64,000 bases of DNA from Halomonas sp. 1513 (GTDB lineage Bacteria > Pseudomonadota > Gammaproteobacteria > Pseudomonadales > Halomonadaceae): assembly GCA_001971685.1 (NCBI GenBank), contig CP019326.1:558001-622000 (forward strand), given 5' to 3'. Made by a program: the position numbers and the translations under genes. The notes below the pieces were generated by a model. It was given only the letters and a program-made list of their open reading frames with translations, searched no databases and was not told where the DNA came from. Below are positions 1-64,000 of this stretch, one piece after another (positions within the stretch are counted from its first letter, which is position 1; every line of letters begins with the position of its first letter).

Positions 1-1
1 T

Positions 2-1264
2 GAGCGCCTCGAGGATGACGCCCGTGTCACCGCGCTGGTCGACGCCGAGGGCAACCCGCTGGCCGCGCTGGAGGCGGGCAGCAAGGGAGTGGTGGTGCTG
101 GATCGTACGCCGTTCTACGGCGAGTCCGGCGGCCAGGTCGGCGACACCGGCTACCTGCACGCCAACGGCGGGCGCTTTCAGGTGACCGACACCCAGAAGC
201 AGGGCGGGCATCATCTGCACCACGGCGTGCTGGTCGACGGCGAGCTGCGCGTGGGCGCCGAGGTGCGGCCCCAGGTCGACGCCGACCTGCGCGGCGCCAC
301 GGTGCGCAACCACTCCGCCACCCACCTGCTGCACAAGGCGCTGCGCATGGTGCTCGGCGATCACGTGCAGCAGAAGGGCTCGCTGGTCAGTGCCGAGCGC
401 CTGCGCTTCGATTTCAGCCACTTCGAAGCGATGACCCCGGCGCAGCTGGCCGAGGTCGAGGCCATCGTCAACGCCCAGATACTCGCCAACGCCGATACCC
501 GCATCGAGCAGATGAGCCTCGACCAGGCCAAGGCCAAGGGTGCGGCGGCGCTGTTCGAGGCCAAGTACGCCGACAACGTCCGCGTCTTGACCATCGGCGC
601 CGACGACTTTTCCATCGAGCTGTGCGGCGGCACCCACGTGGCGCGCAGCGGCGATATCGGCTGCTTCCATATCGTCAGCGAGACCGGCATCGCCTCAGGC
701 GTGCGGCGCATCGAGGCGCTCACCGGCGAGCATGCGCTGGCCTACTTCCAGGTCCAGGAGGCGCGGGTCGCGCGCCTCGGCGAGACCCTCAAGAGCAAGC
801 CGGAGCAGGTCGAGGAGCGGGTCGCCTCGCTGGTCGAGCGCAACCGCAGCCTGGAGAAGGAGCTCGAGCGTCTCAAGGCCAAGCTGGCCAGCGCCGCCGG
901 CAGCGACATGCTCGCCGAGGCCGTGGAGATCGGCGGCGTCAAGCTGCTGGTCAAGCAGCTCGAGGGCGTCTCCGGCAAGGAGCTGCGCGGCGTGCTCGAC
1001 CAGCTCAAGAACAAGCTCGGCTCGGGGGTCGTGGTGCTCGGCGTGGCCGATGAGAGCGCCGCCAAGGTCAGCCTGATCGCCGGGGTCACCGACGACCTCA
1101 CGGCGCGGGTCAAGGCCGGCGAGCTGGTCAACCACGTGGCCGGCCAGGTCGGCGGCAAGGGCGGTGGCCGGCCGGACATGGCCCAGGCCGGTGGCAGCGA
1201 CGCCGCGGCCCTGCCTGGGGCACTCGGCAGCGTGCCGGACTGGCTTGCCGCCAAGCTCGGCTGA
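2..1264 (+). CDS. alaS: Alanyl-tRNA synthetase, C-terminal part (5' end outside window)
   Basis: The reading frame is open to the left edge, so only the last ~420 codons are present. AlaS charges tRNA-Ala in the cytoplasm. The visible part covers the editing domain and the C-terminal DHHA1 domain. The editing-site zinc motif HxxxH appears as HSATH near nt 310-325, and the CxxxH half as CGGTH near nt 620-635. A coiled linker rich in E/K/L follows, then the glycine-rich [14 protein letters not shown] signature near nt 1155-1195, which is typical of AlaS C-terminal ends. lysC follows after 36 nt, an order common in gammaproteobacteria such as Pseudomonas. The catalytic aminoacylation domain is not in the window. 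Confidence 0.97.
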
Positions 1265-1300
1265 CAACACACTTTCCACTGACAACCAGGACAATCGCAT

Positions 1301-2551
1301 ATGGCGTTATACGTACAGAAATTCGGTGGCACCTCGGTGGGCTCGGTGGAGCGCATCAAGGCGGTGGCGGAGAAGGTCAAGCGCTTCCGCGACGAGGGTC
1401 ACCAGATCGTGGTGGTGGTGTCGGCGATGAGCGGCGAAACCAACCGTCTGATCGGCCTGGCCAGCGAAATCAACGACGAACCCACGCCGCGCGAAATGGA
1501 CATGCTGGTGTCCACCGGTGAGCAGGTGACCATTTCGCTGCTGGCCATGGCGCTGCACAAGCTGGGCGTGCCGGCGACCTCCTACACTGGTGCCCAGGTC
1601 GGCATTCGCACCGACAGCGCCCATACCAAGGCGCGTATCCAGGGCATCGACACCGATGACATGCGTGAGGATATCGACGCGGGTCAGGTGGTGGTGGTGG
1701 CTGGTTTCCAGGGCGCCGACGACGAGGGCAATATCACTACCCTCGGGCGGGGTGGCTCCGACACCACCGGGGTAGCCCTGGCCGCGGCGCTCAAGGCCGA
1801 CGAGTGCCAGATCTATACCGACGTAGACGGCGTCTATACCACCGACCCGCGGGTCTGCTCCAAGGCCAAGCGGCTCGAGACCATCACCGTCGAGGAGATG
1901 CTCGAGCTGGCCAGCCTCGGCTCCAAGGTGCTGCAGATTCGCGCCGTGGAGTTCGCCGGCAAGTACAACGTCCCGCTGCGCGTGCTGTCCAGTTTCGAGG
2001 ATGGCCCCGGCACCCTGATCGTCGCTGACACAGATGAAGAAGAGGACTCCATGGAAGAACCGCTGATCTCCGGTATCGCCTTCACCGCCAACGAAGCCAA
2101 GCTGACCCTGCTCAACACCCCAGACGTGCCGGGCGTGGCGTCGCGGATTCTCGGCCCGATCGCCGATGCCAATATCGAAGTCGACATGATCGTGCAGAAC
2201 GTGGCGCCGGTGGGTGACTACACCGACTTCACCTTCACCGTAGCCAAGGGCGACTTCAAGCAGACCACGCGTATCATCGAGGAGACCGTGATCCCGGATC
2301 TCGGTGGCGGCGAGCTGCGCGGCGACGACAACATCGCCAAGGTCTCGCTGGTCGGGGTAGGCATGCGCTCCCACGCCGGCGTGGCGTCTAAGATGTTCCG
2401 CGTACTGGCCGATGAGAACATTAATATCCGCATGGTCTCGACCTCGGAGATCAAGATCTCGGTGGTGATCGACGAGAAGCACATGGAACTCGCGGTCAAG
2501 GCGCTGCACAAGGCGTTTGGTCTCGACAAGAGCGATATCGAGAGCGAATAA
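1301..2551 (+). CDS. lysC: Aspartate kinase (monofunctional)
   Basis: Phosphorylates L-aspartate, the first step towards lysine, threonine, methionine and, in halophiles, ectoine. The 416-aa protein starts with the aspartokinase signature KFGGTSVGS (residues ~7-15). An amino-acid kinase domain follows to about residue 250, then two C-terminal ACT domains (from ~265 and ~345) that bind feedback inhibitors. The length matches the short monofunctional class (Pseudomonas/Corynebacterium type) rather than the E. coli bifunctional enzymes. It lies between alaS and csrA. An internal ATG with a ribosome-binding site at 2051 could yield a separate regulatory subunit (listed separately). Confidence 0.96.
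   Translation: MALYVQKFGGTSVGSVERIKAVAEKVKRFRDEGHQIVVVVSAMSGETNRLIGLASEINDEPTPREMDMLVSTGEQVTISLLAMALHKLGVPATSYTGAQVGIRTDSAHTKARIQGIDTDDMREDIDAGQVVVVAGFQGADDEGNITTLGRGGSDTTGVALAAALKADECQIYTDVDGVYTTDPRVCSKAKRLETITVEEMLELASLGSKVLQIRAVEFAGKYNVPLRVLSSFEDGPGTLIVADTDEEEDSMEEPLISGIAFTANEAKLTLLNTPDVPGVASRILGPIADANIEVDMIVQNVAPVGDYTDFTFTVAKGDFKQTTRIIEETVIPDLGGGELRGDDNIAKVSLVGVGMRSHAGVASKMFRVLADENINIRMVSTSEIKISVVIDEKHMELAVKALHKAFGLDKSDIESE
2051..2551 (+). other. Probable internal translation start giving the LysC beta (regulatory) subunit
   Basis: Inside lysC an ATG at 2051 is preceded by the purine-rich stretch GAAGAAGAGGA, a good Shine-Dalgarno sequence 5-10 nt upstream. It would encode a 166-aa protein beginning MEEPLISGIA that holds only the two ACT domains. 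In Bacillus, Corynebacterium and Pseudomonas-type aspartokinases an in-frame internal start at this place makes the beta subunit of an alpha2beta2 enzyme. The start codon and RBS are visible; use in this organism is inferred. Confidence 0.55.
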
Positions 2552-2672
2552 GGAACCCGCTCAAGCGTGATGCGTTCTACGCTTAGGGAGAAAGGAAGCC
2601 GATGCACTCCGCGGTGCTTTCATTCAACGCCAATTTCGCGTGTCATGGCGGCGTATGAATTTTGTACCGAGT

Positions 2673-2701
2673 TTGGCCTAGCGTGACGAATGGCGCATAA
2701 T
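2673..2701 (+). promoter_or_regulatory. Candidate sigma-70 promoter of csrA
   Basis: TTGGCC (2673-2678) and CATAAT (2696-2701) are separated by 17 nt and lie ~65 nt upstream of the csrA start. The -10 fits well and the -35 is moderate. The 214-nt gap from lysC also holds a small inverted repeat (AAGCGT/ACGCTT near 2563-2583) that could end the lysC transcript. Assignment is by eye only. Confidence 0.4.
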
Positions 2702-2765
2702 CTGTCAGCGCTTGGCGACAGGCGTAGTGCATCCCGTAGCCGTAAGTCTGAGAAGGAGATCAGTC

Positions 2766-2963
2766 ATGCTCATCCTAACCCGCCGTGTCGGCGAGACCCT
2801 GATGATCGGTGATGACATCACCGTGACGGTACTCGGGGTCAAGGGTAACCAGGTTCGCATCGGGGTTAATGCGCCCAAGGATGTGGCCGTGCACCGTGAA
2901 GAGATTTATCAGCGCATCCAGCGTGAAAAATCCGACGGCAGCGACGGTGAGTCTCAGGCCTGA
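2766..2963 (+). CDS. csrA: Carbon storage regulator CsrA/RsmA
   Basis: A 65-aa RNA-binding dimer that controls translation and stability of mRNAs with GGA motifs near the ribosome-binding site. The start [10 protein letters not shown], the central [20 protein letters not shown] and the segment with [12 protein letters not shown] are the canonical CsrA core. L4 and R44-equivalent residues used for RNA contact are retained. The ATG at 2766 is chosen because GAAGGAGA lies just upstream; an in-frame ATG at 2712 would add 18 residues not found in CsrA. The gene sits between lysC and tRNA-Ser/tRNA-Arg, as in Pseudomonas. A possible titrating RNA is described at 49752-50114. Confidence 0.97.
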
Positions 2964-3003
2964 CGCACGACCTGACGGTCGGGGTTGTCAGGCGCACGCT
3001 CGG

Positions 3004-3033
3004 GCCGGCAGAGTCTCGCACTTTGCCGGCTTT
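3004..3033 (+). terminator. Probable csrA terminator
   Basis: GCCGGCA (3004-3010) pairs with TGCCGGC (3024-3030) and is followed by only three T residues. It lies 40 nt after the csrA stop. The stem is strong but the U-tract is short, so it may be a weak terminator or a 3'-protecting hairpin. Confidence 0.45.
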
Positions 3034-3136
3034 CGCGCGTTTGTGCTGCGCTCATCAGGTGTGTAAGAGCGTTTGCAAGGTGTCCTGGCGGAGCGGCTTG
3101 GCGAGGCCGCCAGAGCAAGAAAATTTCGGCGGGCAT

Positions 3137-3165
3137 TGGACAATGGCCTTCGGAAACGGTAACAT
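3137..3165 (+). promoter_or_regulatory. Candidate sigma-70 promoter of the tRNA cluster
   Basis: TGGACA (3137-3142), 17 nt, TAACAT (3160-3165), ending 17 nt before the mature tRNA-Ser 5' end. Both hexamers match the consensus at most positions, and the distance suits a stable-RNA promoter. Confidence 0.5.
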
Positions 3166-3182
3166 ACGCGCCGTGTTGATGA

Positions 3183-3277
<95 letters not shown>

Positions 3278-3339
3278 TACGCCGTGTAAGCACAGCGTTA
3301 TGCCATCGACACACGTATGCACAGCATGCACTGGAAGTT

Positions 3340-3416
3340 GCGCCCGTAGCTCAGCTGGATAGAGTACCTGACTACGAATCAGGGGGTCGGAGGTTCGAAT
3401 CCTCCCGGGCGCGCCA
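3340..3416 (+). tRNA. tRNA-Arg(ACG), copy 1
   Basis: 77 nt. Acceptor GCGCCCG/CGGGCGC, discriminator G, encoded CCA (3414-3416). The anticodon loop CTACGAA gives ACG, wobble-edited to ICG, reading CGU/CGC/CGA. T-arm GGTTCGAATCC. The sequence is identical to the copy 79 nt downstream. Confidence 0.97.
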
Positions 3417-3495
3417 GCTTCCCCACGATACGCCGTATCAATGCGATACCCCATGACGTTCGTGGCAGTACGTCATCTGTCGATATGACAGCTAC

Positions 3496-3572
3496 GCGCC
3501 CGTAGCTCAGCTGGATAGAGTACCTGACTACGAATCAGGGGGTCGGAGGTTCGAATCCTCCCGGGCGCGCCA
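3496..3572 (+). tRNA. tRNA-Arg(ACG), copy 2
   Basis: Identical over all 77 nt to the tRNA-Arg at 3340-3416, with the same encoded CCA end (3570-3572). The spacer differs and holds small inverted repeats, so only the tRNA itself is duplicated. It is the last gene of a Ser-Arg-Arg tRNA transcript ended by the hairpin at 3581. Confidence 0.97.
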
Positions 3573-3580
3573 CTTTTCGA

Positions 3581-3617
3581 CCCGTCCTCGTTCAATGAGG
3601 GCGGGTTTTGTGTTTTT
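3581..3617 (+). terminator. Rho-independent terminator of the tRNA cluster
   Basis: CCCGTCCTC pairs with GAGGGCGGG (one G-U pair) over a 6-nt loop, then TTTTGTGTTTTT. It starts 8 nt after the last tRNA. It may also serve the convergent dusC gene, whose stop is at 3629. Confidence 0.85.
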
Positions 3618-3628
3618 GCACGATCGTG

Positions 3629-4684
3629 TCAGGCGTCCTCGCAGCTTGCGAGCGACGCCTTCTTTTTGCCCGGCGGATGGCCGGGTGTCTCGCTCAGCAA
3701 GCCTGCCAGCAGCGCATCGAGATCGGTGATGCGCTTGAGCGTCGCAAAGCGGCGTGCCGCTTCGGCGTCGCGGCCGCGCATCTGATTGAGCCACTGCTTG
3801 AGCAGCGACACCACGACCCGCGCGGGAAGTGTGCTACGCTGCAATGCGGCATAGTCGCTCAGCATGGCGGCACGGCTCGCCCAGTGGGTCTCGGGCAGGC
3901 GCATGCCGGTTGCCTGCCAGTGGCGAATGCGTGCCGCCAGCCACGGGTCGGCCAGGGCGCCGCGACCGAGCATCACGTCGTCGCAGCCGGACAGCGTGCG
4001 CGCCTGCCAGTAGTCTTCGAGGCACCAGATGTCGCCGTTGGCCACCACCGGAATGGCCAGGTGGCGGCGAATGCGGCCGATCCACTCCCAGTGGGCCGGC
4101 GGCCGGTAGCCCTCGTTGCGGGTGCGGGCGTGGACCACCAGCTGCGCCGCGCCGCCCTGTTCGGTGGCGCGAGCGCAGTCGAGTGCCAGGCGGCGGTCGG
4201 CAAAGCCCAGGCGAACCTTGGCGGTGACCGGCACCCGGCCTGCCGAGGCGCGATGCACGGCGGCGACCGCCCGCTCGACCCGCTGTGGGTCGCGTAGCAG
4301 CGAGGCGCCGCCGTCGTGACGATTGACCAGCTTGGCCGGGCAGCCGAAGTTGAGATCCAGGCTGGTAACGCCAAGGCGGATCGCCTGCTCGGCGTTGGCG
4401 GCCAGCGCCTCGGGGTCCGAGCCGAGCAGCTGCAGGTGCACCGCGACGCCGCTGGGCGTGGCCATCGGCTCGCCCTGGGCATGCCGGGCCAGCTCCGGGC
4501 AGTGCTTGAGGAACACCCGTGGCGGCAGGCGCGTATCGACCACGCGCACGAACTCGGTGACCGTCCAGTCGAAGCCGGGGCGGGCGGTGAGCAACGCACG
4601 GGTGTGCGCATCGATCACGCCCTCCATGGGCGCTAGGCCGATGCGGCCCTTATGTAGTAAATTAACAACGTGCGGCTCAACCAT
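3629..4684 (-). CDS. dusC: tRNA-dihydrouridine(16) synthase DusC
   Basis: Flavoenzyme of 351 aa that reduces uridine to dihydrouridine in the tRNA D-loop. The FMN TIM barrel begins with LAPMEGV (residues 17-23). The segment TEFVRVVD (~43-50) resembles the E. coli DusC equivalent ITEFVRVVD and separates it from DusA/DusB. The catalytic cysteine is in NFGCPAK (C115), and ANGDIW plus GRGALADPW near 215-250 bind FMN. The protein is ~35 residues longer than E. coli DusC, mostly as a basic C-terminal tail (GKKKASLASCEDA). The gene is convergent with the tRNA cluster and divergent from oadGAB. Confidence 0.93.
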   Translation of the reverse strand: MVEPHVVNLLHKGRIGLAPMEGVIDAHTRALLTARPGFDWTVTEFVRVVDTRLPPRVFLKHCPELARHAQGEPMATPSGVAVHLQLLGSDPEALAANAEQAIRLGVTSLDLNFGCPAKLVNRHDGGASLLRDPQRVERAVAAVHRASAGRVPVTAKVRLGFADRRLALDCARATEQGGAAQLVVHARTRNEGYRPPAHWEWIGRIRRHLAIPVVANGDIWCLEDYWQARTLSGCDDVMLGRGALADPWLAARIRHWQATGMRLPETHWASRAAMLSDYAALQRSTLPARVVVSLLKQWLNQMRGRDAEAARRFATLKRITDLDALLAGLLSETPGHPPGKKKASLASCEDA

Positions 4685-4785
4685 GGTGTCATTGCAATAT
4701 CGTGGAATTCAGGCAGGTTATTGTACCAGCCAAGATGCGCCGCCACGGACCTCAATGTGCCGCGCAAGAGCAAGGGGATTTTGAC

Positions 4786-5037
4786 ATGCTGGACACCCAA
4801 CTGATGCAAGAGGGCCTCGCCCTGATGGCCTTCGGCATGGGCTTCGTGTTCGTCTTCCTGACCGTGCTGGTACTGTCGACCACCATCATGTCACTGCTGG
4901 TCAGGCGCCTGGCGCCGGCGCCCGCCGCCGAGGCACCGCCGCGGCCCGCGGCTCCGTCAGGCGCCGGCGACAGCGAAGAACTGATGGTGGTGATGAGCGC
5001 CGCCCTGCACCGTTACCGTCAGCGTCATCGCCGCTGA
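4786..5037 (+). CDS. oadG: Oxaloacetate decarboxylase Na+ pump, gamma subunit
   Basis: Small membrane anchor (83 aa) that joins the alpha and beta subunits of the biotin-dependent Na+ pump. One transmembrane helix spans about residues 12-38, followed by a Pro/Ala-rich linker and a basic C-terminus (HRYRQRHRR). The histidines there resemble the metal-binding tail of OadG. The start at 4786 follows AAGGGGA; an upstream in-frame ATG at 4702 would place 28 polar residues before the helix. First gene of oadGAB, in the usual gamma-alpha-beta order. Confidence 0.88.
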   Translation: MLDTQLMQEGLALMAFGMGFVFVFLTVLVLSTTIMSLLVRRLAPAPAAEAPPRPAAPSGAGDSEELMVVMSAALHRYRQRHRR

Positions 5038-5089
5038 GCGATGGCGTCGGCCAGCCAAGATACGATTTCAGCTACAAGGATAAGGTCAC

Positions 5090-6931
5090 ATGAGTGAGAG
5101 CCAACGCCCGCTGGGCATCACCGATGTGGTGCTGCGCGACGCTCACCAGTCGCTGTTCGCCACCCGCATGCGCCTCGATGACATGCTACCGATCGCTGCC
5201 AAGCTCGACGAGGTCGGCTTCTGGTCAGTGGAGTCCTGGGGTGGTGCCACCTTCGACGCCTGCATCCGCTATCTTGGCGAAGACCCCTGGGCCCGCATCC
5301 GCGCCCTCAAGGAGGCGATGCCCAACACCCGCCAGCAGATGCTGCTGCGCGCCCAGAACCTGCTCGGCTACCGCCACTACGCCGATGACGTGGTCGACAA
5401 GTTCGTCGAGCGTGCTCGCACCAACGGCGTCGATGTGTTCCGCGTCTTCGATGCCATGAACGACCCGCGCAACCTGGAGCGGGCGATCAAGGCGGTACGC
5501 GACGTCGAGGGCCACGCCCAGGGCACCATCTCCTATACCGTCAGCCCGGTGCACACCATCGAGGGCTGGGTCGAGCTCTCCCAGCAGATCGAAGCGATGG
5601 GCGCCGACTCCCTGGCGATCAAGGACATGGCCGGGCTGCTCACCCCCTATACCGCCTTCGACCTGGTCTCGCGCTTGAAGAAGGCGCTCAAGATTCCGGT
5701 GCACATGCAGTGCCATGCCACCACCGGCATGTCCACGGCGACCGCGCTCAAGGCCGTCGAAGCGGGCATCGACAACGTCGACACCGCGATCTCGTCGATG
5801 TCGATGACCTACGGCCACAGCCCCACCGAGTCGGTGGTGGCGATCCTCGCCGGCACCGAGCGCGACACCGGCCTCGACCTCGAGCTGCTCGAGGAGATCG
5901 CCGCCTACTTCCGCGAGGTGCGCAAGAAGTACGCCGCCTTCGAGGGCTCGCTCAAGGGCATCGACTCGCGGATCCTGGTGGCCCAGGTGCCCGGCGGCAT
6001 GCTCACCAACATGGAAGGCCAGCTCAAGGAGCAGGGCGCCGGCGACAAGCTCGACGACGTGCTTTCCGAGATCCCCAAGGTACGCGAGGACCTCGGCTTC
6101 ATCCCGCTGGTCACGCCCACCTCGCAGATCGTCGGCACCCAGGCGGTGATGAACGTGATGATGGGCGAGCGCTACAAGTCGATCTCCAAGGAGGTCCAGG
6201 CGCTGCTCAAGGGCGAGTACGGCGCCGCCCCTGCGCCCTACAACACCGAGCTGCAGGAGCGCGTGCTGAAGGGCGAGGCGCCGATCACCTGCCGGCCGGC
6301 CGACCTGCTCGAGCCGGAGATGGATCGCCTGCGCGACGAGCTCAAGGCCAAGGCCAAGGACGAAGGCATCCGCCTCGAACAGGGCGAGCGTGAGATCGAC
6401 GACGTCCTGACCTATGCGCTGTTCCCGCAGATCGGCCTCAAGTTCCTCAAGAACCGCGACAACCCGGATGCCTTCGAGCCGGTACCCCAGGCGCCGGACG
6501 CCGCGGCGGCCAATCTTCCGGCGACGACCCAGAAAGGCGGGGCGGTGGCAAAGCCAGCCGACACTCAGGCCGCTGCCGGCCCCGAGACCTACACCATCAC
6601 CGTCAACGGCAAGCAGTACGTGGTCGAGGTCGCCGAGGGTGGCGAGATCGGCCAGGTGCAGGAGGGCGGAGCCGCGCCTCAGCCCGCCGCGACCCCCGCC
6701 GCCAGTGCCCCGGCCGCCAGCGGCGAGTCGATCACCGCCCCGCTGGCCGGCAATATCTTCAAGGTCAACGTCAAGGCCGGGGACAGCGTTGCCGAAGGTG
6801 ACGTGGTGATCATCCTCGAAGCCATGAAGATGGAGACCGAAGTGCGTGCGGCCAGTGCCGGCACGGTGTCCGAGGTCAAGGTCAAAGAAGGCGACAGCGT
6901 ATCGGTAGGCGATACGTTGATCGTGCTCTAA
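5090..6931 (+). CDS. oadA: Oxaloacetate decarboxylase, alpha subunit (biotin carrier)
   Basis: Cytoplasmic carboxyltransferase that moves CO2 from oxaloacetate to biotin, giving pyruvate. The 613-aa protein has an N-terminal HMGL-like TIM barrel starting with VVLRDAHQS (RDAHQS at ~16-21) and containing the metal-site segment [10 protein letters not shown] near residues 203-212. A PYC/OADA domain follows to ~470, then an Ala/Pro linker. The C-terminal biotinyl domain carries EAMKMET with biotinylated K580, 33 residues from the end, as usual. RBS AAGGATAAGGT. It is translated between oadG and oadB in the same operon. Confidence 0.96.
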
Positions 6932-6940
6932 GGGCGACGC

Positions 6941-8263
6941 ATGGATAACCTGTTGACGCTTTGGTACGGCTCGGGGCTGTACAACCTGCAATTCGGCCAG
7001 CTGGCGATGATCCTGATCGGCCTGGGCCTGCTCTATCTTGCCATCCACAAGAAGTTCGAGCCGCTGCTGCTGGTACCGATCGGCTTTGGCGGCATTCTCG
7101 CCAATATCCCCGAGGCGGGGCTGGCACTGTCGGCGCTGGATCAGGCCATCGAGGTGGCCAGTCCGGCTGTGCTGCAGCAGATGGCCGCGGCCATGCAACT
7201 GACCCTCGACCCGCTGGTCGGCCCCGAGGCGTGGCGCGAGGTTCTCTACGCCGAGGCCCGCGATGACATCGGGCCGGAGCAGCTGCGCGCCGCCGAGGAC
7301 GTGGCCCGCGGGGTCGGCTACAGCAACGGCATGCTCTACACCTTCTACCAGGTGGCGATCGCCTCCGGCATCGCGCCGCTGGTGATCTTCATGGGCGTCG
7401 GGGCAATGACCGACTTCGGTCCGCTGCTGGCCAACCCGCGCACCCTGTTCCTGGGCGCCGCGGCGCAGTTCGGCATCTTCGCCACGGTGCTCGGCGCGGT
7501 GGGGCTCTCGGCGCTAGGGGTGATGGACTTCTCGCTCAACCAGGCCGCCGCCATCGGCATCATCGGCGGTGCCGACGGGCCGACTTCGATCTATGTATCG
7601 AGCATCCTGGCGCCTGAGCTGCTGGGGGCGATCGCCGTGGCCGCCTACGCCTACATGGCGCTGGTGCCGCTGATCCAGCCGCCGATCATGCGTGCGCTGA
7701 CCACCAAGCGTGAGCGCCAGATCACCATGACTCAGCTGCGTCCGGTGTCGAAGCTCGAGAAGATCGTCTTCCCGCTGGTGCTGCTGATGCTGGTGGCGCT
7801 GTTCCTGCCCGACGCCGCGCCGCTGCTGGGGATGTTCTGCTTCGGCAACCTGATGCGCGAGTGCGGCGTGGTCGAGCGGCTCTCGGATACCGCCCAGAAC
7901 GCGCTGATCAATATCGTCACCATCTTCCTCGGCCTGGCGGTGGGCTCACAGCTCGTCGCCAACCAGTTCCTGGCACTCGAGACGCTGGGGATCATGGGGC
8001 TGGGCATCGTCGCCTTCGCCATCGGCACCGGGGCCGGCATCATGATGGCCAAGCTGATGAACGCCATGAGCAAGATGCCGATCAACCCGCTGATCGGCGC
8101 CGCCGGCGTCTCGGCGGTGCCCATGGCGGCGCGGGTGGCCAACAAGGTGGGGCTGGAGTCCAACCCCCACAACTTCCTGCTGATGCACGCCATGGGGCCC
8201 AACGTGGCCGGGGTGATCGGCTCGGCAGTGGCCGCCGGGGTGATGATCAAGTACCTGGGCTAG
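6941..8263 (+). CDS. oadB: Oxaloacetate decarboxylase, beta subunit (Na+-translocating)
   Basis: Integral membrane protein of 440 aa that decarboxylates carboxybiotin and exports Na+. The hallmark [13 protein letters not shown] (~residues 207-219), with the Na+-site aspartate, is intact, and the [14 protein letters not shown] segment near 385 matches the second conserved region. Multiple hydrophobic helices run through the protein. It starts 10 nt after oadA. In a halophile the pump would convert oxaloacetate decarboxylation into sodium motive force. The neighbouring dicarboxylate/tricarboxylate uptake genes make this biochemically coherent, although they are convergent and not co-transcribed. 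Confidence 0.96.
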
Positions 8264-8279
8264 TACGTTTGCAACCGAC

Positions 8280-8307
8280 AAGAAGGGGGCCTGATGGCCC
8301 CCTTCTT
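8280..8307. terminator. Bidirectional terminator between oadB and tctA
   Basis: A perfect 12-bp stem, AAGAAGGGGGCC / GGCCCCCTTCTT, with loop TGAT. The arms carry A and T runs suitable for termination in both directions. It separates oadGAB (+) from the 9-kb transporter operon (-) that ends at 8337. Confidence 0.85.
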
Positions 8308-8336
8308 GCGTTACGCACCAGGGTAAGCTTGGCGGG

Positions 8337-9842
8337 TCAATCCTGGGCCAGGCTCTGGCGATGCTGCTTGAGCCGGTAGCGCAGCGCCAGCACGATCGAC
8401 AGCGCCGCCAGGGTCAGCAGTGCCAGCGAGATGGGGCGGGTGAAGAACAGCGTCCAGTCCTCGTTGGTCATCAGCGCGCGGCGCAGGTTGGTCTCGGCGA
8501 TGGGGCCGAGGATCACGCCCAGCACCAGCGGCGCCAGCGGATAGTCGAGTTTGGCCAGCACGTAGCCGAAGACGCCGATGCCGAGCAGCAGATAGATGTC
8601 GGTGATGCGGTTGTTGAGTGCAAAGGCGCCGACCATGCAGCAGGTCAGTACCACCGGCACGATCACCGACTTGGGCACGCTGGTGACCTTGAGAAACAGC
8701 CGCATGCTGAGCAGGCATACCACCAGCATCATGGCGCCGGCCAGGAACATCGCCATGAACATCCCATAGACGGTGTCGGCGTGGTCCATGATCAGGCGCG
8801 GGCCGACGCCGATGCCGTGCACCATCAGTGCCGCCATCAGCACCGCGTCCACCGCGCTGCCGGGGATGCCCAGGGCGATCATCGGGATCAGGCCGCCGCC
8901 GGAGGTCGCCGAATTGCCCGACTCCGAGGCGATCACCCCTTCGCTCGAGCCTTCGCCGAAGGCCTCGGGATGCTTGGAGCCGCGCTTGGCCTGGTCATAG
9001 GCCAGTAGGTTGGCGATGCTGCCGCCGGCGCCAGGCACCGCGCCGATGAAGACCCCGACCATCGACGAGCGCAGCAAGTTGAAGGGAAAGGAGAGCACCT
9101 CGCGCATCGCCGCCCAGGGCTTGAAGCTGATGCGGCTGTCGATCAGCTGCTTGCCGGCCTTGACCTCCTCGGCGTCCTCGACCTCGCGCAGCAGCTGGCT
9201 GACCGCGAAGATGCCGATCAGTACGATCAGGAAGGGGATGCCCGCCGAGAGCATGCGCAGGTCGAACGAGAAGCGCGTCACGCCCATCAGCGGGTCGGAG
9301 CCCACCGTGGCGATGATCAGGCCGATGGCGCCGGCCAGCAGGCCGCGCAGCATCGACTTGCCGACCAGGCTGGCGACGATGGTCAGGGCGAAGACCACCA
9401 GCGAGAAGTACTCCCAGGCGCCGAGCTTGACGGCGATCATGGCCAGCGGCGGGGCGGCGATGATCAGCACGATGGAGCTGATCAGGGTGCCGAAGAACGA
9501 GGCCCAGATGCCGATCGCCAGCGCCCGGCCGGGCTCGCCGCGGCGCGCCATGGGGTAGGCGTCGAAGGTGGTGGCCAAGGCCGAGGGCGTGCCGGGGATG
9601 CCCAGCAGCGCGGCGCTGATCATGCCGCCGGTATAGCCACCGATGTAAACCGCCAGCAGGGTGGCGACCCCCTGAAGCGCCGGCATGGTAAAGGTCAGCG
9701 GCAGCGCCAGCACGATGGCCATGGTGATGGTGAAGCCGGGAATGGCCGCGGTGATCACCCCGGCCACCACCCCCACCAGCATGGTCAGCATGGTGGGCAG
9801 GGTAAACAGCTGATCGGCCCCTGCCAGAATGGATTCCATCAT
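8337..9842 (-). CDS. Tripartite tricarboxylate transporter, large permease TctA (system 1)
   Basis: Large permease (501 aa, ~12 hydrophobic helices) of a TTT-family secondary transporter that takes up carboxylates with a periplasmic binding protein. It carries the family signature GYTGGMISAALLGIPGTP and DAYPMARRGEPG (residues ~69-110) and the second conserved half with GNSATSGGGLIP (~310-320). Last gene of operon A; tctB is 48 nt upstream. An AGGAAT Shine-Dalgarno sequence precedes the ATG. The substrate cannot be read from the sequence; family members transport citrate, tartrate, terephthalate and others. Confidence 0.93.
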   Translation of the reverse strand: MMESILAGADQLFTLPTMLTMLVGVVAGVITAAIPGFTITMAIVLALPLTFTMPALQGVATLLAVYIGGYTGGMISAALLGIPGTPSALATTFDAYPMARRGEPGRALAIGIWASFFGTLISSIVLIIAAPPLAMIAVKLGAWEYFSLVVFALTIVASLVGKSMLRGLLAGAIGLIIATVGSDPLMGVTRFSFDLRMLSAGIPFLIVLIGIFAVSQLLREVEDAEEVKAGKQLIDSRISFKPWAAMREVLSFPFNLLRSSMVGVFIGAVPGAGGSIANLLAYDQAKRGSKHPEAFGEGSSEGVIASESGNSATSGGGLIPMIALGIPGSAVDAVLMAALMVHGIGVGPRLIMDHADTVYGMFMAMFLAGAMMLVVCLLSMRLFLKVTSVPKSVIVPVVLTCCMVGAFALNNRITDIYLLLGIGVFGYVLAKLDYPLAPLVLGVILGPIAETNLRRALMTNEDWTLFFTRPISLALLTLAALSIVLALRYRLKQHRQSLAQD

Positions 9843-9890
9843 GAGCGGATTCCTGGGTCAGCGAAGTAGATGCCTCGCGCCGCGCACGGC

Positions 9891-10430
9891 CTAGAGCAGT
9901 GCGCCGCGCGGTAGCGAAATCGAAAAGACGTGGCGAAACAGGGCGTCGAGGCCCACCGACATCAGCAGTGCGATGGCCGCGGCGATGGCCAGCTGGCGCG
10001 GTCGACGCGCGCCCAGTAGCACCTGACAGGCCAGCACGAAGGGCAGCGTGGCCCAGCGAAAGCCGACCAGCGGCATGGCGATGGCATAGAGGGTAAACAG
10101 CCCCAGCACGCCGAAGGCGAGCCGGTGTCGCCACAGCCAGGCGGCGACGCTGCCGCTGGGCAGCGCCGTGGTATGGCGCAGCTTGGCGGCTTCCTTGACG
10201 ATCATGAGCACATTGAGCAGTGCCAGAATGGCCAGCATCAGGCGCGGGAAGCTGCCCGACCCGATCGGCTCCCAGGCCGACGACGGCAGCCCGCCGGCGT
10301 GGACGAACATGATCGCGGCGATGCCCAGCAGCGCCAGGTTGAAGACGATATGGCCAATCGCCTTGGCGCGCTCGCCTGAGGAAACGGGTTCCCGGCCTTG
10401 CGGCCGGGAGTCGGAGGTGGCACCACTCAT
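9891..10430 (-). CDS. Tripartite tricarboxylate transporter, small permease TctB (system 1)
   Basis: A 179-aa membrane protein with about four hydrophobic helices: ~25-45, ~67-80, ~105-130 and ~150-170. TctB works with TctA in the TTT complex. The motif SSAWEPIGSGSFPRLM (residues ~54-69) is the variable but recognisable TctB P-x-G-(S/P)-x-x-(F/W)-P region. The start codon overlaps the stop of the upstream binding-protein gene (ATGA), so the two are translationally coupled. A polar N-terminus with little conservation precedes the first helix. Confidence 0.88.
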   Translation of the reverse strand: MSGATSDSRPQGREPVSSGERAKAIGHIVFNLALLGIAAIMFVHAGGLPSSAWEPIGSGSFPRLMLAILALLNVLMIVKEAAKLRHTTALPSGSVAAWLWRHRLAFGVLGLFTLYAIAMPLVGFRWATLPFVLACQVLLGARRPRQLAIAAAIALLMSVGLDALFRHVFSISLPRGALL

Positions 10431-11422
10431 TGCTGCAGGGTCCCTGCCAGGCGCTCGATGGTGGCATCGAGGGTGTCGAGGTGGTCACGGTATTCGTCGG
10501 GTCCCATGAACTGCACCTCGGCGCCGGCGTTGTTGACGCGAGTCACGAACTCCTCCTCGGACGCCATCGCTTCCACCGCGGCGGCCAGCACCTCGATGCG
10601 ATCCTCGGGGGTGCCCAGCGGCGCGATCAGGCCGCGCAGGATCGACAGGTTGAGGTCGTCGTAGCCGAGTTCGGCAAAGGTCGGGACGTCGGGGGTCTGC
10701 TCCATGCGCTCGCTGTGGCCAACGGCCAGGAAGCGCAGGTCGTCGTTCTCGACGAACTGCAGGCTCGAGGCGATATCGCCCATCGCCGCGTCGATGTGCC
10801 CGCCGACCAGGGAGCGGATGCGCTCGCCGGTACCCTCGAAGCCGACGTAGCGGAACGACAGGTCCTCGGCGTCCTCGATCATCGCGCCGTGGATATGCGG
10901 TACCCCGCCGAGGGTCACGCCGAAGCGAATCTCGCCGGGATTGTCCTGGGCGTATTCGACGAACTCCTCGAAGGTCTCCCAGGGGCTGTCGGCGCTGACG
11001 GTCAGGTACTGGGGCGAGGCGGTGATCGCGGCGATCGGCTCGTAGTCGTCCCAGTTGTACTCGGTCATGCCGGTGTGGTGGGAGACCATGAAGCCGTCGT
11101 GGACCTGGCCGATGGTGTAGCCGTCGTTGTCGCGCTCGGCGAGATCGGCAAGGCCGGTGGTGCCGCTGACGCCGGGCATGTTGATTACCGGCATCGGCTG
11201 GCCGAGATGCGGCTCGATATGGTTGGAGACCAGGCGCATCAGCACGTCGCTGCCGCCCCCCGGTGCCCAGGGCACGATGAACTCCACGGGGCTGTCGGGG
11301 TAGTCGTCGGCGTGGGCGCTGGCGGCGAGGCCGCCCATCACCAGACCGATGCCGGCCAGGGTGGCGGTGGCCAGGGTGAGAGGATGGCGCGAGGCGACAT
11401 TGGGGTTGTTGGGTGTCGGCAT
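10427..11422 (-). CDS. TTT substrate-binding protein TctC (system 1)
   Basis: Periplasmic binding protein of the Bug/TctC family, 331 aa. The signal peptide spans about residues 1-38 with a likely AHA cleavage site, then DDYPDSPVEFIVPWAPGGGSDVLMRL, the usual TctC N-terminal region whose GGGSD loop contacts the ligand carboxylate. Good RBS GGAGAAG. It overlaps tctB by 4 nt. The gene is preceded on its own strand by the gamma-glutamyltransferase-like gene and a strong hairpin (11450-11471). Ligand unknown. Confidence 0.92.
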   Translation of the reverse strand: MPTPNNPNVASRHPLTLATATLAGIGLVMGGLAASAHADDYPDSPVEFIVPWAPGGGSDVLMRLVSNHIEPHLGQPMPVINMPGVSGTTGLADLAERDNDGYTIGQVHDGFMVSHHTGMTEYNWDDYEPIAAITASPQYLTVSADSPWETFEEFVEYAQDNPGEIRFGVTLGGVPHIHGAMIEDAEDLSFRYVGFEGTGERIRSLVGGHIDAAMGDIASSLQFVENDDLRFLAVGHSERMEQTPDVPTFAELGYDDLNLSILRGLIAPLGTPEDRIEVLAAAVEAMASEEEFVTRVNNAGAEVQFMGPDEYRDHLDTLDATIERLAGTLQQ

Positions 11423-11449
11423 CTTGCTTCTCCGGTTTCTGTTGAGGAG

Positions 11450-11471
11450 GGGCCCGGCCGTGGCCGGGCCC
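11450..11471 (-). other. Intercistronic GC hairpin between ggt-like gene and tctC
   Basis: GGGCCCGGCC / GGCCGGGCCC, a perfect 10-bp stem with a 2-nt loop and no T-run. It lies 12 nt after the ggt-like stop and 28 nt before the tctC start. It is more likely an mRNA-stabilising or processing element within operon A than a terminator. Confidence 0.5.
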
Positions 11472-11483
11472 GGTACTGCAGGG

Positions 11484-13091
11484 TTACCAGGGCAACACGG
11501 CTCCGTCGGTACGCGGCTCGGTGCCGCCGCTGAGCACGCCGCTGGTGCTGTCGCGCAGGATGATCTGGCCGCGGCCGAAGCTGATGGTGTCGGCGACCTT
11601 GACGATGTCGTGGCCGCGCCGCGCCAGGGCCTGGGCGAGGTGGTCGGGGAAGTGCGGCTCGACCTCGACGGTCTTGCCCTGGGTCCACTTCCAGCGCGGC
11701 ATGTCCAGCGCCGCCTGGGGGTTGAGGTGGTCCTCGAGCATGCCGGTGATCACCTGCACGTGGCCCTGGGGCTGCATGTAGCCACCCATCACCCCGAACG
11801 GGCCCACCGCCTGGCCGTCCTTGGTGATGAAGCCGGGGATGATGGTGTGGTAGGTACGCTTGCCCGGGGCCAGGGCGTTGGGGTGCTCGGGGTCGAGCGA
11901 GAACGACCAGCCGCGGTTCTGCAGGCTGATACCGGTGCCGGGGATCACGATGCCCGAACCGAAGCCTTTGAAGTTGCTCTGGATGAACGACACCATGTTG
12001 CCGTCGCCATCGGCGGTGGCCAGGTAGACGGTGCCGCCGGTAAGCGGATTGCCGTGAACCGGGTCGACCGCCTGCTCGCCGATCAGCCCGGCGCGGGCCT
12101 TGAGATAGCCGTCGTCGAGCATCTGCTCGACGCTTGGCCGCATGGCATCGCGCTCGGTGACGTGGGCGAAACCGTCGACATAGGCCAGCTTGGTGGCCTC
12201 GATGCGGCGGTGCAGGGTCTCCACCGGGTCGCGGCCTTCGGGGCCCATGCGCTCCAGCATGCCCAGCGCCTGAAGCACGATCAGGCCGCTGCCGTTGGGC
12301 GGAATCTCCCAGATGTCGTGGCCCTTGTAGCGCACGCTGATCGGATCGACCCACTCAGGCTCGAAGCGCGCCAGGTCCTCCTTGCGCAGCAGCCCGCCGT
12401 GTTCGCGGAAGAAGGCGTCGATCTTGTCGGCCAGCTCGCCCTCGTAGAAGGCGCGGCCCTTGGTCGCGGCGATGGCGCGCAAGGAGCTGGCGTGGCCCGG
12501 CGATGACCAGCGCTCGCCGGGCTGGGGCGCGCGGCCCTCGGGGGCGAAGGTGTCGAGCCACGGCGCGAAGGCGGCCTCGTCGTAGGACGAGTAGGTGTGG
12601 AAGGCCTCGTCCCACATCTGGTGGATGACCGGCGAGACTGGAAAGCCCTCCTCGGCCAGCGCCACCGCCGGTGCCAGCAGGTCGGCGAAGGGCAGCTTGC
12701 CGAAGCGCTCCGAGAGCGCCGCCCAGGCCGCCGGCGCGCCGGGCACGGTGACCGGCAGCAGGCCGTGGTTGGGCACCCGGTCATGGCCCAGCGCCTGCAT
12801 GGCCTCGATGCTGGCGGCCTGGGGGGCCGGACCGCTGGCGTTGAGGCCGTGCAGCTTGCCGTCGAGCCAGACGATGGCGAAGACGTCGCTGCCCAGGCCG
12901 TTGGAGGTGGGCTCGACCACGGTCAGCGCCGCGGCGGTGGCGATCGCGGCATCCACCGCGTTGCCGCCCTGCTGGAGAATGTTCATGCCGACCTGGGCGG
13001 CCAGCGGCTGAGAGGCGGCGACCATGCCGCGGGTGCCGAAGGTGGCCATGCGCCGCGAGGGGCTGGGGTAGTAAAGCGCATCGTGCTGCAT
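11484..13091 (-). CDS. Gamma-glutamyltransferase-family Ntn hydrolase (YwrD type)
   Basis: A 535-aa proenzyme-type protein. The family N-terminal region GMVAASQPLAAQVGMNILQQ and GGNAVDAAIATAAAL (residues ~22-56) is clear. The autocleavage/nucleophile threonine lies in TGGTVYLATADGDGNM (T354), and SIxFGRGQ-type and GPFGVMGGYMQPQGH segments follow. It lacks an obvious signal peptide, so it is probably cytoplasmic. The TVYLATAD form resembles B. subtilis YwrD and cephalosporin-acylase-like members more than classical periplasmic GGT. It lies inside operon A between two TTT systems and downstream of a CHR pair, suggesting it processes a gamma-glutamyl or related amide brought in by these transporters. 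The substrate is unknown. Confidence 0.88.
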   Translation of the reverse strand: MQHDALYYPSPSRRMATFGTRGMVAASQPLAAQVGMNILQQGGNAVDAAIATAAALTVVEPTSNGLGSDVFAIVWLDGKLHGLNASGPAPQAASIEAMQALGHDRVPNHGLLPVTVPGAPAAWAALSERFGKLPFADLLAPAVALAEEGFPVSPVIHQMWDEAFHTYSSYDEAAFAPWLDTFAPEGRAPQPGERWSSPGHASSLRAIAATKGRAFYEGELADKIDAFFREHGGLLRKEDLARFEPEWVDPISVRYKGHDIWEIPPNGSGLIVLQALGMLERMGPEGRDPVETLHRRIEATKLAYVDGFAHVTERDAMRPSVEQMLDDGYLKARAGLIGEQAVDPVHGNPLTGGTVYLATADGDGNMVSFIQSNFKGFGSGIVIPGTGISLQNRGWSFSLDPEHPNALAPGKRTYHTIIPGFITKDGQAVGPFGVMGGYMQPQGHVQVITGMLEDHLNPQAALDMPRWKWTQGKTVEVEPHFPDHLAQALARRGHDIVKVADTISFGRGQIILRDSTSGVLSGGTEPRTDGAVLPW

Positions 13092-13111
13092 AGGGAGCTC
13101 CTTGTGTTGGC

Positions 13112-14626
13112 TCAGCCGTCGCCGCGCTGGGCCTTGAGTCGGTTACGTTGAATCTTGCGGTCCTGATAGAGCGAGAAGATCACCGAGGCCACCGCCAGCG
13201 CCAGGAACAGCGCCGACAGCGGCCGGGTCAGGAAGGTCATCCAGCTGTCGTCGAGCTCCAGGGCACGGAACAGCTGGCGCTCCAGATTATTGCCCAGCAC
13301 CACGCCGAGGATCAGCGGGGTGAGTGGCACCTCGGCCTTCCACAGCAGGTAGCCGATCACGCCGAACACGAACAGCACCCAGATATCGAACAGGTTGTTG
13401 TTCAGCGCGTAGGAGCCGATGGCGCACAGCATCAGTACCACCGGCACCAGGATCTCCTGGGGGATCAGCGAGATCTTGGCGAACCAGCGCACCAGCAGCA
13501 GCTGGCAGAGCACCATGATCACCGCGCCGATCAGCAGGCTGGCGTAGATGGCGCCGACCAGTATCGGGTTCTGCTCGAACATCAGCGGTCCCGGCGTGAT
13601 GCCGTGCAGGATCAGCACGCCCATCATGATCGCCATCGGCAGGTCGCCGGGGATGCCGAGTGCCAGGGTGGGCACGAAGGCGCCGCCGGCCACCGCGCTG
13701 TTGGAGGCCTCCGAGGCGACGATGCCGCTGGGCGTGCCCTTGCCGAAGGTCTCCGGATGGCGCGAGAACTTCTTGGCCTGGTCGTAGCTGATGAAGTTGG
13801 CCACGGTGCCGCCGGTACCCGGCAGCGCGCCGACCAGGCTGCCGATCAGCGACGAGCGCAGGGTGTTGAGCTTCTGGCCGGCCATGTCCTTGAGGATGCG
13901 GCCGTAGGGGATCGTCACGTTGGTGTCGACGCCCTTGGCCTTGCCCTGCTCGTCGCGCAGCTTCTCGAGGTTGCCCATCAGCTGCGAGAAGGCAAAGATG
14001 CCGATCATCACCGGCAGGATCTCGAAGCCGGAGCCCAGTGCCGGGACGCCGAAGTCGAAGCGCAGGTTGCTGTTGCGGTCGTAGCCCACGGTGGTGATCA
14101 GCAGCCCTAGGGCGGCGGCCAGCAGGCCCTTGAGCAGCGCGCCGTTGGAGAGCCCGGCGACCAGCGTCAGGGCGAAGACGATCAGCGCGGTGATCTCCCA
14201 GGGCCGGAAGTTCATGCTGAAGCTGGCGATCAAGGGGCCGAAGAACACCAGCACCGCGACGCTGATCAGGGTGCCGATGAACGAGGCCGCCACGCCGATG
14301 CCGAGTGCGCGGCCGGGTTCGCCGTTCTGGGCCATGGGGTAGCCGTCGTAGACGGTGGTGATCGACGACGGCGTGCCGGGAATGCCCAGCATTACCCCGG
14401 AGACGATGCCGCCGGAGTAGCCGCCGACGAACACCCCGACCATCAGCGCGACGCCGCTGACCGGGTCCATGGCGAAGGTGAAGGGAAACACCACCAGGAT
14501 CGCCATGGTCACGGTGAAGCCCGGAATGCTGCCGCCGATGATGCCGAACAGCACGCCGATGATGATCAGCGCCAGTACCGAGGGGCTGCTGACCTGGCCG
14601 AGGGCCTGTAGAAAGAAATCCGCCAT
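13112..14626 (-). CDS. Tripartite tricarboxylate transporter, large permease TctA (system 2)
   Basis: Large permease, 504 aa, with the same architecture as the copy at 8337. Signature GYSGGIVSGVMLGIPGTP (residues ~69-86), then DGYPMAQNGEPG, and NSAVAGGAFVPT in the second half. The two proteins are clearly paralogous but far from identical, so this is not a recent duplication. RBS GGGAG. tctB2 is 16 nt upstream and the ggt-like gene 20 nt downstream. Confidence 0.93.
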   Translation of the reverse strand: MADFFLQALGQVSSPSVLALIIIGVLFGIIGGSIPGFTVTMAILVVFPFTFAMDPVSGVALMVGVFVGGYSGGIVSGVMLGIPGTPSSITTVYDGYPMAQNGEPGRALGIGVAASFIGTLISVAVLVFFGPLIASFSMNFRPWEITALIVFALTLVAGLSNGALLKGLLAAALGLLITTVGYDRNSNLRFDFGVPALGSGFEILPVMIGIFAFSQLMGNLEKLRDEQGKAKGVDTNVTIPYGRILKDMAGQKLNTLRSSLIGSLVGALPGTGGTVANFISYDQAKKFSRHPETFGKGTPSGIVASEASNSAVAGGAFVPTLALGIPGDLPMAIMMGVLILHGITPGPLMFEQNPILVGAIYASLLIGAVIMVLCQLLLVRWFAKISLIPQEILVPVVLMLCAIGSYALNNNLFDIWVLFVFGVIGYLLWKAEVPLTPLILGVVLGNNLERQLFRALELDDSWMTFLTRPLSALFLALAVASVIFSLYQDRKIQRNRLKAQRGDG

Positions 14627-14642
14627 GTGTCACTCCCAGGCG

Positions 14643-15113
14643 TCAGGGCAGCCAGACATTGAGGCCGAAGCGGAAGATCACGAACACCAGCGGCACCAGG
14701 GTGCAGCTGACGGCGAGATTGATGATCCACTTGCGGCGGGAATCGATCCCCAGCAGCAGTCCCAGGGAACTCACCAGGAAGGCCAGGGTGGCAATGATGT
14801 AGCCGAGTACCGGCAGCAGCGCGGCATACAGGCCGAACAGCACGAACAGCGAGAACACCGTGCGATTGTGGTGCAGCCACTCGCCGAAGCTGCGCCGCGG
14901 GGTGCTTCGCTCACCGGGGCCGGCGATCAGCGAGCGCACCAGGATCAGCAGCGACAGCAGGCCGGTCACCACCAGCAGGATGCGCGGGAACAGCGCCGAA
15001 CCGTAGGGCTGCCAGGAGGTGGGTGGGCGGATATTGCCCGACTCGACCCACATCACGGCAACGATCAATAGCAGGACCAGCGCCAGGGCGCGGTCCTTGG
15101 TCAGTGTCAACAT
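14643..15113 (-). CDS. Tripartite tricarboxylate transporter, small permease TctB (system 2)
   Basis: A 156-aa protein with four hydrophobic segments and the TctB motif SWQPYGSALFPRIL (residues ~33-46). The ATG at 15113 is preferred because GGGAG lies 8 nt upstream. An alternative in-frame ATG at 15143 lies in the centre of the perfect palindrome at 15127-15158 and would be occluded. Partner of tctA2 and tctC2 in operon A. Confidence 0.86.
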   Translation of the reverse strand: MLTLTKDRALALVLLLIVAVMWVESGNIRPPTSWQPYGSALFPRILLVVTGLLSLLILVRSLIAGPGERSTPRRSFGEWLHHNRTVFSLFVLFGLYAALLPVLGYIIATLAFLVSSLGLLLGIDSRRKWIINLAVSCTLVPLVFVIFRFGLNVWLP

Positions 15114-15126
15114 CGAGACATCTCCC

Positions 15127-15158
15127 GATTCCCGCCCCGACATGTCGGGGCGGGAATC
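15127..15158 (-). other. Perfect 32-nt palindrome between tctC and tctB (system 2)
   Basis: The 16-nt arm GATTCCCGCCCCGACA is followed directly by its exact complement, with no loop beyond the central CATG. It begins 15 nt after the tctC stop and ends 13 nt before the tctB start. Hairpins placed just after periplasmic binding-protein genes often protect the upstream mRNA from 3' decay and raise binding-protein output over permease output. Here the same position is used after tctC of system 3 (18312-18336). There is no T-run, so termination is unlikely to be complete. Confidence 0.65.
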
Positions 15159-15173
15159 TCACGCGGTTCCGGC

Positions 15174-16154
15174 TCAGTTCTGGAAGTCGATGTTCTCGGC
15201 GGCCGCCGACAGCGCGGCTTCGTTCTCGTCGAGGAACTCGAGGTAGTCGTCGCCGGCCAGGAAGCGCACCACCGAGCCGAACTCATTCTCGATACGGCTC
15301 TGCACTTCCTCGTTCTCGAGTGCCTGGCCATAGGCCTCGGCGATGGTGTCCTGGATCTCCTGCGGCGTGCCCTTGGGCGCGAAGATGCCGCGGCTGGTGG
15401 AGTGATCCATCTCGATGCCGAGCTCACGCAGGGTCGGCACGTCGGGCATGCTCTCCAGGCGCTCCGGGTGGGCGATGCCCAGCGGGCGGAAGGTGCCCTC
15501 CTCGAAGAACGAACCGCCGGACGGCAGGTTGAACATGGCGAAGTCGATCTCCTCGGCCATCAGCGCCGAAACCTGCTCGCCGGTGTCCGGGTAGCCGACC
15601 AGGCGCACGTCGGCCATGTCGATGCCGGCCTCCTGGAAGAACTGTGCCCAGAAGAAGTGGTCGGTGGAGCTCGGGATCATGCTGAAGCGCACCTGGCCCG
15701 GGTTCTCGCGCACGTAGTCGGCGATCTCGTCGGCGCTCTGCACCTCGTGGTTAGCGTGCGCCGTGGGGATGTTGATGGTCTGGGTCAGCAGCGCGATCGG
15801 CTCGAAGGCATCGAAGGAGTAGTCGACGGTGCCGGCCAGCTTGGACAGCGCGATGGTGTCGTGGCTGCCGAGCAGGGTGTAGCCGTCCGGGTCGGCCTCC
15901 TTGACGTTGCGCGAGCCCAGCGTGGCGCCGGCGCCGGCCATGTTGACCGGCACGATCGACTCGCCCAGGTACTGCTCGGCTTCCTGGGAGATCAGCCGGA
16001 AGATGATGTCGGTGGCGCCGCCGGGGCCGTAGGGAATGACCAGCCGGATATCCTGCTCGGGATAGTCGGCCTGGGCGGTGCTGGTAAAGCCCAGGCTCGA
16101 TGCCAGGCCGATGGCCGCGATGGCGGTGGTGAGAGTCAGCTTCGAACGCGTCAT
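15174..16154 (-). CDS. TTT substrate-binding protein TctC (system 2)
   Basis: Periplasmic binding protein, 326 aa. The signal peptide covers about residues 1-30 (MTRSKLTL ... TAQA|DYPEQ). The mature N-terminus DIRLVIPYGPGGATDIIFRL is the TctC/Bug ligand-loop region. The ATG at 16154 follows AAAGG with good spacing; a GTG at 16163 adds three residues and is a weaker choice. The gene lies between the CHR pair and tctBA in operon A. Confidence 0.91.
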   Translation of the reverse strand: MTRSKLTLTTAIAAIGLASSLGFTSTAQADYPEQDIRLVIPYGPGGATDIIFRLISQEAEQYLGESIVPVNMAGAGATLGSRNVKEADPDGYTLLGSHDTIALSKLAGTVDYSFDAFEPIALLTQTINIPTAHANHEVQSADEIADYVRENPGQVRFSMIPSSTDHFFWAQFFQEAGIDMADVRLVGYPDTGEQVSALMAEEIDFAMFNLPSGGSFFEEGTFRPLGIAHPERLESMPDVPTLRELGIEMDHSTSRGIFAPKGTPQEIQDTIAEAYGQALENEEVQSRIENEFGSVVRFLAGDDYLEFLDENEAALSAAAENIDFQN

Positions 16155-16260
16155 GATGGACACCTTTTATATTGTGGTGGTGTGGTATAACGCCGGACTT
16201 GCCGGCGGCGAGTGAGCGCGTGATCCCGTTGTCGGGTTATTGTGTCGTTGCGGGGGCGTC

Positions 16261-16791
16261 TCAGCCCAGGAACAATCCTCCATAAACCAGGGCGCCGAGC
16301 ACCACGAAGGCCGGATGGGCGCGAAATCGCAGCAGCGCCACGGCGGCCACGGCGCCGATCAGCAGGGTGTGGAGCAGCCCGGCGCTGTTGATGCCCTCGC
16401 TGAAGAAGCTCCAGGTCAGCCAGGCCATCATCAGCGCGATCACCGGGCGCACCCACTGGCTCATGCGCTTGACCCGCGGCGACTCGCGGTGGCGATAGAG
16501 CAGCCCCAGGGCGCCGAGCATCAGCAGCAGCGACGGCACCACGGTGGCGAACACCGCCACCACCGCGCCGCCGATACCGGCCACGTCATAGCCCACGTAG
16601 CCGGCCATCTTGGTGGCGATGGGGCTGGGCAGGGCGTTGCCCAGGGCCAGGGTCTCGGCGAACTCCTGGGCGCCCATCCAGCCATAGCGGCCGACCACTT
16701 CGGCCTCGATCAGCGGGATGATCGCCGGGCCGCCGCCGTAGCCGATGATGTTGGGGATGAAGAAGGCCAGGAACAGCTCCCAGTAGATCAT
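16261..16791 (-). CDS. CHR-family transporter half protein, second of pair (copy A)
   Basis: A 176-aa short-chain CHR (TC 2.A.51) protein with ~6 hydrophobic segments. Motifs IGYGGGPAIIPLIEAEVV (residues ~16-33) and PSPIATKMAGYVGY (~55-68) define the family. Short CHR proteins act as heterodimers of two halves, and the partner overlaps it by 4 nt (ATGA). The start MIYWELF at 16791 gives the same length as the duplicate at 21558-22088, from which it differs by about two residues. The family name comes from chromate efflux, but the surrounding carboxylate transporters suggest an organic anion; that is inference. Confidence 0.88.
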   Translation of the reverse strand: MIYWELFLAFFIPNIIGYGGGPAIIPLIEAEVVGRYGWMGAQEFAETLALGNALPSPIATKMAGYVGYDVAGIGGAVVAVFATVVPSLLLMLGALGLLYRHRESPRVKRMSQWVRPVIALMMAWLTWSFFSEGINSAGLLHTLLIGAVAAVALLRFRAHPAFVVLGALVYGGLFLG

Positions 16792-17366
16792 GAGGTGGCC
16801 TCCTTGGGCGTCGGACGCAGCAGTGCCGCGGCCAGGATGCCGCCGATCACCCAGCCGGGGTGCACGCCGAGCCAATAGATCAGCACGCCGGCCACCGCCG
16901 CCATGGCCAGGCTGACCAGCCAGCCCAGCACCAGCTGCGACTTGTTGAGGAAGTCCCAGGCCAGCTGGCCCATCATCACCATCACCACCGGCACCACGCC
17001 TTGGCCCATGCCCTGGATCCAGGCCACGTCGCGGTAGCGGCTGAACACGCCGAGCAGGGCGATCATGGCGATGATGGTGGGCAGGATCACCGCCAGCACG
17101 GCGTTGATGCAGCCGGTGACGCCGGCGACGCGATAGCCGATGTAGCCGGGCATCTTGGTGGCGATGGGGCCGGGCAGGGTATTGGCGATGGCCAGGATAT
17201 CGGCGAACTCTTCATCGCTGAGCCAGGCGTGGCGCTTGACCACCTCCTGCTGGACGAGGGGGATCATCGCCGGGCCGCCGCCGAAGCCGAGCAGGCCGAT
17301 GCGCAGGAAGGCCATGAACAGGTCGCGCTGACGGGCATCGCCGCGCTGTGTCGTCGACAGGCTCAT
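16788..17366 (-). CDS. CHR-family transporter half protein, first of pair (copy A)
   Basis: A 192-aa short-chain CHR protein. Motifs LLGFGGGPAMIPLVQQEVV (~residues 24-42) and PGPIATKMPGYIGY (~65-78) match the N-half class. First gene of operon A, with GAGGG before the ATG and the shared 30-bp element 61 nt upstream. It is nearly identical to the protein at 22085-22669: a few internal substitutions (I/V, W/L) and divergent N- and C-terminal tails. Confidence 0.88.
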   Translation of the reverse strand: MSLSTTQRGDARQRDLFMAFLRIGLLGFGGGPAMIPLVQQEVVKRHAWLSDEEFADILAIANTLPGPIATKMPGYIGYRVAGVTGCINAVLAVILPTIIAMIALLGVFSRYRDVAWIQGMGQGVVPVVMVMMGQLAWDFLNKSQLVLGWLVSLAMAAVAGVLIYWLGVHPGWVIGGILAAALLRPTPKEATS

Positions 17367-17426
17367 GCCCTCACCCTGCGAGCCGCTACCGGCAACGCCT
17401 TATTTATGGTTGATATTGTCATTCTC

Positions 17427-17456
17427 AATCGTCTTGTGACTAAAAAATCGATTATT
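17427..17456 (-). promoter_or_regulatory. Shared 30-bp promoter/operator element, copy A
   Basis: Plus-strand sequence begins AATCGTCTTGTGAC and ends AAAATCGATTATT. It matches the element at 22724-22753 at 26 of 30 positions. It lies 61 nt upstream of the first CHR gene of operon A, in an AT-rich patch within otherwise GC-rich DNA. It contains ATCGAT and the outer inverted half-sites AATCG/CGATT. A binding site for the GntR/FCD regulator at 22831 is the simplest explanation (inference). Confidence 0.55.
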
Positions 17457-17570
17457 CTCCATCGACTATAGTGTCACGCTTCGACGCGAGTCAAGCGCTT
17501 GGCGGCGAGCATCTGGGTTGGCAGTGGAGCGCTGGGCGAGGTTCGAGAGTAGGTGAAAGAAGAGGCAACT

Positions 17571-17592
17571 GAGGCTGGCCGTAGCCAGCCTC
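17571..17592 (-). terminator. Probable terminator of operon B
   Basis: GAGGCTGGC / GCCAGCCTC, a perfect 9-bp stem with a 4-nt loop, 8 nt after the FAH-family stop. Downstream on the minus strand lies a pyrimidine-rich stretch (CTCTTCTTTC). It separates operon B from the promoter of operon A. Confidence 0.6.
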
Positions 17593-17600
17593 TGCTGTGT

Positions 17601-18290
17601 TCAGACGATCTTGAGCTGCACGTCACCGACGCCATCGACGTGGCCTTCGAGGGTGTCGCCTTTGCTGACGGGGCCCACCCCTGCCGGGGTGCCGGTCATG
17701 ATGATATCGCCGGGTGCCAGTTCGAACAGCCCCGAGAGGTGCTCGATGACTTCAGGGATTTTCCAGATCAGCTGGTTGAGGTCCCCCTCCTGCTTCACCT
17801 CACCGTTGACCTTGAGCCAGACTGCGCCGTTGTCGACGTCGACGCCCTCCTTCTTGACGATCGGGCTGCACGGCGCCGACTTCTCGAACGCCTTGCCGAT
17901 CTCCCAGGGGCGGCCCATCTTCTTGGCCTGGCTCTGCAGGTCGCGCAGGGTCATGTCGAGGCCCACGGCGTAGCCGTAGACGTGGTCCATGGCGTGGTCG
18001 GTGGAGATGTGGCGGCCGCCCTTGCCGATGGCAACCACCAGCTCGATCTCATGGTGCACGTCCTGGGAGTGGGCGGGGAGGGTGAAATCGCCGCCCAGGG
18101 TCACGTTGTCGGGATTCTTCTGGAAGAAGAACGGCGGCTCCTTGTCCGGGTCGTGACCCATTTCGACGGCATGGGCGGCGTAGTTGCGGCCCACGCAGTA
18201 GACGCGGCGGATCGGGAAGCGCGCATCGCTGCCGGCCACCGGCAAGCTGGCGGGCTGAGACGGCGTGAACACGTAGTTGTCTTGAGTCAT
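17601..18290 (-). CDS. Fumarylacetoacetate hydrolase (FAH) family enzyme
   Basis: A 229-aa single-domain FAH-fold protein, likely a Mg2+/Mn2+-dependent hydrolase or decarboxylase of 2-oxo/dioxo acids. Motif VYCVGRNYAAHAVEMG (~30-45) is followed by the metal-binding acidic pair in HHEIELVVAIGK (E81, E83), D112 in GLDMTLRDLQ, and TGTPAGVGP (~198-206). The length and sequence style resemble fumarylpyruvate hydrolase and FAHD1-type oxaloacetate decarboxylase/acylpyruvase. It is the last gene of operon B, after tctC3, so it probably acts on the imported acid or a product of it. The exact substrate is not determined. Confidence 0.88.
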   Translation of the reverse strand: MTQDNYVFTPSQPASLPVAGSDARFPIRRVYCVGRNYAAHAVEMGHDPDKEPPFFFQKNPDNVTLGGDFTLPAHSQDVHHEIELVVAIGKGGRHISTDHAMDHVYGYAVGLDMTLRDLQSQAKKMGRPWEIGKAFEKSAPCSPIVKKEGVDVDNGAVWLKVNGEVKQEGDLNQLIWKIPEVIEHLSGLFELAPGDIIMTGTPAGVGPVSKGDTLEGHVDGVGDVQLKIV

Positions 18291-18311
18291 GGACGGGTCC
18301 TTGGGGGTTGG

Positions 18312-18336
18312 GCGCCCGCCGCTCGGCGGCGGGCGC
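18312..18336 (-). other. Intercistronic GC hairpin after tctC (system 3)
   Basis: An 11-bp perfect stem, GCGCCCGCCGC / GCGGCGGGCGC, with a 3-nt loop. It lies 18 nt after the tctC stop and 21 nt before the FAH-family start. It mirrors the palindrome after tctC of system 2 and probably sets the level of binding-protein mRNA. Confidence 0.55.
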
Positions 18337-18354
18337 GGTGGTGAAGGGGTGCGC

Positions 18355-19332
18355 TTACTCGTCGATGTTGTCGACGATCTCGCGATAGCGCTCGATCTCG
18401 GACTCGATCAGTGCCACGAAGTCGTCCGGCGACTCGCTGAAGACCGGCTCGGCGCCGTTGTCGCGCAGCGCCTCGCGGACCGCTTCGTCGTTCTCGATCA
18501 TGTCGGCGATCTCGCCGTGCAGCTTGGCCACGATATCGTCATCGGTGCCGGCCGGGGCGAAGATGCCCAGCCACAGTGCGGCCAGGTAGCCGTCGATCCC
18601 TGCCTCCTCGACGGTGGGGACATCGGGCAGCTGTGAGGCACGGTTGGCGGTACCCACGCCCAGCGCGCGCAGTTGCTCGTTCTGGATGGCCGAGTACACC
18701 GCCGGGAAGCTGCCGAACAGGTAGTCGATCTCCCGGCCGAGCATGGCGGTGGTGGCTTGGGCATTGCCCTCATAGGGGATGTGCACGGCATCGACGTCGG
18801 CCATGTCATTGAACATCAGCGCCGACAGGTGAGTGGTGCTGCCGGCCCCGGCGGAGCCGAAGTTCATGTCGCCGGGATTCTCGTGGGCGTGGTCGATGAC
18901 GTCCTGCACCGAGTGGAAATCGGAGTCGGGGTGCACCACCAGCACATAGGGTGTTTCGGCAACCAGGCTGATCGGTTCGAAGTCATCGATGGGGTGGTAG
19001 CCGACGTCGTCGTGGACTAGATAGCCGACGGCATGGGTGCTGGTCGAGCCGACCGACAGGGTGTAGCCATTATTGTTGGCGTTGGAGGCTGCGTGTGTCC
19101 CCACGGTACCGCCCGCGCCGCCGCGATTTTCGTAGACGAACGGCTGGCCGAGGCGGTCGGAGAGCGGTTGGCCCACGGTACGGCCGACGATATCCGTCGA
19201 GCCGCCGGCGCCGAACGGGATGATCAGGCGAATTTCCCGCTCGGGGTAGTCGGCGGCGGCGGAGGTCGCGACCATCATGCTGAGTGCGGGGATCGCGGCA
19301 AGGGTAGCGAGGGGTTTGATGAGCGTTGGCAT
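18355..19332 (-). CDS. TTT substrate-binding protein TctC (system 3)
   Basis: A 325-aa periplasmic binding protein. The signal peptide spans about residues 1-26 (MPTLIKPLAT ... SAAA|DYPER), then REIRLIIPFGAGGSTDIVGR, the TctC ligand loop. The start at 19332 is chosen for the CGGAG 7 nt upstream and a normal signal peptide; an in-frame start 16 codons further upstream would add a polar stretch. In operon B the order is tctB-tctA-tctC, unlike tctC-tctB-tctA in systems 1 and 2, so the module has a different evolutionary history. Confidence 0.92.
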   Translation of the reverse strand: MPTLIKPLATLAAIPALSMMVATSAAADYPEREIRLIIPFGAGGSTDIVGRTVGQPLSDRLGQPFVYENRGGAGGTVGTHAASNANNNGYTLSVGSTSTHAVGYLVHDDVGYHPIDDFEPISLVAETPYVLVVHPDSDFHSVQDVIDHAHENPGDMNFGSAGAGSTTHLSALMFNDMADVDAVHIPYEGNAQATTAMLGREIDYLFGSFPAVYSAIQNEQLRALGVGTANRASQLPDVPTVEEAGIDGYLAALWLGIFAPAGTDDDIVAKLHGEIADMIENDEAVREALRDNGAEPVFSESPDDFVALIESEIERYREIVDNIDE

Positions 19333-19413
19333 TGTTGTACTCCGGTCTTGATGTTGGGCGTATCGCCGGTTGTGGCGCACGGTCGAGCCGTGCGCAGGAT
19401 GCAGCGTGATCGA

Positions 19414-20916
19414 CTAGGCGGCTCTGGCCTTCCAGCGCCGGTAGAGCCCTGGGCCGAGCACGATTGCAATGATGAATACGGCAAGTATCAGGAAACTCAG
19501 GCTGATCGGGCGGGTGAAGAAGATGCTGAAGTCGCCGCGGGAAATCAGCATCGAGCGACGCAGGTTCTCCTCCACCATCGGGCCCAGGATCAAGCCGAGC
19601 AGCAGCGGCGCCGCTTCGCAGCGCAGCTTGATGAACAGATAGCCGACCAGCCCGAAGCCGGCGGCGAGGAAGACGTCGAAGATCTCCAGGTGCAGGCTGT
19701 ACATGCCGATCGAGATAAAGGTCACGATGGCCGGAAACATGATGCGGTAGGGGATCGACAGCATCTTGATCCAGATGCCGACCAGCGGCAGGTTGAGGAT
19801 CAGCAGAAGCAGGTTGCCGATCCAGAAGCTGGCGATCAGCGCCCAGAAGAAGTCCGGGCTGGAGGTCACGATCTGCGGCCCGGGCACCAGGCCATGCATC
19901 ATCATGGCGCCGAGGATCAGCGCCATGGTGGCGTCACCGGGCACGCCCAGCGAGAGGGTGGGGATGAAAGAGGTCTGTGCCGCCGCGTTGTTGGCCGCCT
20001 CAGGTGCGGTCACACCCTCGATGGCGCCCTTGCCGAAACGGCTGGGATCCTTGGCGACCTTCTTTTCCACGGCATAGGCGGCGAAGGTGCTCATCGCCGG
20101 CCCGGCGCCGGGCAACAATCCAAGCAGCGAGCCGATGCCGGTGCCGCGCGCGGTGGCGCCAGCCGAGTCGCGCAGATCGCGCTTGGTGGGGATCAAATCG
20201 CGCCACGGCACCTTGCCGACGAAGCGTTCACGTTTCTCGCCCAGGGCCACATTGTTGAGCACCTCGGCCAGGCCGAACAGGCCGATGATCACGACCACGA
20301 AGCCCATGCCGTCGTAGAGACTCATGCTGCCGAAGGTAAAGCGGGGTATGCCGGAGGTCACGTCCTGGCCGACCATGCCCAGCAGCAGGCCGAGAATCAC
20401 CATGGCGATGCCCTTGATCAGCGAGCCATTGACCAATACGGCTGCACCGAGCAGACCGGCAAGCATCAGCGAGAAGTACTCCGGTGAACCGAAGCGCAGC
20501 GCGAACTGGGCCAGCGGCGGAGCAAAGAGGGCAATGATGACGATCGCCACGCAGGCGGCGGCGAAGGAGACGATGGTAGTCATTACCAGGGCGGGCCCAG
20601 CGCGCCCCTGCTGGGCCATCGGGTGACCGTCGAGGGCGACCACCACCGAAGCGGCGGTGCCCGGCAGGTTGAGCAGGATGGCCGTGGTCGAGCCGCCGTA
20701 CATGGCGCCATAGTAGAGCCCGGCGATCATGATGATCGCCTCGGTGGGCGGCAGGTGGAAGGTGACCGGCAGCAGCAGGCCGATGGTGGCCAGCGGACCG
20801 ATCCCCGGCAATACGCCGATGAAGGTTCCCAGAGTCACGCCAATGAAGCAGTACAGCAGCGTCTCGGGTGACAGCGCGATGCCGAAGCCTAATGCGAGGT
20901 GGTCGAGGAATTCCAT
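19414..20916 (-). CDS. Tripartite tricarboxylate transporter, large permease TctA (system 3)
   Basis: Large permease, 500 aa, ~12 hydrophobic segments. Signature MYGGSTTAILLNLPGTAAS (~residues 73-91), DGHPMAQQGRAGPAL, and the second-half motif NNAAAQTSFIPTL. It diverges from TctA systems 1 and 2, having PGTAAS in place of PGTPS. It starts at the last base of the tctB3 stop (TAATG), which indicates coupling. Confidence 0.93.
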   Translation of the reverse strand: MEFLDHLALGFGIALSPETLLYCFIGVTLGTFIGVLPGIGPLATIGLLLPVTFHLPPTEAIIMIAGLYYGAMYGGSTTAILLNLPGTAASVVVALDGHPMAQQGRAGPALVMTTIVSFAAACVAIVIIALFAPPLAQFALRFGSPEYFSLMLAGLLGAAVLVNGSLIKGIAMVILGLLLGMVGQDVTSGIPRFTFGSMSLYDGMGFVVVIIGLFGLAEVLNNVALGEKRERFVGKVPWRDLIPTKRDLRDSAGATARGTGIGSLLGLLPGAGPAMSTFAAYAVEKKVAKDPSRFGKGAIEGVTAPEAANNAAAQTSFIPTLSLGVPGDATMALILGAMMMHGLVPGPQIVTSSPDFFWALIASFWIGNLLLLILNLPLVGIWIKMLSIPYRIMFPAIVTFISIGMYSLHLEIFDVFLAAGFGLVGYLFIKLRCEAAPLLLGLILGPMVEENLRRSMLISRGDFSIFFTRPISLSFLILAVFIIAIVLGPGLYRRWKARAA

Positions 20917-21431
20917 TAGTTACCCCACAGCTGCAGAGGAAGGCCGATGCCGTAGCGGAATATTCCCGCCGAGAGGACGGCCATGAACAGCGCCAGCAGC
21001 AGCGTGGAGCGCCACTTCATGCCTGGCTCGGCGAACGAGCAGATGATCACCAGGCCGATGACCGAGGCGATGAGGCCGATGTGCTCGATGGTCAGGGCGA
21101 AGAAGCTCATCCCGCCGAGCACGAACAGCATCGAGCGTCCCGCCTTGAGCATGCCGGCTCGTTTGGTGCTGTCATCCTCGGTGGAAGGGGCAGTGGCGTG
21201 CTTGCGTCGCAGCGCCTGGCGGAATCCCTCGAGATTCTTCAATACCAGCACCATGCCGAGGATGGCGATGATGGCGCCTAGCACCGTCGGGAAGAACCCC
21301 GGGCCCATGCGATCGATGCTGCCCAGCGGATAGTTGCGCGCGGTGATCATCGCCCCCAGGCCGATGGCGGTGAAGATGGCGCCGGAATAGAGATCCAGAG
21401 TGGGGTCGATGTTGTCATTATTGGTCGACAT
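20916..21431 (-). CDS. Tripartite tricarboxylate transporter, small permease TctB (system 3)
   Basis: A 171-aa protein with hydrophobic segments near residues 13-30, 45-62, ~98-135 and ~140-165, and the TctB motif GSIDRMGPGFFPTVLG (~residues 37-52). RBS GAAGGAGGG. It precedes tctA3 with a 1-nt overlap. It lies 126 nt downstream of the second CHR gene in operon B. Confidence 0.87.
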   Translation of the reverse strand: MSTNNDNIDPTLDLYSGAIFTAIGLGAMITARNYPLGSIDRMGPGFFPTVLGAIIAILGMVLVLKNLEGFRQALRRKHATAPSTEDDSTKRAGMLKAGRSMLFVLGGMSFFALTIEHIGLIASVIGLVIICSFAEPGMKWRSTLLLALFMAVLSAGIFRYGIGLPLQLWGN

Positions 21432-21557
21432 GCTGCCCTCCTTCAGCGTGGGGGCTGTGGCATGCGAGTGAGGCTGGCGTGTCGCTCTTCATGATGTCGT
21501 CCTCGTTGTATTGTTGGATGAGGATGGTGTCGTGATGGCCGCTATCGATATCGTTGG

Positions 21558-22088
21558 TTAACCCAGGAACAGCCCTCCGTAGACTAGGGCGCCGAGCACC
21601 ACGAAGGCCGGATGGGCGCGAAATCGCAGCAGCGCCACGGCGGCCACGGCGCCGATCAGCAGGGTGTGGAGCAGCCCGGCGCTGTCGACGCCCTCGCTGA
21701 AGAAGCTCCAGGTCAGCCAGGCCATCATCAGCGCGATCACCGGGCGCACCCACTGGCTCATGCGCTTGACCCGCGGCGACTCGCGGTGGCGGTAGAGCAG
21801 CCCCAGGGCGCCGAGCATCAGCAGCAGCGACGGCACCACGGTAGCGAACACCGCCACCACCGCGCCGCCGATACCCGCCACGTCATAGCCCACGTAGCCG
21901 GCCATCTTGGTGGCGATGGGGCTGGGCAGGGCGTTGCCCAGGGCCAGGGTCTCGGCGAACTCCTGGGCGCCCATCCAGCCATAGCGGCCGACCACTTCGG
22001 CCTCGATCAGCGGGATGATCGCCGGGCCGCCGCCGTAGCCGATGATGTTGGGAATGAAGAAGGCCAGGAACAGCTCCCAGTAGATCAT
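21558..22088 (-). CDS. CHR-family transporter half protein, second of pair (copy B)
   Basis: 176 aa, the same motifs as the protein at 16261-16791 (GYGGGPAIIPLIEAEVV, PSPIATKMAGYVGY). It differs at about two positions (SEGVD versus SEGIN). Nucleotide identity is also very high, so duplication or gene conversion is recent. It overlaps its partner by 4 nt. Confidence 0.88.
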   Translation of the reverse strand: MIYWELFLAFFIPNIIGYGGGPAIIPLIEAEVVGRYGWMGAQEFAETLALGNALPSPIATKMAGYVGYDVAGIGGAVVAVFATVVPSLLLMLGALGLLYRHRESPRVKRMSQWVRPVIALMMAWLTWSFFSEGVDSAGLLHTLLIGAVAAVALLRFRAHPAFVVLGALVYGGLFLG

Positions 22089-22669
22089 GAGCGAGCCTCC
22101 TGCTTGGGCACCGGACGCAGCAGTGCCGCGGCCAGGATGCCGCCGATCACCCAGCCGGGGTGCACGCCGAGCAGGTAGATCAGCACGCCGGCCACCGCCG
22201 CCATGGCCAGGCTGACCAGCCAGCCCAGCACCAGTTGCGACTTGTTGAGGAAGTCCCAGGCCAGCTGGCCCATCATCACCATCACCACCGGCACCACGCC
22301 CTGGCCCATGCCCTGGATCCAGGCCACGTCGCGGTAGCGGCTGAACACGCCGAGCAGGGCGATCATGGCGATGATGGTGGGCAGGATCACCGCCAGTACG
22401 GCGTTGACGCAGCCGGTGACGCCGGCGACGCGATAGCCGATATAGCCGGGCATCTTGGTGGCGATGGGGCCGGGCAGGGTATTGGCGATGGCCAGGATAT
22501 CGGCGAACTCTTCATCGCTGAGCCAGGCGTGGCGCTTGACCACCTCCTGCTGGACGAGGGGGATCATCGCCGGGCCGCCGCCGAAGCCGAGCAGGCCGAT
22601 GCGCAGGAAGGCCATGAACAGGTCGCGCTGACTGGCACTGCGACCTTGGGTAGTCGAGTGCGACATCAT
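22085..22669 (-). CDS. CHR-family transporter half protein, first of pair (copy B)
   Basis: 194 aa, with motifs LLGFGGGPAMIPLVQQEVV and PGPIATKMPGYIGY. The core matches the protein at 16788-17366 almost completely, while the first ~13 and last ~7 residues differ. It is the first gene of operon B and is divergent from the GntR regulator at 22831. The shared 30-bp element lies 55 nt upstream of the start. Confidence 0.88.
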   Translation of the reverse strand: MMSHSTTQGRSASQRDLFMAFLRIGLLGFGGGPAMIPLVQQEVVKRHAWLSDEEFADILAIANTLPGPIATKMPGYIGYRVAGVTGCVNAVLAVILPTIIAMIALLGVFSRYRDVAWIQGMGQGVVPVVMVMMGQLAWDFLNKSQLVLGWLVSLAMAAVAGVLIYLLGVHPGWVIGGILAAALLRPVPKQEARS

Positions 22670-22723
22670 GGCGACCTATGACAGAGGAAGCGTGGCGTGT
22701 AGTCGTCGTATTTTTTCATTGCT

Positions 22724-22753
22724 AATCGTCTTGTTGTTATAAAATCGATTATT
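22724..22753. promoter_or_regulatory. Shared 30-bp promoter/operator element, copy B
   Basis: Matches the element at 17427-17456 at 26 of 30 positions; the first 11 and last 13 bases are identical. It lies in the AT-rich divergent region between operon B and the GntR gene (start 22831), where an autoregulatory GntR operator would be expected. Inner differences may tune affinity. Confidence 0.6.
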
Positions 22754-22830
22754 ATATTTAGAACGTAGATTGTTCTTCGAGGATGCGTCAAGCTCTGTGG
22801 TCATAGAGTGGCCCTTCCATGGGAGGAGAG

Positions 22831-23490
22831 ATGGACGTCCCGCAACGCAAACAGAGTGCTACCACCGCCAGTCGGGTGTTCGACGCCATGCGTCATGACC
22901 TGGTCAATGGCCGCTTTGCCGCCGGCGAGAAGGTGGCCATCAATGGTCTCAAGGAGCAGTATCAGGTGGGCCTGAGCCCGCTGCGCGAGGCGCTCAACCG
23001 CCTCGCCGCCTATGGGCTGCTGGTGCAGGAGAATCAGCGCGGTTTCCGGGTGCCGCGCCTGGACCGACGCGAACTCGACGATGTCGCCGGCATGCGCCGC
23101 GAGCTGGAAGGCATGGCACTCGAGCGCGCGATCCTCAACGGCGACGCAGAGTGGGAATCGGAGCTGCTGGCCGCCGCTCACCGCCTCAAGCGAGCCGATC
23201 TGTCGCCGACCAAGGTCGATGAGTGGGAGCAACTGCACTCACGCTTCCACAGTACCCTGGTGGCGCCCTGCGGCTCGGTATGGCTGCTGCGCTTCATCGA
23301 CCAGTTGCACGACCAGTTCGACCGCTATCGGCGCATGGCCCCCGGCGTGCCCGAGGTGCGCAAGATCCTCGATGCCCAGCACGGCGAGCTGGTCGAGCTG
23401 GCCCTGGAGCGCGACGTCAAGGCGGCGCGGGCGCTGCTCGAGGACCATATCGACCGCTCTTATGAAGTGGCGCGGGGAAGCTGCAAGTAG
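22831..23490 (+). CDS. GntR-family transcriptional regulator with FCD domain
   Basis: A 219-aa DNA-binding regulator. The N-terminal winged helix spans about residues 10-72 (ASRVFDAMRHDLVNGRF, GLSPLREALNRLAAYGLL). The FCD ligand-binding domain spans ~80-210, with acidic/His residues that usually hold a metal and a carboxylate ligand. The start at 22831 follows GGAGGAGAG; a nearby ATG at 22819 lacks an RBS. FCD regulators commonly sense organic acids. Its divergent position and the shared upstream element make it the likely regulator of both CHR/TTT operons. It is convergent with yigZ (3-nt gap). Confidence 0.9.
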   Translation: MDVPQRKQSATTASRVFDAMRHDLVNGRFAAGEKVAINGLKEQYQVGLSPLREALNRLAAYGLLVQENQRGFRVPRLDRRELDDVAGMRRELEGMALERAILNGDAEWESELLAAAHRLKRADLSPTKVDEWEQLHSRFHSTLVAPCGSVWLLRFIDQLHDQFDRYRRMAPGVPEVRKILDAQHGELVELALERDVKAARALLEDHIDRSYEVARGSCK

Positions 23491-23493
23491 GCG

Positions 23494-24111
23494 CTACTCG
23501 CCGACGCTGAGGCGCCCCTTGAGGCGTGAGGTCAGCTCGCTCAAGCGAGCCGGGTCTTGGTCGGCGGGCCAGCCGACCCGCAGGCTCACGCCGCTGGCGT
23601 GATAGTCGGCCCCGCGTACCGGAATTTGCTGCTCGCTGAGCCAGCTGCGGGCCTCGGCTTCGCCGGCGAAATCGACGCCGAGGGTGAGCGCACGGCGGGG
23701 CGTGAAATCTATCAGCGGCAGCTGCTCGAGCCCCTTGGACACGGCCTGGGCATAGGCGCGGGCCAAACCGCCGGTGCCCAGCTTGGTACCGCCGAAGTAG
23801 CGAATGACCACGCACCCCACCTGGCCGATGCCGGCCCCCTCCAGCACCTGGAACATTGGGCGCCCCGCGGTGCCGCCGGGCTCGCCGTCGTCGGAGAAAC
23901 CGATCGCCTGCTGCTCGCCGGGCGGGCCGGCAACGAAGGCACTACAGTGGTGGCTGGCGCCGGGATGAGCCTGGCGGGCGGCGGCCAGCAGCGACTCGAA
24001 TGCCTCGGCGGTCGGCGCATGGCAGAGCCAGGCAATGAAGCGACTCTTCTCTACCTCCAGCTCGCTCTCGAGCCATAGACCCTCCTCGAGGTCGGGAATC
24101 GGATAGCCCAT
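23494..24111 (-). CDS. yigZ: IMPACT/YigZ family protein
   Basis: A 205-aa conserved protein of the UPF0029/IMPACT family. The motifs EKSRFIAWLCHAPT (~20-33), ASHHCSAFV (~51-59), FSDDGEPGGTAGRPM (~72-86) and VIRYFGGTKLGTGGLARAY (~101-119) are typical of YigZ. The C-terminal domain is a small ferredoxin-like fold. E. coli YigZ has weak peptidase/translation-related annotations, so the function is uncertain. Its start overlaps the stop of the S24 gene upstream (TAATG), so it may share SOS-controlled transcription. Confidence 0.9.
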   Translation of the reverse strand: MGYPIPDLEEGLWLESELEVEKSRFIAWLCHAPTAEAFESLLAAARQAHPGASHHCSAFVAGPPGEQQAIGFSDDGEPGGTAGRPMFQVLEGAGIGQVGCVVIRYFGGTKLGTGGLARAYAQAVSKGLEQLPLIDFTPRRALTLGVDFAGEAEARSWLSEQQIPVRGADYHASGVSLRVGWPADQDPARLSELTSRLKGRLSVGE

Positions 24112-24590
24112 TACATCAGCTGAGTCGGCTGACGCATCACACCCATCACCATGCCCAGCACCTTGATGTCGTCGTTTTTGAGAAAGATCGGCGCCATGCT
24201 TTCGTTGGCCGGCTGTAGGCGCACCCCGGCTTTCTCGATATACAGCTTCTTCAGGGTGACCTCCTGATCATTGATCATGACCACCGCCGTTTCGCCGTTC
24301 TCGGCGCTCTCCTGGCGTTCGATGATGATCACGTCGCCGTCGAAGATATTGCACTCGATCATCGAGTCGCCGCACACACGCAGCGCGTAGGTATTGCGCC
24401 GCACCATGCTCGACGGCACATAGACGCTGGCGGTGTCGGTACACGCCTCGATGGGCATGCCCGCCGAGACCTTGCCGAGCAGCGGCACCTCGACCAGCTC
24501 GCCAAGCTGGTGGTCATCGAGCGCCTCCCAGGCGTCTGCCATGGGCAGATTAGGGCGCCGTTGCAGGTAGTGCGGGGCGGTGTGAAGCAT
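24111..24590 (-). CDS. LexA/UmuD-like S24 protein lacking a DNA-binding domain
   Basis: A 159-aa protein consisting almost only of a peptidase S24 domain. It has a LexA-type Ala-Gly cleavage site (A43-G44 in KVSAGMP), the nucleophile S76 in CGDSMIE and the general base K114 in VTLKKLY. The Ser-Lys spacing of 38 is close to the 37 of E. coli LexA. The N-terminal ~30 residues are too short for a winged helix, so it cannot repress like LexA. The C-terminal sequence is closer to LexA (GMVMGVMRQ) than to UmuD. A perfect SOS box lies 34 nt upstream. It may be a UmuD-like or RecA-buffering protein; no umuC is adjacent. Divergent from ccmA. Confidence 0.85.
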   Translation of the reverse strand: MLHTAPHYLQRRPNLPMADAWEALDDHQLGELVEVPLLGKVSAGMPIEACTDTASVYVPSSMVRRNTYALRVCGDSMIECNIFDGDVIIIERQESAENGETAVVMINDQEVTLKKLYIEKAGVRLQPANESMAPIFLKNDDIKVLGMVMGVMRQPTQLM

Positions 24591-24623
24591 GCTCTTTCTC
24601 CCTCCGGGGCGGGGTGCTAATAC

Positions 24624-24639
24624 CTGTTATTTTTTACAG
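24624..24639. promoter_or_regulatory. LexA (SOS) box
   Basis: CTGT-TATTTTTT-ACAG matches the gammaproteobacterial LexA consensus CTGT-N8-ACAG exactly, with the expected A/T-rich centre. It is 34-49 nt upstream of the S24 gene start on the minus strand. ccmA starts 176 nt away on the other side and is less likely to be controlled by it. Confidence 0.85.
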
Positions 24640-24814
24640 CACTTCTGCATCATAGCAAGGGCGGCGGGAGTCGCAAGTCCTGACGATCCGGCGGCCACGC
24701 TTGATTGAGATCAAGGCAAGTCCCGATGCGACCGGCTGACGCAGGCCCGGCGCTAGCCGCATCAGGCCATTCCGTGTAGAGTGCCGAGCCAATAATCGAT
24801 GCTGGGAGACCGCG

Positions 24815-25486
24815 GTGCAGAGTGCGCTGAAAGGGGCCTTGAGCTTCCGTCTGCAAGCCCGCCAGCTGACCTGTGAGCGCGATGACCGCGTGCTCTTTCA
24901 TGGCCTGGATCTCGAGGTGGGACCGGGGCAGATCGTGCGCATCGAGGGGCCCAACGGCAGCGGCAAGACCACGCTGCTCAAAATCCTCTCGGGGCAGCTC
25001 AGCGACTATCAGGGTGAGCTGTACTGGGACGAGGCGCCGATGCACGCCGCGCGGGATGCCTTTCTCGCCAATCTGCTCTACCTGGGACACGCCCCGGGCA
25101 TCAAGGGCGCGCTCACGGCGCTGGAGAACCTCAGCTGGCACCAGGCGATGGCCGGTGAGGCGGGCGAGCATCAGGCGCGCATGGCGGCGCTGGCCGAGAT
25201 CGGCCTGGCGGGCTTCGAAGACGTGCCCTGCGCCCAGCTCTCGGCGGGCCAGCAGCGGCGCGTGGCGTTGGCCCGGTTGAGCCTGATACCGCGCCTGCTG
25301 TGGGTGCTCGACGAGCCCTTCACGGCCATCGACAAGGACGGCGTGGCAGCGCTGGAGAGGCGCTTGCTCTCCCACGCTGCCCGCGGGGGGAGCGTGATAC
25401 TCACCACCCACCATGACCTGGCACCGCTCGGCGATATTCGCCGCGTGCGTCTTGGCGAAGGAGGCCGTGTCAATGCAGCACGCTGA
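24815..25486 (+). CDS. ccmA: Cytochrome c maturation ABC transporter ATP-binding protein
   Basis: ATPase (223 aa) of the CcmABCD complex that releases holo-CcmE for haem delivery to apocytochrome c. Walker A GPNGSGKTT (~residues 45-53), ABC signature QLSAGQQRR (~142-150), Walker B RLLWVLDEPF (~162-171), and the switch His in TTHHD. GTG start with GGGAG upstream. First gene of a complete, tightly spaced ccm operon, overlapping ccmB. Confidence 0.95.
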   Translation: MQSALKGALSFRLQARQLTCERDDRVLFHGLDLEVGPGQIVRIEGPNGSGKTTLLKILSGQLSDYQGELYWDEAPMHAARDAFLANLLYLGHAPGIKGALTALENLSWHQAMAGEAGEHQARMAALAEIGLAGFEDVPCAQLSAGQQRRVALARLSLIPRLLWVLDEPFTAIDKDGVAALERRLLSHAARGGSVILTTHHDLAPLGDIRRVRLGEGGRVNAAR

Positions 25487-26189
25487 GCGCCTGGCGGTGA
25501 CGGAACCCCGCGGCGGCCTGGGGGTCGCACTAGCGGCGACGCTGCGCCGGGATCTGACGCTGTTGATGCGGCGCCGCAGTGAGGTGATGAACCCGCTGGT
25601 GTTCTTCGCCCTGGTGATCACGCTGTTCCCGCTGGGTATCTCGCCGGACGCTGCGCTGCTCGCCACCGTGGCCCCGGGACTGCTGTGGGTGGCGGCGCTG
25701 TTGGCGACGCTGCTGTCGCTCGATTCGCTGTTTCGCGCCGACTTCGAGGATGGCTGTCTCGAGCAGATGCTGCTGGCACCCCAGCCGCTGGCGCTGATGG
25801 TGATGGCCAAGGTCGCGGTACACTGGCTATTGACCGGCCTGCCGCTGGCGCTGATGGCGCCGCTGCTGGGCATCACCCTGGCGCTGCCGGCGGGCAGCTA
25901 CGGCATCCTGATGCTGTCGCTGGCACTCGGCACGGCCAGCCTGAGCCTGATCGGCGCCATCGGTGCGGCGCTGACGGTGGGCCTGGCGCGCGGCGGCGTG
26001 CTGCTGTCGTTGCTGGTGCTGCCGCTCTACGTGCCGGTGCTGATCTTCGGTACCGGGGCGGTGCAGGCGGCGCTACTGGGCGATGCGCTGGCCGCCCATC
26101 TGGCGATTCTCGGCGCGCTGCTAGCCGGCGCGCTGATGCTGGCGCCCTGGGCGATTGCCGCGTCGCTGCGAATCAGTATCAACGGTTGA
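25473..26189 (+). CDS. ccmB: Haem exporter permease CcmB
   Basis: Six-helix membrane protein, 238 aa, partner of CcmA. The N-terminus has the conserved [19 protein letters not shown] (~residues 22-40) and the first helix [16 protein letters not shown]. Start at 25473, inside the 3' end of ccmA (14-nt overlap). Confidence 0.94.
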
Positions 26190-26202
26190 GAGGTTGAGAG
26201 GC

Positions 26203-26943
26203 ATGTGGGCCTTTATTAACAAGTTGCGTTCCCCGCGGTGGTTCTACGCCATCAGCGCCAGGCTGCAGCCCGTCTTCTGGGTCGCCGCGACGCTGCTGCT
26301 GGTCGTGGGTACCGTGTGGGGTCTGGCCTTTGCCCCGGCCGACTACCAGCAGGGCAACAGCTTCCGGATCATCTATGTACACGTGCCGGCGGCATTCCTG
26401 GCCCAGTCGATCTTCGTCAGCATGGCGGTGGCGGCGGTGGTGTTCATGGTATGGAAGATCAAGATCGCCGACATGGCCGCTGCGGTGATGGCGCCGCTGG
26501 GCGCGGCGATGACCTTTATCGCGCTGTTCTCCGGTGCAGTGTGGGGCGTGCCGACCTGGGGCACCTGGTGGATGTGGGACGCCCGCCTCACCTCGATGCT
26601 GATCCTGCTGTTCCTGTATTTCGGCGTGATCGCTCTGCGCGGCGCCTTCGCCAGCCGCGACAGCGGCTCGCGGGCCGCCTCGGTGCTGGCCATGGTGGGG
26701 GTGATCAATATCCCGATCATCAAGTACTCGGTAGACTGGTGGCATACCCTGCACCAGCCGGCGACCTTCACCGTGACCGGTCGCGTGGCCATGCCGATGG
26801 AAATGTGGGCGCCGCTGCTGATCATGGTGCTAGGTTTCTACTGTTTCTTCATCGCCCTGACGCTGATGCGCACGCGTAACGAGATCCTGCGTCGTGAGTC
26901 GCGCAAGCGCTGGGTACGTGACCTGGCCGGAGGAGGGGACTGA
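26203..26943 (+). CDS. ccmC: Haem lyase/handling protein CcmC
   Basis: Loads haem onto CcmE. 246 aa, six transmembrane helices, with the periplasmic tryptophan-rich [13 protein letters not shown] (~residues 119-131) and flanking haem-ligand histidines (YVHVPAAF ~60, [10 protein letters not shown] ~180). Start at 26203 after GAGAGG. The ccmC stop and ccmD start overlap (TGATG). Confidence 0.95.
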
Positions 26944-27155
26944 TGGCGTTTGCCTCACTTCAGGACTTCTTTGCCATGGGCGGCCACGCCCCCTATGTGT
27001 GGTCGGCCTGGGCGGTGACCGCGCTGCTGCTACTGGGATCGGTAGTTTACGCGCGCGCCGAGCGCCGCCAATTGATCCGTGATCTGCAACGACGTGAACG
27101 CAGGGAGCGCCGTGTCGGAAGCGAACCAGCGAGGAACCTAGCCGATGACACCTAA
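26943..27155 (+). CDS. ccmD: Haem exporter protein CcmD
   Basis: A 70-aa single-helix protein. GGHAPYVWSAWAVTALLLL (~14-32) is typical of CcmD and a basic, arginine-rich tail follows. It stabilises the CcmABC-CcmE complex. Overlaps ccmC at the start and ccmE by 11 nt at the end. Confidence 0.92.
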   Translation: MAFASLQDFFAMGGHAPYVWSAWAVTALLLLGSVVYARAERRQLIRDLQRRERRERRVGSEPARNLADDT

Positions 27156-27666
27156 ACGCAAACAGAAGCTCTTCATCATCCTGGGGCTGATGTCCCTGGC
27201 GGCCATTGCCATCGGCCTGACGCTGTTCGCCCTGCGCAGCAACATCAACCTGTTCTTCAGTCCGGTACAGATCGCCGCCGGCGATGCTCCCTATGAACGC
27301 ACCATTCGCGCCGGCGGCATGGTGCGCGAGGGATCGGTATCGCGCAACGCCGACAGCCTCGACGTCGAGTTCACCGTGACCGACTATGTCGACGATGTGC
27401 GGGTGCATTTCAACGGCATCCTGCCCGACCTGTTCCGTGAAGGGCAGGGCGTGGTGGTGGTCGGTGAGCTGCAGCCAGACGGCTGGATCCGCGCCAATGA
27501 GGTGCTGGCGCGTCACGACGAAAACTACATGCCGCCTGAGGTCGCTCAGGCGCTGGAAGAGGCAGGCTATTCGCCCGCCGATTTCCAGGCCAAGGCCGCC
27601 GAAGTCGGCAAACGACTCGAAGCCCAGGGCGAATACGCTGACGACAACGGCGCCAGCCAGTACTGA
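27145..27666 (+). CDS. ccmE: Periplasmic haem chaperone CcmE
   Basis: 173 aa. N-terminal anchor helix at ~9-30, OB-fold periplasmic domain, and the haem-binding histidine H124 in VLARHDENYMPPE, the canonical HxxxY motif. It carries haem from CcmC to CcmF. Confidence 0.96.
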   Translation: MTPKRKQKLFIILGLMSLAAIAIGLTLFALRSNINLFFSPVQIAAGDAPYERTIRAGGMVREGSVSRNADSLDVEFTVTDYVDDVRVHFNGILPDLFREGQGVVVVGELQPDGWIRANEVLARHDENYMPPEVAQALEEAGYSPADFQAKAAEVGKRLEAQGEYADDNGASQY

Positions 27667-27678
27667 TCCGGAGCCGCC

Positions 27679-29679
27679 ATGCTGATCAAGATGATTCCCG
27701 AAATCGGCCACTTTGCGCTGGTGATCGCGCTGCTCCTGGCGATCGTCCAGGGCACGCTGCCGCTGGTCGGTGCCACGACGCGACGCCCGCTGTGGATGGC
27801 CTTCGCGCGGCCCATGGCCGCCGGCCAGTTCCTGTTCGTGGCGATTGCCTACGCCTGTCTCACCACCAGCTACATGCTCGACGACTTCAGCGTGGCCAAT
27901 GTCGCCAACAACTCCAACTCGATGCTGCCCTGGTACTTCAAGTTCAGTGCCGTGTGGGGCAACCACGAGGGCTCGGTGCTGCTGTGGAGCCTGATGCTGG
28001 CCGGCTGGGGCTATGCCGCCAGCCGCTTCTCCCGCGACCTGCCCGAAGACATGGTGGCGCGGGTGCTGGGGGTGATGGGCCTGGTCTGCGTGGGCTTCCT
28101 GCTGTTCATCCTGGCCACCTCCAATCCCTTCGAGCGGCTGCTGCCCAACATTCCCTCCGACGGCGCGGACCTCAACCCGCTGCTGCAGGACTTCGGCCTG
28201 ATCATTCACCCGCCGATGCTCTACATGGGCTACGTGGGCTTCTCGGTGGTCTTCGCCTTCGCCATCGCCGCGCTGCTCGGCGGGCGCCTGGACGCCGCCT
28301 GGACCCGCTGGGCGCGGCCCTGGACCAACCTGGCCTGGGCCTTCCTCACCGTGGGCATTGCGCTGGGCAGCTGGTGGGCCTACTACGAGCTGGGCTGGGG
28401 CGGCTGGTGGTTCTGGGATCCGGTGGAGAACGCCTCGCTGCTGCCGTGGTTGACCGGCACCGCGCTGATGCACTCGCTGGCAGTGACCGAAAAGCGCGGC
28501 TCGTTCAAGAGCTGGACGGTGCTGCTGGCGATCACCACCTTCTCGCTGTCGCTGCTGGGTACCTTCCTGGTGCGCTCCGGGGTGCTGACCTCGGTGCACG
28601 CCTTCGCCAACGACCCGTCGCGCGGCTTCTTCATTCTGATGCTGCTGACCATCACCGTGGGGCTGTCGCTGCTGATCTTCGCCCTGCGCGCACCGCGGGT
28701 CAGCCACACCGTGGGCTTCAACTGGGTATCGCGTGACGCCCTGCTGTTGATCAACAACATCCTGCTGGTGATCATTACCGTCACCGTGCTGCTGGGCACC
28801 GTCTACCCGCTGCTGCTCGATGCCCTGGGCTTCGGCAAGATCAGCGTTGGCCCGCCCTACTTCAACGCCCTGTTCGTGCCGCTGACGGTGCTGATGTGCG
28901 TGTTCATGGGCCTTGGCCCGGGGGCGCGCTGGAAGAGCATGTCGGCCCGCGATCTTGGCCGGCGCGTCGCACTCTCCGGGGTGGCGGCGCTGGTGCTGGG
29001 CGCCACGCTGCCGCTGATCTTCGCCGACCAGTGGAACCTGTGGGTGGCGATCGGCCTGATCACCGCGCTATGGATCGTGCTGCCGATGTTCCGCGATCTC
29101 TTTGATAAGACGCGCCACGCCAGCTCCTTCGGCGCCGGGCTCAAGAAGCTCTCGCTGGCCTACTGGGGCATGCAGCTCGGCCACCTGGGGGTGGCGGTGA
29201 CCATCGTCGGCGTGGCGGTGGTCTCGCACTACAACGTCGAGCGCAGCGTGCGCATGGGGCCGGGTGACACCGTCCAGGTGGCCGGCTACGAGTTCACCAT
29301 GACCAATCTGCAGGCGCGCCGTGGCCCCAACTTCCTGGCCGATACCGCCACCATCGAGGTCAGTCGCCTCGGCAGCGAGCGCAGCTTCGAGATGCGTCCC
29401 GAGAAGCGCCTCTACATCGCCCGCGGCATGCCGATGACCCAGGTCGCGCTGCGCCCGGGCTTCTTCCGCGACCTCTACGTGGCGATGGGCGAGGAGCTCG
29501 ACGGCGATGACTGGGCGATGCGCGTTCAGTACAAGCCGTTCGTGCGCTGGCTGTGGCTCGGTGCGCTGCTGATGGGCGCCGGCGGTATCCTGGCCATCGC
29601 CGACCGCCGCTATCGCCGTCGGCGCACTGCCGAGGCGCCCCGCGAGGCTGGCACGACAGCCCAGGAGGCGCACGCATGA
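27679..29679 (+). CDS. ccmF: Cytochrome c haem lyase subunit CcmF
   Basis: 666-aa polytopic membrane protein that ligates haem to apocytochrome c. It carries the WWD signature WGGWWFWDPVENASLLPWL (~residues 235-253) and HPPMLYMGYVGF (~176-187). Length is normal (E. coli 647). The last codons overlap ccmG (ATGA). Confidence 0.96.
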   Translation: MLIKMIPEIGHFALVIALLLAIVQGTLPLVGATTRRPLWMAFARPMAAGQFLFVAIAYACLTTSYMLDDFSVANVANNSNSMLPWYFKFSAVWGNHEGSVLLWSLMLAGWGYAASRFSRDLPEDMVARVLGVMGLVCVGFLLFILATSNPFERLLPNIPSDGADLNPLLQDFGLIIHPPMLYMGYVGFSVVFAFAIAALLGGRLDAAWTRWARPWTNLAWAFLTVGIALGSWWAYYELGWGGWWFWDPVENASLLPWLTGTALMHSLAVTEKRGSFKSWTVLLAITTFSLSLLGTFLVRSGVLTSVHAFANDPSRGFFILMLLTITVGLSLLIFALRAPRVSHTVGFNWVSRDALLLINNILLVIITVTVLLGTVYPLLLDALGFGKISVGPPYFNALFVPLTVLMCVFMGLGPGARWKSMSARDLGRRVALSGVAALVLGATLPLIFADQWNLWVAIGLITALWIVLPMFRDLFDKTRHASSFGAGLKKLSLAYWGMQLGHLGVAVTIVGVAVVSHYNVERSVRMGPGDTVQVAGYEFTMTNLQARRGPNFLADTATIEVSRLGSERSFEMRPEKRLYIARGMPMTQVALRPGFFRDLYVAMGEELDGDDWAMRVQYKPFVRWLWLGALLMGAGGILAIADRRYRRRRTAEAPREAGTTAQEAHA

Positions 29680-30203
29680 GCCGGCGACTGATCCTGCTGC
29701 TACCGCTGCTGATCTTCCTGGTACTCGGGATATTCCTGTATCGCGGCCTGTCGCTCGACCCGTTCCATCGCGACTCGGCGCTGCTGGCCCGCGAGTTCCC
29801 GGCCTTCGACAAGGTCACCCTCGAGGACCCCGAGCGGCGCGTCGATCCGTCGCTGTTCAACGGCGAAGTGACCCTGGTCAATGTGTGGGGCGAGTGGTGC
29901 CCGGCCTGCAAGCAGGAGATGCCGCAGCTGCTCGACCTCGCCGACCGCGGTGTACGGCTGGTGGGTGTCAACTACCGCGATACCCGCGACAAGGGGCTCG
30001 GCTTCCTCGAGGAGTTCGGTAATCCCTTCGAGGTGAATATCTTCGATCCCGACGGTACGCTGGGCTTCGATCTGGGCGTCTACGGCGCCCCGGAGACCTT
30101 TCTGGTCGACCGCGACGGGGTGATTCGCTATCACCACACCGGTTACATCGACCCCAGCGACGTCCGCGACCACATCCTGCCGGAGGTGGAAAAATGGCAG
30201 TGA
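29676..30203 (+). CDS. ccmG: Thiol:disulfide interchange protein CcmG/DsbE
   Basis: 175-aa membrane-anchored thioredoxin that keeps the apocytochrome CXXCH thiols reduced. Signal anchor at residues 4-24; active site WCPAC in NVWGEWCPACKQEMP (~residues 68-82); cis-Pro loop YGAPETFLVDRDG. The start is at 29676, overlapping the ccmF stop. Confidence 0.95.
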   Translation: MSRRLILLLPLLIFLVLGIFLYRGLSLDPFHRDSALLAREFPAFDKVTLEDPERRVDPSLFNGEVTLVNVWGEWCPACKQEMPQLLDLADRGVRLVGVNYRDTRDKGLGFLEEFGNPFEVNIFDPDGTLGFDLGVYGAPETFLVDRDGVIRYHHTGYIDPSDVRDHILPEVEKWQ

Positions 30204-30667
30204 TCCGACAGGCCACACTGGCCTTGCTAATGACCCTGATCGCCGGCCTGAGCTGGGCGGGCGGCATCGAGGTGCGCGAGTTCGACGACCCGGTCATGGA
30301 ACAGCGCTACAACAGCCTGACCGCATCGCTGCGCTGCCCGCTGTGCGAGAACCAGGCCATCGACGACTCCGATGCACCGATCTCCGGTGACATGCGCGAG
30401 CAGGTCTACCTGATGCTGCAAGACGGCCGAGCGGACATCGAGATCCTCGACCACATGACCACGCGCTTCGGCGACTACGTGCTCTACAACCCGCGCCTCG
30501 AGGGCCGCACCCTGCTGCTGTGGGGGCTGCCCGGCACCCTGGTGGTGCTTGGCGGGGTGCTGGTGGTGGTGATCGTGCGGCGTCGACGCGACGCCTCGGC
30601 GCAAGCCCTGTCCGCCGAGGAGCGTGCGCGCCTCGATGAACTGATCAACCGCGAGAGGACACCATGA
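30194..30667 (+). CDS. ccmH: Cytochrome c maturation protein CcmH
   Basis: 157 aa, with a cleaved signal peptide (to ~residue 19), the redox motif RCPLCENQAI (~47-56) and a C-terminal anchor helix (~103-123). It corresponds to the N-terminal half of E. coli CcmH; the TPR half is the separate ccmI downstream. Overlaps ccmG and ccmI. Confidence 0.94.
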   Translation: MAVIRQATLALLMTLIAGLSWAGGIEVREFDDPVMEQRYNSLTASLRCPLCENQAIDDSDAPISGDMREQVYLMLQDGRADIEILDHMTTRFGDYVLYNPRLEGRTLLLWGLPGTLVVLGGVLVVVIVRRRRDASAQALSAEERARLDELINRERTP

Positions 30668-31908
30668 CGTTACTCTGGGCCGCCTTTGCCCTGCTGCTGC
30701 TGCCTGCCGCTTGGCTGTTGATCGCCCCGCTGCGCGGCGCCCGCCGGCTGCACGACGCCCAACACGAGTTCGAGACCAATGACCGCACCGCCGAGCAGAA
30801 CGTGGCGATTTATCGGCGCCGCCTGGCGTCGCTGGAAGCGGCGCTGGAGCGCGGTGACATCGACCAGGCGCGCTTCGAGGAGGATCGCCTCGACCTCGAG
30901 CGCAGCCTGCTCGAGGACACCGAGAACCTCCAGCGTGCGCCGCTCAAGGCCCCTGCCGACGGGCGTATCGTGGTGCCGGTGCTGCTGGTGCTGGTGGCGG
31001 TGGCCAGCGTGGTGTGGTACCTGAACGAGGGCGCCGAGGGCGACCTGGCGCTGTACGCCGCCCAGCAGGAGGTGCGTGAGAACCCCCAGGGCTCCCGCGA
31101 GATGATGATCGAGCGCCTCGAACAGGAGGCCGCGCGCCAGCCGGGCAACGTCAACGTCTGGTATTCGCTGTTTCCGCTCTACCGCGACGCCAACCGCCCG
31201 GCCGAAGCGCTGGATGCCCTGGAGCGGCTGATCGAGATGGAGGGGCGTGAGCCCTCGCTGCTGGCGCAGAAAGCGCAGCTGCAGTTCTTCGTTGCCCAGC
31301 GCCAGATGAACGATGATATCCGCGCGCTGGTCGACGAGACCCTCGAGCTCGACCCGCGTCAGCCCACCGTGCTCGGCATGCTGGGCATCAACGCCTTCGA
31401 CGAGGGCCGCTACGAGGACGCCATCGACCACTGGCGGCGCGCCATCGCCGGCTACGACGATCCGGGTTCTGCCGCCGCGCTGCGCGAGGGCATCGCCGCT
31501 GCCCAGGAGCGCCTGGGGCTGTCCGCCGATGAGATCGAGGCGGATGCCGTGGAAGGCCCCGGGGTGCGCGTCGAGGTCAGCCTCGATGACGCCCTGCGCG
31601 ACCAGGTGGATGACGACGCCACGGTGTTCGTGGTCGCCCACGACCCCGACGGCGAAGGCCCTCCGCTGGCGGTGTCGCAGCTGCTGGTCGGCGAACTGCC
31701 GACCACGGTGACCCTGAGCGATGCCAACGCCATGAGCGACCAGGGGCGTATCTCCCAGGCCAGCCAGGTACGGCTGATGGTGCGCGTGTCGCCCAGCGGC
31801 CAGGCCACGCCGCAGGCCGGCGACCTGTTCGGCGACCACGACGCCGTGCCGGTGGCAACCTCCGACGGCGAGTCGGTGCCGGTGGTTATCGATCGCGTCT
31901 TCGAGTAG
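30664..31908 (+). CDS. ccmI: Cytochrome c maturation TPR protein CcmI
   Basis: 414 aa. Two N-terminal membrane helices (~1-21 and ~97-115) flank a coiled segment containing RRRLASLEAALERGDID, the conserved CcmI sequence. TPR-like repeats (~140-300) that hold apocytochrome c follow, then a C-terminal beta-rich periplasmic domain. Last gene of the ccm operon; smc follows after 18 nt. Confidence 0.91.
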   Translation: MTLLWAAFALLLLPAAWLLIAPLRGARRLHDAQHEFETNDRTAEQNVAIYRRRLASLEAALERGDIDQARFEEDRLDLERSLLEDTENLQRAPLKAPADGRIVVPVLLVLVAVASVVWYLNEGAEGDLALYAAQQEVRENPQGSREMMIERLEQEAARQPGNVNVWYSLFPLYRDANRPAEALDALERLIEMEGREPSLLAQKAQLQFFVAQRQMNDDIRALVDETLELDPRQPTVLGMLGINAFDEGRYEDAIDHWRRAIAGYDDPGSAAALREGIAAAQERLGLSADEIEADAVEGPGVRVEVSLDDALRDQVDDDATVFVVAHDPDGEGPPLAVSQLLVGELPTTVTLSDANAMSDQGRISQASQVRLMVRVSPSGQATPQAGDLFGDHDAVPVATSDGESVPVVIDRVFE

Positions 31909-31926
31909 CGGAGGCCGACTGCCGCC

Positions 31927-34900
31927 ATGCGCCTCACCTCGATCAAGCTGGTCGGCTTCAAATCCTTCGTCGACCCGGTGACGGTGCCCTTCGATGGCAA
32001 CATGACCGCCATCGTCGGGCCCAACGGCTGCGGCAAGTCCAACGTTATCGACGCGGTGCGCTGGGTAATGGGCGAGTCCTCGGCCAAGACCCTGCGCGGC
32101 GAGTCGATGACCGACGTCATCTTCAACGGCTCCACCGGCCGCAAGCCGGTGGGCCAGGCCTCCATCGAACTGCTGTTCGACAACCGCGACGGCAGCATGG
32201 GCGGCATGTACGCCCAGTACGCCGAGATCGCCGTCAAGCGGGTGGTGACCCGCGACGCCCAGTCGAGCTATTTCTTCAACGGCCAGAAGTGCCGACGCCG
32301 CGATATCGCCGACCTGTTCATGGGCACCGGCCTGGGGCCACGCTCCTACGCCATCATCGGGCAGGGCATGATCTCGCGGCTGATCGAGGCGCGCCCCGAC
32401 GACCTGCGCGCCACCCTCGAAGAAGCCGCGGGGATCTCCAAGTACAAGGAGCGGCGCCGCGAGACCGAAAACCGCATGCGCCGCACCCAGGAGAACCTAG
32501 AGCGCCTCGAGGACATCCGCGATGAGCTCGACAAGCAGCTCGAGCGCCTCAAGCGCCAGGCCGAGGCGGCCAAGCGCTACCAGACCCTCAAGCAGCAGGA
32601 GCACCGCCTCAAGGGCGAGCTGGCGCTGCTGCGCGCGCGTGCTCTGCGCGCCGAGCAGGGCGAGCAGGAATCGCGGGTGCGCGACCTGGAGACCGCCGTG
32701 GAGCGCGAACTGCTCGGCGCCCGGCAGTGCGAGTCGCGGCTCGAGGCGGCGCGGCTCGAGCACGATGGCCTCAGCGAGCAGCTGGAAGGCTGCCAGGCGC
32801 GCTTCTACGAAACCACCGCCGCCATCGCCCGCCTCGAGCAGCAGCTCGAGCACACCCGCAGCCGCGACCAGCAGCTGGCCCGCGACCTGGAGAGCGCCCA
32901 GCATGAGCGCGCCGAGCTCGACCGGCTCGGCGCGGCCGATGCCCAGCGGCTGACCCAGCTCGATGAGGAGCTCGCCGAGCTGGACCCGGCGCAGGAGGCG
33001 GTTGCCGAACAGTTGGAGGAGCTCGAGGCGGCGCTGGACGAGGCCGAGCAGCGCCTGCAGCAGGCCAGCGAACGCTGGGAAGCCTTCAACGACGGTCATC
33101 GTGACGCCAGCCGCGACGCCGAGCGCGCCCAGGAACGCGTGACCAGCCTCGAACGCAGCCTCGCCTCGCTGACCCAGGAGCGCCAGCGCCGCCAGCAGCA
33201 GCATAGCGAGCTCGCCGATCCCGCAGCGCTCGGCGAACAGCGTGACATGCTCGCCGAGCAGCTCGCCGAGCTGGAGCTCGAGCAGCAGGCGCTGGCCGAG
33301 CAGCGCGACGCGCATTTGGCGCGCCGCGATGCGGCCCGCCAGCGCCTCGAGCAGGATGAAGCCCAGCGCGAAACGCTGCGCCAGCAGCGCAGTCAGCGCC
33401 AGGGCGAGCTGGCCTCGCTGGAGGCGCTGATCGAGGCGGCGCTGGTGGATACCAATGCGGCGCTGACTAGGCACCTCAGCGACCACGGCCTGGGCGAGGC
33501 GCAGCAGCTCGGCGAGCGGCTCGAGGTCACGCCCGGCTGGGAAGACGCGGTGTCCTGGGTGCTGGCGCCCTGGCTCAGCGCGCGGCTGGTCGACCTGCCC
33601 GCCGCCGCGACGGCCCTCGACGGCCTCGACGGTGGCGAACTGGCGCTGCTCGACGCCAGCGATGACGCCGCGCAGCCGGCCCCGGCGAGCCTCGCCGCGC
33701 GGGTCGCCGGGGCCGGCGCCTGCCAGCTGCTGCTGGCCAACATTTTTACCGCAGAGACGGCCAGCGAGGCCTGGCAGCGGCACGCCGAGCTGGCCCCGGG
33801 ACAGAGCCTGATCACCCGCGATGGGCTATGGCTCGGTCGCGGCTGGGCGCGGCGCCGCGCCGGCCAGCAGCAAGGCGACAGCCTGCTGGCCAGCCGCCGG
33901 CGGCGCGATGAGATCGCCGCCGAACTCGAGACCCTCAACGCGCGCCTCGCCGAGCTGGATGCCAGCGTCGACGCCAGCCGCGAAGCGAGCCGCGAGGCCG
34001 AGGCGGCGCTGGAAGCCTGCCGGCAGCCCGAAGCCGAGCTGCAGCGTCGCCGCCAGCAGCTGGCTCTCGAGGAAGCCAATCTCGCCACGCGCATCGAGCA
34101 CCTCGCTGGCCGTCGGCGTGAGCTCGACGACGAGCTTGGCGACCTGGCGGAGCGCCATGAGACACGCCTGCTGGAGCTTGAGGAGGCTCGCGAAGCCTGG
34201 CAGCAGGCGATGATGCGCCTGGAGGCCAGCGGTGCCACCCGCGAGCAGCGCGAGCGCGAGCGCCGCGACGCCGCTGAGGCGCTGCAGGCGCTGCGGGTTC
34301 GCCAGCGACCGCTCAGCGAGCGTCGCCAGCAGCTGGCCCTCGACCTGCAGCGGCTGAGCACCGAGCGCGCCGGTCTGGTCCAGCAGCGCGACCGCAGTGA
34401 GCAGCGCCGCGCGCGGCTCGCGGAGAAGTGCGCCGAGCTCGCCGCCAGCCGCGAGGCCCTGAATGAGCCCGAGGACATCGAGCGTGAACGACTCGAGACG
34501 CTGTTCGAGCAGCGTGAGCGCCACGAGCAGGCGCTCAACGCCTGCCGCGATCAGGCCGCCGAACTCAGCGAGCGGCTACGTCAGGATGAGCTCGAGCGTC
34601 AGACCCACGAGCGCAATCTGGAGGGCGTTCGCGAGCGCCTGCAGGAGGCGCGGCTGCAGGTGCAGGCGCTCAAGCTCAAGGCCGACGCCCAGGATGAGCA
34701 GCTCGCTGAACTGAACCACGATGCCGCGGCGCTGGCCGAGCGGCTCGATCCCGAGGCCACCGAATCGGCTTGGCAGGCACAGCTGGAGAGCCTGGTCGAG
34801 AAGGTGCGCCGACTGGGGGCGATCAACCTCGCGGCCATCGAGGAGTACGACCAGCAGGCCGAGCGGCGCGACTACCTGGAGGCCCAGCAGGCCGAGCTCA

Positions 34901-35427
34901 ACGAGGCGCTGGAGACCCTGGATCGGGCGATTCGCAAGATCGATCAGGAGACCCGCACCCGCTTCAAGCAGACCTTCGATCGGGTCGACGCCGGCCTGCA
35001 GACGCTTTTTCCCAAGGTCTTCGGCGGTGGAACCGCATGGTTGACGCTCACCGGCGAGGATTTGCTGGAGACCGGCGTGGCGATCATGGCAAGGCCACCG
35101 GGTAAGAAGAACAGCACCATTCATTTGCTGTCGGGGGGAGAAAAAGCCCTCACCGCGTTGTCACTGGTATTTGCCATCTTCCAACTCAATCCGGCACCCT
35201 TCTGCATGCTTGATGAAGTCGATGCGCCACTCGACGATGCCAATGTGGGTCGTTATGCAGCGCTGGTAAAAGAGATGTCAGAGACAGTACAGTTCATATA
35301 TATCACCCACAACAAGATCGCCATGGAGGCAGCCGAACGCTTGATGGGGGTGACCATGCAGGAGCCAGGCGTATCGCGACTGGTATCCGTGGGCGTCGAG
35401 GAAGCCGCGGAGCTGGCCGAAGCCTGA
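31927..35427 (+). CDS. smc: Chromosome segregation protein SMC
   Basis: A 1166-aa condensin ATPase that organises the nucleoid. N-terminal Walker A VGPNGCGKSNVIDA (~residues 31-44), long coiled coils (~170-500 and ~655-1000) extremely rich in E, Q, R and A, and a hinge of ~140 residues around 515-650. The C-terminal head has the signature LSGGEKALTALSL and Walker B PFCMLDEVDAPLDDANV (~1090-1106). No scpA/scpB is adjacent. The order smc-zipA-ligA is conserved in Pseudomonas-like gammaproteobacteria. Confidence 0.96.
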   Translation: MRLTSIKLVGFKSFVDPVTVPFDGNMTAIVGPNGCGKSNVIDAVRWVMGESSAKTLRGESMTDVIFNGSTGRKPVGQASIELLFDNRDGSMGGMYAQYAEIAVKRVVTRDAQSSYFFNGQKCRRRDIADLFMGTGLGPRSYAIIGQGMISRLIEARPDDLRATLEEAAGISKYKERRRETENRMRRTQENLERLEDIRDELDKQLERLKRQAEAAKRYQTLKQQEHRLKGELALLRARALRAEQGEQESRVRDLETAVERELLGARQCESRLEAARLEHDGLSEQLEGCQARFYETTAAIARLEQQLEHTRSRDQQLARDLESAQHERAELDRLGAADAQRLTQLDEELAELDPAQEAVAEQLEELEAALDEAEQRLQQASERWEAFNDGHRDASRDAERAQERVTSLERSLASLTQERQRRQQQHSELADPAALGEQRDMLAEQLAELELEQQALAEQRDAHLARRDAARQRLEQDEAQRETLRQQRSQRQGELASLEALIEAALVDTNAALTRHLSDHGLGEAQQLGERLEVTPGWEDAVSWVLAPWLSARLVDLPAAATALDGLDGGELALLDASDDAAQPAPASLAARVAGAGACQLLLANIFTAETASEAWQRHAELAPGQSLITRDGLWLGRGWARRRAGQQQGDSLLASRRRRDEIAAELETLNARLAELDASVDASREASREAEAALEACRQPEAELQRRRQQLALEEANLATRIEHLAGRRRELDDELGDLAERHETRLLELEEAREAWQQAMMRLEASGATREQRERERRDAAEALQALRVRQRPLSERRQQLALDLQRLSTERAGLVQQRDRSEQRRARLAEKCAELAASREALNEPEDIERERLETLFEQRERHEQALNACRDQAAELSERLRQDELERQTHERNLEGVRERLQEARLQVQALKLKADAQDEQLAELNHDAAALAERLDPEATESAWQAQLESLVEKVRRLGAINLAAIEEYDQQAERRDYLEAQQAELNEALETLDRAIRKIDQETRTRFKQTFDRVDAGLQTLFPKVFGGGTAWLTLTGEDLLETGVAIMARPPGKKNSTIHLLSGGEKALTALSLVFAIFQLNPAPFCMLDEVDAPLDDANVGRYAALVKEMSETVQFIYITHNKIAMEAAERLMGVTMQEPGVSRLVSVGVEEAAELAEA

Positions 35428-35470
35428 AGCGCTTGCACCACAACAGCAAACACGTTAACAAGGAAGAAAC

Positions 35471-35560
35471 ATGATGAAGGTCAGGGATAGACGCAGGGCA
35501 TTTGCACTAGGCGCCACCACTTGGCATTTATCATTCACCAAGTGTGATAGACAAGCTTGA
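35471..35560 (+). CDS. Possible 29-residue basic peptide upstream of zipA
   Basis: AGGAAG lies just before ATGATG, opening a 29-codon frame (MMKVRDRRRAFALGATTWHL...) ending TGA at 35558-35560. It is arginine-rich at the N-terminus, followed by a mildly hydrophobic stretch. No family is recognised. The RBS is good, but such short frames arise easily; it may be a leader or chance. Confidence 0.25.
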   Translation: MMKVRDRRRAFALGATTWHLSFTKCDRQA

Positions 35561-35565
35561 CATTC

Positions 35566-35586
35566 AAAAAAAGTGGCCCTTTTTTT
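35566..35586. terminator. Probable terminator after smc
   Basis: An A7-G arm faces C-T7 around a short GC loop, giving a hairpin with a T-run in both directions. It lies 138 nt after smc and 70 nt before zipA. An additional inverted repeat CACTTGG/CCAAGTG lies just upstream (35518-35544). Confidence 0.45.
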
Positions 35587-35656
35587 GGTAATCGCGCTAT
35601 GCTGGTGACGAACAACTTATCAGGCATGGCGCCTTAGCAAACAGGCAAGATGACCC

Positions 35657-37459
35657 ATGGAACTAAGAGAGTGGCTGATCATCCTGGGGCTGGCCCTGGT
35701 GACCATCATCGTCGTAGACGGTGTGCGTCGCCTGCAGCGTCAGCGTCGCGTGCCCAGACTGGACCGGGTCGACACACGATCCAACGGATCCAATCGGGTA
35801 GACATGGACCTCGACGACGAGGCCAAGGCGGCCGAGATCAATTGGGAACTGCCTAACGGCGGTGCTCGGGTGATCCGCCCCGCTGAATCGGAGCAGGTGG
35901 CCCCCAAGCCCAAGCTCAAGCGACAGGAGCATCCTGGCGCCTCACGGGTATTGTCTGAGTGGCGAGACAAAGAGTGGCGGGACAAGACGCAGGACTCGAC
36001 CAGCGCGTCTGCCTCCGGCGGCGCGGCGCCTCAGCGCCAGTCGGCCGAGCCCGCCCGCGCCGCAACGCCTCAGTCGCCTGACAGCGTACCTGCCTCGGCC
36101 GCTTCCCCGCGTGAAGCGGCCGCGCCTGCTGCTGCAGCCGCTAGCGAGACAGCGCCCCGCGCCGAGCCGGCACACGACGTGGGCGCCGACGAACGCCTGC
36201 AGGCGGAGCCGCCGGCCGACGCCACGCCTCGTGCCAGCCAGCCGCAAGCTGCGACTGATGCAGCGCCGGCGCCTGCCGTCAGCGAAACACCTGAGCCGGC
36301 CGTCAGTGAAACGCCCGAGGTTGCAGCCCAGGCTGAAGCTCCGCGGGCCGAGGAGCCGGCACGTACCGAACCCACGCTCTCGGCGCTGGATGCCGACGAG
36401 ACGCCCCAGGCCGCCGCCGAACCGCTGGCTGCCGACCCCGACGATCACGACGAGCACCACGACGCCGAGCGCTATCGGCTGGTCGACCTCGAGGGCATGA
36501 CCGACTCGTTCAAGGAGCGCTCGACCAAGGTCGGCGCGTCCATGCAGCGCTTCGGCTCCTCGATGAAGCAGAACCTTGCCGCGCGCAAGGAGCAGCGCAA
36601 GAAGGACAAGCTCGAGAAGGCGCGTCTCAAGGCCGAGAAGCAGGCCCGTGAGGCCAGCCGCCGCAAGCAGGCCGAAGCCGAACAAGCCGCCAAGCTGGCC
36701 GCCCAGCGCGAGCAGGAAGCCGCTCGCCAGGCCGAGCGTCGCGAGCAGCAGGTGCTCGATGCCCAGGCCATCAGCGCCCAGGACCAGGACGACCCGCTGT
36801 TCGCCCCGAGTCGCCTGCATCATGTCGACAGCCGCTACGCCGAGCCGAGCTTCGACGAAGCCGCCGCCGCCAGGGTGCAGCGTCCGGTTGACGACTCGGC
36901 CTACGAGTCGCGTCCCGCCGCCGAGCGTGAGCCGGTGGTCACGTCGCATCCGGTGGTCGAGAAGGCGCTGCGCCACGACATCAACGTCGAGCACGCCCGC
37001 GATACCCTGAGCCATGCCGAAGAGGTCATCGTCATCAGCGTGATGTCGCGCGATGCAGAGGGCTTCAGCGGCTCGGCGCTGCTCGACCTGATGCTGGCCT
37101 GCGGCCTTCGCTACAGCAGCGACATGGGGATCTTCAACCGCTTCGAGACCGAAGACAGCGAAAGCGAACTGCAGTTCTCGATGGTCAACGTGGTCAAGCC
37201 GGGCACCTTCCCGCTCGATTCCATGGACGAGTTCCGCACTCCCGGGGTGACGCTGCTGATGCCGCTGCCCGGGGCGGTCGACACCGCCGCCGCCTTCGAG
37301 GCGATGGTCGAGACCGCCATGGTCATCGTGCGCCACCTCGGTGGCGAGCTGAAGGACGAAAATCGCAGCGTGATGACCGCCCAGACCGTCGAGTTCGCCC
37401 GTCAGCGGGTCCAGGAGTTCGAGCGCCGCCACCGGCTGCATCGCTACCAGGCCAACTAG
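35657..37459 (+). CDS. zipA: Cell division protein ZipA
   Basis: Inner-membrane protein that tethers FtsZ filaments at the division site. The N-terminal anchor helix is ~residues 6-21 (WLIILGLALVTIIVVDG), followed by a very long Pro/Ala/Glu-rich linker (~100-275) and a charged coiled-coil segment rich in K/E/A/Q (~300-375). The C-terminal FtsZ-binding domain is ~460-600 (EEVIVISVMSRDAEGFSG, LDLMLACGLRYSSDMGIFNR). At 600 aa it is nearly twice the E. coli length (328); the extra length is all linker. Confidence 0.92.
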   Translation: MELREWLIILGLALVTIIVVDGVRRLQRQRRVPRLDRVDTRSNGSNRVDMDLDDEAKAAEINWELPNGGARVIRPAESEQVAPKPKLKRQEHPGASRVLSEWRDKEWRDKTQDSTSASASGGAAPQRQSAEPARAATPQSPDSVPASAASPREAAAPAAAAASETAPRAEPAHDVGADERLQAEPPADATPRASQPQAATDAAPAPAVSETPEPAVSETPEVAAQAEAPRAEEPARTEPTLSALDADETPQAAAEPLAADPDDHDEHHDAERYRLVDLEGMTDSFKERSTKVGASMQRFGSSMKQNLAARKEQRKKDKLEKARLKAEKQAREASRRKQAEAEQAAKLAAQREQEAARQAERREQQVLDAQAISAQDQDDPLFAPSRLHHVDSRYAEPSFDEAAAARVQRPVDDSAYESRPAAEREPVVTSHPVVEKALRHDINVEHARDTLSHAEEVIVISVMSRDAEGFSGSALLDLMLACGLRYSSDMGIFNRFETEDSESELQFSMVNVVKPGTFPLDSMDEFRTPGVTLLMPLPGAVDTAAAFEAMVETAMVIVRHLGGELKDENRSVMTAQTVEFARQRVQEFERRHRLHRYQAN

Positions 37460-37514
37460 CGCCTCCTCGTAGGCCTGTCGACGGATCAGTCCCTAACTGC
37501 GATAGCGCCCCGCC

Positions 37515-37547
37515 AACAACCCCCGGTAACTCCCACCGGGGGTTGTT
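37515..37547 (+). terminator. Terminator hairpin after zipA
   Basis: AACAACCCCCGGT / ACCGGGGGTTGTT, a 13-bp perfect stem with a 7-nt loop, 56 nt after zipA. The tail GCTTTGGT is only mildly T-rich. It lies upstream of ligA, which needs its own promoter or readthrough. Confidence 0.65.
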
Positions 37548-37557
37548 GCTTTGGTAA

Positions 37558-39952
<2,395 letters not shown>

Positions 39953-39956
<4 letters not shown>

Positions 39957-41977
39957 TGCTCGCCTCGAATCAGCTCGCGGATCAACCGCCGCCCCGGGTG
40001 CAGCTGGTCGGCCAGCGCCGCGGGCAGCGGTAGCGGCTCGTCGCAGATCCTCGAGGCGATCAGCTCGGCGCACAGCGGCGCGCTGGCCAGCCCCCGCGAA
40101 CCGTGGGCGGCGCTGATCCACAGCCCGGCATGATGCGCCCCCGGCGTGGCGGGAATGCGCTTGGCATCCTTGGCCAGGGCGGCGTAGTCGCGCCGCCAGG
40201 CCTCGGCATCCGGCACCGGCCCGGCGTAGGGAAGCTTGTCGGGGCTCGCCGCACGCACCGCGGCACGGCCGCCCATGCGCGCCGGGTCGAGGTCGACGCC
40301 GGCCTCGCGCAGCGCCTCGAGGTAGCCGGGGAGGGTGCGTGCCAGTTCGGCCAGGTTGGCGGCGTGGTCCGCCTCGCGCATCTCGTCGCCCTGGTCATGG
40401 GGCGCGAAGGTGGCGCCGAAGGTCAGTCGGCCGTCGCAGGGCGGCGGCACATAGCCGCCGGCGCAGATCACGCGGCTCGGCGCAGGCGCCCCCGGCGGCA
40501 GCGCCACCTGGCTGATCTGGCCGCGGATCGGCTGCAGCGGCAGGTCGGCGGTCTGGGCGAAGCGGTTGGCCAACTGGGCGGTGGCGATCACCACCTGGTC
40601 GGCGTCGAGCGAGGCGCCGTCGGCCAGCGCCAGGCGCCAGCCGTCGGCCTGCGGCGTAACTGACTCCACCTCACCGTGCTGAACGCTCACCCCCCGGGTG
40701 GCGGCGAGGCGCTGGCACAGCGCCTGGGGCCGCACCCAGCCGGCGGCGGGGTAATCCAGCGCTCGCTCGGCGGCGAACAGTGCGGCCGGCAGCCCGCCGC
40801 GCTCGGCCAGTGAGTCGCCGTCCACTCCCTCCACCACCGTTGCTGGCAGCCCGTACTGGGTGAGAAAGCGTGCCTGGCGCTCGGCCTCGCGGGGCTCATT
40901 GGCCAGTTGCAGCACGCCGCTGGCCTGCCACAGCGCGCCCTCTGGGTCGAGCGCCTCGAGCCAGCGCCGGCTGTGCAATAGCCCGGCCAGGTAGACCCGG
41001 CTATGCGCGTTGGGCGCCACCGCCAGCTTGATATACAGCGCCCCCTGGGCGTTGCCCGAGGCGCCGGCGCCCGGCGCCTCGCGGTCGAGCAGGGTGACCC
41101 TCACGCCGCGCCTGGCGAGTGCGTGGGCCACGCTGGCACCGGCCAGCCCGGCGCCGATCACCGCGACGTGGCGCGCCGGACGCGGCAATGGGGTGCTAAA
41201 CCAGGGGGTGGCATGGCGCGCGGTATCGTCGGCAGGCACGGCGATCTCGCCGGCCAGCATCTCGCGCTTGCGGCCGAAGCCGGGCACCTTGCGCCAGGCG
41301 AAGCCGGCGGCCTTGAGCCCGCGCTTGACCACCCCGGCGCAGGTGAAGGTGGCGAAGGTGGCGCCGGGGCGGCTGTGGCTCGCCATGGCCTCGAACAGCG
41401 CCGGCTGCCACATCTGGGGATTCTTCGACGGCGCGAAGCCGTCGAGGAACCAGGCGTCGACGCCGCCGTCGAGGGCCGCCAGGCACTCGGCGCTGTCGCC
41501 GAAGTGCAGGTCCAGGGTCACCCGTGGGTCGAGCCACAGGCGGTGCACGCCGGCCACCGGCTCGGGCCACTGGGCGACCAGGCGGGCAGCGGCGTCGGCG
41601 AGCTCGGGCCAGGCGGCCAGCGCCCGGGCCAGGTCGTCGCGGGTCAGCGGGTACTTCTCGGTGGAGACCAGGTGCAAGCGTGCGCTGGCCGGCGCATGCT
41701 GCATGAAACAGGCCCAGGCGCAGAGCAGGTTGAGCCCGGTGCCGCAGCCGGTCTCGCCGATCACGAAGGGCCGCGCCTCGCGCCACTCGCGAAAGCGCCG
41801 CGGCAGGTCGTTGCCGTCGATGAACACGTGCTGGGTCTCGGCGCGGCCGTCCTGGCGCGAGAAGTAGACGTCGCCGAAGGCCAGCGAATGGGGCGTCTCC
41901 AGGTCGCCGTCGTCGCGCTGCCAGTCGAGGCGGGCGGTTTCCAGTGCCGCGAGGCTATCGCGGTGGCGGTCGGCCAA
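39953..41977 (-). CDS. mnmC: tRNA 5-methylaminomethyl-2-thiouridine bifunctional enzyme MnmC
   Basis: 674 aa, completing mnm5s2U at the wobble position. The N-terminal MnmD methyltransferase domain (to ~245) has the SAM motif GETGCGTGLNLL and DAWFLDGFAPSKNP. The C-terminal FAD-dependent oxidoreductase starts with VIGAGLAGASVAHALARRG (~273-291), with GASGNAQGALYIKL after it. Length is as in E. coli (668). Confidence 0.95.
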
Positions 41978-42146
41978 TGGCAGGCTCCCCAGGCAATCGG
42001 TTGGTCAAAAATTGAGCAGTCTGCGCCGAGCGGCGTCTCATCGTGCTTGCCAAAAGGCGTCCGCGGGCTACTAACAGGGTTTTCCACAGACAGTGTGCAT
42101 AGTCCGGCTGTGGAAAACCTAAGGCTTGTTGCCTGGCGTGTCGTCG

Positions 42147-42446
42147 TTAAGGCAGGACTTTCTTGAACGGCTTGACCGTGACCTTGGCGTAGACCCCGGC
42201 GATCACGTAGGGGTCGGCGTCGGCCCAGGACTGGGCGGCGCTCAGGTCGTCGAACTCGGCCACCACCAGGCTGCCGCTGAAACCGGCATCGCCGGGGTTG
42301 TCGCTGTCCACCGCCGGATGCGGCCCGGCGAGGATCAGGCGGCCCTCGTCGCGCAGCTTCTCGAGGCGGGCGAGATGGTCGGGACGAGCCGCCATGCGCC
42401 GCTCGAGGCTGTTCTTCACGTCTTCACTGATGATCGCATAGAGCAT
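42147..42446 (-). CDS. yciI: YciI family protein
   Basis: A 99-aa ferredoxin-like (Dabb-type) domain protein of unknown function. [28 protein letters not shown] (~1-28) and SFDD-like [26 protein letters not shown] match YciI. The start at 42446 is supported by GGAAG upstream. Divergent from the rnm homologue. Family members have an active-site His-Asp pair (H24 region here), but activity is unproven. Confidence 0.88.
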
Positions 42447-42534
42447 CTCAGGGCTTCCTTGAGTAGTGATTGACCCTCTGGCGCGCGGCGCGCACCATGG
42501 AACGCCTATTCTGACAAAGACGCCTGTCGGCGTC

Positions 42535-43434
42535 ATGCCAATGACTCAACTCGCTCCACTACCGGCTGCCCTCGAGGGCGTCGGCGGCATCGATCTGCAT
42601 ATGCACTCCACCGCCTCGGACGGCGCGCTGCCCCCCGCCGAGCTGGTGGCGCTGTGCCAAGCCCGCGGCCTGACGCGCCTGGCCCTGACCGACCACGACA
42701 CCGTGGCCGGCGTCGCCGAAGCCCAGCAAGCCGCCCAGGCGCTGGGCCTGCGCGTGCTGCCCGCCGCCGAGCTCTCGACCCAGTGGCGCGGCATGAACAT
42801 CCACGTGGTGGCGCTGCTGCCCCAGGGCGTACGCGGCAGTCTCGAGGCCGGGCTCGTTGCCCAGGCCGAGGCCCGCGAGGCGCGCGCCGAAGAGATCGCC
42901 CGGCGCCTCGAGAAGCTGGGGCTCGCCGATGCCCTGGCCCGCGCCCGCGAGCAGGCCGGCAGCCCGCGACCGCTGGGACGCCCCGACTTTGCCCGGGCGC
43001 TGGTGGCCGCCGGCCTTACGCCGGACATCAAGACCGCCTTCAAGAAGCATCTGGGCAGCGGCAAGCCCGGCGATGTAAAGGCCCACTGGCCGTTCATCCC
43101 CACCGCGGTGGAGTGGATCCGCGATGCCGGCGGCGTGGCCGTGCTGGCCCATCCGCTGCGCTACGGCACTACCCGGCGCAAGCGAGGCCTGCTGCTCGAC
43201 GACTTCACCGCTGCCGGCGGCGAGGCCGCCGAGCTGATCAGCGGCTACCAGAATGCCGACGCCACCCGCGATCTGGCCCGCCAGCTCGACGAGCGCGGGC
43301 TATACGCCTCGCTGGGCAGCGATTTTCACTTTCCCGGTGGCGCGCTGGCGCCGGGCAGCATGAGCCCTGCGCCGCGCAGCGCGGTGAGGCCTGTGTGGAT
43401 GCATCCGGCGCTGGCCGCCTTCGCCGCCGCCTAG
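42535..43434 (+). CDS. rnm: PHP-domain phosphoesterase, RNase AM/YciV family
   Basis: 299 aa. Metal-binding PHP motifs [15 protein letters not shown] (HxH near residues 21-23), [10 protein letters not shown] (~52-61), [16 protein letters not shown] (~203-213) and GSDFHFPGG (~261-269) are all intact. It matches E. coli Rnm (YciV/TrpH), a 5'-3' exoribonuclease that trims rRNA 5' ends and hydrolyses pAp. yciO follows, as in E. coli. The exact start is uncertain (42535 or 42541). Confidence 0.88.
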
Positions 43435-43491
43435 ATCGCCTTTCTCCCGCCGGCCGATTACGCTGAAACAAACGCGACAAGGAGTCATGCC

Positions 43492-44115
43492 ATGACCCAG
43501 TTCTTCCAGCTGCATCCCGACAACCCCCAGAAGCGCCTGATCGACCAGGCCCTGACGATCATTCGCCAGGGCGGGGTGGTGGCCTACCCCACCGACTCCG
43601 GCTACGCGCTGGGCTGCCACCTGGGTGACAAGAAGGCGATCGAGAAGATCAAGTGGCTGCGCTCGCTGGACGACAAGCACAACTTCACCCTGGTGTGCTC
43701 GGACCTGTCCGAGATTGGCACCTATGCCAAGGTCGACAACGCCGTGTTCCGCCTGCTCAAGACGCATACCCCGGGACCCTATACCTTCATCCTCAATGCC
43801 ACCTCGGAGGTGCCGCGGCTACTGCTGCACCCCAAGCGTCGCTCGATCGGCGTACGCGTGCCGGACCACCGCATCACCCTCGCGCTGCTCAAGGCGCTGG
43901 GTGAGCCGCTGATGAGCGTGACGCTGATCCCGGTCGGCGAGGAGCTGCCGATGACCGATCCCGAGGAGATTCGCGAGCGCTTCGGCGCCCACCTCGACCT
44001 GATCATCGATGGCGGCGCCTGCCACCTGGAGCCGACCACGGTAGTCGACCTGCGCGACCTGCCGCCGGTGATCGTGCGCGAAGGGCGCGGCGACCCGGCA
44101 CCCTTCCAGGTCTGA
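43492..44115 (+). CDS. yciO: YciO/TsaC-family threonylcarbamoyl-AMP synthase-like protein
   Basis: 207-aa Sua5/YciO/YrdC-fold protein. QGGVVAYPTDSGYALGCHLG (~25-44), KWLRSLDDKHNFTLVCSDLSEI, PGPYTFILNAT and KRRSIGVRVPDH (~115-126) follow YciO more closely than TsaC. Good RBS (ACAAGGAG). Likely TC-AMP synthase-like; its physiological role is not settled in the family. Confidence 0.9.
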   Translation: MTQFFQLHPDNPQKRLIDQALTIIRQGGVVAYPTDSGYALGCHLGDKKAIEKIKWLRSLDDKHNFTLVCSDLSEIGTYAKVDNAVFRLLKTHTPGPYTFILNATSEVPRLLLHPKRRSIGVRVPDHRITLALLKALGEPLMSVTLIPVGEELPMTDPEEIRERFGAHLDLIIDGGACHLEPTTVVDLRDLPPVIVREGRGDPAPFQV

Positions 44116-44133
44116 GCAAGCCCCCGTGCGCCC

Positions 44134-45030
44134 TCACGCCCTATCGCTGGAGGGGGCGTCGTCGCTGTCTTGCTGCTCGGCGTTGGGGTCGGGGGTCTCC
44201 TCGTCGAGCCAGGTGCCGCAGCGCAGGCAGTAGCGGGCGCGCAGCTCGTGGCGGTCGTGGCCGCAGCCCGGGCAGGCCTCGTCGGAGTAGCGGTCGGCGC
44301 GGATCGAGCGAATCACCTGGGCGGAGAATACCCCGGTGGGTACTGCGATGATCGAATAGCCGGTGAGCATGAGCATGACCGTGATTGCCTGGCCCAGCGG
44401 CGTGGCCGGCACGATATCGCCGTAGCCCACCGTGGTCAGGCTGACGATGGCCCAGTAGATGGCGGTAGGGATGCTGGTAAAGCCTGCCTCGGCGGACTCG
44501 ATCACATACATCACCGAGGCGAAGATGGTGACCAGCATGAAGATGCTGAACAGGAACAGGAAGATCGGACGCGTGCTGCGCTTGAGGGCATCCAGCAGCA
44601 GCTGCGCTTCACCGACGAACTGCATCAGCCGCAGCACGCGGAAAATGCGCAGTACGCGCAGCAGGCGCAAGATCACCAGGGTCTGGGCGCCAGGGATCAG
44701 CAGCATCAGCCAGGTCGGCAGGATCGCCACGATGTCGATCACGCCATAGAAACTGCGCAAGTAGCGCAACGGTTTTTCGAGAATATAGATGCGTATCAGG
44801 AGTTCGACGGTGAAGGCGATGGTAAAGCCCCACTCCAGCCAGTAGAACCATTCGCCATATGCTGCGCTGTATGACTCAACGGTATCGAGCATGATGATCA
44901 GCACGCTGGCCAGGATGGCGACGATCAAGGCGATATCGAAGCCCTTGGCCAGCGGCGTGTCCGACTCGAAGATGATCTGAAACAGGCGGGTGCGAAGGCC
45001 TTCGCCGCCAGGCTTGAGGGCAGGGTCCAT
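44134..45030 (-). CDS. Six-helix voltage-gated-like potassium channel with C-terminal zinc ribbon
   Basis: 298 aa. Six transmembrane helices, with an S4-like arginine-rich segment LVILRLLRVLRIFRVLRLMQ (~119-138) and the K+ selectivity filter TTVGYGDIVP (~195-204). After S6 comes a cytoplasmic tail with a double CxxC zinc ribbon (CPGCGHDRH...YCLRCGTW, ~251-273) and an acidic terminus. It belongs to the bacterial Kv/ion_trans group; the ribbon is an uncommon addition. Adjacent to the CYTH gene (17-nt gap), probably co-transcribed. Confidence 0.87.
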   Translation of the reverse strand: MDPALKPGGEGLRTRLFQIIFESDTPLAKGFDIALIVAILASVLIIMLDTVESYSAAYGEWFYWLEWGFTIAFTVELLIRIYILEKPLRYLRSFYGVIDIVAILPTWLMLLIPGAQTLVILRLLRVLRIFRVLRLMQFVGEAQLLLDALKRSTRPIFLFLFSIFMLVTIFASVMYVIESAEAGFTSIPTAIYWAIVSLTTVGYGDIVPATPLGQAITVMLMLTGYSIIAVPTGVFSAQVIRSIRADRYSDEACPGCGHDRHELRARYCLRCGTWLDEETPDPNAEQQDSDDAPSSDRA

Positions 45031-45047
45031 GGGATCCTCCTGATCCG

Positions 45048-45908
45048 TCAGTCGGCGAGTCGCCGGGCCAGGGCGAGTGCCGCCCGGCCGCCGGTGAGGT
45101 CGAGCCGACCGCGCGCGTCGAGGCCTGCGGCGGTACGCCGGGCCAGCGCTTGAGTGTCGCGATCAACGGCGTTGACCGCAAGTCTGGCCAGCGCCGCCTG
45201 GGCGGCCTCGTGGAACATCGAGCGGCCACTGTCGTGATAGGCATCGAGCGCCGCCATGGCGAGGTCGAAACTGGCCCGCGGCTCCCCGTCCTCTTCGGGC
45301 AGCGCCCACTGGCCGGCACCCAGCGCCGCGCCGCGGGCCGCCTTGCTGGCCTGGGCCGGGCGCAGTGCGACCCGCTCGGCCAGGGTCTCGGCCAGCTGCC
45401 ACAGCGTATCCACCTCGCCGGCCTTGAGCTCGAGTTCCAGTTCGCAGATCTCGGCACGCCGCCCGTTGGCGACGATCTCGCCCTCGTCCACGGCCAGCTC
45501 GATACGGCTGCCGTGGTGCTCCAACTGCCAGGTGCGGCGCTGGAAGTCGGTGCGAAAGGCCGCTGCCAGGCTGTCGAGGGTGGCGCGATCCAGGTCGCGC
45601 ATCGGCGGCAGGTCGGCGAGTCCGTCCAGGTCCAGCGCCGGGCCGTCGATCGGCCACTCCCACTCGCCGCGCAGGGAGAGCCCGCCGCTGCCGGCGCCGC
45701 TGGTCTTGAGCGTCTGCAGGCAGCGCCCGCCGACCTGGCGGATGCGCAGCGCCACCCGGGCACGCTCCAGGGCGCCATCGGGGGTGTCGAAGTAGGTATT
45801 GATCAGGTGGATGGGGGGCTCGGCGCCGTCGGCCAGCAGTGGCAGGCCCGGCAGTGCGGCGATGCCGTCACCCTCGACGGCGAGCTTGAGCTCGATTTCC
45901 TGGCTCAT
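45048..45908 (-). CDS. CYTH-domain protein (inorganic triphosphatase-like, YgiF N-terminal type)
   Basis: 286 aa. It begins MSQEIELKLAV with the CYTH ExExK motif. Acidic and basic beta strands continue to ~200 (LINTYFDTPDGALERARVALRIR, ELELELKAGE), which is the triphosphate tunnel fold. E. coli YgiF (433 aa) has a full CHAD domain after this; here only ~80 residues resembling the start of CHAD remain. The upstream codon choice at 45929 lacks support. Likely hydrolyses tripolyphosphate or a related triphosphate. Confidence 0.82.
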   Translation of the reverse strand: MSQEIELKLAVEGDGIAALPGLPLLADGAEPPIHLINTYFDTPDGALERARVALRIRQVGGRCLQTLKTSGAGSGGLSLRGEWEWPIDGPALDLDGLADLPPMRDLDRATLDSLAAAFRTDFQRRTWQLEHHGSRIELAVDEGEIVANGRRAEICELELELKAGEVDTLWQLAETLAERVALRPAQASKAARGAALGAGQWALPEEDGEPRASFDLAMAALDAYHDSGRSMFHEAAQAALARLAVNAVDRDTQALARRTAAGLDARGRLDLTGGRAALALARRLAD

Positions 45909-46020
45909 CAACGAAGGCCCCCTTGGCACGGGTGAGATGGCAGTAAGATGAAATTTTCATGACGCTAAGGGTGGCAGTCTCTATACTGTCGCCGCCATTC
46001 CCAACTGCGCAAACCGCTCT

Positions 46021-46701
46021 ATGGTAACCACTAATCCGTTTTCGGCGATGTTTGGCCGTTCGCCATTCCAGCCGCTGCTGGCGCATATCGTCAAGGTCAA
46101 TGAGTGTGCCGACCAGCTGCTGCCGTTCTACGATGCGGCGCTGGCCGGCGACTGGGACGCCGCCGCCCGCCACCGCGAGGCGATCACCGACCTCGAGCAC
46201 CAGGCCGACGAGCTCAAGACCGAGCTGCGGCTCAACCTGCCAAACACCATGTTCCTGCCGGTATCGCGCTCCGACCTGCTCGATCTGATCAGCGTACAGG
46301 ACAAGATCGCCAACAAGGCCCGCGACATCACCGGCATCATGCTCGGGCGCTGCATGCGCATGCCGGAGCCGCTGGCCCAGCCGATGCGCGACTACCTGGT
46401 CACCGCGGTGGCCTCGGTGGCCCAGGCCCGCAAGGCCCTGGAGGAGCTCAAGGAGCTGCTCGAGTCGGGCTTCGGGCGCAACGTCAACGAGGTGATGCAG
46501 AACCTGATTCGTGACCTGCACGAACTCGAGCACCAGACCGACGACCAGCAGGTGGCGATCCGCCGTCAGCTGTTCGCGCTGGAGAGCGAGCTGCCGCCGG
46601 TGGACGTGATCTTCCTCTACAAGATCATCGACTGGATCGGCGAGCTTTCCGACCGCGCCGAGCGCGTCGGCAGCCGCCTGCAGATTCTCACCGCCCGCTG
46701 A
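46021..46701 (+). CDS. PhoU-like DUF47 protein (TIGR00153 family)
   Basis: 226-aa all-helical protein. NPFSAMFGRSPFQPLLAHIVKV at the start, the metal-binding ExxxD-type segments REAITDLEHQADELKTELRLNLPN (~57-80) and ELEHQTDDQQVAIRRQLFAL are typical of DUF47 proteins encoded next to Pit transporters. It probably regulates phosphate uptake by the downstream Pit protein (64-nt gap). A TATACT -10-like box lies at 45982, ~35 nt upstream. Confidence 0.88.
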   Translation: MVTTNPFSAMFGRSPFQPLLAHIVKVNECADQLLPFYDAALAGDWDAAARHREAITDLEHQADELKTELRLNLPNTMFLPVSRSDLLDLISVQDKIANKARDITGIMLGRCMRMPEPLAQPMRDYLVTAVASVAQARKALEELKELLESGFGRNVNEVMQNLIRDLHELEHQTDDQQVAIRRQLFALESELPPVDVIFLYKIIDWIGELSDRAERVGSRLQILTAR

Positions 46702-46765
46702 GGCCCATCACGCCGCCTCGGCGGTTGCCTCGTCCTGACCCGACACCCACATAGGACCCGACCCT

Positions 46766-48034
46766 ATGTTGATCATCGCGCAACACGGTGAAATCTTCAT
46801 CATTCTGGCGTGTGCCTTCGGTTTCTTCATGGCCTGGGGCGTGGGCGCCAACGATGTCGCCAATGCCATGGGCACCTCGGTGGGCTCCAAGGCGATCACC
46901 ATCAAGCAGGCGATCATCATCGCCGTGATCTTCGAATTTCTCGGCGCCTGGCTGGCCGGCGGCGAGGTCACTTCCACCATTCGCGGCGGGATGATCGATC
47001 CCGACCTGCTCGACGGTAACCCCGAGCTGCTGGTCTACGGCATGCTCTCGGCGCTGCTGGCCGCGGCGATCTGGTTGATGATCGCCTCGGCGCGCGGCTG
47101 GCCGGTGTCGACCACCCACTCCATCGTCGGCGCCATCGTCGGTTTCGGCGCCGTGGGGCTGGGGGTGGAGGCGGTGGCCTGGGGGCAGGTGGGCACCATC
47201 GCCTCGAGCTGGGTGGTGTCGCCGCTGCTGGCCGGCAGCATCGCCTTCATGCTGTTCAAGACCGTGCAGTACCTGATCTTCGAGGCCAAGGATCCTTTCG
47301 CCGCGGCGCGTCGCTACGTGCCGATGTACGCCTTCCTGGTCGGCTTCGTGGTCGCCATGGTGACCCTGACCAAGGGCCTGACCCACGTTGGGCTCGACCT
47401 CAGCTTCGGCCAGAGTCTGCTGTTTTCGACGCTGTTCGGCTTGATCGTCGCAGGACTCGGTGTGCTGCTCGAGCGGCGCGTCAGTGCGTTGCCCCTGCCC
47501 GCCGACGACCACTTCGGCTATGCCGGCGTGGAGCGGGTGTTCGGCGTGCTGATGATCTTCACCGCCTGTGCCATGGCGTTTGCCCACGGCTCCAACGACG
47601 TCGCCAACGCGGTCGGCCCGCTGGCCGCGGTGATCAGCGTGGTACAGAGCGACGGCGTCATCGACAGCGCCGCCCTGGTGCCCTGGTGGGTGCTGATCCT
47701 GGGCGGCGGCGGCATCGTCTTCGGGCTGGTCACCTACGGCCACAAGGTAATCGCCACCGTGGGCACCGGTATCACCGAACTGACCCCCAGCCGCGGGTTC
47801 GCCGCGACCCTGGCGGCGGCTACCACCGTGGTGCTGGCCTCGGGCACCGGCTTGCCGATCTCCACCACCCATACCCTGGTGGGCGCCGTGCTGGGCGTGG
47901 GCCTGGCACGCGGCATCGCGGCGCTCAACCTGCGCGTGATCGGCACCATCGTGATGTCGTGGTTGATCACCCTGCCGGCCGGCGCCGGCCTGGCGATCAT
48001 GTTCTTCTTCATGTTCAAGGGGATCTTTGGCTAG
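46766..48034 (+). CDS. Inorganic phosphate transporter, Pit family
   Basis: 422-aa polytopic membrane protein. The duplicated Pit signature is present twice: GANDVANAMGTSVGS (~residues 28-42) and GSNDVANAVGPLAAV (~275-289). A P-S-T-T-H pair (WPVSTTHSIVGA, LPISTTHTLVGA) also repeats. Low-affinity symporter, H+- or, in halophiles possibly, Na+-coupled. Co-operonic with the DUF47 gene. Confidence 0.93.
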   Translation: MLIIAQHGEIFIILACAFGFFMAWGVGANDVANAMGTSVGSKAITIKQAIIIAVIFEFLGAWLAGGEVTSTIRGGMIDPDLLDGNPELLVYGMLSALLAAAIWLMIASARGWPVSTTHSIVGAIVGFGAVGLGVEAVAWGQVGTIASSWVVSPLLAGSIAFMLFKTVQYLIFEAKDPFAAARRYVPMYAFLVGFVVAMVTLTKGLTHVGLDLSFGQSLLFSTLFGLIVAGLGVLLERRVSALPLPADDHFGYAGVERVFGVLMIFTACAMAFAHGSNDVANAVGPLAAVISVVQSDGVIDSAALVPWWVLILGGGGIVFGLVTYGHKVIATVGTGITELTPSRGFAATLAAATTVVLASGTGLPISTTHTLVGAVLGVGLARGIAALNLRVIGTIVMSWLITLPAGAGLAIMFFFMFKGIFG

Positions 48035-48178
48035 CGCCAAGCGTAAGCTGACGGCCCGCACTCGCTGCGGGCCGCTGCGTCTCTGGCATACCTGGTGGGC
48101 GGTGGTGCCGCGCGTTTGGCGGCTCTGCTATCATCGAGCCGTAACCCTTTCCATTCCTCTGCTGCCGGAGCGCGGCCC

Positions 48179-49492
48179 TTGAACACTCGCTTTCCCTTCG
48201 TCGACTGGTTCCGCAATTCCTCGCCGTATATCAATGCGCACCGCGGGCGAACCTTCGTGATCCTGATCGAAGGCGAGGCCATGGCGCAGGGGCGAGGCGA
48301 ACAGCTGATCCAGGACCTGGCGCTGCTGCACACCCTGGGGGTGCGGCTGGTGGTGGTGTTCGGCATTCGGCCCCAGGTGAATGCCGCCCTCGAAGCCGCG
48401 GGCGTTACCCCCACCCGCCACGACGGCCGCTGGATCGCCGACGCTGCGATCATGGCCTGCGTCGAGCGGGTCGCCGCCGAGCAGCGGCTGTGGCTGGAGG
48501 CGCGCCTTTCGCTTGGGCTGCCCAACACCCCGCTGCACGGCGTCGAGCTGACCGCGGTGTCCGGCAATCTGGTGATGGCCAAGCCGCTGGGGGTGCGCGA
48601 GGGGGTCGACTACGACCACAGCGGCGAGGTGCGCCGGGTGCGCGCCTCGGCGGTCCAGGCACTGCTCGAGCAGGGCGCGCTGGTGCTGCTGCCGCCGCTG
48701 GGCTTCTCGAGCACCGGCGAGGTCTTCGACCTGGATGCCTCGGAGGTCGCCCAGCAGGCCGCGGTGGCGCTCAAGGCCGACAAGCTGATCCTGCTTGGCG
48801 AGGCCGATGGCCTGCACGACGAGAGCGGTGCCCTGCAGCGCCAGCTGACCCCCGGCGAAGCGGAGCCGCTGCGCCACCGTTCGCCGCCGGGCAGCGAGCT
48901 GGATCGTCACCTGGCGGCGGCCTGCGGTGCGGCGCGTTTCGGCGTGGCACGCACCCATCTGCTGTCGTGGCACGATCACGACGCCTTGCTCGGCGAGTTG
49001 TTCACCCGCGACGGCGTCGGCACCATGATCACCCAGCACCGCTATGAGCAGCTGCGCGCCGCCCAGCTGGGCGATATCGCCGGCCTGCTCGAGCTGCTCG
49101 AGCCCCTCGAGCGGCGCGGGATGCTGGTGGCCCGCTCCCGCGAGCGCCTCGAGCACGAGATCGACGACTACCTGGTGATCGAGCGCGACGGCATGATCAT
49201 CGGCTGTGCGGCGCTGCACGCCTTCCCCGAGGCAGAGATGGCCGAGCTGGCCTGCGTGGCGGTGCACGACGACTATCGGCGCGGCGCGCGGGGCGGGCTG
49301 CTGCTGGCCGAGACCGAGCGCCGCGCCCGGCGCCAGGGGCTGACCTCGCTGTTCGCCCTGACCACCCACACCACCCACTGGTTCTTCGAGCACGGCTTCC
49401 ACCTGGCCGAGCTCAGCGAGCTGCCGAACCTCAAGCGCGACGCCTACAATCACGCGCGCAAGTCCAAGATCCTGCTCAAGCAGTTGGTCTAG
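48179..49492 (+). CDS. argA: N-acetylglutamate synthase ArgA
   Basis: First step of arginine synthesis. 437 aa: N-terminal amino-acid-kinase-like regulatory domain (FRNSSPYINAHRGRTFVI, LGVRLVVVFGIRPQVN) and C-terminal GNAT acetyltransferase domain (~290-437, ACVAVHDDYRRGARGGLLL). The start is an unusual TTG at 48179, chosen because GGAG lies 8 nt upstream and the sequence after it aligns with E. coli ArgA (SVPYINTHRGKTFVI). An in-frame ATG at 48095 would add unrelated residues. Confidence 0.92.
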   Translation: MNTRFPFVDWFRNSSPYINAHRGRTFVILIEGEAMAQGRGEQLIQDLALLHTLGVRLVVVFGIRPQVNAALEAAGVTPTRHDGRWIADAAIMACVERVAAEQRLWLEARLSLGLPNTPLHGVELTAVSGNLVMAKPLGVREGVDYDHSGEVRRVRASAVQALLEQGALVLLPPLGFSSTGEVFDLDASEVAQQAAVALKADKLILLGEADGLHDESGALQRQLTPGEAEPLRHRSPPGSELDRHLAAACGAARFGVARTHLLSWHDHDALLGELFTRDGVGTMITQHRYEQLRAAQLGDIAGLLELLEPLERRGMLVARSRERLEHEIDDYLVIERDGMIIGCAALHAFPEAEMAELACVAVHDDYRRGARGGLLLAETERRARRQGLTSLFALTTHTTHWFFEHGFHLAELSELPNLKRDAYNHARKSKILLKQLV

Positions 49493-49727
49493 CCGGCGGG
49501 CCGGCCTGTCGCAAAAGTGCGGCAGGTCGGCTTGGGGTGTCGCCAGACAGCAACTGTTTAAGATGCTGATTTTATTAGAGTACTTTCTCTTCCGCATATT
49601 GCTGTTGCCGGATGGCGACATAAATGCCGGTATTTTCCCTCGATTCGACGCTTTTTCCCGCCCCGGCGCGGGTTGGCACATTTTGCATGAATTTAACTAT
49701 TTGATTTTAAAAGAACATTGCGACTAT
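49493..49727. other. AT-rich intergenic region upstream of sigma-54 promoter
   Basis: After argA there is a hairpin (CCTGTCGC/GCGGCAGG type, ~49505-49526) without a T-run, then ~170 bp (49555-49727) unusually rich in A/T for this genome. Several TGTC/GACA half-sites are visible (49507, 49538, 49546, 49617); GlrR of E. coli binds TGTC-N10-GACA upstream of glmY. One pair, TGTC-N10-GGCA at 49507-49524, has the right spacing with one mismatch. The region is best read as upstream regulatory DNA for the promoter at 49728. A 62-codon frame here has no RBS and is not called. Confidence 0.4.
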
Positions 49728-49743
49728 TGGCACGGTCATCGCA
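49728..49743 (+). promoter_or_regulatory. Sigma-54 (RpoN) promoter
   Basis: TGGCACG-GTCA-TCGCA fits the RpoN consensus TGGCACG-N4-TTGCW with one mismatch and keeps the essential GG-N10-GC spacing. The predicted start is ~12 nt after the -12 GC, at about 49754. That is exactly where the first stem of the candidate RNA (CGAGCAAG) begins. The downstream genes encode the sigma-54 activator GlrR and its kinase. Confidence 0.65.
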
Positions 49744-49751
49744 ATGTATAG

Positions 49752-50114
49752 GGCGAGCAAGGGAAACGGATCAATACGGCTCGATCCGCTTCCCAGGCCG
49801 GATCAGCAGGGCAAGGATCACCACCCTGTGCCACTTGCTCGACTGGACCGGTCAGCGTCTGCTCCACGCGATGTGTGACTAAGGTTGCGATGAGACGGGT
49901 GCCGCCAATTAGGCAAGGAGTGGCACCGTAAGGGCAAGGATGCCCCGGCATGGATGCCTCATCCCCTTCGGGGGATCGAATTCAGGATCACGCCGCAACG
50001 AGCGGCGCGTTAGAGATGAAGCCGAGTGGCATGCCACTCGCAGTGCATGTACCTCAATCTCTACCCCTTCAGTTCCCTGCGTACTTGGGCCGGCTCTGCC
50101 GGCCCTCTTTTTTT
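49752..50114 (+). ncRNA. Candidate ~360-nt structured RNA with GGA-tetraloop hairpins (CsrB/GlmY-like)
   Basis: The 5' domain folds as a three-way junction. P1 is CGAGCAAG (49754-49761) with CTTGCTCG (49834-49841). P2 pairs 49762-49772 with 49783-49793, with one mismatch. P3 is CAGGG/CCCTG (49807-49828) with AAGGAT in its loop. Two adjacent hairpins then present GGA in tetraloops: GGGCA-AGGA-TGCCC (49932-49945) and GGCA-TGGA-TGCC (49947-49958). Ten GGA triplets lie between 49762 and 49987, and GCAAGGA occurs three times. A palindrome (GAGTGGCATGCCACTC) sits within TAGAGAT/ATCTCTA pairs (50011-50062), and a strong terminator closes the unit. GGA in hairpin loops is the mark of CsrA-binding RNAs; the position upstream of glrK is that of glmY. 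No coding frame explains it. Fold deduced by eye. Confidence 0.55.
50087..50114 (+). terminator. Rho-independent terminator of the candidate RNA
   Basis: GGGCCGGC (50087-50094), loop TCT, GCCGGCCC (50098-50105), then TCTTTTTTT. A very strong intrinsic terminator, ending 86 nt before the glrK start. No annotated gene ends just upstream of it, which independently argues for a transcript in this gap. Confidence 0.9.
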
Positions 50115-50200
50115 GCTCGACGGTACCAACAGACAATTCTGTTATCCTGTGTGGAACAGCCATGACGCCGCCTCTTTTCCTTTTACATAGAACTCTGGTC

Positions 50201-51709
50201 ATGACCACTCAGGTCTCGCGCCGCTGGCGCCCCCGCTCGCTGCTGCAGCTGGTGCTGCTAGCCTTCATCGTAGTGATGCTGCCGCTCGGCGTGCTGATGT
50301 TTCAGGCCGGGCAGGCGCTCTCCGAACTCACCCGCCTGGCCGACGTCAGCGCTCGCCAGGCGGTGGAGGAAACTCGCCGAGCCCGCGAGCTCTCCAGCCT
50401 GGCGCTGGAGATGGAGCGCAGCGCGCGCCAGTACGCGGTGATCGAGCAGGAGGGGCTGATGGAGATCTATCTCGAGCGCGTCGACGAGTTCGGCGAGCTG
50501 CTCGACCAGCATCGCCGCCTGCTGCCCGACGACCCGCATATGCTGGCGCTGCTCGACCAGCTGTCGCTGCTGCGCAGCATGCCCGACCTGCCCATCGAGG
50601 AGTTCCGCGAGGAGCTGTTCGCCTTCGTGCCTTTCGCCGCCAATACCGAGGCGGTGCGCCGCGCCACCAATCGCCACATCGACAGCCGGATCGACACCAT
50701 CCGCGAGCAGGCCAGCAGCGTGCAGACTCAGCTGTGGCTGCAGACCGCGGCGCTGGTCTCGGCAAGCCTAGTGCTGATGCTGCTCTTCACCTGGCTGATC
50801 ATCCGACCGATTCGGCAGCTCGAGCGGCGCATCCTGGGGCTCGGCAACAGCGGCACGGCAGCGCCGGCCAAGACCATCCAGGGGCCGGCGGAGCTGGTCA
50901 GCCTCGGCGACCGCCTGGATTGGCTGTCATCGCGTCTCAACGAGCTGGAAGCCCAGAAGCAGCAGTTCCTGCGCCACATGTCCCACGAGCTCAAGACGCC
51001 GCTGGCCAGCGTGCGCGAGGGCACTGCGCTGCTCAGCGACGGCGTGGCCGGTGAGATCACCTCGCGCCAGAAAGAGATTCTCGAGCTGATCGACAGCAGC
51101 GGCAAGGAGCTGCAGACCCTGATCGAGCAGTTGCTCGACTATAATTTGTTGCAGCACGACAAGGGCGCCAGCGTGGTGCGTTTCGATCTCGCCACCGTGG
51201 TCAAGGAGCTGCTGGCCAAGCATCAGCTGGCCCTCGAACACAAGGAGATGCGCGTCGAGTGGTTCGACAAGCCCCTCGACTGGCAGGCTGATCGCGTTGC
51301 CACCGGGCGCATTCTCGACAATCTACTGTCTAATGCCATTGCCTATGGAGAAGACGGCGGTGAGCTGGCGATCCGTGCCTGGACCCGCGGCGAGCGGCTG
51401 TTCGTCGAGGTGGCCAATAGCGGCGAGCCGATCGCCGAGGAGGACCGTCCACGGCTGTTCGAGGCCTTCTACCAAGGCCGCGCCCGGCGCAAGGGCCCGC
51501 TCAAGGGCTCTGGCATCGGCCTGTCGGTGGCTGCCGACTGCGCCCGCGCCCAGCACGGCGAGCTGATGCTGGTCGAAGATAGCCAGCTGCCGGTCTGTTT
51601 TCGCCTGGTCCTGCCTTGGGCAGACACCGTCAGCGGCGGGCAGGAGACACACAAGGCACCTTTGATGCTGCCCAAAGAGATGGCGAGCCATCATGTAAGG
51701 AACGACTGA
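50201..51709 (+). CDS. glrK: Sensor histidine kinase GlrK (QseE)
   Basis: Membrane kinase, 502 aa. First helix ~15-38 (LLQLVLLAFIVVMLPLGVLMF), periplasmic domain ~40-185, second helix ~186-206, HAMP, then the H-box RHMSHELKTPLASVREG with phospho-acceptor H262, and the ATPase N (LDNLLSNAIAYG) and G (GSGIGLSVA) boxes. Sequence and order match E. coli GlrK-QseG-GlrR, which controls the sRNA gene glmY. The start at 50201 (MTTQVSRRWRPRSLLQLV) aligns with E. coli; an ATG at 50162 is possible. Confidence 0.92.
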   Translation: MTTQVSRRWRPRSLLQLVLLAFIVVMLPLGVLMFQAGQALSELTRLADVSARQAVEETRRARELSSLALEMERSARQYAVIEQEGLMEIYLERVDEFGELLDQHRRLLPDDPHMLALLDQLSLLRSMPDLPIEEFREELFAFVPFAANTEAVRRATNRHIDSRIDTIREQASSVQTQLWLQTAALVSASLVLMLLFTWLIIRPIRQLERRILGLGNSGTAAPAKTIQGPAELVSLGDRLDWLSSRLNELEAQKQQFLRHMSHELKTPLASVREGTALLSDGVAGEITSRQKEILELIDSSGKELQTLIEQLLDYNLLQHDKGASVVRFDLATVVKELLAKHQLALEHKEMRVEWFDKPLDWQADRVATGRILDNLLSNAIAYGEDGGELAIRAWTRGERLFVEVANSGEPIAEEDRPRLFEAFYQGRARRKGPLKGSGIGLSVAADCARAQHGELMLVEDSQLPVCFRLVLPWADTVSGGQETHKAPLMLPKEMASHHVRND

Positions 51710-51712
51710 ACC

Positions 51713-52249
51713 ATGAACTATCGAACACTGCTGTCACTCGCCACGGCGATGCTGCTGGTGGGATGTGAAGCGTTTCCTGCCATGCAGCAGAGCGAGGTGG
51801 AGCCTGAGCCGGAGCTGCCCACCCAGTGCGATGAGCCGATCCCGACCCTGGTCGAGAGCACCTGCCTGGTAGACGCCTGGGTGGCCTACGGCCTGGCCTC
51901 GCAGCGCGCCGACCGCGAGTGGCGGGATGAGCATCTCGAGCAGCTGGAAGGCAGCACCCCCGAGCAGCACCTGCAGCGCGCGGTGGTGCTGGCCTGGGGC
52001 AGCGAACGCCAATGGAGCCAGGCCGCCGAGCTGCTGGACGAGGATCTGCATGCCGCGCCCAGCGACCTGCAGCCGCTGCTGCGCTACTGGCTCAACGAAC
52101 TGGAGGGGCGACGCTCACTGGCCAACCGGCTCGAGCGCAGCGAAAGCGAGCGCCGCAGCCTGGTTGAGCAGAACGAGTCGCTGGCCGAGAAGCTCGATGC
52201 ACTGACCGATATCGAGCAGAGCATCAACCTGCGCCAGTACTCGCCCTGA
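51713..52249 (+). CDS. qseG: QseG-like outer-membrane lipoprotein
   Basis: 178 aa. Lipobox LLVGC (cysteine at residue 18) after a short signal peptide. The mature part is acidic, with conserved CDEPIPTLVESTCLVDAWVAYGLASQRAD-like spacing of two cysteines and helices (LRYWLNELEGRRSLANRLERSESERR). Between glrK and glrR, as in enterobacteria, where QseG interacts with the kinase. Confidence 0.85.
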   Translation: MNYRTLLSLATAMLLVGCEAFPAMQQSEVEPEPELPTQCDEPIPTLVESTCLVDAWVAYGLASQRADREWRDEHLEQLEGSTPEQHLQRAVVLAWGSERQWSQAAELLDEDLHAAPSDLQPLLRYWLNELEGRRSLANRLERSESERRSLVEQNESLAEKLDALTDIEQSINLRQYSP

Positions 52250-52283
52250 GACCCGCAATACCGACGAGACGAGGGAGTGAATC

Positions 52284-53666
<1,383 letters not shown>

Positions 53667-55022
53667 CTACTCCTCCAGGCGCCGCGTGACCTCGACCGCA
53701 AGGCGCCCCTCGCCGAGCCGGGTGGTGAGCGCCTGGCCGGGTTGGGCGTCGGCGGCGCGCCGCACCACCTGCCCCTGTTCGTCCTCCACGATGGCATAGC
53801 CGCGGCCCAGCACCGCCAGCGGGCTGACCGCCTGCAGCTCGCGGGCCAGGGCCTCGAGGCGGCTGCGCTGGCGCTCCAGCTGGCGCGGCATGACGGCGAA
53901 CAGCCGCTCGCTGGCCTGGCGCTTGCGCAGCTCGGCCTGGCGCAGCAGGCCGGCCGGGTCGATGCCGTTGAGCCGCGCCTGCAGGTGCTGCTGGCGCTGG
54001 CGGCCGTGGTCGAGGCGCGCACGCATGGCGCGCTGCAGGCGCGTCTCCAGCTGGGCCAGGTGCTGGCGCTGCTGGGCCAGCCGCTCGCCGGGGTGGCGCA
54101 GCCGCGCACGCAGATGGTCGAGGCGCTGAGCCTCGCGCTGCAGGCGCACCTGCTGGGCCTGTGCCAGCCGCCGGCCGGCGAGGCTCAGCCGCCGGCGCAG
54201 GTCGGCCTGGTCGGGTACCAGCATCTCGGCGGCGGCGGAGGGGGTAGGGGCTCGGGCGTCGGCGGCGAAGTCGCTGAGGCCGCTGTCGACCTCGTGGCCC
54301 ACCGCCGACATCACCGGCAGTCGCGAGTGGAAGATCGCCCGCGCCAGGTGCTCGTCGTTGAAGGCCCACAGGTCCTCGAGGCTGCCGCCGCCGCGGGTGA
54401 TCAGCAGCGCATCGCGCGTCGGATCGAAGCGCCCGCCGGGCTGGCTCTGGCGGTTGAGCAGCGCCAGGGCGCGGATCATCGCCGGCGCCGCTTCGCGGCC
54501 CTGCACCGGCACCGGCACGATATCGACCTCCACCAGCGGCCAGCGTGCCCGGAGGACCGCCAGCACGTCGCGGATCGCCGCGCCGCTGGGCGAGGTCATC
54601 ACCAGCAGCCGGCGCGGCGGGAAGGGCAGGGCGCGGGCGTTGGCGAACACGCCCTCGGCGGCGAGCTGATGCTTGAGACGCTCCAGGGCGGCGAGCAGGT
54701 CGCCGGCGCCGGCCGCCTGCACGGCGTCGACGATCATCTGAAAGTCGCCGCGCGGTTCGAACAGCGACACCTTGCCGCGCAGCTTGACCCGGTCGCCGTT
54801 GTTGAGCGGCGCGGCGACGAACCTCGAGCGGTTGCGGAACAGCGCGCAGCGCAGCTGGGCGCGCTCATCCTTGAGGGTGAAGTAGACGTGGCCCGAGGCG
54901 GGCCGCGAGACCCCGGACAGCTCGCCCTCCACCCAGCAGTCGCCGAAGTCGCCCTCCAGCAGCAGGCGGGCGCGGCGGTTGAGGTCGCTGACGGAAAGGG
55001 TAGGGGGTTCAGATGGCGGCAT
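53667..55022 (-). CDS. xseA: Exodeoxyribonuclease VII large subunit
   Basis: 451 aa. N-terminal OB fold (SVSDLNRRARLLLEGDFGDCWVEGELSG), catalytic core with DALLITRGGGSLEDLWAFNDE (~235-255) and VGHEVDSGLSDFAADARAPTPSAAAEM (~274-300), then a long coiled coil. Degrades single-stranded DNA with XseB. The start at 55022 aligns with family members; longer in-frame alternatives run into the upstream hairpin. Confidence 0.94.
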   Translation of the reverse strand: MPPSEPPTLSVSDLNRRARLLLEGDFGDCWVEGELSGVSRPASGHVYFTLKDERAQLRCALFRNRSRFVAAPLNNGDRVKLRGKVSLFEPRGDFQMIVDAVQAAGAGDLLAALERLKHQLAAEGVFANARALPFPPRRLLVMTSPSGAAIRDVLAVLRARWPLVEVDIVPVPVQGREAAPAMIRALALLNRQSQPGGRFDPTRDALLITRGGGSLEDLWAFNDEHLARAIFHSRLPVMSAVGHEVDSGLSDFAADARAPTPSAAAEMLVPDQADLRRRLSLAGRRLAQAQQVRLQREAQRLDHLRARLRHPGERLAQQRQHLAQLETRLQRAMRARLDHGRQRQQHLQARLNGIDPAGLLRQAELRKRQASERLFAVMPRQLERQRSRLEALARELQAVSPLAVLGRGYAIVEDEQGQVVRRAADAQPGQALTTRLGEGRLAVEVTRRLEE

Positions 55023-55079
55023 GCTGGCACGGTCCTGATGAAGCAGTGGCATCACTTTAGCATGGCCGCATAGCCGACA

Positions 55080-55112
55080 AGAAAAGGCGCCGAGCCCAAG
55101 CGGCCCGGCGCC
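55080..55112 (-). terminator. Terminator of the PRC-barrel gene
   Basis: On the minus strand GGCGCCG...CGGCGCC is followed by TTTTC. It lies between the PRC-barrel stop (55165) and the xseA start (55022). Confidence 0.75.
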
Positions 55113-55164
55113 ATCCATGTCATGCGTTTACGTTAAGAGAGGGGTAGCTAGCTACCCGAGGCGA

Positions 55165-55764
55165 TCATTCAAAATCGTCCTCGATATCCTCATCGGTGTA
55201 CTCGGCATCGTCGTCATCGCGGTCACGGTCATCGCGGTCACGATCACCATTGCGGTCGCGGTCTTCGTCCATCATGCCGTCGCCGTCGCCCACTGTGCCG
55301 GTGCCGGTGGTCTGCCAGACGCTTTCGCGGTCGCCGTGCTCCTGAGCGCGACGGTCGCGCTCGCTGGAGAACCACTGCTCCTCATATTCGGGGAAGTTCT
55401 GCAGCTCGTCCTCGCTGGCATCGACCAGGATGCGGTGCGACACGCTGTCGCCGTCACGATGCGTTTCCATGCTGAAATGCTCGACGCCGACCACCACGTC
55501 GTCACCGCCGATGCCCCAGAAGCCGCCGGCGCTGACGATAACGGCGGTCACCCTGCCTTCATCGTCCAGCAGCAGGTTTTCGACGTTGCCGACTTCCTCG
55601 TCGGGATCGCTGGCGTGATAGACATCGGCGCCGATGATGTCATTCGCGGAGTAAAGGCCTTGGGCGGCCGTGGTGTCGTCCTGAGCCATCGCCTGCGAGC
55701 CGAAAGCGAGGCTAGCGGCTATGGTTGCGACTGCGATGGTGAGTGTGTGCTTTTGCATGTTCAA
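55165..55764 (-). CDS. Secreted PRC-barrel domain protein with acidic tail
   Basis: 199 aa. Signal peptide ~1-27 (cleavage near SQAMAQ|DD). A PRC-barrel (~35-130) follows with LYSANDIIGADVY, EEVGNVENLLLDDEGRVTAVIVSAGGFWGIGGDDVVV. The last ~55 residues are almost only D, R, N, E and G repeats (DRDRDDRDRDDDD). Periplasmic PRC-barrel proteins of this kind are common in halotolerant bacteria and are linked to stress; function unproven. A good RBS (AAGGAGA) precedes the start. Confidence 0.85.
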   Translation of the reverse strand: MNMQKHTLTIAVATIAASLAFGSQAMAQDDTTAAQGLYSANDIIGADVYHASDPDEEVGNVENLLLDDEGRVTAVIVSAGGFWGIGGDDVVVGVEHFSMETHRDGDSVSHRILVDASEDELQNFPEYEEQWFSSERDRRAQEHGDRESVWQTTGTGTVGDGDGMMDEDRDRNGDRDRDDRDRDDDDAEYTDEDIEDDFE

Positions 55765-55873
55765 TCTCCTTAGATCTTTCCTTAGACTTCGGATCTTGCC
55801 TTGCAGTGATGGACCGGCTCTCGACGCGCGATCTCGATAGCTCGGTCAGAATCCCTGACTCGGAGCCGTTGAC

Positions 55874-56071
55874 TTAGAGCCCTTTGGCCCATTCGTCGGC
55901 CTGGCGTTCCGCTTCCTCGCGCTCCAGGCCATACTTCTTCTGTATCTTGCCGACCAGCTGGTCCTTCTTGCCGCCGATCTGATCGAGCTCGTCGTCGGTA
56001 ATTTCACCCCAGCTGCTGCGGGCCTTGCCTTTCACTTCCTTCCACTGACCTTCAACCTGGTCCCAGTTCAT
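55874..56071 (-). CDS. CsbD family stress protein
   Basis: 65 aa. MNWDQVEGQWKEVKGKA, WGEITDDELDQIGGKKDQLVGKIQKKYG is the CsbD pattern (E. coli YjbJ). A small, very hydrophilic, probably intrinsically disordered stress-induced protein. Upstream of, and same strand as, the PRC-barrel gene (109-nt gap). Confidence 0.93.
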   Translation of the reverse strand: MNWDQVEGQWKEVKGKARSSWGEITDDELDQIGGKKDQLVGKIQKKYGLEREEAERQADEWAKGL

Positions 56072-56169
56072 CTCGTCACTCCTGTCCTTGAGTGGGTGTG
56101 GTAACGCTCCTTTACTCTAGTTCACGCCTTGATACACGCAAGTGAAAACGCTGCACGCCGACACCTTCA

Positions 56170-56199
56170 TTGCCCCACCCCGAGCCGACCCGCTATAAT
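56170..56199 (+). promoter_or_regulatory. Sigma-70 promoter of guaB(A)
   Basis: TTGCCC (56170-56175), 18 nt, TATAAT (56194-56199, perfect -10). Predicted start near 56206, leaving a ~50-nt leader before guaB. No PurR-like palindrome was recognised. Confidence 0.65.
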
Positions 56200-56257
56200 G
56201 CGCGATTAACTTTTTCCTCGCCCCACTTCCCATCTGCTCAAAATGGGTGTTGCCGCT

Positions 56258-57727
56258 ATGCTACGTATGGCTCAAGAAGCACTTACGTTCGATGACGTAT
56301 TACTCGTTCCCGGCTACTCTGAGGTCCTGCCCAAGGACGTCAGCCTCAAGTCCCGCCTGACCCGCAACCTCGAACTCAATATCCCCCTCGTCTCATCCGC
56401 CATGGATACCGTCACCGAAGCGCGCCTGGCCATCGCCATGGCCCAGGAAGGTGGCATCGGCATCATCCACAAGAACATGACCATCGCCGGCCAGGCCTCC
56501 GAGGTGCGCAAGGTCAAGAAGCACGAGAGCGTGATCGTCAAGGACCCGGTTACCGTGGGCCCCAAGGCCAAGCTGCAGGACCTGCTGGCGATGGCCGACG
56601 AGTACGGCTACTCCGGCTTCCCGGTGGTCGAGGGCGACGCGCTGGTGGGCATCGTCACCGGCCGCGACATGCGCTTCCAGCCCGACCACAGCGACAGCGT
56701 CGAGGCGATCATGACCCCGCGCGACAAGCTGGTCACCGTGCCGGTGGGCACGCCGCTGTCGGAGATCAAGGTCAAGCTGCAGGAGAACCGCATCGAGAAG
56801 ATCCTGATCGTCGATGAGGACTTCCACCTGCACGGCCTGGTCACGGTGCGCGACATCGAGAAGGCGCGCACCTACCCGTTCGCCGCCAAGGACGCCGACG
56901 GCCGCCTGCTGGTCGGCGCCGCAGTGGGCACCGGCCCCGAGACCCCGGACCGCATCGCCGCGCTGGCCGAGGCCGGGGTCGATGTGATCGTCGTTGACAC
57001 CGCCCACGGCCACTCCAAGGGCGTGATCGACCGCGTGCGCTGGGCCAAGGAGCACTTCCCCGGCGTGCAGGTGATCGGTGGCAACATCGCCACCGCCGGC
57101 GCCGCCGTGGCGCTGGCCGAAGCCGGCGCCGATGCGGTCAAGGTCGGCATCGGCCCGGGCTCGATCTGCACCACCCGCGTAGTGGCCGGCGTCGGTGTGC
57201 CGCAGATCACCGCGGTCTCCAACGTCGCCGAGGCGCTCAAGCCCTACGACATCCCGCTGATTGCCGACGGCGGCATCCGCTACTCCGGCGACCTGGCCAA
57301 GGCCATCGCCGCCGGCGCCAGCACGGTGATGATCGGCGGTCTGCTGGCCGGCACCGAAGAGGCGCCGGGCGAGGTCGAGCTCTACCAGGGGCGTACCTAC
57401 AAGGCCTACCGCGGCATGGGCTCGATGGGCGCCATGTCCCAGAGCCAGGGCTCCAGCGACCGCTACTTCCAGGACAAGGACGCCGGCGCCGACAAGCTGG
57501 TACCGGAAGGCGTCGAAGGCCGCGTGCCCTACAAGGGCATGATGAGCGCCATCGTCCACCAGCTGATGGGCGGCCTGCGCGCCTCGATGGGCTACACCGG
57601 CTGCACCAGCATCCTCGAGATGCGCACCAAGCCCGAGTTCGTGCAGATCACCGGGGCCGGCTTCGCCGAATCCCACGTGCACGACGTGCAGATCACCAAG
57701 GAAGCCCCGAACTACCGGGCCAGCTGA
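56258..57727 (+). CDS. guaB: IMP dehydrogenase
   Basis: 489 aa; IMP to XMP, the committed step of GMP synthesis. TIM barrel interrupted by two CBS domains (~95-205). Catalytic C304 in [13 protein letters not shown]; flap [20 protein letters not shown] (~390-409). The start [13 protein letters not shown] at 56258 aligns with E. coli; a start five codons earlier has no support. guaA follows after 101 nt. Confidence 0.97.
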
Positions 57728-57828
57728 GCCCAAAGCAGGACTCACTAGCGGCGGGGCAGCGTCAAACGACCCCGCCGCACCCTTTTGTATCCGGCCCGCC
57801 GCCTACGCTGCCAGCAAGAGACGCCCAG

Positions 57829-59403
57829 ATGACCGACATTCACGCCCACAAGATCCTGATCCTCGACTTCGGCTCCCAGTACACCCAGCTGATCGCCCGC
57901 CGCGTGCGCGAGATCGGCGTCTACTCCGAGGTTCGCGCCTTCGATATCAGCGAGGAGGAGATCCGCGAGTACGCCCCCAACGGCATCATCCTCTCCGGCG
58001 GGCCGGAGTCCACCGTGGCCGAGGGCTCCCCCCGCGCGCCGCAGTGCGTGTTCGAACTGGGCCTGCCGGTGCTGGGCATCTGCTACGGCATGCAGACCAT
58101 GGCCGAGCAGCTCGGCGGTGCCGTGGAAGGCTCCAACAAGCATGAGTTCGGCTACGCCCAGGTCACCATCGACAGCAGCGACGACATGTTCCGCGACATC
58201 AAGGACCATGTGGACCACGACGGCAAGGCGCTGCTCGACGTGTGGATGAGCCACGGCGACAAGGTCGCCCGTGCGCCGGACACCTTCACCGTCACCGCCT
58301 CAACCCCGAGCTGCCCCATCGCTGCGATGAGCTGGGCCGAGAAGCACTTCTACGGCGTGCAGTTCCACCCCGAGGTGACCCACACCCTGCAGGGCCAGCG
58401 CATCCTCGAGCACTTCGTGGTTGGCATCTGCGGCGCCGAGAAGCTCTGGACCCCGGCCAAGATCATCGAAGACCAGGTCGCCCGGGTGCGCGACCAGGTC
58501 GGCGACCGCCACGTGCTGCTGGGCCTCTCTGGCGGCGTCGACTCCTCGGTCGTCGCGGCCCTCCTGCACCGCGCCATCGGCGACCAGCTGACCTGCGTAT
58601 TCGTCGACAACGGCCTGCTGCGCAAGAACGAGGGCGGGCAGGTGATGGAGACCTTTGCCAAGCACATGGGTGTGAAGGTGATCCGCGTCGACGCCGAAGA
58701 CCTGTTCCTCGACAAGCTCAAGGGCGTTGCAGACCCAGAAGCCAAGCGCAAGGCGATCGGCAACACCTTCATCGAGGTGTTCGACGACGAGGCCAGCAAG
58801 ATTGAGGGCGTCGATTTCCTGGCCCAGGGCACCATCTACCCCGACGTGATCGAATCCGCCGCCAGCAAGACCGGCAAGGCCCACGTGATCAAGTCGCACC
58901 ACAACGTCGGCGGCCTGCCCGAGACCATGAAGCTCAAGCTGGTCGAACCGCTGCGCGAGCTGTTCAAGGACGAAGTGCGCAAGCTCGGCGTCGAGCTCGG
59001 CCTGCCGTATGACATGGTCTACCGCCACCCCTTCCCGGGGCCGGGCCTGGGCGTGCGCATCCTCGGCGAAGTGAAGAAGGAGTACGCCGACATCCTGCGC
59101 GAAGCCGACGCCATCTTCATCGAGGAGCTGCACAACGCCGACTGGTACCACAAGACCAGCCAGGCCTTCGCCGTGTTCCTGCCGGTCAAGTCCGTGGGCG
59201 TGGTCGGCGATGGGCGCCGCTACGAATGGGTCATCGCCCTGCGCGCCGTTGAAACCATCGACTTCATGACCGCACGCTGGGCGCACCTGCCCTACGAGCT
59301 GCTGGAAACCGTCTCCAACCGCATCATCAACGAGATCAGTGGCGTATCGCGGGTGACCTATGACGTCAGCAGCAAGCCCCCCGCGACGATTGAGTGGGAG
59401 TGA
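57829..59403 (+). CDS. guaA: GMP synthase (glutamine-hydrolysing)
   Basis: 524 aa; XMP to GMP. Class I glutamine amidotransferase with nucleophile C85 ([10 protein letters not shown]) and FHPEV. The ATP pyrophosphatase P-loop [11 protein letters not shown] lies at ~228-238, and the C-terminal dimerisation domain ends in PPATIEWE. The 3' end of guaA is a known integration site for genomic islands in several bacteria; here the following 4.5 kb is accessory. Confidence 0.97.
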
Positions 59404-59449
59404 GGCACGCCTAAGCAGAATGCCTTACACGGCTAAGCTGACCGAGATC

Positions 59450-59482
59450 AAGGGTCTACCAAAAGGTAGGCCCTTTTTCTTT
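59450..59482 (+). terminator. Rho-independent terminator of guaBA
   Basis: AAGGGTCTACC / GGTAGGCCCTT with loop AAAA (one T-G pair), followed by TTTCTTT. It lies 47 nt after guaA. Confidence 0.85.
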
Positions 59483-59668
59483 GCAATCTGTTACCTAGTC
59501 TTGTGTACTGGGCTAAGGTCGCCGAGATGGCCACATATAGCGATAAGCAATTAATACAGGGAGTGTCGAAGGCGGGCATGCAGAGCCATCAGACCATGCC
59601 CACCGGATCCTAGCTGCCGCGTGCAGCGATGCCTTTCAAAATAAAAACAGTACGCAGGGAGAGTGACC

Positions 59669-61045
59669 ATGGAGCGTCCCGATTTCGCCAAACGTGGTGA
59701 TCCAGCCAGGCTGATTCCCGTCGTTGCCGATACCAATCGTGAACAACGTGCGGCCTCGGTACTGCTCGCCGCGCTGCGAGGAGTACATGAGTTCCGGCAG
59801 CAGATGCTTCTTTCACTGGGAGTCCGCGTTGGTAGCCGGGCGGTGTTGGGTGCCTGGACGGAGATCGTGTTGGAAGCCGATCCGGGTGTAGCCAAGAGCG
59901 ACCGCCCAGATGGTCTTATTGTGCTGCAGACCGGTCGCAAGACATGGAGTGCCCTAGTAGAAGCCAAAATTGGCAATGCTGACATTGGCGAGGAGCAGCT
60001 CAAGCAATATCTTCAGCAGGCCAAGAAGCACAAGGTTGATGCGGTCATTACCATCACCAACCAGTTCGTCGCGATACCCTCACATCATCCGGTGAAGGTG
60101 CCAAAATCGATGCTCAAGGGCGTCGAGCTCTATCATTGGTCCTGGATGTATGCGGTGACTCAGGCGACGCTGCTGCTGGAGTCTGGCGAGATCACTTCGC
60201 CCGATCAGCGCTTTATGCTGGAGGAGGTGCTGCGCTACCTCGGCCATGAATCCAGCGGCATCTCTCGTTTCGATAGCATGAACCGCGAGTGGAAGGAGGT
60301 GGTTGGCAAGGTCAAGAGTGGCGCCGTACTGGGCAAGAATACTGAGGAAGTGGAGAACACCGTCTCTAGCTGGCATCAGGAGCAGCGCGACCTATGCCTG
60401 GTAATGAGCCGCAAGCTGGGGCGGCCCGTCAAGCTAAAGCTGGCCCGTGCCCACCGCACCGATCCGGTCAAACGCCTCAAGGACGACTGCGAAGCCCTGG
60501 CCAAGGACAAGGTACTGAGTTGCTGTCTGGAAGTGCCGGACGCCGCTGCCGACTTGGAGGTTACTGCCGATCTCACCAAGCGCACCATCGTTTGTTCAAT
60601 GCGTGTGGTGGCACCGCAGGACAAGAAGCGCAGTACTGCTCGCGTCAACTGGCTAGCCCGGCAGCTAACAAAGGCAGAGCCCGACAGTATGTACATCAAG
60701 GCCGTCCGTCCCGGCCGCGCCGAGGAGACTCAGGCCACTCTTGCCCAAGTAATTGAAGACGCTGCTGCGCTGGATTCTCCAGCGACCACGGTCGTTCCGA
60801 GTGCCTTTGAGGTGTTCTATATGGCCGACCTCGGCCATCGCTTTGCGGGCAACAAGATCTTCATCGAAGAACTGGAAAAGGCAGTGCCGCATTTTTACCA
60901 GCAGGTTGGGCAGCGGCTCAGGGCGTGGGTAGCTCCGCCGCCGAAGCTTCATCGGCGCGATCCGGCCGAGGGAAAGAGTGATGCTGACAAGGATGATATG
61001 GAGCAGCGGAAAAGCGATACGGAAGGGTGGGATGCGGCTGAGTAG
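59669..61045 (+). CDS. Uncharacterised protein with PD-(D/E)XK-nuclease-like N-terminal region
   Basis: 458 aa, no recognised named family. The segment from D81 to E98-A-K100 (DGLIVLQTG ... ALVEAKIG), followed by EEQLKQYLQQAKKHKVDAVITITNQF, has the order of a PD-(D/E)XK nuclease core: acidic strand, ExK strand, helix, hydrophobic strand. The middle (~200-330) is helical and charged and contains GRPVKLKLARAHRTDPVKRLKDDCEAL. The C-terminus is polar and highly charged. RBS AGGGAG before the ATG at 59669. GC is lower than in the flanking housekeeping genes. It lies between guaA and the TIR-like cassette, so a defence-related nuclease is plausible but not shown. Confidence 0.7.
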   Translation: MERPDFAKRGDPARLIPVVADTNREQRAASVLLAALRGVHEFRQQMLLSLGVRVGSRAVLGAWTEIVLEADPGVAKSDRPDGLIVLQTGRKTWSALVEAKIGNADIGEEQLKQYLQQAKKHKVDAVITITNQFVAIPSHHPVKVPKSMLKGVELYHWSWMYAVTQATLLLESGEITSPDQRFMLEEVLRYLGHESSGISRFDSMNREWKEVVGKVKSGAVLGKNTEEVENTVSSWHQEQRDLCLVMSRKLGRPVKLKLARAHRTDPVKRLKDDCEALAKDKVLSCCLEVPDAAADLEVTADLTKRTIVCSMRVVAPQDKKRSTARVNWLARQLTKAEPDSMYIKAVRPGRAEETQATLAQVIEDAAALDSPATTVVPSAFEVFYMADLGHRFAGNKIFIEELEKAVPHFYQQVGQRLRAWVAPPPKLHRRDPAEGKSDADKDDMEQRKSDTEGWDAAE

Positions 61046-61309
61046 CATGCACACCATCTTTAGCGAGATTGGTAGCTCTCCCGGGTGGCCTTCAGTATGC
61101 GTAGCTGTCCCGATGACTGTGGGTGGAGGCACCTACAAACAACGAATTGCGGAGACAGCCTTGGCTTGTTGGGCATCGCAGTATTGGCATTTGCATAGGT
61201 GCATAGGATTGAGAAAAAGGCAGAAATCGACCCGAAGCGGCCATGCTGGCAAAGGCCACAGGCACTCTGCATAACACAACTGTTAGTTTCTCAATGGCAT
61301 GAGGAATCA
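61046..61309. other. Intergenic region; possible degenerate attC/attI ending at 61288
   Basis: 264 nt. It ends with ACAACTGTTAGTT, where GTTAGTT (61282-61288) could be an integron crossover core; CACAACTGTTAG resembles the AAACAAAGTTAG end of attI1. A weakly complementary 5' arm (ACAACGAATTGCGGAG, from ~61138) could make this an attC of ~150 nt. Neither is secure. No integrase gene is present. Confidence 0.3.
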
Positions 61310-62155
61310 ATGAATAGAAAACCGAGAATATTTATAGGTTCTTCTTCGGAAAGTCTTGACGTGGCTGATGCTGTGAACCTCAATCTAGATCATAAGGCCG
61401 AAGTTACTATTTGGAGAAATGGAACCTTTGATCTTTCGAGCAATACCATTGATGCTTTGACAAAAAAAGCTAAGGCAGTGGATTTTTCACTGTTTATTTT
61501 CTCTCCGGATGATATTGCTATAATCCGAAGTAAACAAAAAGCCATAGTTCGTGATAATGTGCTTTTTGAGCTTGGCTTATTCATCGGTGCACTCGGAAAA
61601 GAAAGATGCTTTATTCTAAAGCCGAGAGGAGTTGATCTGCACTTTCCGACGGATCTTCTAGGTGTAACGCCAGCTGATTACGAATCAAACAGATCGGATG
61701 GTGATCTAGCGTCTTCGGTAAATCACGCTTGCGTGCTTATGAAACAGCAAATGGAAAAATTACGTACCGTAGAGCATGTGTCCACTGGTGCCGCACCCCC
61801 AAAGATCAATATCGAAGCTGCCAAGATCAAAGATTTCGACTATTTGGTCCTTGCTCAGCTTTTGGGTACGGCAACATCAGACCCGGAGGGACACATGCTT
61901 TTCCAGCTGAAAAACAACCTGAATGAGCAATCCTATAAAGTGGATTTGGCTATAATTCGTTTGGAGCGAGTTGGTTATATTGAAAAGCGAAACGACTCAG
62001 ATATTAACGGTAACGAGTTTTACACCTACAAAATCACGCCTGAAGGAATTGAGCTCCTTTTTGAAAACGAAGAATTGGCTTTCCCTGCTCAAAAATCTCA
62101 ACTAGCCTTGCCAAGGAAAGCTGAGGACTATTTCGATGACGACATTCCTTTCTAG
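61310..62155 (+). CDS. TIR-like domain protein (Cap12/Pycsar-type TIR) with C-terminal winged helix
   Basis: 281 aa. Residues 5-150 match the TIR-like 'predicted nucleotide-binding' family found as NADase effectors in CBASS and Pycsar: PRIFIGSSSESLDVADAV, then TIWRNGTFDLSSNTIDAL, DFSLFIFSPDD, RDNVLFELGLFIGALG (putative catalytic E87) and LLGVTPADYE. The C-terminal part (~175-265) looks like a winged helix-turn-helix (DYLVLAQLLG ... YKVDLAIIRLERVGYIEKR ... YKITPEGIELL) and could sense nucleic acid or a nucleotide. ATG at 61310 with GAGGAA 9 nt upstream. AT-rich codons contrast with all housekeeping genes. Likely abortive-infection effector; no cyclase is adjacent, so the trigger is unknown. 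Confidence 0.75.
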   Translation: MNRKPRIFIGSSSESLDVADAVNLNLDHKAEVTIWRNGTFDLSSNTIDALTKKAKAVDFSLFIFSPDDIAIIRSKQKAIVRDNVLFELGLFIGALGKERCFILKPRGVDLHFPTDLLGVTPADYESNRSDGDLASSVNHACVLMKQQMEKLRTVEHVSTGAAPPKINIEAAKIKDFDYLVLAQLLGTATSDPEGHMLFQLKNNLNEQSYKVDLAIIRLERVGYIEKRNDSDINGNEFYTYKITPEGIELLFENEELAFPAQKSQLALPRKAEDYFDDDIPF

Positions 62156-62161
62156 GAAAAA

Positions 62162-62268
62162 TGCTAACAATCACAATCACAATCACAATCACAATCACAA
62201 GCAGGGCAACGGCTCCTGCGTTTCGCTTCGCCTGCACCACAAAACCTCGCCGGTGGTGGGCGTTATAT
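62162..62268 (+). other. attC-like recombination site 1
   Basis: 107 bp. It begins TGCTAACAA and ends GGTGGGCGTTATAT, as integron attC sites do (compare the TAACAA...GGGCGTTA ends of the Vibrio cholerae VCR). The interior holds GCAGG...CCTGC pairing around GCGTTTCGCTTCGC. It starts 6 nt after the TIR-like stop codon, and the next gene starts 17 nt after it. The 5' arm is occupied by a hexanucleotide repeat, so the outer stem is imperfect. Confidence 0.6.
62167..62200 (+). repeat. Hexanucleotide microsatellite (ACAATC)5.7
   Basis: Five perfect tandem copies of ACAATC plus ACAA, inside the 5' arm of attC1. Such repeats can change length by slippage. Here that would alter the fold of the attC site or the distance between the two genes rather than a reading frame. 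Confidence 0.95.
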
Positions 62269-62284
62269 CTAAGGAGACACCCTG

Positions 62285-63049
62285 ATGCCTTCGCGTATCT
62301 CTGGACAAGAATTAATCCAGCTTAAGGACGCTATTGTCCAAGATTTCGATTCTTCAAATTGGCGCGAGCTTGGTGCCCTCACCAATATGATTGATGAGGT
62401 CGATAGGCATCCCCGATTGCTGCGAAGCCTCTCTTTTGGCGATCCAGATTATGATGGCTTGGCATTGACCTTTCTGCGAAAAATGATAGGTCAGGAAGAT
62501 GAGAATCTTGACATTGCCCTGAAATATATTCACAAAACATGTGGCGACGCTGGAGAAAACGTTTCTAGTGAAGTAGCACAAGGTCGAAAAATTGTTTTCT
62601 CTCCGACTATCTTCGATGTTCCCAGCGATCCTGTCGATACAAATCTGATCGCCGTCATGATGCCCTTTGACGCATCAATGAACGGAGTGAATATCGCTAT
62701 TGTGGCGGCTGCCCAGCAAGCAGGTTTCGAGTGCCAAAGAGCAGACAACATCTGGGATCATACAACCGTCATCCAAGATGTGTTTTCGCTTATTTTCAAG
62801 TCCTACATCGTAGTGTGCGACTTTACAGGAAAGAATCCTAACGTGTTTTACGAGGCTGGTATTGCACATGCTTTGGGCAAGCATGTCGTTCCAATTACAC
62901 AGTCAGAGCAGGATGTGCCGTTTGACTTAAGGCACCATCGTTTCGCCAAATATTTGAACAACGGTGAAGGCTTGGAGAGGTTGAAAGAGGATTTGGTCAG
63001 TCGTTTTTCCACGTTGGCTAAAAATCGACCTAATTCAGGCTGGATATAA
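62285..63049 (+). CDS. Two-domain putative defence effector: death-fold-like N-terminus + TIR/deoxyribosyltransferase-like C-terminus
   Basis: 254 aa. Residues ~5-88 resemble the small helical effector-associated (death-like) domains that recruit bacterial immune proteins: ISGQELIQLKDAIVQDF, then HPRLLRSLSFGDPDYDGLAL (FGDPDY at 51-56). Residues ~118-245 belong to the nucleoside 2-deoxyribosyltransferase/TIR-like Rossmann group: LIAVMMPFD, AAQQAGFECQRAD, IVVCDFTGKNPNVFYEAGIA (D179, E190), PFDLRHHRF. E190 is the likely catalytic acid for N-glycosidic cleavage of a nucleotide. RBS AAGGAG. The stop codon lies inside the attC2 core. A partner with a matching death-like domain is not in the window. 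Confidence 0.7.
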   Translation: MPSRISGQELIQLKDAIVQDFDSSNWRELGALTNMIDEVDRHPRLLRSLSFGDPDYDGLALTFLRKMIGQEDENLDIALKYIHKTCGDAGENVSSEVAQGRKIVFSPTIFDVPSDPVDTNLIAVMMPFDASMNGVNIAIVAAAQQAGFECQRADNIWDHTTVIQDVFSLIFKSYIVVCDFTGKNPNVFYEAGIAHALGKHVVPITQSEQDVPFDLRHHRFAKYLNNGEGLERLKEDLVSRFSTLAKNRPNSGWI

Positions 63050-63144
63050 CAGGCGAGGCACAGCGATGCCATTTTTAATAGCCGCTCATGGCCGCAATCG
63101 GCTGTCAATTGCCTTGGCTCCGTCATCCCTCGGCGACGTTATTG
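63044..63144 (+). other. attC-like recombination site 2
   Basis: 101 bp from ATATAAC (63044-63050) to GTTATTG (63138-63144). Inner arms are imperfectly complementary (CGAGG/CCTCG; AGCCG/CGGCT around a loop; ATT..TA/CAAT). The stop codon TAA of the upstream gene is part of the first core, a compact arrangement seen in integron cassettes. ATATAAC is the exact complement of GTTATAT at the left end of the same cassette. Confidence 0.55.
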
Positions 63145-63360
63145 GCGATATAACACAATATAACCAAAATACTCCCCATACTGCTCGTACAGCTCGATCT
63201 CCTGCTGATGCTCCTCGACGATGTCCCGTGCGGCGGGGCTCTTGTCATGGGCCTTGAGGAAGGCCCGGAAGAGCTGGTGGAGCCCCTGGCGCCAGCCTTC
63301 AAGCGTCTTGAACTGAGGACGTAAGCCAAAGACGACACTGCTATGTAAGACTTTGTCCAC
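63139..63360 (-). CDS. Hypothetical 73-residue protein, antisense, ending in attC2
   Basis: GTG start, 73 aa, helical and charged (KTLEGWRQGLHQLFRAFLKAH, IVEEHQQEIELYEQYGEYFGYI). Composition is more host-like than the two cassette genes. Its TAA stop is the complement of the TTA in the right core of attC2. No family is recognised and there is no clear RBS. It may be a reverse-oriented gene, a remnant of a longer chromosomal gene cut by cassette insertion, or chance. Confidence 0.3.
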   Translation of the reverse strand: MDKVLHSSVVFGLRPQFKTLEGWRQGLHQLFRAFLKAHDKSPAARDIVEEHQQEIELYEQYGEYFGYIVLYRQ

Positions 63361-63475
63361 TGGTGCTCAGGCTGCATAGGTGTCAGGATGCTATGTTACA
63401 TAATGTCTCTGGCACCCCGCCGCCAAAAGAACGGCGCGCCAGAGCAGCCAGTGAAGGAAGCGCAGGGAACCACCG

Positions 63476-64000
63476 ATGATCCTCAAGGAAAAGGATGCCT
63501 ACAGCGGCGCTGATGAGCGAGGCTACTATGGCCACAAGCAGGAGCAGGAGGTGGCCTTTCACCTGCGCCGAGAGTTCGGCGACAGCGAGCAAGTTCGCAT
63601 CATCCACGACCAGGTGATCGAGCACGGCGGCGAGCGCGCCCAGATCGACCACCTGGTGATCCACCCCTACGGCTTCATCATCATCGAATCCAAGAGCATC
63701 GTTGGTGAAGTGCAGGTCAACGCCGAAGGGGAGTGGTCTCGCAGCTACAAGGGCAACTGGACCGGCATACCCTCACCGATTCGCCAGGCAGAGCTGCAGC
63801 AGGACCTGCTCAAGGCTCTGCTGCGAGACCATGTGGAACAACTGCTGGGCAAGCTGTTGGGCATCCAGACGCAGATTGGCGGCCGTGAGTGGCGCACCCT
63901 TTGCGCCGTTTCCAGCACCGCCATCCTGCATCGCGAGAAAATGCCGAAGGACGTGGCCGACAAGGTGGTAAAGACCGAGTTCGTGGCCAAGAAAGCGAAG
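63476..64000 (+). CDS. NERD-domain nuclease-related protein (3' end outside window)
   Basis: 175 codons to the right edge. The NERD domain (~residues 18-130) has E23/E25 in HKQEQEVAFHL, D58 in AQIDHLVIHPYG and E71-S-K73 in IIIESKS, the (D/E)...D...ExK pattern of the restriction-endonuclease-like fold. AGGGA precedes the ATG at 63476. NERD proteins occur in defence islands and on mobile elements; composition here is GC-rich. Further domains may lie beyond the window. Confidence 0.82.
   Translation, partial: MILKEKDAYSGADERGYYGHKQEQEVAFHLRREFGDSEQVRIIHDQVIEHGGERAQIDHLVIHPYGFIIIESKSIVGEVQVNAEGEWSRSYKGNWTGIPSPIRQAELQQDLLKALLRDHVEQLLGKLLGIQTQIGGREWRTLCAVSSTAILHREKMPKDVADKVVKTEFVAKKAK

Follow-up and report, generated by a model that had tools for sequence, protein, structure and literature searches.

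The stretch of DNA analysed here (the window, 64 kb in all) ends in two single-gene cassettes of a chromosomal integron remnant, which occupy positions 61283-62262 and 62263-63138 of the forward strand and can be read directly from the sequence. Cassette 1 (start 61283, G^TTAGTTT) has G^TT boundaries at both ends and carries gene 1 (281 aa, 61310..62155, + strand), which encodes a TIR domain, a winged-helix-like domain and a disordered tail resembling the C-terminal tip of SSB. Cassette 2 starts at 62263 with TTATATC, a start (TTATATCTAAGGAG) common to the loci L016, L017 and L018, and carries gene 2 (254 aa, 62285..63049, + strand), in which an AbiJ-NTD5 domain is joined to a nucleoside-deoxyribosyltransferase (NDT)/TIR-like domain. 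An earlier note on this DNA had described two single-gene units closed by attC-like sites, and direct reading confirms it. The AT-rich genes that it placed in GC-rich surroundings are equally evident: the GC content is 0.417 for gene 1 and 0.454 for gene 2, vs 0.659 for the window. None of 610 tiles of 800 bp (starts 1-60,901 of the window, the last few extending into cassette 1) is as low in GC as either gene.

attC sites, relic attI and missing integrase

The first recombination site, attC1 (62162..62269, + strand), runs from R'' (TGCTAAC at 62162, adjoined by five AATCAC repeats) through to GTTATATC, which ends at 62269; its end reads GGGCGTTAT, as the earlier note had it. The diverged attC2 (63044..63145, + strand) begins with ATATAAC at 63044 and ends in GACGTTATTGG at 63145. 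Its R'' is complementary to the TTATAT with which cassette 2 starts, also as claimed. Covariance models, for which the tool itself calls the E-values rough, took the place of a home-made attC motif finder; the latter returned five above-threshold sites in six stretches, with shuffles scoring alike and clear sites missed, and was dropped. With the model R2, built on 25 sites and trained without own-genome sequence, attC1 was the sole match at E ≤ 10 in the 64 kb under default filters (28.6 bits, E 1.1e-5, match 62186-62269). The 11-site model R1 gave three matches in the 64 kb, led by attC1 (24.7 bits, E 2.9e-4) and attC2 (16.0 bits, E 0.084), the third lying elsewhere on the opposite strand (14.8 bits, E 0.19). 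When R2 was run on 3 kb with the filters off, attC2 scored 12.6 bits (E 0.031).

By these bit scores and E-values attC1 stands above chance as a match of sequence and structure, but attC2 alone does not. The covariance search thus bears out the first of the two sites and leaves the second a marginal candidate (12.6-16 bits), backed by gene-2 relatives that are cassettes. Rfam scans of the window gave no attC match, and Rfam may hold no attC family. Free folding of the bottom strand did not give the attC hairpin expected in the earlier note for either site (z -1.99 for attC1, +0.53 for attC2); because of this departure from the expected form, both sites may no longer recombine.

The array extends past the window end, with a third attC (27.1 bits) about 2.5 kb beyond, at genome positions 624484-624543 (L109 7484-7543). 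The locus therefore holds at least two neighbouring attC sites, attC1 and the third site (28.6 and 27.1 bits), 4.2 kb apart with the weak attC2 between them. An integron integrase is absent from the locus by the TIGR02249 profile, which also found none over the cut-off in the own genome. The best own-genome match to an integron integrase is an N-terminal fragment at 916.7 kb, about 297 kb away, which aligns to residues 2-114 of 315 and scores 117.6 bits, under the cut-off. In several relatives intI is partial, broken or absent. The term integrase-less integron cassettes, used in the earlier note, is therefore apt, with this fragment as the best match and with gene-2 relatives that are themselves cassettes.

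Ahead of cassette 1 lies a relic attI core, GCATAACACAACTG^TT (61269..61284, + strand), which agrees in 14 of 16 bases with a site in the same-genus genome G003 (L112 4040-4055). The same left flank opens in G003 into different cassettes, and it is because G003 carries other cassettes at that place that the relic can be recognised as attI. The attI of G003 is fuller; about 150 bp of its site, palindrome included, are missing here. The arrangement of palindrome plus attI also precedes an intact intI in L114 and L115. An alternative is that an integrase acting in trans inserted the cassettes singly at a non-integron secondary site of the attG type, and that there was never an integron here. PMC12444791, from which the term attG is taken, mentions that cassettes insert at such sites in E. 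coli, and the variable region contains no intI match. The 14 of 16 bases shared with a site whose arrangement elsewhere precedes intact intI argue against it, however, and we consider this origin improbable. No second guaA 3' end, as would mark the end of an island, was found in the own stretch (L109).

A complete integron has intI, attI and cassettes together; at this locus intI is absent and attI is a relic. The locus is best read as the front end of a chromosomal integron in decay: a CALIN (cluster of attC sites lacking an integrase) preceded by a relic attI, with the array continuing past the window. The relic attI and the continuing array go beyond what the earlier note described, as does the SSB-like tail of gene 1.

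Domains and relatives of the two genes

The N-terminal part of the gene 2 protein (residues 4-93) belongs to AbiJ-NTD5 (PF18865, 107.4 bits, E 3.5e-31). Its C-terminal part matches a PADLOC TIR effector (E 1.2e-9), and in Foldseek searches NDT folds come first and TIR folds next. The best structure matches are modest for both proteins of the locus, with TM-scores by query length of about 0.40. Gene-2 relatives at 90-91% identity are found in other genera, in three genomes as cassettes with the same start. Close relatives in Halomonas sp. EAR18 and Halovibrio have attC on either side, and one in Salinicola is flanked by an attC on one side and by an end of attI type on the other. Among the other genomes of the family that have a gene-2 relative, an attC match adjoins it in six of eight. 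The pairing of AbiJ-NTD5 with TIR appears in Table 2 of PMC3710099, and so the suggestion in the earlier note that the domain pairing of gene 2 is little described does not stand. The exact pairing is less well covered if the C-terminal domain is called NDT-like, since the same paper, in the part consulted, gives deoxyribosyltransferase as a partner of AbiJ-NTD1.

Gene 1 falls in PF10137 (115.9 bits, E 1.3e-33, gathering score 24.7) and has the conserved glutamate of that family. Its TIR domain (residues 6-151) matches the Cap12 and PycTIR structures by sequence and fold. E87 is invariant among 30 sequences and aligns with the glutamate of the Cap12 FEFG motif, which we take to be catalytic. 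The TIR domain is followed by a winged-helix-like domain (residues 175-257), which in the predicted model resembles MarR/PadR proteins.

Cap12 and PycTIR are effectors of CBASS and Pycsar, and gene 1 might accordingly be read as a TIR effector responding to a cyclic nucleotide produced from another part of the genome, or else as a transcription regulator. The closeness of its TIR domain to Cap12/PycTIR speaks for the former, and the MarR/PadR-like winged helix for the latter, as does the name 'predicted transcriptional regulator' borne by some of its relatives. However, Pfam finds no STING or cNMP-binding domain in gene 1 and none is apparent in the model, in which the winged helix takes the place of a cyclic-nucleotide sensor. 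No adjacent cyclase was recognised by eye in the neighbouring ORFs, nor by Pfam in four neighbours. The scores against NCBIfam Cap12 (122.7 and 91.4 bits) are far under the cut-off of 450. We give both versions of this reading little credence.

In genome searches gene 1 was found in its own genome only, both among 146 relatives (E ≤ 1e-30) and among 369 genomes of the class (E ≤ 1e-40). None of 24 viral or plasmid loci with a gene-1 relative has an attC beside it. These loci, 21 of them viral and the others from 3 of 32 plasmid records, hold relatives of at most 54% identity; closer ones, with those of 80% identity or more coming from metagenome contigs, are known as proteins only. The expectation that the same genes lie beside attC elsewhere thus holds for gene 2 but not for gene 1, and gene 1 is therefore taken to be a cassette on the strength of its local attC and attI, none of the 24 loci of its relatives adjoining an attC.

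Both genes could be silent cargo, functionless in the host, with decayed attC sites and a lost cassette promoter. The attI region is deleted down to its final bases, and upstream of gene 1 there is no promoter-like site, the count of such sites in the region being no higher than in shuffles. Set against this, both reading frames are intact, and members of the gene-2 family can be aligned from end to end, many columns being invariant. On balance we think silence somewhat unlikely, and our reading presumes that both genes are expressed. As for the term antiphage-type effectors in the earlier note, it holds as a statement of kinship, both proteins being TIR or TIR-like effectors of defence type. 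RT_UG36, SIR2 and AbiV genes are present in two further clusters of cassettes in this genome.

The C-terminal tail of gene 1

The last 20 codons of gene 1 (62093..62152, + strand) encode a disordered tail (pLDDT < 50 at residues 262-281) that ends in FDDDIPF, vs FDDEIPF at the C-terminal end of the host SSB. The tail thus has the make-up of an SSB C-terminal tip, with an acidic run followed by I/L/V-P-F at the extreme C-terminus and a disordered linker before it. The strict form occurs in 63 of the 120 gene-1 homologues listed, and 31 of the 120 fail even a loose test; these counts, like the others from such lists, are not independent, the lists being of kin. Among the gene-1 relatives the last six positions carry 3.35, 3.23, 1.33, 1.85, 1.63 and 1.15 bits of information, against a background of about 0.3-0.6 bits at positions 8-24 from the end. 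When the relatives are clustered at 60%, 11 of 18 clusters have a tailed representative. Of the 12 relatives from viruses or plasmids that are matched as far as the C-terminal part, five have the strict tail, two a near variant and five neither.

A second TIR family (TIR_2) ends in the same way. It has another N-terminal domain, and BLAST at E ≤ 10 did not match its query to gene 1. The strict tail is present in 89 of the 120 members listed; by representatives it is found in one of two clusters at 60% and in 35 of 42 at 70%. The strict tail is absent from all 120 gene-2 relatives and from the matched gene at all 80 gene-2 loci. Another gene-2-like gene, in L067, does carry an SSB-like tail. 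Over the loci studied, which are defence-rich by design, 12 of 1,319 distinct ORFs of at least 150 aa end with the motif. These are the host SSB, two near-identical phage proteins (the one scanned has DUF3127), gene 1 with five relatives, and three SduA/TIR_2/TIR-like proteins. Sharing of the tail by SduA (Shedu) nucleases was considered and dropped, since of five drawn from 29 plasmid relatives one had a near motif (EEDTPF, not strict). A phmmer search with the 20-residue tail returned no PDB chain, a negative of little weight given the shortness of the query.

The tail may instead serve in autoinhibition or oligomerisation, or mark the protein for degradation, and have no more than a resemblance to the SSB tip. 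Its absence from many relatives (the 31 of 120 listed and the 5 of 12 viral or plasmid ones) speaks for such a reading. It is harder to square with the full SSB pattern (acidic run, I/L/V, P, terminal F) recurring behind a variable linker in two families of TIR proteins with no BLAST match between their representatives, or with the 12 ORFs of the defence-rich sample that end with the motif, the host SSB among them. We think it unlikely, and favour SSB-like docking.

Proposed action and comparison with known systems

We propose, with a probability of roughly 60%, that the locus is a decayed integron head with two defence-type effector cassettes, in which the tail of gene 1 docks a TIR effector on SSB partners and gene 2 combines a sensor with an enzyme. 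In gene 1, a TIR of the PF10137 (Cap12/PycTIR) type, the winged helix and the flexible SSB-tip-like tail would replace the cyclic-nucleotide sensor. Together they would hold the protein at sites of replication or repair through proteins that normally bind SSB. RecO, PriA and chi are described as bound by the acidic tip of SSB alone in the part of PMC7145534 consulted. Once a phage took over these sites, the TIR domain would start to cleave NAD+ and so abort the infection. In gene 2, the AbiJ-NTD5 domain may recognise a phage component and restrain the TIR-like/NDT enzyme.

A wider and more tentative proposal, to which we give less than even odds, is that there is a class of stand-alone TIR effectors, from at least two TIR families (PF10137 with winged helix, and TIR_2), that carries a copy of the SSB tip and docks on RecO, PriA, polymerase chi and the like. 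Disturbance of the SSB hub by a phage would trigger an NAD-cleaving abortive response, and the member in the window would be one carried as an integron cassette. The two tailed families have no detectable sequence similarity to each other.

To our knowledge, the means by which stand-alone TIR proteins of bacteria detect an infection are for the most part an open question. The SSB-like tail on TIR effectors is the more useful lead from this locus: six residues with known partner proteins can be tested directly. Should the proposal be true, the partners of SSB would constitute a guarded hub, and the tail would offer a means of sorting many TIR genes that still lack a name. Among open papers, searched by title and start of abstract, none was found that joins an SSB-like tail with a TIR effector, a weak result with subscription papers mostly outside the search; the term 'SSB' is absent from the TIR preprints checked.

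Integron defence cassettes and the pairing of AbiJ-NTD5 with TIR are already described. The Vibrio integron cassettes (Darracq et al., 2025; Getz et al., both as reviewed in PMC12409362, consulted in part) likewise carry small stand-alone defence-type genes, whereas the present ones are in Halomonadaceae and comprise two putative defence genes known from sequence; what the locus contributes here is examples from Halomonadaceae in which a relic attI is present. As in a CALIN or sedentary chromosomal integron, the single-gene cassettes are bounded by attC, share one orientation and lie at a locus without intI, but this locus keeps a recognisable relic attI and a same-genus genome has other cassettes there. 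Gene 2 has the domain order of the AbiJ-NTD5-TIR fusion in Table 2 of PMC3710099 (consulted in part); it differs in a C-terminal fold nearest to NDT and in being carried as an integron cassette. Gene 1 shares its TIR domain with Cap12/PycTIR of CBASS and Pycsar by sequence and fold, but has neither a STING/cyclic-nucleotide domain nor a recognised cyclase nearby. Its terminal acidic run and IPF behind a disordered linker are those of the SSB C-terminus (partners RecO, PriA and chi), joined here to a TIR effector and not to an ssDNA-binding domain. This combination of a Cap12/PycTIR-type TIR, a predicted winged helix and an SSB-tip-like tail is what is new, and it suggests a putative link between disturbance of DNA replication and a cell-killing enzyme.

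Cassettes, attC sites and the relic attI

The window holds two single-gene cassettes, present as the earlier note had described them from direct reading of the sequence. Cassette 1 (61283-62262) carries gene 1 (61310-62155, + strand) and cassette 2 (62263-63138) carries gene 2 (62285-63049, + strand), each with a G^TT boundary and an attC-like site at its close (attC1, 62162-62269; attC2, 63044-63145). Both genes are AT-rich in a GC-rich setting, as had also been noted (GC 0.417 and 0.454, respectively, vs. 0.659). The attC sites were searched with two home-built covariance models, whose E-values are rough according to the tool itself: R1, trained on 11 attC sites from other genomes (L015-L018, and L112 of the same-genus genome G003), and R2, trained on 25 matches, again without own-genome sequence. 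R1 gave three matches in the 64 kb window: attC1 (24.7 bits, E 2.9e-4), attC2 (16.0 bits, E 0.084) and an unrelated place (14.8 bits). attC1 was the sole R2 match in the 64 kb window (28.6 bits, E 1.1e-5); attC2 reached 12.6 bits (E 0.031) with R2 in 3 kb only, with filters off. By these scores attC1 exceeds chance, whereas attC2 does not by itself and draws its support from its relatives. Across 84 sources R1 gave 29 matches at E<=1, 11 of them training sites, and all 18 others share the strand of the gene that recruited the locus (for two in L109, the own-genome stretch running past the window end, the strand of the cassettes).

The left flank consists of guaA and then a 460-aa ORF, with 91% identity in G003 up to window position 61188; an additional 46-bp match to G003 reaches about 61254. 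In G003 (L112) the flank is followed by a palindrome (TTGAACG..CGTTCAA), by ACATAATACAACTG^TT as an attI-like end and by three different attC sites. Window 61269-61284 reads GCATAACACAACTG^TT, with 14 of 16 bases the same as in G003, and about 150 bp are missing before this end relative to G003. The same arrangement of palindrome and attI precedes intact intI genes in L114 (Halomonas sp. EAR18) and L115 (genome G004). Given the G003-like end and this shared arrangement, the array starts at a relic attI. The array continues beyond the window, where a third attC (L109 7484-7543, 27.1 bits) and a weak fourth (L109 6553-6613, 12.3 bits) are found; over 39 bp, the end of the third site together with the sequence after it is 87% identical to the end of the last G003 attC and what lies beyond. 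The best name for the locus is a CALIN with a relic attI.

The palindrome is conserved in Halomonadaceae integrons, where it separates intI from attI, and also stands before cassettes without an adjoining intI (sites at L112 3999-4020, L017 5926-5947, L114 2612, L115 2588, L116 2211 and L121 1328). Directly 5' of the relic attI, window 61220-61265 is a short REP-like sequence that recurs across many genomes of Halomonadaceae. The homologue of the 460-aa ORF (window 59663-61045) in genome G002 (L101) is flanked by guaA 3' ends (1-214 and 1847-1937), as if it were a small island at guaA. A guaA 3' end also lies right behind the homologue in L102 (1294-1467) and L105 (1100-1276), loci that cover that side only.

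Integrases and other cassette clusters

A profile search of the own genome found no intI over the cut-off. The best match, at 117.6 bits, is an N-terminal fragment at 916.7 kb that covers residues 2-114 of 315. Five others score no higher than 84.6 bits and are regarded as different tyrosine recombinases, of a kind that gave matches in all 14 control genomes as well. Among eight related genomes searched at E<=1e-25, three have intI over the cut-off (A. jadensis, EAR18 and G004), three have broken, partial or weaker matches only (G001, G002 and G003, including 304-aa and 312-aa open frames whose first part scores 123 and 125 bits), and matches are absent from two. The own-genome fragment (L111 7680-9956, genome about 916-918 kb) adjoins NERD-like and HNH-like genes, named by eye, and an attC-like end lies behind the HNH-like gene (R2 12.6 bits, E 0.59).

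Two further cassette clusters of the own genome were examined. The 2.84 Mb cluster has four attC matches, two of which enclose a two-gene unit (L165 5474-8355) that would be a defence-type system carried as one integron cassette; one gene codes for an RT_UG36 reverse transcriptase (703 bits in PADLOC), the other for a partner of 324 aa. In the 3.38 Mb cluster, AbiV (257 bits), SIR2 and Ham1-like proteins lie between two attC matches (L166 5149-7400), in what would be more cassettes of defence type. These clusters fit the view that cassettes of this genome hold defence-type genes, but 4/8 proteins scanned from them match PADLOC models (one weakly), and 4/8 match none.

Gene 2 and its relatives

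Gene 2 has an AbiJ_NTD5 domain (residues 4-93) and a C-terminal domain nearest to nucleoside 2'-deoxyribosyltransferase, then TIR, by Foldseek, a modest kinship given the best E of 4e-4. Its motif NPNVFYEAGIAH contains E190, invariant in aligned relatives. The domain pair had been thought little described, which mostly fails: Table 2 of PMC3710099 has AbiJ-NTD5 with TIR, and that source pairs deoxyribosyltransferase with AbiJ-NTD1. The same paper proposes that N-terminal domains of this kind act as sensors of phage components and keep the toxin in check.

Relatives of gene 2 are encoded in 224 stretches of the genome collection, of which the best 80 were fetched. attC at E<=1 (R2) was found in 10 of these 80, one weakly (L028, E 0.12). 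Gene-2-type genes adjoin attC elsewhere too: the 90-91% identical relatives in Halomonas sp. EAR18 and Halovibrio have attC on both sides, and a Salinicola relative has an attI-type end before and attC behind. The Alcanivorax jadensis relative has an altered start and no attC match at the gene itself, only one further upstream. The more distant L020, L081, L082 and L090 have attC 8-37 bp from the matched stretch. Most attC-positive loci served in R2 training; the distant ones were not in R1, which on non-training loci gave E<=0.003 for L020, L081, L083 and L090 and E 0.064 for L082. The remaining 70 of the best 80 lack attC at E<=1 by this gammaproteobacterial model; the family therefore also occurs away from integrons, or in ones that escape this model. 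Within the window's family, 9/275 genomes, own genome included, have a relative, and an attC match adjoins it in 7/9 (short loci; 6/8 without the own genome). The two counts overlap, since G022, G030, G692 and G086 are the genomes of L016, L017, L018 and L081 (identical coordinates).

The SSB-like tail of gene 1

The gene 1 protein (281 aa) matches Pfam PF10137 over residues 6-125. Its fold model (mean pLDDT 74) has an alpha/beta TIR domain to about residue 151, a break (160-169), a winged-helix-like domain (175-257) and a disordered tail (262-281). Cap12 TIR-STING structures top the Foldseek list (TM-score by query length 0.40), followed by TIR, MarR, PadR and origin-recognition proteins. E87 is invariant in 30 aligned relatives and aligns with the FEFG glutamate of Cap12.

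The protein ends in AEDYFDDDIPF and the host's own SSB in SFDDFDDEIPF; PMC5872125 gives the acidic tip of SSB as DDDIPF. Judged by sequence, the gene 1 terminus is this tip. Among the 120 best gene-1 homologues, 63 have the strict tail [DE][DE][ILV]PF and a loose test admits 89; of 120 gene-2 homologues taken as control, none has the strict tail. Tailed representatives number 11/18 at 60% clustering and 21/41 at 70%. Information content is 3.35, 3.23, 1.33, 1.85, 1.63 and 1.15 bits at the last six positions and about 0.3-0.6 at positions 8-24, counted from the end. Twelve viral or plasmid relatives reach the C-terminal part (L132-L140 and L153-L155): five, partly close kin, have the strict tail (L136-L140), two a near variant (L134, L153) and five neither. 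The tail occurs in 0/12 relatives matching the TIR part only (L141-L152).

The loci collected here yield 1,319 distinct ORFs at least 150 aa long, no neutral background because these loci were drawn from around defence-type genes. Twelve of the ORFs have the tail: gene 1 and five relatives, the SSB of the host, a pair of near-identical phage proteins (the one scanned being DUF3127) and three others. These three are an SduA (Shedu) protein, a TIR_2 protein and a gene-2-like protein with a different N-terminus (PADLOC TIR effector, E 1.1e-4). With the TIR_2 protein of L077 as query, 89/120 relatives have strict and 103/120 loose tails; this set is closer kin than the gene-1 set (2 clusters at 60%, 42 at 70% and 84 at 80%, with 1, 35 and 62 tailed representatives). 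The L077 protein was chosen for its tail, so the evidence is conservation in its relatives. At E<=10, BLAST matches it to neither gene 1 nor gene 2; the tail is therefore common to two TIR families whose sequences show no detectable similarity.

In L077 (6001-7146) a gene-2-like TIR/NDT gene is followed directly by the TIR_2 gene. The SduA protein (L036 3317-4558) ends in DNDDIPF, and only one of the five plasmid relatives inspected has a similar end (EEDTPF).

PMC7145534 describes the acidic tip as binding RecO, PriA and chi on its own. In the proposed mechanism, the gene 1 tail would bind such SSB partners, phage replication would disturb this putative binding, and the TIR domain would then cleave NAD+. 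Since the attI region is truncated and no promoter-like site precedes gene 1, expression of the cassette genes is doubtful.

The earlier integron-cassette reading is right in kind and ordinary beside recent work; according to PMC12409362, phage defence can be among the cargo of integron cassettes. What is new is the SSB-like tail, on gene 1 and on another TIR family, well supported as a fact of sequence and putative as a mechanism.
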